DNA of 37,103 bases, from positions 1 through 37,103 of the forward strand of contig JAPHSS010000038.1 of assembly GCA_026195255.1 (NCBI GenBank), written 5' to 3'. The DNA is from Gammaproteobacteria bacterium (lineage in GTDB: Bacteria; Pseudomonadota; Gammaproteobacteria; SZUA-229). The notes under the pieces were generated by a model, which saw only the letters and a program-made list of their open reading frames with translations, was not told the DNA's origin and ran no database searches. Made by a program: the position numbers and the translations under genes. Within the stretch, counting starts at the first letter, position 1. Every line of letters begins with the position of its first letter. Shown one piece after another: positions 1-37,103 of the stretch.

Positions 1-134
1 GTATCATACTTGTTTTCTGCTTCGCTCTCTTCAGCTGTGGCTGTTTCAATAGCCCTCTGAACCGCTGCCACCGCGCCTTGATGTAAATTTTCCAGGCTTA
101 GTAATATTATCTGATATAACTCGGTTTTATTCAT
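1..134 (-). CDS. GreA/GreB-like elongation-factor-family protein, N-terminal fragment
   Basis: An open frame runs from an ATG at 134 down to the window edge without a stop, giving 44 complete codons. It starts MNKTELYQIILLSLENL and continues through ...TATAEESEAENKYDT. The A-x-EES-x-AENKYDT stretch is typical of a GreA/GreB-related family in proteobacteria, where an N-terminal coiled coil precedes a Gre-type C-terminal domain. Only the coiled-coil start is visible, so the Gre domain is inferred. It lies upstream of the window's left edge on the minus strand and in the same direction as the S4/YehS pair, 61 bases from the S4 stop codon. Family assignment is from memory of the motif. Confidence 0.6.
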   Translation of the reverse strand, partial: MNKTELYQIILLSLENLHQGAVAAVQRAIETATAEESEAENKYD

Positions 135-195
135 TTCTCTATATCTTACAAGTTTTCATGACCAAACAATTTCAAATATATGATGCTAGTAAAAA

Positions 196-405
196 TTAAC
201 TGACTTTAACCTGCTGAGAGTTAAACTCAACAACCTGACCCTTTTTTATTTTACAGCGTTTTCGCAATTCGACTTTATCGTCAACTTTAACCTGACCTTC
301 TGAAATAAGCGCTTTTGCACGGCCACCGCTTTCACATAAGCCTGTGATTTTAAGGAGGTTATTTAACTCTATAAATTCACGGCCTTGCAGCTCAAATGTT
401 TCCAT
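196..405 (-). CDS. S4-domain RNA-binding protein (YbcJ-like)
   Basis: A 69-residue protein that is essentially one S4 RNA-binding domain. The core reads ELNNLLKITGLCESGGRAK followed by a basic loop and GQVKVDD, as in the small YbcJ family; the target RNA is unknown. Its ATG overlaps the stop codon of the upstream yehS-like gene in a TAATG junction, and AGGA lies 6 bases before the ATG, so the two are probably translationally coupled. Length matches the YbcJ family (about 70 residues). The product is expected in the cytoplasm, associated with structured RNA or ribosomes. Confidence 0.85.
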   Translation of the reverse strand: METFELQGREFIELNNLLKITGLCESGGRAKALISEGQVKVDDKVELRKRCKIKKGQVVEFNSQQVKVS

Positions 406-887
406 TATTCGTCCTGCTTATAAGAGTCTTTTGGACGATATTTTAACTGCATACCCTGTAAAAACTTACGCAGAATCTGGTCTTTACATACGCGATGATG
501 TTTATGGCCTTTTTTACGAAATAATGCACTTAACTCATGTTTACTAATCGTAAAATCAGCCATTGTCATCATATTCAGTATATCTTCATCTTTAAGATTT
601 AAGGCTATTTTTAGCTTTCTGAGAATCATATTATTCGTCAGGTGCTTTTCAAGCACAGGTTGTGCGCCTTCTTTTTTACCACGGTTCTCATCAATTAAGT
701 TATTGAGAAAAATCGCCAGTTGTACATCTTTGCACTCCACAAATGCGGGATCATCATCTTTCTTTAACCAGTCACTCATTTGTTCCCGGCTCACCGGCTG
801 GTCTTCGGAACTCAATAATTCCATCATTTTTGAGTCATCAAAGTCAAAGGTATATCGAATTCGGCGTAATATGTCGTTGTTTGTCAC
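405..887 (-). CDS. yehS: DUF1456 family protein (YehS-like)
   Basis: A 160-residue protein made of two copies of the DUF1456 unit, at about residues 1-65 and 83-150. Each begins with a variant of TNN-x-ILR-x-(L/I)-(R/K) (TNNDILRRIRYTF and TNNMILRKLKIAL) and each ends with a short conserved 'DQ-IL...FL' or 'CKD-V-Q' helix. Function is unknown in the family. The start is a GTG at 887 with AGGA seven bases upstream; an overlapping ATG-TGA there is not used. It is followed without a gap by the S4-domain gene, so the two form a small operon. The family is common in gammaproteobacteria. Confidence 0.85.
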   Translation of the reverse strand: MTNNDILRRIRYTFDFDDSKMMELLSSEDQPVSREQMSDWLKKDDDPAFVECKDVQLAIFLNNLIDENRGKKEGAQPVLEKHLTNNMILRKLKIALNLKDEDILNMMTMADFTISKHELSALFRKKGHKHHRVCKDQILRKFLQGMQLKYRPKDSYKQDE

Positions 888-1063
888 ATGAATGTCCTAA
901 ATTGGGTAAGCCATTGTCACAGAACAGGCTATATTAGTGAAGAATAATCTCTATAAATACTGCTTAAACCACCATAATATACAGATAGTCTATTGATATA
1001 GGGTAGCTAAAACATATATCATTTACATATCTCAAACGTATCGTAAAGTTCGGACATTAGTAA

Positions 1064-1426
1064 ATGAAAAAGATAGATAACGACAAGCTGGATCAGGTTG
1101 TCGCAAAAGCGCGAAAAGACGCAGAAACCAGGGGCCATGGTTACCGTGAACGGGCACTAAAGCTTTACCCTCATATATGTGGGCGCTGCTGTCGTGAATT
1201 TAACAGGGCTAACCTGCATGAGTTAACGGTACACCATATTAATCATGACCATGATGACAATCCGGCTGATGGCAGTAACTGGGAGTTATTATGCCTATAC
1301 TGCCATGATAATGAACACCAGCGTTATGAAGAGCAATTAGCTGAACATGGTATTGTCATGGGTAAAAAAGAACAAGTTGAAGCAACACATAACCCTTTTG
1401 CTAATTTGAAAGACTTACTCAAATAG
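1064..1426 (+). CDS. yajD: HNH nuclease family protein (YajD-like)
   Basis: A 120-residue HNH protein. A zinc-type knuckle pairs Cys39-x2-Cys42 with Cys77-x2-Cys80, and the catalytic core is LTVHHINHDHDDN (His57-His58, Asn60) followed by LLCLYCHDNEH, whose His81, Asn83 and His85 fit the HNH betabeta-alpha-metal fold. Length and the C-terminal 'NPFANLKDLLK' tail match YajD of enteric bacteria. Its substrate is not established in the family; nicking or cleavage of DNA is inferred from the fold. It is the only plus-strand gene in the first 6 kb and stands alone, divergent from the yehS pair and convergent with the alkC-like gene. Confidence 0.88.
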   Translation: MKKIDNDKLDQVVAKARKDAETRGHGYRERALKLYPHICGRCCREFNRANLHELTVHHINHDHDDNPADGSNWELLCLYCHDNEHQRYEEQLAEHGIVMGKKEQVEATHNPFANLKDLLK

Positions 1427-1444
1427 TAGAGAATTCAGGCCTGT

Positions 1445-2548
1445 TTATTCAATAAGCTCAAAATCGTACTTCTCAAACTCAATACCATTTATAATTATAG
1501 ATAGTTGATGAAGACCAGTATGGAATTTTCTCGTTGTAATCAACTTGAATGGTTGTTTTCGATTTATTACAGTTATCGATTTTGCGGCATACTGCTTCTC
1601 ACTAATTTTATAAACTTTTTTAGATAAGCTTGCATTGGCCTTTTGATAATAGATTGCATACTCTAACCTTAATTTAGATTCTGCCTGCGTTTTATTATGT
1701 ATTTCAAAGTCAAATTCTAACTTTTCACCTATTCGAACCTTTGCTGGGCGTATATTAACTTTTTCAACTTTTATACCTTTAATAGAACCAAAACCGAATA
1801 GTTCCATAAGCTCTGAATTTCCCTGCTTTAATAAAGTTCTACTTGCATGTTTAATTAACCAATCAGTGTTTTTCGATTTACCTTGCCATTTTTTAATTAA
1901 TTTTATAACAACATCAGGATTATCTTTTGTTATATCGTTTAAATTATTTGCAACACTCTTTCTAACATACTCTGATTCATCATTTTTAAGGTTTTCTAAA
2001 ATAGGTAATATGCTGGCAGGATTATCTTTTAATTCTTTTAAAGCCATTGCCCATGGCAGTCGGGGGCGACAGCCCTCTGTAGAAAAGCGTCTGACATCAT
2101 GATTTTCGTGCTTTGACCAAATCAGCATCTGTTTCATCACTCGGTGTGGGTATTTAATAATAAAGGGCCGTATGGCGAACTCACAGCTCGTAAATTTTGT
2201 TATTTCCCCAAGCGCATTAATCGATATATCGTAATCATCAAGTCCATACTGTTCTATATAATCAGGAATAAACATATATTCCAGTAATAAAGAACACTGA
2301 TTATCTTTCAGGTGTTGAGTAAATTTAAGTATTAGTGCGACTGCACTTTTATAATCATCTGGCAGGTATTTAGCTAAAACGCTAGAGATATGTCTCATTC
2401 GCTGTTTTAGTTCTCTATGCTCCCATTCATTATCATGGATATCGTTTAGAAACGATTTTTTATTCAGATCGGGTATAACATGTAATAAGGCTTGCGTAAA
2501 TCCATCGAAAAACTGGCTATTATATATATTTTTTAATGCTTCAGGCAT
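1445..2548 (-). CDS. alkC: AlkC-type DNA alkylation repair glycosylase with C-terminal Ig-like extension
   Basis: A 367-residue HEAT-repeat protein. Residues about 1-250 are helical repeats, with the conserved RRFSTEGCRPRLPW motif at 153-166 (Glu157 a candidate catalytic acid) and DNA-facing segments YVRKSVANNLND and DWLIKHASRTLLKQG. This pattern belongs to the AlkC/AlkD superfamily, which removes alkylated bases such as 3-methyladenine without flipping them out. Residues about 258-367 are beta-rich with alternating hydrophobics, consistent with the Ig-like domain known from some AlkC proteins. The gene is monocistronic, 18 bases from the convergent yajD stop. AlkC over AlkD is chosen from the motif and the C-terminal extension. 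Confidence 0.85.
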   Translation of the reverse strand: MPEALKNIYNSQFFDGFTQALLHVIPDLNKKSFLNDIHDNEWEHRELKQRMRHISSVLAKYLPDDYKSAVALILKFTQHLKDNQCSLLLEYMFIPDYIEQYGLDDYDISINALGEITKFTSCEFAIRPFIIKYPHRVMKQMLIWSKHENHDVRRFSTEGCRPRLPWAMALKELKDNPASILPILENLKNDESEYVRKSVANNLNDITKDNPDVVIKLIKKWQGKSKNTDWLIKHASRTLLKQGNSELMELFGFGSIKGIKVEKVNIRPAKVRIGEKLEFDFEIHNKTQAESKLRLEYAIYYQKANASLSKKVYKISEKQYAAKSITVINRKQPFKLITTRKFHTGLHQLSIIINGIEFEKYDFELIE

Positions 2549-3121
2549 TTGATATATCCATTTATAAACGTTTGTAAATTAGCAAGGCGTAGCGATTATG
2601 GCACACCACACGCTTAAGATTTATCAACAATATAATATATCCTGTTTCAATATCACACGTGCATTAACATCTTGTAACGGTCGATTATTTGCTTCATGTA
2701 ATCCGATATGAAAATGAACTTATTTGTTTATTCGATGCACTGAGTGTGATTTCAACACTAACCAGGCAACACCTTCTGTGCGGGATGGGGTTGATAATAA
2801 ACCATTAAAGCAATAATAATCACGATTTTAAGGTTATAAATCATTGGCTGAAATTATTAATATGTCAGTCCTGAACAGTCACTATATTTAATATTTTATG
2901 TAACCTGAATACCATAATGATCCGCCGACTGGCTTTATTTATAGCGTGTGTCATTGTTTGATCACTGCAAATAATAACTGAAACGACTGCATAAATGCGT
3001 TAATGATTGTTTAAAACTTTTTACACTGATCACCTCTATGCCTGCAATTTGATGACAGTTAAGGCCATTAATACAGCTTATAACACTTTGTGTGTAACTC
3101 ATTTCAATGCTCATATTATAA
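2549..3121. other. Intergenic, AT-rich, nothing recognised
   Basis: About 570 bases between the alkC start and the decayed frame beginning near 3122. Both strands have frequent stops, and I found no tRNA-like fold, riboswitch core or strong terminator. The promoter of the alkC-like gene presumably lies at 2549-2650. A 25-codon open stretch ending near 3052 has no start or recognisable similarity. Confidence 0.4.
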
Positions 3122-3356
3122 ACGAGCAGACTTGAGGATGCGATATTCAGAGTTTTGCACTCTACATCTCCAGAAGCATCTCCAGAAACATCTTCAGATA
3201 CATCTAAAAAAGATAGACTAACTTCATCTACAGTAAAACAAATATTAAACAGGCCTGTTGAAGAGCCTTCTCCGGCTGTAAAATATAACTACCCATGTGT
3301 CTGAACAACTTGAACCCATTAATTCACCTGATAAAGCACTATTTTCAAGCTTCTGA
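3122..3356 (+). pseudogene. Decayed reading frame with 12-base tandem repeats and an apparent frameshift
   Basis: From 3122 an open frame without ATG runs to a TGA at 3302-3304. It encodes a Ser/Pro/Glu-rich stretch (TSPEASPETSSDTSKK), then VKQILNRPVEEPSPAVK. In the next frame the sequence continues as VSEQLEPINSPDKALFSSF to a TGA at 3354-3356, suggesting that a single-base change split one longer frame near 3285-3300. Within it, positions 3164-3199 are three imperfect 12-base repeats (ACATCTCCAGAA and variants). No family is recognised; a low-complexity tail of a lost gene is the simplest reading, and chance open frames remain possible. Confidence 0.3.
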
Positions 3357-3415
3357 AGTTATATTTAATTAATAGATTCTGTAATTGAAATACAGCTTAT
3401 AATTAGCCAAGTTAA

Positions 3416-3745
3416 TTAGTAATGGATAGCTAGCCATATCGTTTCCTCTTCAGGGTTTGTACAGTTAACTTTATGTCTGGTATGTGCGGGGATATTTACA
3501 TAAGCCCCGGGGCTCATTGTTAACTCTCTGTCTTCAAAAGTAACTATTGCTGTACCCTTTAACAGCATAACCCACTCATTATGCACTTGATCATACCAGC
3601 CAGTTTCAGGTGACTTGTGGCCTTTTGATATTATGCGTTCTATCTTGATGTTTTCATTATTTATTATTAACTCAAATAATTCATTGTCCAGATTGGCAGG
3701 TATTGAAGCATATAAATTACCAGACACTGCTGATTTGTCACTCAT
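3416..3745 (-). CDS. Cupin-domain protein
   Basis: A 109-residue single-domain cupin. Motif 1 is degenerate (PETGWYDQVHNEWVMLLKG, with Asp-x-x-His-x-Glu in place of the usual His-x-His pattern), and motif 2 is GAYVNIPAHTRHKV. The beta-barrel fold and probable metal site are known for the family; substrate and reaction cannot be read from the sequence. The start is supported by a strong GGAGG with AAGGA just upstream of the ATG. Flanks are long gaps on both sides, so it is probably transcribed alone. Such stand-alone cupins are often annotated only as 'cupin domain-containing protein'. Confidence 0.82.
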   Translation of the reverse strand: MSDKSAVSGNLYASIPANLDNELFELIINNENIKIERIISKGHKSPETGWYDQVHNEWVMLLKGTAIVTFEDRELTMSPGAYVNIPAHTRHKVNCTNPEEETIWLAIHY

Positions 3746-4146
3746 AATCCTTCTCCTCCACGATATTGGCAGAAAACACTTATAGCGCCGTAATCTGTAT
3801 CTGTTCGCGTGTTTATACTTGCGTTTGATAATATCTAACTAGAATGATTCCTGGTTAGCGTTATAGGTATTATTAATCCTGTGAGTAGATATATTAATCA
3901 TTGTTATCAGCGTGGCTAGAATTAATATAGTTTTTTTCTTATTCCATGTGATCTCAAGTCTCTGAATCATGTGATTTATGGGGTGTATTTATTATCTATA
4001 TTAATTGAAGAATAAAACCAGCTTTTCATTCAAACATTAAGAATGCATTTTATATATATTTAAGCTAATTCCTTGAGAAGCCTTTATAACAAGCTTTTAG
4101 AGAGTGATATATATTTTACATGTTAACAATTTATATTTTTTTGACA
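3746..4146. other. Intergenic, AT-rich, nothing recognised
   Basis: About 400 bases between the cupin start and the terminator of the basic-protein gene. Stops are dense in all frames. The promoter of the cupin gene should lie near the left end, but no convincing -35/-10 pair stands out. Confidence 0.4.
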
Positions 4147-4177
4147 TAAAAAAAGGGGCTATACAGCCCCTTTTTTT
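4147..4177 (-). terminator. Rho-independent terminator of the basic-protein gene
   Basis: A hairpin with arms AAAAAGGGGCT and AGCCCCTTTTTTT around a short loop lies 15-45 bases beyond the stop codon at 4192. A-rich and T-rich flanks make it able to work in both directions. Confidence 0.85.
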
Positions 4178-4191
4178 AGTTTTACCAGGAA

Positions 4192-4440
4192 TTACTTCTT
4201 CTTAGCAGCACGCTTTTTACGACGTTTAGCTGGCTTTTTCTTAGCAGCTTTTGCAGCTGGTGCAGCAGTTCCGCCACTCATGCCTTTAACTAAAGCATCA
4301 GCACGTTTTGCTGTTTCTTTAGCTTCAGCTGAAACAGCTTTTGCCTGAGTTTTAACTTCTGCTAATTTTGCTTTTAATGCTACTAATGGATTTGCTTTTT
4401 TAGTAACTTTTTTCTTAGTTTTTCTTTTCTTTGCGGCCAT
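4192..4440 (-). CDS. Small Lys/Ala-rich histone-like protein
   Basis: An 82-residue, highly basic protein. Residues 1-16 are a Lys/Arg cluster, residues about 17-53 form an Ala/Lys/Glu heptad-like helix (LVALKAKLAEVKTQAKAV), and residues 60-82 are a second basic tail rich in KKPAKRRKKRAAKKK. This resembles histone H1-like or AlgP-like bacterial chromatin proteins, so DNA or RNA binding is inferred from charge, not from a defined domain. A clear terminator follows, and the gene stands alone. No strong Shine-Dalgarno is seen before the ATG. Simple composition means that similarity searches may mislead. Confidence 0.7.
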   Translation of the reverse strand: MAAKKRKTKKKVTKKANPLVALKAKLAEVKTQAKAVSAEAKETAKRADALVKGMSGGTAAPAAKAAKKKPAKRRKKRAAKKK

Positions 4441-4564
4441 GTTTGATACCAGGGTTATTAATGAAATTGGTTCTCATATCCTTTGATTAAAAAGTATACG
4501 ATTAGGTGTATTGTAGCTAATTTTTTAAGTTTAACAAATAATATTTAAATTAAGTTAATTTAAT

Positions 4565-4951
4565 TTATAATTCTTTAAATATTTCTGCTTCAGAATATGC
4601 CAGGAGCAAGGCACTTTTTTCAACTTTCTTTAAGCCTTTTACAACTAATGCATATGAGTGATCAATCATCTTTTTCATTTCATTTAACGGGATACTGCCA
4701 TCTAAAATTATGCTATTCCAGTGTAATTTATTCATATGATAACCGGGTATTACCGCTTCATATACATCACGTAAAGCAGCTGCCCTGTATGGGTCACATT
4801 TTAAATTCATATACACTTCATTACCTCTGTTAATTAAAATCGCAAATACCTTACTTTTGACCTTAAATACTGCTGCATCAACCCCAAATGGAAAGTCTTT
4901 TGCTGATTCAGGTTTTTCAAGAAGATATTTTTCAGCTGATTCATAATTCAT
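4565..4951 (-). CDS. MmcQ/YjbR family protein
   Basis: A 128-residue protein of the YjbR/MmcQ family, which has a CyaY-like fold and is proposed to bind DNA. Family signatures are the start 'AEKYLLEKPESAKDFPFG', the KVFAILINRG strand, the L-K-CDP motif and PGYHMNKLHWNSI, followed by a helix ending IDHSYALVVKGL. The length is typical. It is monocistronic between two gaps. The specific cellular role is not known for the family. Confidence 0.88.
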   Translation of the reverse strand: MNYESAEKYLLEKPESAKDFPFGVDAAVFKVKSKVFAILINRGNEVYMNLKCDPYRAAALRDVYEAVIPGYHMNKLHWNSIILDGSIPLNEMKKMIDHSYALVVKGLKKVEKSALLLAYSEAEIFKEL

Positions 4952-5107
4952 AGAGTCACTCTAAACTGTCTGTATTTGTTCATTTATTAATGCTTCTTAA
5001 AGCAACAAATGCACTCTACTCATGTCTGATAAATGAACGTGGCATCATTGTTTACTTCATGTGATAACTTGTCTAACTTAATCAGCCATTTTATCTAATC
5101 ATTCAGC

Positions 5108-5209
5108 TTAAGAGAGGCCTGTTGCTACTTCAAATACCAGGTTTAACTCATCATGTAATTTATCACCCGTCCGGGTAAGCCATTCACGAAAATGATCTGT
5201 AATTTTCAA
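5108..5209 (-). other. Possible small ORF or gene remnant downstream of ppk2
   Basis: A 33-codon frame, starting at a TTG and ending TAA at 5108, encodes a protein-like helix: ITDHFREWLTRTGDKLHDEL and then a short hydrophobic tail. It lies 24 bases after the ppk2 stop. There is no ATG or Shine-Dalgarno, and it could be the tail of a degraded gene or chance. No family is recognised. Confidence 0.2.
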
Positions 5210-5232
5210 TGAATGTTATGTTTTATGCACGA

Positions 5233-6174
5233 TTATTTAGTCTTTTTGCTTTGCTCAGGAAAGTCTTTAACCGTCGGCGGCTTCTCCAGGAGGTGCTCAC
5301 CTTTTTCATAAATAGTTTCCGCTGAGCCGACTATTAACGAATCTGGATGACAGGCAACTTTTGTATTTTTATTAGGATAATCCAGTTTATCTAGCAAAAA
5401 TCGCATCGCATTAATTCTTGCGCGTTTTTTACAGTCAGACTTGATTACTGTCCATGGGGCATCTGCTGTATCTGTATAGAAAAACATAGCTTCTTTCGCT
5501 TCAGTATAATCTTCCCATTTATCCAGCGATGCCATGTCTATCGGACTTAATTTCCACTGTTTTAATGGATCTTGTCTGCGCCCCTGAAAACGTCGAAACT
5601 GTTCATTTCGACTCACAGAAAACCATAATTTGAATAATTTGATACCACTACGCACCAACATTCTTTCAAGCTCTGGTGCCTGACGCATAAACTCCAGATA
5701 CTCACCGGGCTGACAAAAACCCATTACCCGCTCCACTCCGGCACGGTTATACCAGGAGCGGTCTAACATCACTATCTCACCTGCGCTGGGCATGTGTTGT
5801 AAGTATCGTTGGAAATACCATTGACCCTGCTCAAGCTCACTGGGTTTTTCAAGTGCAACGACCCTTGCACCACGCGGATTCATGTGTTCCATCATGCGCT
5901 TTATTGTGCCACCCTTACCTGCCGCATCTCGACCTTCAAACAGGATTAGAATTTTCTGACCGGTCTCTTTCACCCACCCCTGCATTTTTAACAGTTCAAT
6001 CTGTAACTCTTTCTTTAATGATTCATACTCTTTAGTTTTCATTTTTTCAGAATATGGATAATTTGCATCTTCAAATATCTTTCCTTTAGCTAACTTTTTA
6101 GTCTCTCCAGTTAATGTTTGATCCTCCCTGTTTGCTGATATTTTTGGCATAGTAAAATTAGCTTCGTTTGTCAT
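5233..6174 (-). CDS. ppk2: Polyphosphate kinase 2 family protein
   Basis: A 313-residue cytoplasmic PPK2-family kinase, which transfers phosphate between polyphosphate and nucleotides. Walker A is GRDAAGKGGT at about 81-90, Walker B/lid is LDRSWYNR at 137-144, and the family signature NPRGARVVALEKPSE lies between. Further conserved blocks are FKLWFSVSRNEQFRRFQGR and KRARINAMRFLL. Single-domain PPK2 proteins include class I (nucleoside diphosphate) and class III enzymes; the class is not decided here. An upstream in-frame start at 6240 exists, but GGAGG lies 5 bases before the ATG at 6174, so that start is preferred. The gene is divergent from the zinc-ribbon gene. Confidence 0.92.
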   Translation of the reverse strand: MTNEANFTMPKISANREDQTLTGETKKLAKGKIFEDANYPYSEKMKTKEYESLKKELQIELLKMQGWVKETGQKILILFEGRDAAGKGGTIKRMMEHMNPRGARVVALEKPSELEQGQWYFQRYLQHMPSAGEIVMLDRSWYNRAGVERVMGFCQPGEYLEFMRQAPELERMLVRSGIKLFKLWFSVSRNEQFRRFQGRRQDPLKQWKLSPIDMASLDKWEDYTEAKEAMFFYTDTADAPWTVIKSDCKKRARINAMRFLLDKLDYPNKNTKVACHPDSLIVGSAETIYEKGEHLLEKPPTVKDFPEQSKKTK

Positions 6175-6374
6175 CATTTCCTCCGTATAAATAACACTTA
6201 TCACGGGAGTATAGCTCTTTATTTTAGCTATATTTACCACTACTCAATATGGCTTTGACTTATCGCAAATTTTTAATGAAACTTGTTGATTAACACAAAA
6301 GAAATTTGTTAAATATCAATATAGATCCACCTTAAATGACTTATTATTATGAGCATATAAATAAGGACGCTGTC

Positions 6375-6899
6375 ATGAGCAAAAAGAACCCCAATGCATT
6401 CCCCACTGAAGGCATGAGTGAAGCCTATGAAAAACTGTTAAAGCTGAGCATGAAAGAATTTAAACTGCTCGAAGCTAAAACAGGGCCTGTTCTGCATAAG
6501 ATAATTGATAAGACCAGTGAAGCACTATCTGAACTGGATGAACTAACTAAAGAAGAATCTGAGAAAATTTCCACTTATCTAAAGCGCGACCTGAATGAGG
6601 CCGCCAATTACATTGCCGAAGGTAGCGGGGATTTTCAAAAATGGCTGGCTATTGATGCGGATATCATTGAGAACTACCTTTATGACTTATTTAAACAAGC
6701 CGCTGACCAGACAACAGTTGAGCTTGCACAGCTTAAAGCTGATGCGGAAAATGCACCTTATCATACGGGAGAAATAACCGGCCCTGGTGTGCTTATTTGT
6801 GATGTGTGTGGCGAACACTTACACTTTCACAAAGCAGGTCATATACCTCCCTGCGCAAAATGCAAAGGTACATATTTTCACCGATTATTTTGTCGATGA
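6375..6899 (+). CDS. DUF1451 zinc-ribbon protein (YbeL-like)
   Basis: A 174-residue protein with a long helical N-terminal part (residues about 10-125, charged coiled-coil character) and a C-terminal zinc ribbon with Cys-x2-Cys (LICDVCGEHL) and Cys-x2-Cys (PPCAKCKGT). This matches the YbeL/DUF1451 family, of unknown function. The frame is open from an ATG at 6336, but AAGGA lies seven bases before the ATG at 6375, which is preferred. It is divergent from ppk2 across about 200 bases that must hold both promoters. It is followed by a repeat-rich gap with no clear terminator. Confidence 0.82.
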   Translation: MSKKNPNAFPTEGMSEAYEKLLKLSMKEFKLLEAKTGPVLHKIIDKTSEALSELDELTKEESEKISTYLKRDLNEAANYIAEGSGDFQKWLAIDADIIENYLYDLFKQAADQTTVELAQLKADAENAPYHTGEITGPGVLICDVCGEHLHFHKAGHIPPCAKCKGTYFHRLFCR

Positions 6900-7100
6900 A
6901 CTGTTAGATTCTGTTTGTCATTGAGATACAGAGGGCGCAGAGTTTTTTGCTGTTCTGATATCTGGCTGAACCCAGCGGGCGCTATCAGTATAGTTAATCG
7001 ACTCTGTAAAATACCTGCTGGTATAACAGCAGGCGATGAGAAAAATACACAGCATGTATTTCTGCAAACCTGCTGTTTACTAATCATTAACAACTTTCGA

Positions 7101-7132
7101 TATGCATTCCCACGCAGGAGCGTGGGAACGAG
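7101..7132 (+). repeat. Palindromic dispersed repeat, copy 1
   Basis: A TATGCATTCCCACGC arm, a short spacer and GCGTGGGAACGAG form an imperfect palindrome. Closely similar copies lie at 20089-20120 (reverse) and 20353-20385 (forward). This sequence type is familiar as a widespread intergenic repeat in proteobacteria. Confidence 0.85.
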
Positions 7133-7187
7133 AGTGGAAAGCGACGGTATAGTTAACTGACTCTGTAAAAACTCTCGGTGGTATAAC

Positions 7188-7239
7188 AACAGGGGACGGA
7201 GCTCAAAAAGCGAGGTCCATCCCCGAGGGAGACGGGCAC
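7188..7239 (+). repeat. GGGGACGGAGCTC repeat, copy C
   Basis: It starts AACAGGGGACGGAGCTC and continues GGTCCATCCCCGAGGGAGA. Its first 40 bases (7188-7227) match 7840-7879 with a single mismatch, in the same orientation, so the two copies bracket the SRAP gene. More distant relatives are at 7728-7779 and 20435-20498. Confidence 0.85.
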
Positions 7240-7275
7240 AAAACGCATCGATTCTTCTGCAAAATATTTCAAACT

Positions 7276-7683
7276 TCAACTCATAATACGCGGCCAGCGA
7301 TCATGCACCGCATCTTCCATTATCGGTGTTATGGTCACCACATAAATTCGTCGCTCTTTTCCATTATGAGCAAGCAAGCCCTGTATCCATTGCCCTTTAG
7401 GTAATTCAAACCAGTGACTATTTGATTCCATGTCTTTTTCCATGAACTGGGAGACAATTATTTTAACCGGTTTGGGAAACCACTTATCCCATACACCCTG
7501 TTTTATGGAGTCATGCCGTGCCCAGCCCCCCATTGGCAAGTTGCCCAGTTGCTGCTTGCGACGCCCCCAGGGTAAGTAGTCAATTTCAGCATTTTTCAAT
7601 CGCACAGGCAGATGCGCCTGCGGATTAGGAAAATAGACCCGTTTTTTCTCACCCTGATAAATATATTCAACGCCACCACACAT
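7276..7683 (-). CDS. Compact SRAP (YedK/HMCES-like) abasic-site-binding protein
   Basis: A 135-residue protein that aligns by eye with the SRAP domain although the usual length is about 220. All four SRAP active-site positions have candidates: Cys2 (MCGG, exposed after Met removal), Asn20 (YFPNPQ), Glu82 (FMEKD, where YedK has WFEW) and His127 (VHDRWP, where YedK has IHDRRP). The strands between them follow YedK order, and the chain stops just after the His motif. SRAP proteins form a thiazolidine DNA-protein crosslink with abasic sites in single-stranded DNA; that role is inferred here. It follows the Y-family polymerase and lexA on the same strand, which supports an SOS function. The gene is bracketed by near-identical 40-base direct repeats. 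Confidence 0.75.
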   Translation of the reverse strand: MCGGVEYIYQGEKKRVYFPNPQAHLPVRLKNAEIDYLPWGRRKQQLGNLPMGGWARHDSIKQGVWDKWFPKPVKIIVSQFMEKDMESNSHWFELPKGQWIQGLLAHNGKERRIYVVTITPIMEDAVHDRWPRIMS

Positions 7684-7922
7684 AATTTACATCTTTAAAA
7701 ATTTGAATTGACCATAAAGATCTTTGGGCACATCTCCCTCGGGGAAAGACCGCCGCTGTTTGGCGCTCTGTCCCCTGTTTTGATGCCATCAAGAGATTTA
7801 CGGAGTGGTTCATCGCTCTGCCAATCAGATCGGTATCACAACAGGGGACGGAGCTCAAAAAACGAGGTCCATCCCCGAGCAAAGCAATCAAACGATGACA
7901 CAGACAACTGATAACCATAATC
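7684..7922. repeat. Repeat copies A and B between polymerase and SRAP genes
   Basis: Copy A (7728-7779, reverse orientation) contains GGGGAAAGACCGCC and GGCGCTCTGTCCCC; it matches 20435-20498. Copy B (7840-7879, forward) matches copy C at 7188. GTCCCCTGTT at 7770-7779 and AACAGGGGAC at 7840-7849 are exact inverted arms, so the region could fold into a long hairpin between the two genes. Confidence 0.8.
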
Positions 7923-9173
7923 TTAAATCGACTGCCTGTGACCAGATGGTTTCCATGAGGGTGCAATTACATTAGGCATTTCCGATTTATTTATCAGGCG
8001 TCCCGGTCCTAACGTACACTCACCGTATCGCCTGTTAATTTCATCCATCACACCATCTATTTTCATTCTATTTTCATTAATTTTTGATTCATCAAATAAA
8101 TCCATCTGAGCATTTTCCCGCCCTGGATTTAATGCGGTTATTTGCACCTGAGATATCGGTTGATTACTCCAGTATTCATTCAGTACAAACTGACACAAAC
8201 GAATTAATAACTGGGTATCATTTGTTGGGTATGCTGATTTTACTTTTCGCCCTACCCAGCTGTTATTTGTATGTAAACCAATAAAAAACTCTGACGCTTC
8301 AAAATGATAACGTCTTAAACGTGCACTCACTCTCACCGCCATATGAATTAAATAGGTTAACAACAGATCTTTGTCCAGAGTATTTGGCGGTAAGACTTTT
8401 CCGTGACCTATAGATTTAGGATCAGCCACGTCTGGATGTAATGCTTCAGGGTCTTCACCCTGTGCCATATACCAGATACGCCGCCCGGGATTGCCAAAAC
8501 GGCGCGCTAACTCACCGATAGGCAGCTTTTTCATATCACCGCACAGGAAGACCCCTCTTTCGGCTAAAAAGCGCCCTACGCCTTTTGCAATACCGCACAA
8601 CTCGGTAACGGGAACATCCAGTAACTGTTGTCGAGATTCCCAGGGAGGTATAATCGTAAAGCCATCTGGTTTATTTAATTTAGCGGCATATTTAGCGGTT
8701 GTTTTATCTCCACTGATTCCAATAGAACAATGTAAACCCGATGCGTTATAAACCGCTTTTTTTAATAATTGACCAATGCGCCCGGGTGAACCGTGTAATT
8801 TCTGGCAGCGCGTCATATCAATAAACGCTTCATCAACTGAAAATATTTCCATATCCGGGCAAATATTACTAATTGCCTGCATGATTTCACCTGAAGTTTG
8901 CGCGTAAACATGAGGCCGAGATGGCCTTTGAATTAAATCTGCATATAACTTGCGAGCTTCTTTCAATCGCATACCGGTTTTAATACCGTATGCTCTCGCT
9001 TCATACGAACTGGTAATAATACAGGTTCCCTGATTACCGTTAGTAACCGCAACCGGACGACCCCGTAACTCTGGAAAATCACGTGCTTCAACCGCGGCAA
9101 AAAAACAGTTCATATCAACCAGAGCAATAGCACGTTGCCAGTGAACAGGGCAGATTTTGTTAAAGTCATGCAT
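7923..9173 (-). CDS. Y-family translesion DNA polymerase (DinB-like)
   Basis: A 416-residue Y-family polymerase. Catalytic carboxylates are Asp20 in ALVDMNCFFAAVE and Asp114-Glu115 in IFSVDEAF. Fingers and palm motifs (SSYEARAYGIKTGM, SIGISGDKTTAKYAAKLNKPDG) are intact, and a little-finger domain follows from about residue 245. A beta-clamp-binding motif QMDLF lies at about 356-360, before a 55-residue tail, so processive recruitment to the replication clamp is likely. Sequence is closer to DinB than to UmuC, but the SIGHGKVLPPNT segment and the long tail set it apart from E. coli DinB. It lies 80 bases downstream of lexA and upstream of the SRAP gene, fitting an SOS operon. Confidence 0.9.
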   Translation of the reverse strand: MHDFNKICPVHWQRAIALVDMNCFFAAVEARDFPELRGRPVAVTNGNQGTCIITSSYEARAYGIKTGMRLKEARKLYADLIQRPSRPHVYAQTSGEIMQAISNICPDMEIFSVDEAFIDMTRCQKLHGSPGRIGQLLKKAVYNASGLHCSIGISGDKTTAKYAAKLNKPDGFTIIPPWESRQQLLDVPVTELCGIAKGVGRFLAERGVFLCGDMKKLPIGELARRFGNPGRRIWYMAQGEDPEALHPDVADPKSIGHGKVLPPNTLDKDLLLTYLIHMAVRVSARLRRYHFEASEFFIGLHTNNSWVGRKVKSAYPTNDTQLLIRLCQFVLNEYWSNQPISQVQITALNPGRENAQMDLFDESKINENRMKIDGVMDEINRRYGECTLGPGRLINKSEMPNVIAPSWKPSGHRQSI

Positions 9174-9253
9174 GATAAAACCTTTAACGAATTAGATAAT
9201 TAAACACTCGCTTTCCCCGAGCATGACAAACATATGTAAGAAATATTTCTAAA

Positions 9254-9850
9254 TTAGTAAGTACGCAGCGTTCCCACCAGAACACCCTGAATCTGTACTC
9301 TATCTGCCGGATAAATCATTGGTTCCATACCTGAGTTTGCAGGAATAAGTTTGATGCGCCCATGCGATAACGGACGATAAATTTTTAAGGTAACTTCATA
9401 ATTATCAATCAATGCCACCACAACAGAATCTTTAGAGGCCGTATTACACGATTCAATAACCACCGTATCACCATCTAAAATACCCAGTTCAACCATCGAC
9501 TCACCATCTACCTTAAGTGCATAACGATTATCTCCCCCAAACATCTGGTTTAGGTTAATACCGTCATGACCTGCGATTGCCTCAATCGGCTGGCCTGCTG
9601 CAATTTTTCCTAACAGGGGAATCGACATAAGCTGCTCCATGTCATCGTCTGGTAAACGTAAACTCCGATGGGAGCCTTCTTCATTAAGCAAGTAGCCCTT
9701 TTCTAATAACGCTTTAACATATCGATGTGCCGTGCCCTGCGACTGTATGCCTATGCCTTCGGCAATTTCCGGGTAAGTGGGTGCATGGCCATTTCTTAAA
9801 ATATAAGCCTGTATATAATCAAGGGTGCGCTGCTGGCTATGGGTTAGCAT
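9254..9850 (-). CDS. lexA: LexA SOS repressor
   Basis: A 198-residue repressor-protease. Residues 1-65 form the winged helix-turn-helix; residues 75-198 are the S24 domain. The autocleavage bond is Ala85-Gly86 in GKIAAGQPIEA, nucleophile Ser118 in DGESMVELG and Lys156 in VTLKIYRP, all at the positions expected from E. coli LexA. The recognition helix (SQGTAHRYVKALLEKG) differs strongly from the E. coli SPNAAEEHLKAL type, so a non-canonical operator is expected. No CTGT-N8-ACAG box is present upstream, but nested inverted repeats are (see 9854-9891). It heads the lexA-polymerase-SRAP cassette and probably represses it. Confidence 0.95.
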   Translation of the reverse strand: MLTHSQQRTLDYIQAYILRNGHAPTYPEIAEGIGIQSQGTAHRYVKALLEKGYLLNEEGSHRSLRLPDDDMEQLMSIPLLGKIAAGQPIEAIAGHDGINLNQMFGGDNRYALKVDGESMVELGILDGDTVVIESCNTASKDSVVVALIDNYEVTLKIYRPLSHGRIKLIPANSGMEPMIYPADRVQIQGVLVGTLRTY

Positions 9851-9853
9851 AAT

Positions 9854-9891
9854 ATTCTCTAAACGTTCTCATTGGAGAAAGAATAGAGAAT
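9854..9891 (-). promoter_or_regulatory. Candidate LexA operator, nested inverted repeats
   Basis: Just before the lexA ATG, an inner palindrome TTCTC-N4-GAGAA (9866-9879) sits inside outer arms ATTCTCT (9854-9860) and AGAGAAT (9885-9891). The position over the ribosome-binding and promoter zone and the two-fold symmetry suit autoregulation. That LexA binds here is inference. Confidence 0.45.
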
Positions 9892-9954
9892 CTTTGAGAA
9901 AATATCAAGTAATGATTGAGGTATTTACAAGGCAATTAGATATGCCAAATAAAA

Positions 9955-9982
9955 AAGCCGTAATCACATGCAATTACGGCTT
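9955..9982 (-). terminator. Terminator after the small cytochrome gene
   Basis: Perfect arms AAGCCGTAAT and ATTACGGCTT with an 8-base loop lie about 26 bases past the stop at 10008. A-rich sequence preceding it on the plus strand supplies the T tract for the minus strand. Confidence 0.85.
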
Positions 9983-10007
9983 CTTACAGTTTTATGAGTA
10001 TTTATAT

Positions 10008-10475
10008 TTACGGTGCAGGTATAGCGTCAACCCTGTAACCCGCATGACAGGCAACACAGTTTTGCATTAAAACAGCAAGCTGCTTTAAACTGGTAGCCGG
10101 ATCACCAAACGCCTCAGCATCCATTGCCAGTTGATCAAATTTAGTATGAGTATCAAAACCCAGCTGTTTAAATTCCAGTGGCAACTTTTTCATCAATGAA
10201 CCGGGTACAGCCTCCTGTGCTGCTCGGCCAACTTCTCTTGCCGCTTTTGCAACAGCTTCAGCATCATCTTCTGTTGCTGCCTGAACAATTTTCTGCGCAG
10301 CATCAAGAAACATTCGCATTTCTGTTAAAACCAGATCTCTTTCACCCTCTTCCAGCATTAATGACTGTCTGCCATCCTTTGCCTGAATGGTCTCACCAGA
10401 AATAATAAACTTATATGCCATAGCACCGACAACAAGAAGTGCCGCCAGCAATAACACCCAACATAACTTACACAT
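10008..10475 (-). CDS. Membrane-anchored c-type cytochrome, class II-like
   Basis: A 155-residue protein with an N-terminal hydrophobic segment (residues about 4-27) serving as signal or anchor and one haem-binding motif, Cys140-x2-Cys-His144, close to the C-terminus. A C-terminal CXXCH after a helical bundle is the layout of class II cytochromes (cytochrome c' type), which bind gases or transfer electrons in the periplasm. The distal ligand cannot be read from the sequence. AGGA five bases before the ATG supports the start. It is the last gene of the cluster downstream of the FadL-like and DUF2892 genes and is closed by a strong terminator. Confidence 0.82.
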   Translation of the reverse strand: MCKLCWVLLLAALLVVGAMAYKFIISGETIQAKDGRQSLMLEEGERDLVLTEMRMFLDAAQKIVQAATEDDAEAVAKAAREVGRAAQEAVPGSLMKKLPLEFKQLGFDTHTKFDQLAMDAEAFGDPATSLKQLAVLMQNCVACHAGYRVDAIPAP

Positions 10476-10507
10476 AATTTTCCTTTTATATATTTAGTAA
10501 TTAAAAC

Positions 10508-10535
10508 CCTGATAAGTACTTATGTACTTATCAGG
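10508..10535 (-). terminator. Perfect 12-base inverted repeat, possible weak terminator
   Basis: Arms CCTGATAAGTAC and GTACTTATCAGG surround a 4-base loop. On the minus strand it is followed by GTTTTAA, a short T tract. It lies between the mini-ORF and the cytochrome gene, and may limit transcription into the latter or act as an operator. Confidence 0.5.
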
Positions 10536-10603
10536 TAAAAAATAATAAGCGCCGTAACAAACCACAGAATAGAGGCGATTATTTTCAATTTTTTTTCTAA
10601 CAT
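10520..10603 (-). CDS. Possible 27-residue membrane peptide
   Basis: An ATG frame of 27 codons encodes a basic start (MLEKKLK) and one hydrophobic helix (IIASILWFVTALIIFYLI). Such one-pass peptides sit in many respiratory operons, and it lies between the DUF2892 and cytochrome genes on the same strand. The Shine-Dalgarno is weak (GAGC), and the stop codon lies in the loop of the inverted repeat. Too short to be judged by similarity; could be chance. Confidence 0.35.
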   Translation of the reverse strand: MLEKKLKIIASILWFVTALIIFYLIST

Positions 10604-10631
10604 AAATAAGCTCGATTTCACTATTGGCTCT

Positions 10632-10832
10632 TTAACAACAATTACCGTCTTTCACACCCGCCTTCTTTAAAATGCTGGCTAAAGGACAAAAATTTGTTAT
10701 ACCACTTTGCGCCAGGTTAAGGCCAACAAATGCAGCCAGAGCAATCCAGTAAGGATGCACAAAGTGTGATAGCGCAATACTAATCAGTATCATTATACCT
10801 GCTACAAGATGAACAATTTTATCAACAGTCAT
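10632..10832 (-). CDS. DUF2892 (YgaP transmembrane-domain-like) protein
   Basis: A 66-residue inner membrane protein with two helices (residues about 7-21 and 28-44) separated by a short His/Pro turn. The core MTVDKIVHLVAGIMILISIAL and 'NFCPLASILKKAGV' match DUF2892, the membrane part of YgaP rhodanese proteins, with the usual Cys before Pro-Leu and a terminal Cys-Cys pair. Function of the stand-alone form is not known. GGAG lies just upstream of the ATG. It is 15 bases from the FadL-like stop, so probably co-transcribed with it. Confidence 0.85.
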   Translation of the reverse strand: MTVDKIVHLVAGIMILISIALSHFVHPYWIALAAFVGLNLAQSGITNFCPLASILKKAGVKDGNCC

Positions 10833-10847
10833 ATTTTTTCTCCAAAA

Positions 10848-11996
10848 TTACATTTTATAAGATAATTGAAAATTAATTACATTCTGCTCCAGCTCAATAA
10901 CATTTCCTGACCCACTACTGGACGTCAATTCATTATTAAATGCATGCAGGTAAGAAACTGAACCTTCAACACGTTTACCCAGCTTTCGGGTAACACCTAC
11001 TGACATGTGTTTTTCTGTAACCGCCAGTGAACCTATATTACTGTCAACATCTTCTTCACCAATAGGTGATTCACCATAATTAAAGCCGGCACGTAATGTG
11101 GTTTTGTCACTGATCTCTTTTTGCACACCGAGTGCAAAAACAACCTGATCATCCCATCCAAAATTCATCATGCCAGGCCCTGCAGGTGTCTCAAAAGCAA
11201 CTTGATCCAGAACATCTGAAAAACCAATATATTTTATGTCGGCTTCAATCAATAAACCGTCACCCGGTTGATATGCCAGGCCAATACTTAATGTTTCCGG
11301 TGCATCCATTGTCATGGAATACGAACCTGCCGTGGTATTCCAGTCAAATGAGCCCATTGATTGTTTACTAACGTAAGACGCACCAAACTGCATGACATCA
11401 CTTAACTTGTAAATCAGCCCCAGAGTAAGACCAAAACCATAAGCCTGATTTTGTGGTAAATGCATTTGTGAATTATCTAATGCCAGACTCTGATAATCGA
11501 TATTTAAAGCCGCACCTAATGCCAACTTGTCATTCATCTGATATGAAAAACCGGGGGCAATTTTATAGAACTGCTTGGTTGTTACCACATTCTGATTTCC
11601 GGGAGCGCCTGGCATAATATCTGCGAAGTCCACACCCATACCAGATAAACCTGCCATACCCATACCAAAAGTTAGTTGCTCATTAATTTTCAAAGCAACG
11701 GAACCAGATGGTATTAAATATAAATCTGAATCACTATCTGTACCATTAGCTTTACGCGGCGGGTTCAGAAAACCAAAGCCCATATCAAAACGCACATCTT
11801 CGATATTCAACAACGATAGACCCGCCGGATTAGTTAATATGGTGCCACTATCCTGAGGTGCAGCGACAATCGCGCCAGCCATTCCCCATTGCGTTGCGGA
11901 AACACCTAACATCTGGTCACCATTAGTTGCATATACAGCAGAAGTAGAGCTGACCAGCGCAGTAACTGCAGCTACTTTAATCAGTTTTTTATTCAT
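10848..11996 (-). CDS. FadL/OmpP1/TodX-family outer membrane transport protein
   Basis: A 382-residue beta-barrel of the FadL family, which takes up hydrophobic compounds such as fatty acids or hydrocarbons. A signal peptide (MNKKLIKVAAVTALVSSTSAVYA) precedes the family signature at the mature N-terminus, with GAIVAAPQDSGTILTNPAGL matching the hatch region. Repeated amphipathic strands end in VINFQLSYKM, a typical barrel C-terminus with an aromatic three residues before the end. An ATG at 12011 is in frame, but GAGG nine bases before 11996 and the signal peptide favour the later start. Its substrate is unknown. It follows the larger cytochrome gene and precedes the DUF2892 gene. Confidence 0.9.
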   Translation of the reverse strand: MNKKLIKVAAVTALVSSTSAVYATNGDQMLGVSATQWGMAGAIVAAPQDSGTILTNPAGLSLLNIEDVRFDMGFGFLNPPRKANGTDSDSDLYLIPSGSVALKINEQLTFGMGMAGLSGMGVDFADIMPGAPGNQNVVTTKQFYKIAPGFSYQMNDKLALGAALNIDYQSLALDNSQMHLPQNQAYGFGLTLGLIYKLSDVMQFGASYVSKQSMGSFDWNTTAGSYSMTMDAPETLSIGLAYQPGDGLLIEADIKYIGFSDVLDQVAFETPAGPGMMNFGWDDQVVFALGVQKEISDKTTLRAGFNYGESPIGEEDVDSNIGSLAVTEKHMSVGVTRKLGKRVEGSVSYLHAFNNELTSSSGSGNVIELEQNVINFQLSYKM

Positions 11997-12071
11997 TATT
12001 GCAAGCCTCATTTAATTATATTTTTTTGAACATTATTATTTCAAGTTACGTTATGATTACTTAAATAAACT

Positions 12072-12710
12072 TTAACGTAAACGATCTGAACGACCCGGTT
12101 GCCCTCTGAATACCTGATGACAGGCAACACAGCCTTCGGCAATTTTTCCCAGATAACTCGCCGCTTCTCCGGTATTACCCTTGTCTGCAGCGGCCGCAAG
12201 ACGTAAAGAATTACCTTCAACTAAATCATTAAAGCCAACCAGACTAGCTAGACTTTCGTCATTAACGTCCTTCTTTGCCATGTAAGGAATAAGGCCACCT
12301 ACAGGTAAACGGTGATTAGCAAGACGTCGTGCAGAGTCAGCAGCCTGTTCAGTATTGTCTGTTGCAAGACCAGAAACAATACTCTGATAATCAGACAGTA
12401 CTTCATGCATAACCTGACGTAATGTAAGTTGTTTGCTACGACGGTTATGTCCTGACAAAATTTTCATCAATTCCATTTTTGTTTTTTTAGACAGGCCTTG
12501 AACCTGCTTCTGTAAATCAGGTTTCATAAGTGCCATGTCGGATTTCATAACTTTCTGCATTGCCATCATTGTTGGCTTATCCATCGCCTGGCCATTGGTA
12601 TTTGCATAAACAGAACTGGCAGAAGCCATTAGCGCCGTAACAAGGGTTAAATTTCTTATAACCTTAACTGGCGTCTTAAGTGTCAAATTGTTGATTGAGA
12701 TCGATATCAT
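12072..12710 (-). CDS. Periplasmic c-type cytochrome, C-terminal haem
   Basis: A 212-residue exported protein: signal segment about residues 20-36 (LTLVTALMASASSVYA), a mostly helical body and a single haem motif Cys194-x2-Cys-His198 near the C-terminus, followed by a short basic tail. The layout again resembles class II cytochromes, though the body is longer than the usual 130 residues and Met/Lys-rich at its start. It is first in the minus-strand cluster and divergent from the response regulator gene across about 140 bases. Electron-transfer partner unknown. Confidence 0.8.
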   Translation of the reverse strand: MISISINNLTLKTPVKVIRNLTLVTALMASASSVYANTNGQAMDKPTMMAMQKVMKSDMALMKPDLQKQVQGLSKKTKMELMKILSGHNRRSKQLTLRQVMHEVLSDYQSIVSGLATDNTEQAADSARRLANHRLPVGGLIPYMAKKDVNDESLASLVGFNDLVEGNSLRLAAAADKGNTGEAASYLGKIAEGCVACHQVFRGQPGRSDRLR

Positions 12711-12853
12711 ATGTTTTCATCCGGTTTAGTATCAGGTGGTTGTATGCTACCTTTTATTTAAAAAGATGCATGAATAGAGAATGAAGCAGAAATGTTTCTT
12801 TGTTATTTCTAAAATTAAGTTAAATGTAACAAATTGTTACAAAAGTCAGATTT

Positions 12854-13579
12854 ATGAGTCACTCAGACATCAAATTAGAGAAAATACTCATCGTAGATGA
12901 TGATAAAGCCTTATGTGACCTGCTTAAGCGCTATTTATCTGATAACGGTTATACGACACAGTCTGCAAAAGATGGAATAGAAATGTTTCAACTGCTTGAA
13001 CAGTCAACGCCGGATATTATCATTCTAGATCTTATGCTGCCGGGTGAAGACGGACTGACGCTTTCTAAAAAAATTCGCCAGCAAAGTAATACACCTATCA
13101 TTATTCTCTCAGCCCGTGGTGATGAAGTAGACCGCATTGTAGGGCTCGAAGTTGGCGCTGATGATTATTTATCTAAACCATTCAACCCAAGGGAGCTATT
13201 AGCACGTATTCGCTCTGTTTTAAGACGTAGCAATACAGATCAGAATAAACCAGCAACGGATTCTGAAGATATAATATTTGATCACTACCGCATACACTCT
13301 CAAAGTCGGCAATTATTTCTTAATGACGAAGAAGTCTTATTAACAAGTGGTGAATTTACCTTATTAGAAGTATTTGCTAATAACCCCAACCGGGTACTAA
13401 ACCGAGATTCATTATTACAGTTACTTAAGGGTTACGAGCATCACCCCTATGATCGCAGCATTGACGTTCGCATTACACGTCTGCGCCGCAAAATAGAAGC
13501 GGATCCGAGCAAACCTGTTTTCATTCGCACTGTCTGGGGTAAAGGATATATGTTTACACCAAACCCTGAAGAACACTAG
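12854..13579 (+). CDS. OmpR-type response regulator
   Basis: A 241-residue regulator. The receiver domain spans residues 9-122, with the acidic pocket Asp15-Asp16, phosphoacceptor Asp59 (IIILDLMLPGEDG) and conserved Lys108 (YLSKPFNPREL). A winged-helix output domain (about 143-235) includes LTSGEFTLLEVF and RSIDVRITRLRRKIE. It is followed after 3 bases by the sensor kinase gene, forming a classic OmpR/EnvZ-like pair; the sequence is close enough to call OmpR-type but not to fix the stimulus. Divergent from the cytochrome/FadL-like cluster, which is a plausible target. Confidence 0.93.
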   Translation: MSHSDIKLEKILIVDDDKALCDLLKRYLSDNGYTTQSAKDGIEMFQLLEQSTPDIIILDLMLPGEDGLTLSKKIRQQSNTPIIILSARGDEVDRIVGLEVGADDYLSKPFNPRELLARIRSVLRRSNTDQNKPATDSEDIIFDHYRIHSQSRQLFLNDEEVLLTSGEFTLLEVFANNPNRVLNRDSLLQLLKGYEHHPYDRSIDVRITRLRRKIEADPSKPVFIRTVWGKGYMFTPNPEEH

Positions 13580-13582
13580 TTT

Positions 13583-14902
13583 ATGATATTACCAAAAACC
13601 CTGTTTGCCAGAACAGTTGCAATGATTGCGACTGTTTCAGTAGCTTATCTTTTATTTGCTTTCAGTGTAATTAGTTATTTTATGCTGGTACCCGTAGGCA
13701 AACAGTCGGCAGATGATCTGGCTGCATTAATGGTATTCAGCGCACATAGATGGTCTGAAATAACTAATGAAGAACGCATTGAATTTGAGCACCAGTTACG
13801 TGATATATACCACCTGAATATTGCAGACGGCCAACAAATACGCTCGGTTAATTTCAAACCTCTGCCTTATTATTATTTTCTTGAGTCTTCACTCAAATCA
13901 CTTACCGGGCAGGACGTACAGCTTAAGATTTCAAAAGATGATAATAACATTGACTGGTACTGGGCTAATTTAACGGTTAATAAACAGGATATCTGCATTG
14001 GTTTTTCCAGCACTCATATAAACGCTCAACCACCAATGGTATTGTTGTTATTACTTTCTGTTGGCGGTTTGGCAACGTTAATAACCGCGGCGGCAATCGT
14101 TCGTCATTTAACTACTCCTCTGGAACGTTTATCAAAAAATGCCTTACGCATAGGCAGTGGTGAAGAACCAGAGCTGATTCCAGAAACCGGTGCAGAAGAG
14201 ATGGCAACTCTGGCTATCAGTTTTAATAAAATGGCGGTACAGGTAAAAGAATTATTAAGTAATCGCACAACATTATTAGCGGGCATATCTCATGACCTGC
14301 GAACCCCCCTTGCACGTATTCAACTGGCGCTTGAAATGTTACCTGAAAATGCCGACCCTGTTCTGGTGCAAGGCATACGAGGTGATGTAGAACAGATGAA
14401 CTGTCTGATTGGACAATTTCTTGAATTAAGCAAAACACTTGAAAAGGGTGAACAACAGAATATCGACATAGTCGAAACACTCGATGACCTGGTTAGTTGT
14501 GCAAGACGCGGTGGCGCAGACATACAGTGGCAAAGCGCTGGCCATTGCACTCTGATAAATAACCCCATGGCAATACGACGTATCATTGTTAATCTATTAG
14601 AAAATGCCGTACGTTATGGAAAAAATCAGCCGGTTAATATTAGCCACTCGATAAAAGATGAGTTCGTAATTATAAAAATAATGGATAGAGGTCAGGGTAT
14701 TCCTGCGAATGAAATTGAAGCCGTATTTAGACCTTTTCACCGACTTGAACAATCGCGTAATTTAGAAACCGGTGGTACCGGCCTTGGCCTCAGCATTGCA
14801 CTTCAACTTGCTGAAATTAATAATATTAAATTAAAATTATATGCTAGAAAAAATGGCGGTACCGTGGCAGAAATTATCATTCCGCTGAAACACGCAAGTT
14901 GA
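13583..14902 (+). CDS. EnvZ-type sensor histidine kinase
   Basis: A 439-residue inner-membrane kinase. Helices at about 10-35 and 152-173 bound a periplasmic domain of about 115 residues; a HAMP linker follows (RHLTTPLERLSKNALRIGSG). The phosphoaccepting His237 is in LLAGISHDLRTPLARIQ. ATP-binding boxes are N (NLLENAVRYG), G1 (DRGQGIP), F (VFRPFHRLEQ) and G2 (GGTGLGLSIALQ). The order and sequence resemble EnvZ. It is expected to phosphorylate the response regulator encoded just upstream. The periplasmic domain matches no sensor fold I can name. Confidence 0.93.
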   Translation: MILPKTLFARTVAMIATVSVAYLLFAFSVISYFMLVPVGKQSADDLAALMVFSAHRWSEITNEERIEFEHQLRDIYHLNIADGQQIRSVNFKPLPYYYFLESSLKSLTGQDVQLKISKDDNNIDWYWANLTVNKQDICIGFSSTHINAQPPMVLLLLLSVGGLATLITAAAIVRHLTTPLERLSKNALRIGSGEEPELIPETGAEEMATLAISFNKMAVQVKELLSNRTTLLAGISHDLRTPLARIQLALEMLPENADPVLVQGIRGDVEQMNCLIGQFLELSKTLEKGEQQNIDIVETLDDLVSCARRGGADIQWQSAGHCTLINNPMAIRRIIVNLLENAVRYGKNQPVNISHSIKDEFVIIKIMDRGQGIPANEIEAVFRPFHRLEQSRNLETGGTGLGLSIALQLAEINNIKLKLYARKNGGTVAEIIIPLKHAS

Positions 14903-14942
14903 AATAAACCAGGCTAATCTATGCCTCATATACGGGAACTGC

Positions 14943-15899
<957 letters not shown>

Positions 15900-15952
15900 C
15901 TAAAACTTAAGTCACTGCTGATACAGATTAAATCACTGTTATTACAGCCGTT

Positions 15953-16618
15953 TTATAACGATTTTAACGGTTTAAGCAGTTTATCAAAGTCATCAGGTTT
16001 AACATATTGTATAACTTCTTTTTCTGACTCACTAAGCACTATATCCACGCCTTTAGCCGGATATAACCAGTGAATCGCATCACTTTTAGTATCCTCTAAC
16101 TTTTCGGCAGGTTTACCAAAACGACTTTCTATTAATTGCGCATCCAGATGTATTGAGGGTAAATACGTAATACCCACTATAACCGACTCTTGAAGTAATA
16201 TGACATCTTCATCTAGTAAAGTCACTTTACGTGTGCCACTTTCCAGAGTAGAGATACGCGCGCCTCGATTATATATCTTCTGAATAGTCTCGTCGGATAA
16301 ATCTAGTGACATCACCATTTTCGATTTTAGGCCAGAGACTTTAACCAGGTCAAAATAAGCTTCAATCACCGCTGTTGACTGCTTGGGTGCAAACAGATTA
16401 ATCTCCGCTTTTTCTTTAAATAACTGTTCAGCTTCGGCTACTGTAGTCAGGCCAATTGTTATGCCAAAAACACGTGTATTACCACTCGGCAGGTTTTCAA
16501 TTTGCCACGGATAACCCGTGACACTTATTTCCTGCTTTTTCAGGGATGATACATAAACACCTAAAACGACCGCTAGAATACTGATACCAAAAACAGTTAG
16601 AAATACATGTTTACCCAT
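15953..16618 (-). CDS. Unrecognised membrane-anchored protein
   Basis: A 221-residue protein with one N-terminal hydrophobic helix (residues about 4-24, positively charged Lys3 before it), so probably anchored with its body in the periplasm. The body has alternating strands and helices and two segments resembling a repeated unit (GITIGLTTVAEAEQLF near 52 and LIESRFGKPAEKL near 164), reminiscent of SmpA/BamE-like folds, but this is only a shape impression. It follows the four-helix membrane protein gene by 9 bases on the same strand, so the two are likely co-transcribed. No family is recognised. Confidence 0.75.
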   Translation of the reverse strand: MGKHVFLTVFGISILAVVLGVYVSSLKKQEISVTGYPWQIENLPSGNTRVFGITIGLTTVAEAEQLFKEKAEINLFAPKQSTAVIEAYFDLVKVSGLKSKMVMSLDLSDETIQKIYNRGARISTLESGTRKVTLLDEDVILLQESVIVGITYLPSIHLDAQLIESRFGKPAEKLEDTKSDAIHWLYPAKGVDIVLSESEKEVIQYVKPDDFDKLLKPLKSL

Positions 16619-16627
16619 ACGTTTACT

Positions 16628-17128
16628 TCAGTCCTGAACAGGTGTCAGGGCATTTTCCGGGTAACGTTCACTTACCCAGTCAGGCAACATTGCGTTTTTA
16701 GCCTGATGCAGTGATTCAGACTCAAAAATAATTAAGCCCAGTACACTGACCATAACAGGAAGAAATGCAGCCCCACTAAACGCCCAGTGTTGTGGTCGCA
16801 TATCCCCACCTGAAACCATATATATAATGCTTAACAAACTACCCACAATGATTAACATAATCAGAAAAAAGCGACTTCGACGAGCTGCAATCTGCCAATG
16901 GGCATTCACATACCAGCTCGCACGGGTTTTAGCGCGTTGCGCCCCCCAAAACAGATAAACCAGACTAATTACAGATAAAACAGGGATCACAACGATAAAG
17001 TGAGTTAAAGAGCTGGCACTCATTATGGCAACAAAAACAAGAACATGATTAAAAATAAGATTGGTTAAAAACACTTCATGGGGAACACGGGCTTTTTTAA
17101 TATCTTCAGGGGCGACGTCGAATTTCAT
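16628..17128 (-). CDS. Unrecognised inner membrane protein
   Basis: A 166-residue protein with four predicted membrane helices: about residues 21-37, 43-60, 84-103 and 116-133 of the chain starting MKFDVAPEDIKKARVP. A basic cytoplasmic segment between helices 2 and 3 (GAQRAKTRASWYVNAHW) is well formed. An upstream TTG (17149) is in frame, but the ATG at 17128 is preferred. It precedes the anchored protein gene at 15953 in the same direction. No family is recognised; both may be conserved hypotheticals next to tatD in related bacteria. Confidence 0.7.
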   Translation of the reverse strand: MKFDVAPEDIKKARVPHEVFLTNLIFNHVLVFVAIMSASSLTHFIVVIPVLSVISLVYLFWGAQRAKTRASWYVNAHWQIAARRSRFFLIMLIIVGSLLSIIYMVSGGDMRPQHWAFSGAAFLPVMVSVLGLIIFESESLHQAKNAMLPDWVSERYPENALTPVQD

Positions 17129-17190
17129 ATCATTAGACCAGTTAACCAAAACAGGCTAAATTATAACATTAATGAACGCTTTAATATGCC

Positions 17191-17967
17191 TTACTTTAAT
17201 GCGGAAAATAGTCGTAAATAGTTGTCTTTACTTAACTCAGCTATATTTTCCAGCTTATTGCCTCTTACCTCAGCCAGACACTCCGCTACATGCCCTACCC
17301 AACCCGGATGATTCTGCTTACCACGATGTGGTACGGGTGCCAGATAAGGTGAATCAGTTTCAATTAAAAAACGCTCGTCAGGTACTTTTCGAGCGACTTC
17401 TCGAAGGGTTTGCGCATTACGAAAGGTCACAATGCCAGAAAATGAAATATACATACCCATATCCAGTGCCTGTTTCGCCATATCCCAGCTTTCAGTAAAG
17501 CAATGCAACACGCCTCCACAGGACTCAACCCTGCCTTCTTTTAGCAGCTTAAGTGTATCTTCCTGTGCATCACGGGTATGAATAATAACCGGTTTATTCA
17601 GCTCATTTGCAGCTTCTAAATGCACCTTGAAACTCGATATCTGTTGTTCTCTTGTGTCTTTGGAGTAAAAGTAATCCAGCCCGGTTTCGCCTATCGCGAC
17701 AACTTTCGGGTCTGCACCCAGTTCAACAAGCTGCTGCAGTTTTACCGTATCATCTTTTGTATCACAGGGATGAACACCGACTGAAATATCAATATTATCT
17801 ATATCCTGTACCAGTGATTTCATAGCCGGATATTCTTCCAGACTAATTGATACGCATAGCAGGCGCTCAACCTGAGCTCGATGGATAGTATCCAGAAGTT
17901 CAGAAAAATTATTATCGAAGTCTTTTAGATCGATACGATCAAGATGGCAATGAGAGTCTATAAACAT
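17191..17967 (-). CDS. TatD-family metal-dependent hydrolase (YcfH-like)
   Basis: A 258-residue TIM-barrel metallohydrolase. Metal-binding motifs are SHCHLD near the N-terminus, GETGLD in the middle, PVIIHTRDA, VLHCFTES and IETDSPYLAP, in family order. TatD/YcfH proteins act as 3'-5' DNA exonucleases or D-aminoacyl/nucleic-acid hydrolases; placement next to holB and pilZ is the usual context of the YcfH branch. Length matches (about 260). It is separated from pilZ by a heptad inverted repeat. Confidence 0.92.
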   Translation of the reverse strand: MFIDSHCHLDRIDLKDFDNNFSELLDTIHRAQVERLLCVSISLEEYPAMKSLVQDIDNIDISVGVHPCDTKDDTVKLQQLVELGADPKVVAIGETGLDYFYSKDTREQQISSFKVHLEAANELNKPVIIHTRDAQEDTLKLLKEGRVESCGGVLHCFTESWDMAKQALDMGMYISFSGIVTFRNAQTLREVARKVPDERFLIETDSPYLAPVPHRGKQNHPGWVGHVAECLAEVRGNKLENIAELSKDNYLRLFSALK

Positions 17968-17974
17968 GAGAACA

Positions 17975-18068
17975 AGTCTTAAGTCTTAAGTCGTAAGTCA
18001 GAAGTCTTAAGTCAAAAAATAAGCGCCTACGGCGCACCGCTTTGACTTCTGACTTAAGACTTATGACT
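17975..18068. repeat. Seven-base tandem repeat folding as an inverted repeat
   Basis: Six heptads of AGTCTTA type (17975-18016) are followed by a spacer holding the hairpin GCGCCTACGGCGC (18023-18035), then four inverted heptads of TAAGACT type (18041-18068). Variants are matched between arms, so the long stem is well paired. It sits between pilZ and tatD, where it may end or process the transcript. Confidence 0.88.
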
Positions 18069-18072
18069 ATCG

Positions 18073-18426
18073 TTACATAGTGTGTGTAGTGCGATCTGAC
18101 TTCAGGGCGCCGGCTAGATAAGTTTCTATTTTAGTACGTGTTTGACCATTATCCTGCGGGCCAAATTGTACACCAATACCGGTAGATTTGTTTCCCTGGG
18201 CACCTGCAGGTGTAATCCATACTATTTTACCTGCTACAGGCAGTCGTTCTTTATCATCCATGAGAGTCAGCAACATAAACACCTCTTCCCCCAGACCATA
18301 AGATTTATTGGTAGGGATAAAAAGCCCCCCGTTAGATACGAAAGGCATATAAGCTGCGTAAAGTGCCGCTTTATCTTTAATTGTTAATGAAAGTATACCC
18401 TGTCTTGGAGCGCCACCTGCTGCCAT
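18073..18426 (-). CDS. pilZ: PilZ-domain protein, type IV pilus type
   Basis: A 117-residue single PilZ domain. The family strand SNGGLFIPTNKSYGLGEEV is clear, but the c-di-GMP-binding RxxxR and [DN]xSxxG residues are not complete, as in the pilus-associated PilZ that lacks nucleotide binding. In type IV pilus systems PilZ works with PilB and FimX. It begins 3 bases after the holB stop, the usual holB-pilZ order in gammaproteobacteria. No other pilus gene is in the window, so a working pilus is not shown here. Confidence 0.88.
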   Translation of the reverse strand: MAAGGAPRQGILSLTIKDKAALYAAYMPFVSNGGLFIPTNKSYGLGEEVFMLLTLMDDKERLPVAGKIVWITPAGAQGNKSTGIGVQFGPQDNGQTRTKIETYLAGALKSDRTTHTM

Positions 18427-18429
18427 ATT

Positions 18430-19401
18430 TTAAGCCCGTTTTAATGTTTTGTACCATGATAATAGCAAATCTTCCCACAACAGTTGTGTATTCAGTGGAA
18501 TTGATTGCAATTGTTTGTTTTTAGTCAGCTGATCAAGGTAATCATAAAGCCCGCTTAAACTAGAGCGTGACACTAACTGTTTTAATTCTGCTTGCTGTGC
18601 CACATGTACCAACTGTGCCGAGTCGCCACATTGATGCAGTTTAATCAAATCCTCTATCCAGTCAAATAACCAGTTAAGCATATAACTTAAAGGCAGTTTA
18701 TGTAACTGCTCAGCGAGATCTATTAATGGCTGGTTTTGCGCCACTTTAAGTAGCGATGAGACGAGTAACTTATGATGTTCCAGTAAATCATCCTGCTGTA
18801 AATTAAGCGCTAATAGAGGCGCACCATGGGCTAACTGAAGTAATGCCTGTGCCTGCTGTATGTTCTGGCTTTCTAACCAGCTCAGAGACTGCTGTGCATC
18901 CGGGATGTTAAACGTTATAACCTGACAACGTGAACGAACCGTAACAGGTAATTTCTGGGGATTAGAGCTCACCAGTATTAAAATCGTTTCATTCGAGGGT
19001 TCTTCTAATGTTTTAAGCAAACTATTTGATGCATTAATATTCATATCATGGGCATCAACAATAATCGCAACCTGATAACCGCCGAACTGGCTAGTTAAAC
19101 TAAGTTTGCTAGACAACTGACGAACATCATCCACCTTAATGGCTTTGCCCCGCTCTTCTGCCTGTAAAATAAATAAATCAGGATGGGTCTCGGCAGTCAT
19201 TAACTTACATGCGGCACATTCACCACAGGCATTACCCGCATCATCAGGTGATGAACACAAAAGGCTTCTTGCCAGATGATTAGCGAAATCCAGTTTACCC
19301 AGGCCCTCTGCACCAAGCATTAACAGTGCATGGGGCAACCTGGACGCACGCTTTTGTTGCTGCACCTTTAACCATTGAGCTTGCTGCCAGGGATAGATCA
19401 T
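18430..19401 (-). CDS. holB: DNA polymerase III delta' subunit
   Basis: A 323-residue clamp-loader subunit. It has a P-loop-like GAEGLGKLDFA, a zinc-binding module CGECAACKLMTAETHPD, the DAHDMNINASNSLLKTLEEP switch region and SRCQVITF, all in the order of HolB. The frame is open to 19449, but delta' proteins normally begin just before YPWQ, so the ATG at 19401 (MIYPWQQAQW) is chosen. C-terminal helices complete the collar domain. It is normally next to tmk; here an antisense DsrC-like gene and repeats lie between them. Followed directly by pilZ. Confidence 0.92.
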   Translation of the reverse strand: MIYPWQQAQWLKVQQQKRASRLPHALLMLGAEGLGKLDFANHLARSLLCSSPDDAGNACGECAACKLMTAETHPDLFILQAEERGKAIKVDDVRQLSSKLSLTSQFGGYQVAIIVDAHDMNINASNSLLKTLEEPSNETILILVSSNPQKLPVTVRSRCQVITFNIPDAQQSLSWLESQNIQQAQALLQLAHGAPLLALNLQQDDLLEHHKLLVSSLLKVAQNQPLIDLAEQLHKLPLSYMLNWLFDWIEDLIKLHQCGDSAQLVHVAQQAELKQLVSRSSLSGLYDYLDQLTKNKQLQSIPLNTQLLWEDLLLSWYKTLKRA

Positions 19402-19687
19402 AAATAAACACACATAATTAATAGGGTTTGAATTATAGGCAGACCTCATGACAAACCATAATTCAGCATAAAATATTACTATTTACATCAACAAATCACC
19501 ATGTAATTTATCATTTAAATTTTCATAAGTTATAGAATTTAAATGACTTATCCCGTTAATCTGATTTTTTTTATAGGCCTATAAAAAATACTTAAGCTGA
19601 CTATAATTAAAGTGCGGTTTAAAAATGACGTATCAACCTCCCCGTATCTGTCTCAAAGACACATATAACCTACAGGAGATCTAAATT

Positions 19688-20029
19688 ATGATGTTAAGTG
19701 TAGCCGGCCGAAATATTGAAACCAATGAACAGGGGTTCATAGCAAACCTTAGTGAATGGAATGAAGAGTTTACCGAAGTGGTAGCAAAAAATGATGGCGT
19801 AGATTTATATAACGATCATTGGGAGCTGATTCTTTATTTCAGAGATTATTTTGATGAAAACCAGGTAAGCCCAACTATGCACAAGGTAGTTCGTGAACTG
19901 GGCTCAAAAAACAAACATTTCCATAATCAGAAAGAATATGAAAAACATATTTATAAGCTGTTTCCAACCGGTCCAGCACATGAGGTATGCAAACTTGCTG
20001 GCTTGCCTATGCCTCAACCTGATGATTGA
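19688..20029 (+). CDS. DsrC/TusE-family protein lacking the penultimate cysteine
   Basis: A 113-residue DsrC-fold protein (family core: GFIANLSEWNEEFTEVVAK, DHWELILYFRDYF, PTMHKVVRELG, LFPTGPAHEVCKLAGLP). DsrC proper has two redox cysteines ten residues apart near the C-terminus: CysB and the penultimate CysA. Here CysB is Cys101, but the residue at CysA's place is Asp112, and there is no other cysteine. TusE keeps CysA, so this is neither canonical DsrC nor TusE; it resembles the regulatory DsrC-like branch (RspA-type, as I recall it). AGGAG lies nine bases before the ATG. It is opposite in strand to its neighbours and ends in a strong terminator. Confidence 0.88.
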   Translation: MMLSVAGRNIETNEQGFIANLSEWNEEFTEVVAKNDGVDLYNDHWELILYFRDYFDENQVSPTMHKVVRELGSKNKHFHNQKEYEKHIYKLFPTGPAHEVCKLAGLPMPQPDD

Positions 20030-20053
20030 TAAAGTAGTATTGTTATAGTTAAT

Positions 20054-20083
20054 AAAAAAGCACCCAGGACGGGTGCTTTTTTA
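20054..20083 (+). terminator. Rho-independent terminator of the DsrC-like gene
   Basis: Arms AAAAAGCACCC and GGGTGCTTTTTT with a 5-base loop lie 24 bases past the stop codon, with a T tract. Confidence 0.9.
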
Positions 20084-20088
20084 TTATC

Positions 20089-20385
20089 TCGTTCCCATGC
20101 TCCTGCGTGGGAATGCATAGCTCACCAGGTAACACACACCGCAACCCTCGTCACTCCTATCACCAGTACCTAACACCATGAAGAATTGACTTCATCGATG
20201 AAAATAAAAATACATATGTACTGCGACACTGGTCGACGTAGCTCAGCAACTTCATATTTATCAAATGAACGGGGGTTCACTAGTTGTATTCCAAAGGATA
20301 GAATAAATTCTGTACCTGAAAACGTGCGGAGTGTGGACTAGTACATCGAAACCTATGCATTCCCACGCGGGAGCATGGGAACGAG
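20089..20385. repeat. Segment bounded by two inverted copies of the palindromic repeat
   Basis: A copy of the 7101-7132 element at 20089-20120 (reverse) and one at 20353-20385 (forward) bracket 232 bases of non-coding DNA. The arms match each other well, so the whole could fold into a large hairpin or be a small non-autonomous element. No reading frame or other feature is recognised in the interior. Confidence 0.7.
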
Positions 20386-20434
20386 TTAAGAGGACTGGAT
20401 TACTACACCGAACATCTTCTAGTGGGTTGGCTTA

Positions 20435-20498
20435 AGGGGACAGAGCGCCCCATATCCATTGAAAGTGGGCGGCGGTCTTTCCCCGATGGAGATGTGCC
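20435..20498 (+). repeat. GGGGACAGAGCGCC repeat, copy D
   Basis: Contains AGGGGACAGAGCGCC and GGCGGTCTTTCCCCGA then GGAGATGTGCC; the same blocks in reverse orientation form copy A at 7728-7779. The middle 20 or so bases differ between the copies. Confidence 0.8.
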
Positions 20499-20532
20499 TT
20501 AGCGGGGTAGCAAGATTCCACAGTAAACATTA

Positions 20533-20556
20533 GCGTTTATTTGCGTTCATTCGCGG
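20533..20556 (-). repeat. GCGTTTATTTGCG repeat near tmk
   Basis: A 24-base sequence identical, in reverse orientation, to 33954-33977, and similar to arms of the 24464-24617 and 28256-28370 elements. Belongs to the common 'cgcaaatgaacgcaaat' intergenic repeat type. Confidence 0.85.
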
Positions 20557-20591
20557 TTTCCCCTGCTTTTGACTTTTCTATACATAAAAAA

Positions 20592-21215
20592 TTAATTAAT
20601 AACTGAATTAATTAATACACTAATCTGTTTTTCTACCGACAACAAATCTCCAGAAGCATCTATAACCTTAATTCTATCAGGTTCCGCTTTGGCTCTTGAT
20701 AAGTATGCATCCCTTACCCTGTTAAAGAATCCATCCATCTCCTGCTCAAAACGATCAGGTGTACTGCGTTTTCCGGCTCTTGCTCTGCCTACCGAAATGG
20801 GTGCATCTAATAATAACGTTAAGTCAGGGCGTAAATCACCTAACACCCAGTTTTCAAGCCCTTCAATACGTTTAACATCTAACTGTCGACCACCGCCCTG
20901 GTAAGCATACGTGGCATCCGTAAATCGATCACATAATACCCACTGAGCTTTTTCTAATGCGGGTTTGATTACCTGTGCAACATGCTCCGCTCGCGCTGCA
21001 AACATTAACATTAACTCCGTATCATCTGACATGCCTTTAAAATCTTCACCGAGTAACATTTCACGTAATGCTTCTCCCATTGGAGTGCCACCGGGTTCAC
21101 GGGTTTCTATAAAGTCGATATTTTTCTCTTTTAATATAGATTTTATAAACTCCATGTTTGAAGTTTTACCAACACCTTCTGTGCCTTCCAGTGTAATAAA
21201 TAAAGGTTTGCGCAT
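20592..21215 (-). CDS. tmk: Thymidylate kinase
   Basis: A 207-residue kinase converting dTMP to dTDP. The P-loop is GTEGVGKT at about 10-17; substrate motifs are ETREPGGTPMGEA, LMLMFAARAEH, DRFTDATYAYQGGGR and LLLDAP; the lid region carries GRARAGKRS. Length fits (about 210). Its ATG overlaps the mltG stop codon as TAATG, so the two are translationally coupled. The downstream neighbour is not holB as in many relatives, because the DsrC-like gene and repeats intervene. Confidence 0.96.
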   Translation of the reverse strand: MRKPLFITLEGTEGVGKTSNMEFIKSILKEKNIDFIETREPGGTPMGEALREMLLGEDFKGMSDDTELMLMFAARAEHVAQVIKPALEKAQWVLCDRFTDATYAYQGGGRQLDVKRIEGLENWVLGDLRPDLTLLLDAPISVGRARAGKRSTPDRFEQEMDGFFNRVRDAYLSRAKAEPDRIKVIDASGDLLSVEKQISVLINSVIN

Positions 21216-22219
21216 TATCTTGCTTTCTTTATATGTTTGCGTTGATGAACATCGACAGCATGTTCATGGTCTTTTAATGTGGTGGAAAATATATGTCGCC
21301 CGGATTTATCTGACATAGCTACAAAATAAATATACTCAGTTGTATCCGGTTGACTGACCGCATCTAAAGCACCCTGACCTGGCATTGCAATCGGTGTTGG
21401 CGGTAAACCTTTTCGTGTATAAGTATTATAAGGCGTATCTGTGCGTAAGTGCTTAAAACGAATATTACCTTTGTATTTATCACCTATGCCATAAATAACC
21501 GTTGGATCGGTTTGCAAACGCATACCTTTACGTAAGCGGTTTACAAAAACACCGGCTATTTGTGTGCGCTCTTCGGCGATAGCACTTTCTTTCTCTACTA
21601 TGGATGCCAGTATTAAAGCTTCATAAGCTGTTTTTAAAGGCAAGTTTTCATCTCTTTGTTGCCAGGCAACATCGAGTCGTTTCTGCATTTCCTGATAGGC
21701 TTTTTTTAATAAATCAATATCACTCAACCCTTTAGGGAAGCGATAAGTATCTGGGAAAAAACGTCCTTCAGGATGTTCACCAGCACGACCAATTTTTTGC
21801 ATGATTTGATCATCTGTTAACTCAAGCAGGTGATGACTCAAATTCTCATCGTTATTAACCAGTTCCATCATCTGTTTAAAAGTAAGACCTTCTACCAGCG
21901 TTAAACTATATAAACGCACTTTGCCTTTTTGCATTAAGGTAAAGAGTTGCAGGGTATTTAATTCTGGACTAATTTGATACTCGCCTGCTTTTAATTTTCT
22001 GGCACTGCCGGTTAGCCGCGCCCAGATAGAAAAATACAGCCGGTTAGAAATGATATTTTGATTTTCAAGGTCACGTGCCAGTGCAGACACACTGGTACCC
22101 GGTTTAAAGTTATAGGTTTCCTCTGATTCAACCCCTAATGGTTTATCCAGAAAAAAATAAAAGTCGATTGCTAAAGCGCTTGAGGCGATTAAAAGCAAAC
22201 CTAATATTTTTTTTATCAT
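21215..22219 (-). CDS. mltG: Endolytic murein transglycosylase
   Basis: A 334-residue inner membrane enzyme that cleaves nascent glycan strands and so sets their length. One N-terminal helix (about 4-22) anchors it; a LysM-like/YceG region follows (GTSVSALARDLENQNII, LTLVEGLTFKQMMEL). The catalytic region is LILASIVEKESAIAEE (glutamates in 209-211), with FVNRLRKGMRLQTDPTVIYG and NTYTRKGLPPTPIAMPG. The order pabC-mltG-tmk is the usual gammaproteobacterial one. It is coupled to tmk by a TAATG junction. Confidence 0.95.
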   Translation of the reverse strand: MIKKILGLLLIASSALAIDFYFFLDKPLGVESEETYNFKPGTSVSALARDLENQNIISNRLYFSIWARLTGSARKLKAGEYQISPELNTLQLFTLMQKGKVRLYSLTLVEGLTFKQMMELVNNDENLSHHLLELTDDQIMQKIGRAGEHPEGRFFPDTYRFPKGLSDIDLLKKAYQEMQKRLDVAWQQRDENLPLKTAYEALILASIVEKESAIAEERTQIAGVFVNRLRKGMRLQTDPTVIYGIGDKYKGNIRFKHLRTDTPYNTYTRKGLPPTPIAMPGQGALDAVSQPDTTEYIYFVAMSDKSGRHIFSTTLKDHEHAVDVHQRKHIKKAR

Positions 22220-22266
22220 TGTTTTTTAATACTCAAATAGTCGCATGTAAAATACAGCTTGAATTA

Positions 22267-23094
22267 TCAAACAGATATAACCTGTAATAATTTCTGTTTA
22301 ATATCATCAATAAGTTTACTCTGCTGAAATTCCACGCTATTTTCACCATCAATTATTTTCTTAACAGGCCAGATACCAATTAAACTATTGCTTATAAAAA
22401 CAGCATCCATCGACAAAAAATTAGCTTTACTAATATCCACAATATTAACCGGAATATTAAGTTTCTCTGCTATATTAATAACCTGTTGACGCATGATACC
22501 CGTTATGCCGCATTGTTCTAATAGAGGGCTATATAACTCGTCGCCTAATACACAAAACACATTACTCATTGTGCCTTCAATAATATGCCCCTGATTATCA
22601 AGCATAAAACCTTCAGAAATAGCACTATCATTCCACTCATTTCTAGCCAGAACATTATCAAGTCTATTTAAATGTTTCATACCTGCCAGTGCAATATTCA
22701 TCGACACAGGTGTTTTACAAATTGTCGCAATTATGCCCGTTTGATTTTCTTCAGCATATGACGGTAAATCAAATGATGCTGTGACGCGAGTAACATTACT
22801 CTGTTCATCATATAAATAACCTCGTGTTGAGTTACCGCGACTCAGACTAAGCTTGATTACAGAGTCATTGACTAAATCGAGCTTTTTTATATCTTCAAGC
22901 CAGAGCGCCTCATCAACTTTCTTAAGTGATAATCGATCACAGCTATTGTTTAAGCGCTGTATATGCTCGTTCCAGAGTTGTAGCTGGTTATTTTTATAGG
23001 TAATGGTTTCGAATAAACCGTCACCATACTGAAACCCCCTGTCGCTGACAGATATTTTACTTTCTTCATTTCCATTTATAATTATTTTACTCAT
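22267..23094 (-). CDS. pabC: Aminodeoxychorismate lyase
   Basis: A 275-residue PLP enzyme of fold type IV that converts 4-amino-4-deoxychorismate to p-aminobenzoate and pyruvate for folate synthesis. The catalytic lysine is Lys140 in ALAGMKHLNRLDNV; SDRGFQYGDGLFETI at the start and GHIIEGTMSNVFC and CGITGIMRQQV near the middle bind the cofactor. Its ATG overlaps the pabB stop (ATGA), so pabB and pabC are probably coupled. The downstream mltG starts 47 bases later. Confidence 0.95.
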   Translation of the reverse strand: MSKIIINGNEESKISVSDRGFQYGDGLFETITYKNNQLQLWNEHIQRLNNSCDRLSLKKVDEALWLEDIKKLDLVNDSVIKLSLSRGNSTRGYLYDEQSNVTRVTASFDLPSYAEENQTGIIATICKTPVSMNIALAGMKHLNRLDNVLARNEWNDSAISEGFMLDNQGHIIEGTMSNVFCVLGDELYSPLLEQCGITGIMRQQVINIAEKLNIPVNIVDISKANFLSMDAVFISNSLIGIWPVKKIIDGENSVEFQQSKLIDDIKQKLLQVISV

Positions 23095-24446
23095 TGATTC
23101 CCTTCCTCTAATGCGTGGATTAAACCCTTTGCTTTGGCCCGTGTTTCGTTTAACTCATTATTTGAGTCTGAATCTACAACTATGCCACCACCGGCACGAA
23201 ATTGCAGCTTATTACCGTTTCTAGTGATCGTACGAATGAGTATATTTAAATCCATACTACCATCATTATTTAAATATCCCAGTGAACCAGTATAAGCGCC
23301 GCGCCCTACCTGCTCAAGTTCTGCGAGTATTTCCATACAGCGAACTTTCGGACAGCCCGTTATTGTGCCACCGGGAAATACCGCTGAAATTAACTGTCCC
23401 GGTGTAATATCATCACGCAATTTACCCCTCACATTCGATACAATATGGTGAACATGCTGATAAGTTTCAAGCACCATAAACTCGTTAACCTCAATACTAC
23501 CTGGCACACAAACTCTGCCCATATCATTTCGTTCGAGATCAATAAGCATAATATGCTCAGCACGCTCTTTCGGGTGAGCTAATAGTTCACTCGATAAACA
23601 CCTGTCTTCAACATTATCAAGCGCTCGCGGCCGTGTGCCGGCAATAGGCCGGGTTTGCAGGTAACCATTCTTAAGTTGAACCAGTCTTTCTGGTGACGAA
23701 CTAATAATAGCCTTGTCACCCAAGGTAACTAAAGCATTAAAAGGACCCGGGTTAGATTTAATTAATTGCTGGTAAATACTGGCGTGACTAACTTTCGATG
23801 AAGCTGAGGTGTTTAACTGTGTTTTCCAGCAACGTGATAAATTAACCTGAAACACATCACCATCTACTATATATTGATGTAGCTGATCTAATTGACTTAA
23901 ATAATGTAACTCATCATCTTCAATCATTTTTTCAATTTGAAAAGAATTAAACTTTTTTTCAACTGAGGCTTTGTTTAATAAATCATTTTTAATCTGTTCT
24001 GCACATGACTTATATTCAGGCTCACAAACGATATATGCCTGTTGTGTATGTGAATCAATAATAATAGCCGCAGGAAAACGTGTAGCAAAAGCCACAGGTA
24101 AGCCGTCTTCTGCCGCTGGTAAGTTTAAACCCGTTTCAATTTCCTGTGCCAGCTCGTAACCTAAATATAAAAACCAGCCACCTTTAAAGGGTAAATCGAT
24201 TTTATCATCAGGTTCTATTTGACCTGCCTGCCACGCTTGATCTAACTGCTGTAAAAAATCACCGTTATGACTTTGTATGGTTTGCTGTGGACAGGCAAAT
24301 AAAATATCATAACGAGCCAGCTTAGACTTATCTTCGCTTGATGCATTACTGCTTAATAAATGAGGGTAACGTTCAGGATTACTGGCATGAATCGCGAGTA
24401 AATTGGGGATACTTTCCAGAGTATGAATGATTAATGAATTGGTCAT
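23091..24446 (-). CDS. pabB: Aminodeoxychorismate synthase component I
   Basis: A 451-residue chorismate-binding enzyme that, with a PabA glutaminase, makes 4-amino-4-deoxychorismate from chorismate. The C-terminal two thirds show the family core: GDVFQVNLSRCW, NPGPFNALV, IISSSPERLV, TRPIAGTRPRA, EHIMLIDLERNDMGR, FPGGTITGCPKVR and GSLGYLNNDGSMDLNILIR. A TTG two codons upstream is in frame, but the ATG at 24446 is preferred. Presence of the PIAGT motif fits PabB rather than TrpE. PabA is not in the window. Confidence 0.95.
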   Translation of the reverse strand: MTNSLIIHTLESIPNLLAIHASNPERYPHLLSSNASSEDKSKLARYDILFACPQQTIQSHNGDFLQQLDQAWQAGQIEPDDKIDLPFKGGWFLYLGYELAQEIETGLNLPAAEDGLPVAFATRFPAAIIIDSHTQQAYIVCEPEYKSCAEQIKNDLLNKASVEKKFNSFQIEKMIEDDELHYLSQLDQLHQYIVDGDVFQVNLSRCWKTQLNTSASSKVSHASIYQQLIKSNPGPFNALVTLGDKAIISSSPERLVQLKNGYLQTRPIAGTRPRALDNVEDRCLSSELLAHPKERAEHIMLIDLERNDMGRVCVPGSIEVNEFMVLETYQHVHHIVSNVRGKLRDDITPGQLISAVFPGGTITGCPKVRCMEILAELEQVGRGAYTGSLGYLNNDGSMDLNILIRTITRNGNKLQFRAGGGIVVDSDSNNELNETRAKAKGLIHALEEGNQ

Positions 24447-24463
24447 AATCAAGCTTTAGTTTA

Positions 24464-24617
24464 AAAGAAAAAGAAAACGCGAAAAACGCAAATAACCGCT
24501 AATGAACGCGAATAAAATTAAAAGCATTAATCATGTGTAATGTGCCGCAGGCACATAAACCAGAATATTTGCGTTCATTAGCGGTTATTTGCGTCCATTG
24601 GCGTTTTCTTTTTCTTT
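24464..24617. repeat. Inverted repeat between fabF and pabB with hairpin core
   Basis: Outer arms AAAGAAAAAGAAAACGC (24464-24480) and GCGTTTTCTTTTTCTTT (24601-24617) are perfect; inner arms pair around 24485-24510 and 24571-24594 (GCGTTCATTAGCGGTTATTT). The centre holds the hairpin GTGCCGCAGGCAC at 24542-24554. The same outer arms occur at 28256-28370. Confidence 0.9.
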
Positions 24618-24625
24618 AATAAGCT

Positions 24626-25864
24626 TTAAATCTTTTTAAACAATACAGTTCCGTTTGTACCGCCAAAACCAAACGAATTGGACAGCACGACATCCATTTT
24701 CATATCACGGGCTGTGTTAGGTACATAATCCAGATCACATTCCGGGTCCTGATTATCTAAATTAATTGTTGGTGTGGCAACCTGATCATGAAGGCTCATA
24801 ACACTAAATACCGCTTCAATGCCGCCAGCTGCACCCAGTAAGTGCCCCGTCATTGATTTAGTTGAGGTAATAGCTAAAGATTTCGCATGATCAGCAAAGG
24901 CGGCTTTCATGGCCATTGTCTCAGCAATATCACCAGCGGGTGTAGAGGTGCCGTGTGCATTAACAAACTGAACATCTTCTTTATTCAAACCCGCATCTTT
25001 AATTGCATTAACCATGCAACGTGCGGCGCCTTCACCACCTTCAGACGGGCTTGTCATATGATAAGCATCACCACTCATGCCAAAACCGGCCATTTCGCAG
25101 TATATTTTTGCACCACGTGCTTTTGCGTGTTCATACTCTTCTAATACAAGCACACCAGCTCCATCACCTAGAACAAAACCATCTCGGTCTTTATCCCATG
25201 GACGACTGGCAGCTTCAAAATTATCATTATTACGAGACAATGCCCGTGCAGCTGCAAAACCACCGATACCAAGTGGAGAAGAGGCTTTTTCAGCGCCTCC
25301 TGCAACCATTACATCAGCATCACCATAGGCAATCATACGTGCTGCCATACCGATACTATGAGTACCCGTGGTACAGGCCGTAACTAATGCGATATTTGGG
25401 CCTTTAATGCCGTATTTAATAGATAGATTTCCGGAAATCATATTGATTATAGAGCCGGGAATAAGAAACGGAGAAATTTTTCTCGGGCCACCCTTATCCA
25501 TTGCTTCTTTATTTTTCTCAATCAGGGGTAAACCACCAATACCAGAACCTACGGCGACACCGATACGCTCAGCATTTTCTTCGGTAATTTCAATACCTGA
25601 ATCTATTATTGCCTGATCGGAAGCGGCTATGCCGTAATGAATAAAACTATCCATTTTCTTCAGGTCTTTTTTGGGAATATACTCAGTCGCATCAAAGTCT
25701 TTAACTATACCGGCAAATTTTACTGCTTGATCAGTTGTATCAAAATCATTGATAAGCGCAATACCACTTTTGCCTGCCAGGATATTATCCCATGAAGACT
25801 TAAGATCATTGCCAACAGGTGAAACGATACCTAAACCGGTAACAACAACGCGACGTTTAGCCAA
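24626..25864 (-). CDS. fabF: 3-Oxoacyl-ACP synthase II (KASII)
   Basis: A 412-residue condensing enzyme that elongates acyl-ACP with malonyl-ACP. The Cys-His-His triad is Cys164 in [12 protein letters not shown], the His of [11 protein letters not shown] and the His of [12 protein letters not shown]; the C-terminus [14 protein letters not shown] is typical. The start is a TTG, unusual but well supported: GGAG lies 7 bases upstream and [10 protein letters not shown] is the family N-terminus. Separated from acpP by a terminator-like hairpin. Confidence 0.97.
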
Positions 25865-25951
25865 GAGTATTCTCCAGAATTTTTAATTTTCTGCTAAGCA
25901 GAAAAACTAAGGCTTAGAAAGCAGGCATATAAAACTGCTTTGCCAGAAACA

Positions 25952-25983
25952 AAAAAAGGGCAGGCACTACGCCCGCCCTTTTT
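25952..25983 (-). terminator. Terminator-like hairpin between acpP and fabF
   Basis: Arms AAAAAGGGCAGGC and GCCCGCCCTTTTT (one mismatch) lie 13 bases past the acpP stop and before fabF. It would lower fabF relative to acpP expression. Confidence 0.85.
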
Positions 25984-25995
25984 CAATGGATCAAA

Positions 25996-26229
25996 TTAAC
26001 TGTTAGCGTTAACGTAATCCAGAGCTTGCTGAACTGTAGTAATTTTTTCAGCATCTTCATCAGGAATTTCACATTCAAATTCCTCTTCTAACGCCATTAC
26101 CAGTTCAACGGTATCTAGTGAATCAGCACCTAAGTCATCTACAAATGAAGCAGAGTTAGTTACTTCATCTTCTTTTACGCCTAGCTGTTCTATAACAATC
26201 TTGCGAACGCGTTCTTCTGCACTGCTCAT
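25996..26229 (-). CDS. acpP: Acyl carrier protein
   Basis: A 77-residue carrier protein, all-helical and acidic. The 4'-phosphopantetheine attachment serine is Ser37 in [15 protein letters not shown], with the usual helix II motif. It carries the growing fatty acyl chain for FabF, FabG, FabD and others. It has AGAGG before the ATG, a 252-base leader to fabG that could hold its own promoter, and a terminator just after it, consistent with ACP being made in large excess over the enzymes. Confidence 0.98.
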
Positions 26230-26481
26230 GTATTTTTCCTCTTAAATTTACGAATATGTTCGAGCTGCGCGGTATTTTAGTTAATAACTGCACAGACTAC
26301 CAGTGATTTCTTACATCTATTTTATTTAGATTAATTGCCTTAAAATTCAATCAGTTAAAAAACTTTAACTAAAATTTAAACAACTATAATGAGCTTAATT
26401 TCAGGTAATTCTTTGATATATGACATGCTTTGCATATTAGAGCACATGAATTTAGCAACATAAACCGCTCAAATAAGCAGT

Positions 26482-27219
26482 TTATGGCATATACATACCG
26501 CCATTAACATTTATTGTTTCACCGGTTATATAAGCCGCTTCTGCTGATGCTAAAAACGCCACAGCATTTGCAATATCCTGTGGATCACCTAATTTATTTA
26601 AAGGTATTTGCGAAACAAGTGCTTCGCGCTGTTCCTCTGGTAATTCACGGGTCATATCAGTATCAATAAAACCAGGTGCCACCGAGTTAACCGTAATATT
26701 ACGTGAACCAATTTCGCGAGCCAGTGATTTACTAAAACCTAAAATGCCCGCTTTAGCCGCTGAATAATTAGTTTGACCTGCGTTACCCGTTAAACCAACC
26801 ACAGATGTAATATTAATTATACGTCCGCTACGTGCTTTCATCATTGGTCGAACAACTGCTTTGCACATTTTAAAAATGGATGTCAGGTTCGTTTGAATAA
26901 TGTCATTCCACTGATCATCTTTCATCATCATCAGTAAATTATCACGTGTAATACCTGCATTATTTACAAGAATACTAACCGCGCCAAAATCGTCTTTAAC
27001 TGTTTTTAATACGGATTTGATAGAGTCGTCATCCGCAACATTTAAACATAAACCTTTACCACCTTTAGATGATAAATATTCTGTAATTTTTTCAGCACCA
27101 CCTTCAGATGTAGCTGTTCCTATAACAGTTGCACCCGCCGCAGCCAGAGTTTCTGCAATGGCTTTACCGATTCCACGACTTGCACCTGTTACTAATGCAA
27201 TTTGATTATCTAAATTCAT
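26482..27219 (-). CDS. fabG: 3-Oxoacyl-ACP reductase
   Basis: A 245-residue short-chain dehydrogenase reducing 3-oxoacyl-ACP with NADPH. Coenzyme motif is TGASRGIGKAIA; the catalytic Ser-Tyr-Lys set is in NITSVVGLTGNAGQTNYSAAKAG; NNAGITRDNLLM and the C-terminus ITGETINVNGGMYM are typical of FabG. It follows fabD by 62 bases and is followed by a 252-base gap before acpP. Confidence 0.97.
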   Translation of the reverse strand: MNLDNQIALVTGASRGIGKAIAETLAAAGATVIGTATSEGGAEKITEYLSSKGGKGLCLNVADDDSIKSVLKTVKDDFGAVSILVNNAGITRDNLLMMMKDDQWNDIIQTNLTSIFKMCKAVVRPMMKARSGRIINITSVVGLTGNAGQTNYSAAKAGILGFSKSLAREIGSRNITVNSVAPGFIDTDMTRELPEEQREALVSQIPLNKLGDPQDIANAVAFLASAEAAYITGETINVNGGMYMP

Positions 27220-27281
27220 AATATACTACCTTCTAATATCACCCGGCACCCGGAGATTAAAATTAATCAGGGCACTTAAAT

Positions 27282-28220
27282 CTATTTCAATTCTTCTAGT
27301 GTTTTGTCTAATGTTTCAACATTATTAATTGTAAAATGCGCAACTTCTTTATTAATTCGTTTATTCAAACCAATTAATACTTTGCCTGGGCCACATTCAA
27401 TAATAGTATCCACACCTTCAGAGATTAAGTTATTAACACTATCTACCCATAACACCGGGTTATGTAATTGCTTAACCAGATTCTTTTTAACATCTGCAGG
27501 TTTAGTGTAGTTCTTTGCTGCAACATTCTGTATTACAGGAATAGTTGATGCTTTTTTAATTTTAATATCTTTCAAATAGGTAGCGAGTTTTTTCGCAGCA
27601 CCTACCATTAAATTAGAATGTGATGGCACACTAACCGGCAATTTCAGCGCACGTTTGGCACCTTTATCTTTAGCTATCGCCATTGCTGTTTCTACAGCCT
27701 GCACATTACCCGCAATCACAACCTGCCCGGGCGAGTTAAAATTAACAGCTTGTACAGCAAAGTTATCATCACTGCACATCTCGCAAATTTCTTTAATTGT
27801 TTCGTCATCAAGACCAAGTATTGCGGCCATTGCACCAACACCGTCAGGTACTGCTGCCTGCATTAACTTGCCCCGTTTAGAGACCGTCTTAACCGCATCT
27901 TCAAAATCAAGCGCACCCGCACAAACCAGTGCTGTGTACTCACCTAAACTGTGACCCGCCATCATTTCAGGCGTTACATCTAACTTGCTTTTTAATATTT
28001 CATATACCGCGACACCGGCAACCAGCATTGCGGGCTGTGTTACTTCTGTTTTATTAAGTTCTTCAAGCGGACCTTCCTGCACAACCTTCCAGAGATCATA
28101 CTTTAAAACTTTTGATGCTTTAGTAAAAAGCTCATTAACAACTGGATAAACTTCTGCCAGTTCAGACATCATGCCAACAGATTGAGACCCCTGTCCCGGA
28201 AAGACACATGCAAATTTCAT
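27282..28220 (-). CDS. fabD: Malonyl-CoA:ACP transacylase
   Basis: A 312-residue acyltransferase. The nucleophile is Ser91 in MAGHSLGEYTALV; CVFPGQGSQ near the start and PVSVPSHSNLM (catalytic His) complete the active site. It loads malonate on ACP for fatty acid elongation. AAGG lies before the ATG. fabH and plsX, often upstream, are absent here; the upstream gap holds an inverted repeat and beyond it dapB. Confidence 0.97.
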   Translation of the reverse strand: MKFACVFPGQGSQSVGMMSELAEVYPVVNELFTKASKVLKYDLWKVVQEGPLEELNKTEVTQPAMLVAGVAVYEILKSKLDVTPEMMAGHSLGEYTALVCAGALDFEDAVKTVSKRGKLMQAAVPDGVGAMAAILGLDDETIKEICEMCSDDNFAVQAVNFNSPGQVVIAGNVQAVETAMAIAKDKGAKRALKLPVSVPSHSNLMVGAAKKLATYLKDIKIKKASTIPVIQNVAAKNYTKPADVKKNLVKQLHNPVLWVDSVNNLISEGVDTIIECGPGKVLIGLNKRINKEVAHFTINNVETLDKTLEELK

Positions 28221-28255
28221 AGATTTACCTTTTAATATTTTTTATATAACATTTC

Positions 28256-28370
28256 AAAGAAAAAGAAAACGCAAAAATTTTTAATTTATACGCCTACCGC
28301 GTATTACGTATTAATTAGCTTTTTCTTTTATTTGCGTGCATTCGCGTTCATTTGCGTTTTCTTTTTCTTT
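28256..28370. repeat. Inverted repeat between dapB and fabD with hairpin core
   Basis: Perfect 20-base arms AAAGAAAAAGAAAACGCAAA (28256-28275) and the inverse (28351-28370) enclose the palindrome TACGC-CTACC-GCGTA (28289-28303) and TTTGCGTGCATTCGCG repeats near 28331. Shares its outer arms with the element at 24464-24617. Confidence 0.9.
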
Positions 28371-28443
28371 TTTACCTTTAACCACAATTACAAATACTCA
28401 CTTTCAGCTCAGGCATGATGCAGCATAGAGGTAAGCAGGTCGC

Positions 28444-29277
<834 letters not shown>

Positions 29278-29287
29278 TTATTAATAG

Positions 29288-29773
29288 TTACCAGCTGATG
29301 TAACTGTAACCTTTTTCCTGCAATTCGACTAAATCAACGGCACCTATCTGAACAATCTCAACAAAATCGTGCATGTCTTCTTTTTTCCAGCCCATTGAGT
29401 CCATCGTATTACCACAGGCGTGAAATTTTACGCCGTAGTCAGCCAGGCTCTTTATTTTCTGTTTAACTTCATCAGACACATCACGTAGTGGTTTTTTTGC
29501 CAGTATATGTATTCCCGGCCCAAATGCGGTAATCACGATGGTAATATTGTCATTATATTTTCGTAACATTTCTGCTGCTGAAAATAAGATAGCATCGTGG
29601 TATTTTGAATCTGATTTATTAAATTGATAAACAACATTATGCTCGGTAGGATCACCTGGAAAACGCAACTCAGCATCATCTGACGTGGCTTCTGAGGCAA
29701 CTGCACTACGCCCGGCAAAAATACCAGCTGCAATAGTTGCAAAACTTGTGAGTAAACGTCTTCTTGTAATCAT
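29288..29773 (-). CDS. Tat-exported DsrE-family protein
   Basis: A 161-residue protein with a Tat-type signal (ITRRRLLTSFATIAAG, twin arginines at 3-5, then hydrophobic stretch and AVAS cleavage region). The mature part is a DsrE/DsrF-like fold: NVVYQFNKSDSKYHDAILFS, ITIVITAFGPGIHILAKK and VKFHACGNTMDSMGW, with the single Cys near residue 120 where DsrE-type proteins often carry a sulfur-binding cysteine. Periplasmic sulfur binding is inferred. Its ATG overlaps the dnaJ stop (TAATG), so it is coupled to dnaJ and sits inside the chaperone-dapB operon. Confidence 0.82.
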   Translation of the reverse strand: MITRRRLLTSFATIAAGIFAGRSAVASEATSDDAELRFPGDPTEHNVVYQFNKSDSKYHDAILFSAAEMLRKYNDNITIVITAFGPGIHILAKKPLRDVSDEVKQKIKSLADYGVKFHACGNTMDSMGWKKEDMHDFVEIVQIGAVDLVELQEKGYSYISW

Positions 29774-30909
29774 TAGAGTTTCATATCATCAAAAAACTTT
29801 TTAACCCCGTCCATCCAGCTAGAGCCCTGAGGGTTATGGTTTTTATTATCGCCGTGAATACTATCTTCAAATTCTCTTAACAGGTTTTTTTGTTTTGTCG
29901 TTAACTTAACAGGTGTTTCAATAACAACTTTACACATTAAATCACCAACCATGCCACCACGAACCGGTTTAACACCCTTACCTTTTAAGCGGAACATTCT
30001 ACCTGTTTGTGTTTCAGCTGGTATCTTTAACTTAACACGTCCATTTAAAGTTGGCACTTCTAAATCACCACCTAAAGCAGCAGTCGCCACACTAATAGGC
30101 ACCTGACATAACAGATTGGCCCCATCACGCTCAAAGATAGCGTGTGGTTTTACATGCACCTGAACATAAAGGTCACCTGGTGGCCCGCCATTTTCACCGG
30201 CTTCACCTTCACCTGATAATCGAATTCGGTCACCATTATCGACACCTGGCGGTACTTTTACAGATAATGTTTTACGCTCTTCAATTCGACCCTGACCGTG
30301 GCAATCATTACATGGATCAGATATTGTTTTACCCTGACCATGACAATGGGGGCAAGTTTGTTGAACGGAGAAGAAACCTTGTTGAATACGTACCTGACCT
30401 GTACCACCACAGGTTGTACAGGTAGTGGGTGATGAGCCTTTTTTAGCACCACTCCCATCACAGGTTTTACAACCAACCAGTGTAGGAATCTTTATTTTAA
30501 TTGTTGTGCCAGAAACCGCATCTTCTAAATTCAGCTCCATATTATAACGAAGATCTGAACCTCGATAAGAACGGCTACGACCACCGCCACCACCACCGCC
30601 GAAAATATCACCGAATACATCACCGAAAATATCGCTGAAGTTTCCAGCGCCTGCACCATAACCCTGACCACCAGCGGAGGCGTCTACACCTGCATGGCCA
30701 TATTGATCATAAGCTGCACGTTTTTGTGCATCTGATAATATATCGTAGGCTTCTTTGCCTTCTTTAAATTTTATTTCTGATGCTTCAGGGCTATCTGTAT
30801 TTCGATCTGGATGATGCTTCATCGCCAAACGTTTAAAGGCCTTTTTAATTGCCGCTTCGTTTGCGTCTTTGGATATCCCTAATACTTCGTAATAATCTCG
30901 TTTTGACAT
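29773..30909 (-). CDS. dnaJ: Chaperone DnaJ (Hsp40)
   Basis: A 378-residue type I J protein, DnaK's ATPase activator. J domain with HPD (KHHPDRNT) at about 32-38; Gly-rich linker ([19 protein letters not shown]); four zinc-binding CxxCxGxG repeats ([32 protein letters not shown]); then the C-terminal peptide-binding domains. Start at [16 protein letters not shown]. It is 219 bases from dnaK, with a repeat and terminator-like hairpin between. Confidence 0.97.
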
Positions 30910-30940
30910 GCTTTATTTGTCTCTAATCTTTAGATTTTTT

Positions 30941-31038
30941 GCCACGGAGGCACGGAGAACACAGAAAGAATACAGCCTATTTTTCACCGCAGGTGTAAAA
31001 AATAAAGTAAAGCTCTGTGCTCTCTGTGCCTCCGTAGC
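30941..31038. repeat. Inverted repeat between dnaK and dnaJ with hairpin core
   Basis: Arms GCCACGGAGGCACGGAGAAC and the inverse near 31013-31038 (CTCTGTGCCTCCGTAGC) enclose the hairpin CACCGCAGGTG (30985-30995) between TTTT and AAAA flanks. The 'ccacggaggcacggag' arm is a very widespread bacterial intergenic repeat type. Confidence 0.88.
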
Positions 31039-31070
31039 AATCTTTAATCTTTTAAGCTTTTAAATACACA

Positions 31071-31099
31071 AAATGCCCGGTTATAAAAACCAGGCATTT
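31071..31099 (-). terminator. Hairpin downstream of dnaK
   Basis: Arms AAATGCCCGGTT and AACCAGGCATTT (one mismatch) lie 30-58 bases past the dnaK stop at 31129, followed on the minus strand by a poor T tract. It may attenuate rather than terminate. Confidence 0.6.
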
Positions 31100-31128
31100 C
31101 TTAACAGGCAAATGCCTAAGTAAATGAC

Positions 31129-33060
31129 TTATTTTTTGTCGTCTTTCACTTCTTCAAACTCAGCATCTACTACTTCGTCATCCGCGGCATTCTCAGCACC
31201 AGGTGCTTCTGCGCCAGCATCACCACCTTCCTGCTGTTGTGATTTAGCATAGGCTTTTTCAGCAATTTTACCTGAAACTTCAGTTAATGCTGTTGTTTTG
31301 GTTTCGATAAGTGCTTTATCATCACCACCAACTGCTTCTTTCAGTTCAGTTATAGCTGCTTCAACTGCAGTCTTTTCACTTTCATCTACCTGGTCACCCA
31401 GATCTTTCAGTGATTTTTCAGATGCATGAATCAGGTTATCTGCTGCGTTTCGCGCTTCAACCAGCTCCTTCTGCTTACGATCTTCATCAGCATGTGCTTC
31501 TGCATCTTTAACCATTTTATCAACTTCATCATCAGATAAACCTGAAGAGGCCTTGATTACAATTGACTGCTCTTTACCTGTTGCTTTATCTTTAGCCGAT
31601 ACATTCAAGATACCGTTTGCGTCAATATCAAATGATACTTCAATTTGCGGTACGCCACGTGCTGCAGGTGGAATATCAGCAAGATCAAAACGACCCAGTG
31701 ATTTATTACCTGTTGCTATTTCGCGCTCACCCTGAAGCACATGAACAGTTACCGCACTCTGGTTATCGTCTGCTGTTGAGAATACCTGTGATGCCTTAGT
31801 TGGAATCGTTGTATTTTTCTCAACCAGTTTGGTCATTACACCGCCCATTGTTTCGATACCCAGTGACAGAGGTGTAACGTCAAGTAATAAAATATCACTA
31901 ACCTCACCACCCAGTACACCACCCTGTATTGAGGCACCGATAGCTACTGCTTCGTCCGGGTTTACATCTTTACGAGCCTCTTTACCGAAGAAGTTTTTAA
32001 CTGCTTCCTGAACCATAGGCATACGACTCTGGCCACCGACCAGGATCACGTCGTTAATCTCACCTACACTTAAACCTGCGTCTGCTAATGCAGTTTTGCA
32101 AGGCTCAATAGTACGTTCAACTAAATCCTCAACCAGTGACTCAAGCTTGGCACGAGTCAGTTTAAGGTTAAGATGTTTAGGGCCAGATGCATCTGCAGTA
32201 ATATAAGGCAGATTTACATCTGTTTGCTGGCTGTTAGACAGCTCAATTTTTGCTTTTTCGGCGGCTTCTTTCAAACGCTGAAGCGCTAATGGATCATTGT
32301 GTAAATCCATGCCACTTTCTTTCTTAAACTCATCTGCAAGATAATCGATTAAACGCATATCGAAGTCTTCGCCACCGAGGAATGTATCACCGTTGGTCGC
32401 CAGTACTTCAAACTGATGCTCGCCATCAATTTCTGCAATCTCGATAATAGATACGTCAAATGTACCACCACCCAGGTCGTATACTGCAATAGTAGAGTCA
32501 CCCTTAAGTTTCTTGTCCATTCCATAAGCCAGTGCCGCAGCGGTTGGCTCATTAATAATACGTTTAACTTCTAAACCGGCAATTTTGCCTGCATCTTTAG
32601 TCGCCTGACGTTGAGAGTCATTGAAATAAGCAGGTACAGTTACAACCGCTTCTGTGACTTCTTCACCTAAGAAGTCTTCTGCCGTTTTCTTCATTTTCTG
32701 AAGAATACGTGCCGATACTTCTGGTGGAGCCATCTTGTTGCCGCGAGATTCAACCCACGCATCACCGTTGTCTGCTTTTATGATTTTATAAGGTACAAGT
32801 TTGATATCACGCTGTACAACTTCTTCATCGAAGCGACGGCCGATAAGACGTTTGATTGCGTATAATGTATTTTCAGGGTTAGTTACCGCCTGACGTTTTG
32901 CAGACTGACCTACCATTACCTCATCACCTTCGCCGAAAGCAACGATTGATGGGGTAGTACGATCACCCTCTGAATTTTCAATAATTCGTGGTGTATCACC
33001 ATCCATTACTGCGACACATGAGTTAGTTGTACCCAGGTCGATGCCGATAATTTTAGCCAT
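31129..33060 (-). CDS. dnaK: Chaperone DnaK (Hsp70)
   Basis: A 643-residue Hsp70. Family signatures are [13 protein letters not shown], the [14 protein letters not shown] phosphate loop and [16 protein letters not shown]; the linker ([16 protein letters not shown]) and substrate-binding domain follow, with an acidic tail ending in 'EEVKDDKK'. The frame extends to a TTG at 33072, but GGAG six bases before the ATG at 33060 and the normal [10 protein letters not shown] start decide 33060. It follows grpE across a 224-base gap with an inverted repeat; no strong sigma-32 promoter of its own is evident. Confidence 0.98.
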
Positions 33061-33166
33061 GTTGTGCTCCAAAAATGCTTAATATTTAACTTATCCCTTA
33101 GATAAGGGCTGGTTTTTATTTTTCAATGCTTTAGTTAGTTTTAATGTTATTTTTAACGTTATTGTT

Positions 33167-33289
33167 AATAGTTATACAGGTTGCTCCTGACTGGCTTCAG
33201 GCCAAGGCGGAAATTGTAAGCTTATAAACATAAGCGTGCACTTTCCAACGAAGGCATGGAGCCAGTCAGGAGTAAGCTGAATAACTATT
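33167..33289. repeat. Long inverted repeat between grpE and dnaK
   Basis: Left arm 33167-33196 (AATAGTTAT, then CTCCTGACTGGCT) pairs with right arm 33260-33289 (AGCCAGTCAGGAG, then ATAACTATT) over about 30 bases with about four mismatches. The loop of 63 bases is partly palindromic. The right arm covers the grpE stop codon (33285-33287). Confidence 0.85.
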
Positions 33290-33863
33290 TTGATACCATT
33301 ACCATCGCTGGCCGTACCAGACGACCATTTAACAGGTAACCTTTCTGCATTACAGCTGTTACCGTATTAGGTTCATACTCATCACTGGGCTGCATTGACA
33401 TTGCCTGATGATGTTCTGCATTAAACTTTTCACCTAGTGGATTGAGTTCATGCACATTAAATTTTTCAAATACGCCAGATAACATATTCAATGTTAATTC
33501 GCTGCCTTCACGTAAGCTATCAACAGTGACATTTTCCTGGCCTGCTGCATCAACACCCAGTTCCAGACTGTCTTTTACCGCCAGCATTTCTGCAATGAAT
33601 TTCTCTAATGCAAATTTATGTGCATTTTCCAGGTCTTTTTGAGTACGACGACGGATATTGTCCATTTCTGCTTTAGTTCGCAGTAATTGATCCCAGTTAT
33701 CAGTGGCTTTTTTCTCTGCTAAGTCCAGACGCTCTATTAACTCTTCAGCTGAAAGCGCTTCACCTTCAGTTTCGTTAACAGCATCTAACACTTCTTCTGT
33801 CAGGATTTCACCTTCTACAGCCGCATCTTGTTGATTTCCATCGAGGATTTCCTCGTTTGACAT
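33285..33863 (-). CDS. grpE: Nucleotide exchange factor GrpE
   Basis: A 192-residue co-chaperone that releases ADP from DnaK. An acidic N-terminal region (about 1-35) precedes a long coiled coil (EELIERLDLAEKKATDNWDQ, KAEMDNIRRRTQKD) and a beta domain ending with KGYLLNGRLVRPAMVMVSK. It has a sigma-32 promoter directly upstream. Length and residues match the gammaproteobacterial form. The stop codon falls in the right arm of the downstream inverted repeat. Confidence 0.96.
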   Translation of the reverse strand: MSNEEILDGNQQDAAVEGEILTEEVLDAVNETEGEALSAEELIERLDLAEKKATDNWDQLLRTKAEMDNIRRRTQKDLENAHKFALEKFIAEMLAVKDSLELGVDAAGQENVTVDSLREGSELTLNMLSGVFEKFNVHELNPLGEKFNAEHHQAMSMQPSDEYEPNTVTAVMQKGYLLNGRLVRPAMVMVSK

Positions 33864-33897
33864 GTTAACTCTCCATCAAATTTAAGGTCTAAAGGGC

Positions 33898-33925
33898 ATA
33901 TGGGGCTAATCAATTAAGATTCAAG
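33898..33925 (-). promoter_or_regulatory. Sigma-32 heat-shock promoter of grpE
   Basis: On the minus strand CTTGAA (33920-33925), preceded by CC, is followed by a 14-base spacer and CCCCATAT (33898-33905), an almost exact match to CTTGAA-N11-16-CCCCATNT. It lies about 35 bases upstream of the grpE ATG. Confidence 0.85.
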
Positions 33926-33953
33926 GGGATTAATGGATTAAAAGCAGTTTTGT

Positions 33954-34013
33954 CCGCGAATGAACGCAAATAAACGCAAATCTTCAGATTTATGCACCTG
34001 CGGCACATTACAC
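33954..34013. repeat. Half element: GCGAATGAACGC arm with hairpin core
   Basis: CCGCGAATGAACGCAAATAA (33954 on) is followed by the core GCACCTGCGGCAC at 33994-34006 and ATTACACC. The inverse arm is missing. The core neighbourhood matches 24536-24556 in reverse (GTGTAATGTGCCGCAGG). Confidence 0.8.
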
Positions 34014-34138
34014 CTTAATTAAAACATTTGTGGTATTGGGGTTTACTCACATTTTATTTATTGCGTTGGCATACATGAATGTATAAATACAGTGGGCGCA
34101 TGGATACGCAGGAACCGCCATTCGTGGAGACACTGGCT

Positions 34139-35191
34139 TTACGTTTTATCCGCGCCTAACGCCAGGCTTAAAAACCGCGCGGTGATATTCACTGCTGATA
34201 TCACTTTACTGTATTCCATTCGAGTCGGGCCAATCACACCTAATACCCCCAGAGTGTTATCTTTGGTGCCATAGGGAACAGACACGACACTGAAGTCTTC
34301 CAGACCTTCAATACCCGCCTCAGAGCCAATAAATACCTGCATATCTTCAGCCTGGATACAGCGGTCTAAGAGGCCTAACATATCCCGTTTATTTTGAAAC
34401 ACCTGAAATAACTGCTGTAACTGATTTGCGTTATCAGCCTCATTAAAGCGAATTAAATTCGCCTGCCCCTGCAGTCGATAACTCTCATTATCTTCGTCGG
34501 GTTTAAGCGCCTGGTCTGCCAGATTCACCGCCGCAGCCATTAACTCATCAACCTGCGTGCGTGCAGATTGCATTTCCTGCACCAGCAAAGCCCTGATTTG
34601 AAATATATCCTTACCCATAAAATGATGGTTTAGATAGTTTGAAACTTTAACCAGCTCATCCTGTGTGTAGTCTTTATCAACATGCACAATTCGATTTTGC
34701 ACATCTCGTTCATTAACCACCAGAATAGCGAGTATTTTTTTGTCCGGTAAAGGCAAAAATTCAATACGCCGTAAATTTAGCTGTCCACTCTTAGGCAGCG
34801 TTATCACGCCAGCCATCTGTGTTATATCGGTTAATAGATTATTCGCCATATTAATCAGGGTATCTTTATCCTGATCTGCGTTTAACTGTTGCTGTAGTTT
34901 TTCTTTAATGGCACTTTCTATAGGACTAAACTCCAGCATGGAGTCTACATACATACGAAACCCCATATTAGTCGGTACTCGCCCGGCGGATGTGTGTGGC
35001 GCTGAAACCAGACCCATAGAGTCAAGATTGGCCATGACATTACGGATAGTGGCAGTTGAAATATTTAAACCAGCTGTTTCTGCAAGGGTTTTAGATCCGA
35101 CGGGAGTGCCCTCCTCAACATAACAGTTGATCAGGGTTTTTAACAAATACTGAGAGCGCTCGTTTAATGGCACAGATGAAATTTTAGACAT
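34139..35191 (-). CDS. hrcA: Heat-inducible transcription repressor HrcA
   Basis: A 350-residue repressor. An N-terminal winged helix (RSQYLLKTLINCYVEEGTPV, SKTLAE, STATIRNVMANLDSMGLV, SAGRVPTNMGFRMYVDSM) is characteristic of HrcA; a GAF-like domain and the VLGVIGPTRMEYSKVISAV C-terminus complete it. HrcA acts at CIRCE elements, but I see no TTAGCACTC-N9-GAGTGCTAA in this window, so its targets probably lie elsewhere, for instance at groESL. It is upstream of grpE and downstream of lolD. Confidence 0.95.
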   Translation of the reverse strand: MSKISSVPLNERSQYLLKTLINCYVEEGTPVGSKTLAETAGLNISTATIRNVMANLDSMGLVSAPHTSAGRVPTNMGFRMYVDSMLEFSPIESAIKEKLQQQLNADQDKDTLINMANNLLTDITQMAGVITLPKSGQLNLRRIEFLPLPDKKILAILVVNERDVQNRIVHVDKDYTQDELVKVSNYLNHHFMGKDIFQIRALLVQEMQSARTQVDELMAAAVNLADQALKPDEDNESYRLQGQANLIRFNEADNANQLQQLFQVFQNKRDMLGLLDRCIQAEDMQVFIGSEAGIEGLEDFSVVSVPYGTKDNTLGVLGVIGPTRMEYSKVISAVNITARFLSLALGADKT

Positions 35192-35198
35192 TTTAATT

Positions 35199-35224
35199 TA
35201 TACAAATAATTAATATTTTGTATA
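35199..35224 (-). promoter_or_regulatory. Near-palindrome just before hrcA
   Basis: TATACAAAT..ATTTTGTATA forms an AT-rich near-palindrome of about 26 bases, ending 8 bases before the hrcA ATG. It could bind a regulator, but AT-rich symmetry of this kind may also be chance. Confidence 0.3.
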
Positions 35225-35269
35225 ACTCCCTACGCTAAACCAAAGTGTATTTTGCATCTGGAATAAACC

Positions 35270-36004
35270 CTAAAGCGCCTTAAGCTGCCCATTATCTATG
35301 CTGTATATGGTATCCATTTTCCTGGCAAGTTCCATATCATGCGTAACCACAATCAGACTGGTGGCAAATTCTTTATTTAAACGTAATAAAACCTGCACAA
35401 CCTGTTCTGCAGTTGCTTTATCCAAATTACCTGTCGGCTCATCTGCACAGATACAACGGGGCTCATTAATAACTGCCCTGGCTATTGCCGCACGCTGACG
35501 CTCTCCACCTGACAATTCAGCAGGTTTATGTTTTACACGACGTGTCATGCCTACTTTATCAAGTAACATGCCTGCTTTATTTAAAGCCTGTGCTGGGCTA
35601 GTGCCTCGCACCAGTGCCGGCATTGCGACATTTTCTTCTGCCGTGAATTCAGCTAATAGATGATGAAACTGATAAACAAAACCCATGTAGTTATTGCGCA
35701 CTCGACAACGCTTCTTTTCTGACATGCGTACCATGTCTTCTTCATTAATAAAGACCTGCCCTGAGGTAGGTTTATCCAGACCACCGAGTAAGTGCAGTAA
35801 AGTACTCTTACCTGAACCGGAGGCACCGACAATTGCAACTTTTTCACCTGTTTTAACTGTAAGGTTTATGTTCTTTAATATTTCTAACTTATTACCGCCA
35901 CCCTCTTCAAAGGTCATGCATAAGTCAACCGCTTCTAAAACAATGCCAGCGCCTGTACCGTTAGGAAACATTTGTGATTCAGAAAAATGATTAGTTAATG
36001 GCAT
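35270..36004 (-). CDS. lolD: Lipoprotein-releasing ABC transporter ATPase LolD
   Basis: A 244-residue ATPase powering transfer of outer-membrane lipoproteins from LolCE to LolA. Walker A GASGSGKSTLLHLLGGLD, Q-loop FVYQFHHLLAEFTAEENV (the LolD-type sequence), signature LSGGERQRAAIARAV, Walker B CICADEPTGNLD and a final VVTHDMELA. Its ATG overlaps the stop of the lolC/E-type gene (TAATG), so the proteins are made together. The N-terminus is about 12 residues longer than usual, but the overlap supports it. Confidence 0.95.
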   Translation of the reverse strand: MPLTNHFSESQMFPNGTGAGIVLEAVDLCMTFEEGGGNKLEILKNINLTVKTGEKVAIVGASGSGKSTLLHLLGGLDKPTSGQVFINEEDMVRMSEKKRCRVRNNYMGFVYQFHHLLAEFTAEENVAMPALVRGTSPAQALNKAGMLLDKVGMTRRVKHKPAELSGGERQRAAIARAVINEPRCICADEPTGNLDKATAEQVVQVLLRLNKEFATSLIVVTHDMELARKMDTIYSIDNGQLKAL

Positions 36005-37103
36005 TATTCATACCTCAATGCATCAGCAGGCTGAATTTTTGCCGCACGGTAGGCAGGATAAATAGTCGCCAGGACTGATAAACCAAAAGCCGAAGCGGTA
36101 TAAGTTAATACATCTGAAAGTCGTAAATCTGACTTAAGTTCTGTAATGTAATAAACATCTGCTGGTAAAAACTTGGTATTCATCAGACCTTCAACAAACC
36201 CAACAATTACATTCACATTCAATGCAACGGGCACCCCTAACGCGACACCTAATAATGTACCCACCAGACCAATCACAACACCTTGAACGATAAATACCCA
36301 CATTAGACTACCTGGTGTCATACCAATAGTTCTTAATATTGCTATATCAGCCTGTTTATCGTTAACCGTCATCACTAGAGTAGAAATAATATTAAAAGCC
36401 GCAACAGCCACAATTAATAACAGAATAATAAACATCACGACTTTTTCGGTTTTAAGGGCCTTAAATAAGTTACTGTGCATTTTAGTCCAGTCACGCACCC
36501 AGTAGTCTTCACCTATAACACTGTCTAACTCATGCGTGACCTCATAAGCGCTAAACATATCATCTAACTTAAGGCGAACACCTTCAACTTTCACACCCAG
36601 ACTAAATAACTTCTGTGCATCTTGCAGATGCATAATAGCCATGGAACGGTCAAACTGATGCATGCCGGCTTCAAAAACACCCACCACAGTAAATCGCCTT
36701 AAACGCGGCATAACACCAACAGGCGTAACATTAGCCTGAGGCGTTATAACCGTAATTTTTTCACCTTCAAACACGCCCATCGCATTGGCAAGTTCTCTAC
36801 CAAGAATAATTCCAAATTGACCGGGTTTTAAATCCGCAAGTCGACCTGAAACCATTTTGTCATCTATCTCGGAAACGTTTGGCTCCTGATCAGGTAAAAC
36901 ACCACGAATAATGGCACCACTCACCCTGTTTCGATTACTTAACATACCTTCGTTTTGAGTAAAGGGCGCGGAACCTATCACACTAGGGTGTTTATCAACT
37001 TTTTGCTGAATGGATTGCCATTCAGTTAGTTTACCGTCCTGTCCCGTAACGGTTGCATGAGCGGTCATACCTAGAGTACGTTCACGTAACTCTTTGCCAA
37101 AAC
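36004..37103 (-). CDS. lolC: Lipoprotein-releasing ABC permease LolC/LolE, 5' end missing
   Basis: Open frame from the lolD junction to the window edge; the last codons read from the edge are FGKELRERTLGMTAHATVTG, which is the conserved start of the LolC/E periplasmic domain, so the true start lies beyond the window and the ATG at 37068 is internal. About 365 residues of roughly 410 are present. Three helices (MFIILLLIVAVAAFNIIS, WVFIVQGVVIGLVGTLLG, and the C-terminal one) and the C-terminal PAYRAAKIQPADALRYE are family hallmarks. LolC and LolE are hard to separate; many bacteria have one hybrid protein (LolF). Confidence 0.93.
   Translation of the reverse strand, partial: FGKELRERTLGMTAHATVTGQDGKLTEWQSIQQKVDKHPSVIGSAPFTQNEGMLSNRNRVSGAIIRGVLPDQEPNVSEIDDKMVSGRLADLKPGQFGIILGRELANAMGVFEGEKITVITPQANVTPVGVMPRLRRFTVVGVFEAGMHQFDRSMAIMHLQDAQKLFSLGVKVEGVRLKLDDMFSAYEVTHELDSVIGEDYWVRDWTKMHSNLFKALKTEKVVMFIILLLIVAVAAFNIISTLVMTVNDKQADIAILRTIGMTPGSLMWVFIVQGVVIGLVGTLLGVALGVPVALNVNVIVGFVEGLMNTKFLPADVYYITELKSDLRLSDVLTYTASAFGLSVLATIYPAYRAAKIQPADALRYE

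Follow-up and report, generated by a model that had tools for sequence, protein, structure and literature searches.

In DsrC proteins the sulfur-binding residue is CysA, a cysteine conserved in all of them, and a second cysteine, CysB, acts as its helper (PMC3397948). According to the accessible text of that study, the only site of persulfuration in DsrC of Allochromatium vinosum is Cys111 (CysA), sulfur binding does not depend on Cys100 (CysB), and the Cys111Ser exchange makes binding to DsrEFH far weaker. Homologues that depart from this pattern appear in the accessible parts of three further reports: the Solemya velum symbiont has DsrC-like proteins that lack the full cysteine pair and are encoded outside the dsr operon (PMC4287430), one of 141 viral DsrC sequences has the first cysteine motif only (PMC8190135), and SUP05 phages encode a viral DsrC without the second C-terminal cysteine (PMC4164917). 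In the Riftia symbiont, the available account gives several DsrC copies, four of which were detected as proteins (PMC7787665). The literature that we searched, in which subscription journals were thinly covered, held no description of a group with cysteine at the CysB position and aspartate at the CysA position. This Cys/Asp group is a new variant inside the known DsrC family.

We analysed a stretch of 37,103 nucleotides, referred to as the window, from a gammaproteobacterial genome (contig JAPHSS010000038.1). It contains a CysB-only gene of the DsrC family (Table 1), whose product ends in ...HEVCKLAGLPMPQPDD. Cys101 is the sole cysteine, and the eleven residues from it to Asp112 match the step from CysB to CysA in canonical DsrC; the initial annotation had described the same spacing and the same replacement of CysA by Asp, and an alignment of 171 DsrC domains, which lines up Cys101 with CysB and Asp112 with CysA, bears it out. 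The protein scores above the cut-offs of PF04358 (108.3 bits; cut-off 24.9) and TIGR03342 (103.8 bits; cut-off 53.5), and below that of the TusE equivalog NF008562 (84.5 bits; cut-off 191). An AlphaFold2 model (mean pLDDT 90.5) places its predicted fold closest to A. vinosum DsrC (1yx3; Z 16.9, rmsd 1.8 over 109 residues, 34% identity); the top eight PDB chains all belong to the DsrC family (Z 12.3–16.9), and the next match has a Z of 3.5. By sequence and predicted fold, the gene product belongs to the DsrC family. It has Cys at the CysB position, and Asp112 where canonical DsrC has CysA, its cysteine at the penultimate residue. In TusE, the tRNA thiolation protein that shares superfamily TIGR03342 with it, the pattern is the opposite, with CysA present and CysB absent. 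RspA-type DsrC-like proteins, for which a regulatory role is supposed, are not known to have CysA or CysB, whereas the window group keeps CysB.

Table 1. Features of the DsrC-like gene in the window.
Feature	Position	Strand	Detail
AGGAGA, likely ribosome-binding site	19674..19679	+	by eye from sequence
CysB-only DsrC-family gene	19688..20029	+	113 aa, ATG start; Cys101 / Asp112
Cys101 codon TGC (CysB position)	19988..19990	+	alignment column
Asp112 codon GAT (CysA position)	20021..20023	+	alignment column
Intrinsic-terminator-like hairpin closing the single-gene unit	20050..20086	+	16-pair stem, GCACCC/GGGTGC core, T run

Folding 51 bases around the terminator-like hairpin gave −22.6 kcal/mol (z −6.8 versus shuffles); a simple terminator scan listed nothing at this place. 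A promoter scan of the window found two candidates against 4.3 expected, so we claim no promoter, and an Rfam search of the window gave no match.

Orthologues were sought with a profile built from 12 of them. At E 1e-35 or better it matched 13 of 369 genomes in a sample of the class and 19 of 54 in the family, rising to 20 of 54 in the family at 1e-34; because the two sets have three genomes in common, 30 genomes have a match in total. Across a phylum sample, the gene group was found in the window's own genome only (1/349). Orthologue matches reached at least 124 bits, the lowest being a fragment, compared with at most 108.5 for the top-scoring canonical DsrC of each of ten genomes that were searched with a loose threshold. 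All 27 distinct full orthologues in the alignment, one per genome, have the Cys/Asp pair, as does a partial 28th copy (L222 in G016; DNA translated by eye). In L090 (G033), Cys stands at CysB and the contig ends just after it, before position 112. In the sister sequence L074, from G071, the two cysteines are replaced by Ser and Leu, so that the 29 copies readable at position 112 comprise 28 Asp, one Leu and no Cys. The nearest further relative, L191 (G045), is Cys/Glu; its genome gave no match at the strict threshold of E 1e-35 in the class sample.

Both codons vary synonymously among the seven orthologues whose codons we compared (TGC/TGT and GAT/GAC, with GAC at the Asp112 codon in L054). 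In seven of the 21 pairs of these orthologues, dN/dS was 0.03–0.10, a rough figure because most of the seven have dS above 1; the remaining 14 pairs were saturated for synonymous change. Canonical DsrC of the same genus gave 0.03–0.07 in six pairs. The Cys/Asp gene is real, conserved and under purifying selection. A patchy distribution is what an artefact or decaying copy might show, and with 27 distinct sequences from separate genomes and dN/dS well below 1 we give this explanation practically no weight. The two escape routes named in the initial annotation are likewise closed: close homologues with Cys at 112 are absent from the 29 readable copies, and a sequencing error (or a pseudogene) is ruled out by the same residues in 27 distinct orthologues together with the low dN/dS.

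The initial annotation also doubted that such a protein carries persulfide in the normal way, and the A. vinosum data on sulfur binding at CysA only, in the accessible text of PMC3397948, agree: by homology, the window protein would be expected neither to accept nor to hand on sulfur in the usual manner. Cys101 might instead have replaced CysA in an alternative sulfur carrier. The window protein has no other cysteine, and all 27 Cys/Asp rows conserve this one; A. vinosum DsrC, however, is described in the same text as losing sulfur binding when CysA is mutated and CysB is still present, and we regard such a carrier as quite improbable. The role of the window protein is probably to tune sulfur metabolism and not to carry sulfur, and a regulatory or binding role, judged from sequence, is plausible. 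Our leading though still tentative reading is that it is a conserved, stand-alone DsrC paralogue of reverse-Dsr sulfur oxidisers that is not a carrier but a partner or regulator of the machinery for Dsr sulfur transfer, with Cys101 as a thiol. On this reading, the cysteine that holds sulfur was lost and the other one retained. The protein would carry no sulfur on its arm, unlike DsrC, and may dock on a putative Dsr partner through the DsrC fold, with Cys101 acting as a redox- or persulfide-responsive thiol and possibly as a switch.

We compared the group with 60 canonical DsrC rows, counting a position as conserved if identical in at least 25 of 27 group rows and at least 90% of the canonical ones. 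Twenty-one positions are conserved identically in both sets, including C101 and, in the arm, K102, G105, L106, P107 and P109, and 15 are conserved but different: Q15, Y50, F51, T63, M64, H65, H79, Y84, E85, H87, I88, D95, E99, P111 and D112. At position 95, the window protein has Gly, as opposed to Asp in the Cys/Asp group. The group resembles A. vinosum DsrC in fold, in CysB followed by the K-x-[AS]-G-L-P-x-P arm, and in belonging to dsrA-bearing genomes. It differs in having Asp for CysA, a 3–4 residue insertion before the LFP motif, a gene located away from dsrA, its own conserved residues (Y50, T63-M64-H65, H79, Y84-E85, H87 and E99) and a neutral to acidic arm where that of DsrC is basic. 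Mean charge over the last 14 residues is −0.4 in the 27 Cys/Asp rows, compared with +2.0 in 12 canonical DsrC rows. As a separate observation, the conserved His65, His79 and His87 form a conceivable metal site.

This signature bears on the idea of a decoy or plug of DsrAB, which would dock like DsrC with the Asp112 carboxylate in the place of the CysA persulfide or sulfite and so inhibit or gate the enzyme. The retained arm (C-K-L-[AS]-G-L-P-x-P), the Asp at the CysA position in 27 of 27 rows and the presence of dsrA in all class-sample carriers speak for it, but docking on DsrAB may have been lost, given the shifted charge of the tip and the 14 positions, not counting 112, at which the group conserves another residue than DsrC does. 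We consider a decoy improbable.

We built a tree from 121 of the 171 domains, thinning the canonical rows to one in four and leaving out partial rows and all viral rows but one. One supported cluster (99/92) takes in the Cys/Asp rows, L074 and L191, and all but one of the 27 Cys/Asp rows share a branch with 98/92 support. The deep forks of this DsrC tree, based on 112 columns only, lack resolution. When the C-terminal arm was removed, the Cys/Asp rows needed two changes and formed one clade in 1% of 200 bootstrap trees; they are therefore not established as a clade free of L074 and L191. On the same tree the CysB-only state needs at least four changes.

In the class sample, dsrA scores over the cut-off in every one of the 13 carriers, against 112 of the 369 genomes overall. 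The association is strong by the hypergeometric test (1e-7), and remains so (about 2e-5) with nine families each counted once, related genomes not being independent; dsrA was sought in the class sample, which holds 13 of the 30 carriers. In these 13, either the gene and dsrA are on different contigs or at least 32 kb separates them. A conserved group with CysB and without CysA, confined in the class sample to dsrA-bearing genomes, indicates a second job for CysB or for the arm. If so, annotations of these proteins as sulfur relay proteins would be misleading, and a natural single-cysteine variant would be a clean tool to separate carriage from binding or signalling. Patchiness counts against the reading of a non-carrier partner or regulator: 99 of the 112 dsrA genomes of the class gave no match at E 1e-35, and 34 of the 54 family genomes, many of them incomplete, none at 1e-34. 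The departures of L074 and L191 from the Cys/Asp pair, and the poor support for a Cys/Asp clade once the arm is removed, count against it as well. The Cys/Asp gene is kept in two 1.1-Mb genomes (G075 and G177), and it seems dispensable in three others of 1.0–1.1 Mb and 94–97% completeness (G321, G384 and G289), where there was no match to the group and the best matches were canonical DsrC. A two-pattern scan found no viral carriers; tblastn returned 15 plasmid and 2 phage records, all below 60% identity, and the annotated matches among those listed read TusE.

In the window, the gene sits between holB and tmk, divergent from holB, on contig C35, whereas dsrA is on C47; it is thus outside the dsr region near dsrA, where canonical DsrC is encoded. 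Compared with 28 other contexts, no neighbour was common to all genera, and no operon partner was found. Gene order is shared within a genus or little beyond it: g1 and g6 have the gene between holB and tmk, g11 and g13 have next to it a gene of 126–131 aa and one that by eye is recA-like, and g12 has a third arrangement. A few two-member clusters of open reading frames between other loci looked incidental. Stand-alone genes at scattered loci would suit a DNA-binding transcriptional regulator whose helix-turn-helix part binds DNA and whose Cys101 senses sulfane sulfur, and residues ~38–103 are weakly fold-similar to LexA and other helix-turn-helix domains (Z ~3). Against this, a Z of ~3 is at noise level and the fold is common to the whole family, the protein is acidic (net −8, pI 5.1; residues 38–103 net −1), and an upstream alignment of five orthologues revealed no operator that we could recognise as conserved. 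We hold such a regulator to be unlikely, and keep to the non-carrier partner or regulator of the Dsr machinery as the preferred reading.

The 3.56-Mb genome from which the window comes gave 13 PF04358 hits, corresponding to 11 loci because a two-domain protein on C56 and a split copy on C14 give two hits each. Among them is the canonical dsrC that the initial annotation had proposed to look for: L001 (...QACKYAGLPKPTGCV), with two cysteines, lies on C47 about 2.3 kb from dsrA. The genome has three CysB-only domains: the window gene, L006 (C39) and L048 (C47). The two-domain protein (L002:1072-1824; G000:C56:21199-21912) is a frame of 251 aa with two DsrC domains in tandem: the first has no C-terminal cysteines, and the second has an acidic tail and, of the two cysteines, CysA only. 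The split copy (L050:5125-5436 onward; G000:C14:7678-7991) is DsrC-like, lies in two reading frames and is apparently broken. A further DsrC-like gene, without either cysteine and ending RKGGY, occurs at 16 loci (L042:13294-13623, L107, L109, L110, L115, L116, L159, L166, L169, L177, L180, L189, L204, L206, L207 and L209), of which 15 lie ~2.0–3.3 kb from dsrA on the opposite strand and one (L180) on another contig. We considered L191 and L192 as fusions that could name a partner (Rosetta stone) and rejected them: Pfam gives a DsrC domain only, and the additional residues at their N-termini appear to come from open frame that precedes the start.

Retention of CysB alone, which the initial annotation called unusual, proved to be frequent among paralogues in the dsr-bearing genomes examined, and the word is too strong. 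The state occurs in 45 of the 121 tree domains (44 across four paralogue groups, plus L191), a figure that is no census because sampling centred on carriers of the Cys/Asp gene. Besides the window group, three CysB-only groups stand apart on the tree, ending GYGQ...AGM..LD (8 rows), ...RAWSTG (4) and ...GFGSV (5), the first two being sisters (100/96). Like the window group, they keep CysB, lack CysA and occur in the same class and partly in the same genomes; unlike it, they form separate clades and have different arms. Recurrence of the state in three further groups, with at least four changes, suggests a use for CysB without CysA. A bolder and rather unlikely extension would make CysB-only DsrC a functional class of thiol switches of its own that evolved more than once, with the invariant Asp of the window group gating sulfur flow by mimicking the bound substrate in an anion pocket, either in DsrAB or in a transferase.

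The GYGQ group (L216, L217, L223-L251) is the more widespread CysB-only set and ends GYGQQACKIAGMRKPxKxxLD. By score, with membership set by eye at 134 bits or more and a match reaching position 113, it occurs in 29 of the 369 class genomes, 27 of which have dsrA over the cut-off. Of the 29 loci listed for it, 24 were read at the C-terminus: 23 have Cys at the CysB position and one (L240) has Ser. Two pairs of 1.0–1.1-Mb genomes, each pair from one genus, divide the two genes between them: G075 has the Cys/Asp gene and G321 the GYGQ gene, and in the second pair the same holds for G177 and G384, respectively. Mutual exclusion as a general rule was rejected, since among the 112 dsrA genomes both genes occur in 4, compared with 3.1 expected (Fisher p 0.51).

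Elsewhere in the window, positions 7276-9850 (−) hold lexA (9254-9850), then a gene for a Y-family polymerase (7923-9173) and then an open reading frame (7276-7683) that has no Pfam match and that we take, by eye, to be like SRAP/YedK proteins. A 26-base near-palindrome, GTTCCCANGCTCNNGCGTGGGAATGC, occurs at 20091-20116 (+), 20357-20382 (−) and 7104-7129 (−), and has 47 copies in the genome against none for the reversed control. Its copies often form inverted pairs ~150–300 bases apart, one of them just downstream of the DsrC-like gene, and the repeat resembles a short mobile or REP-like element scattered over the genome.
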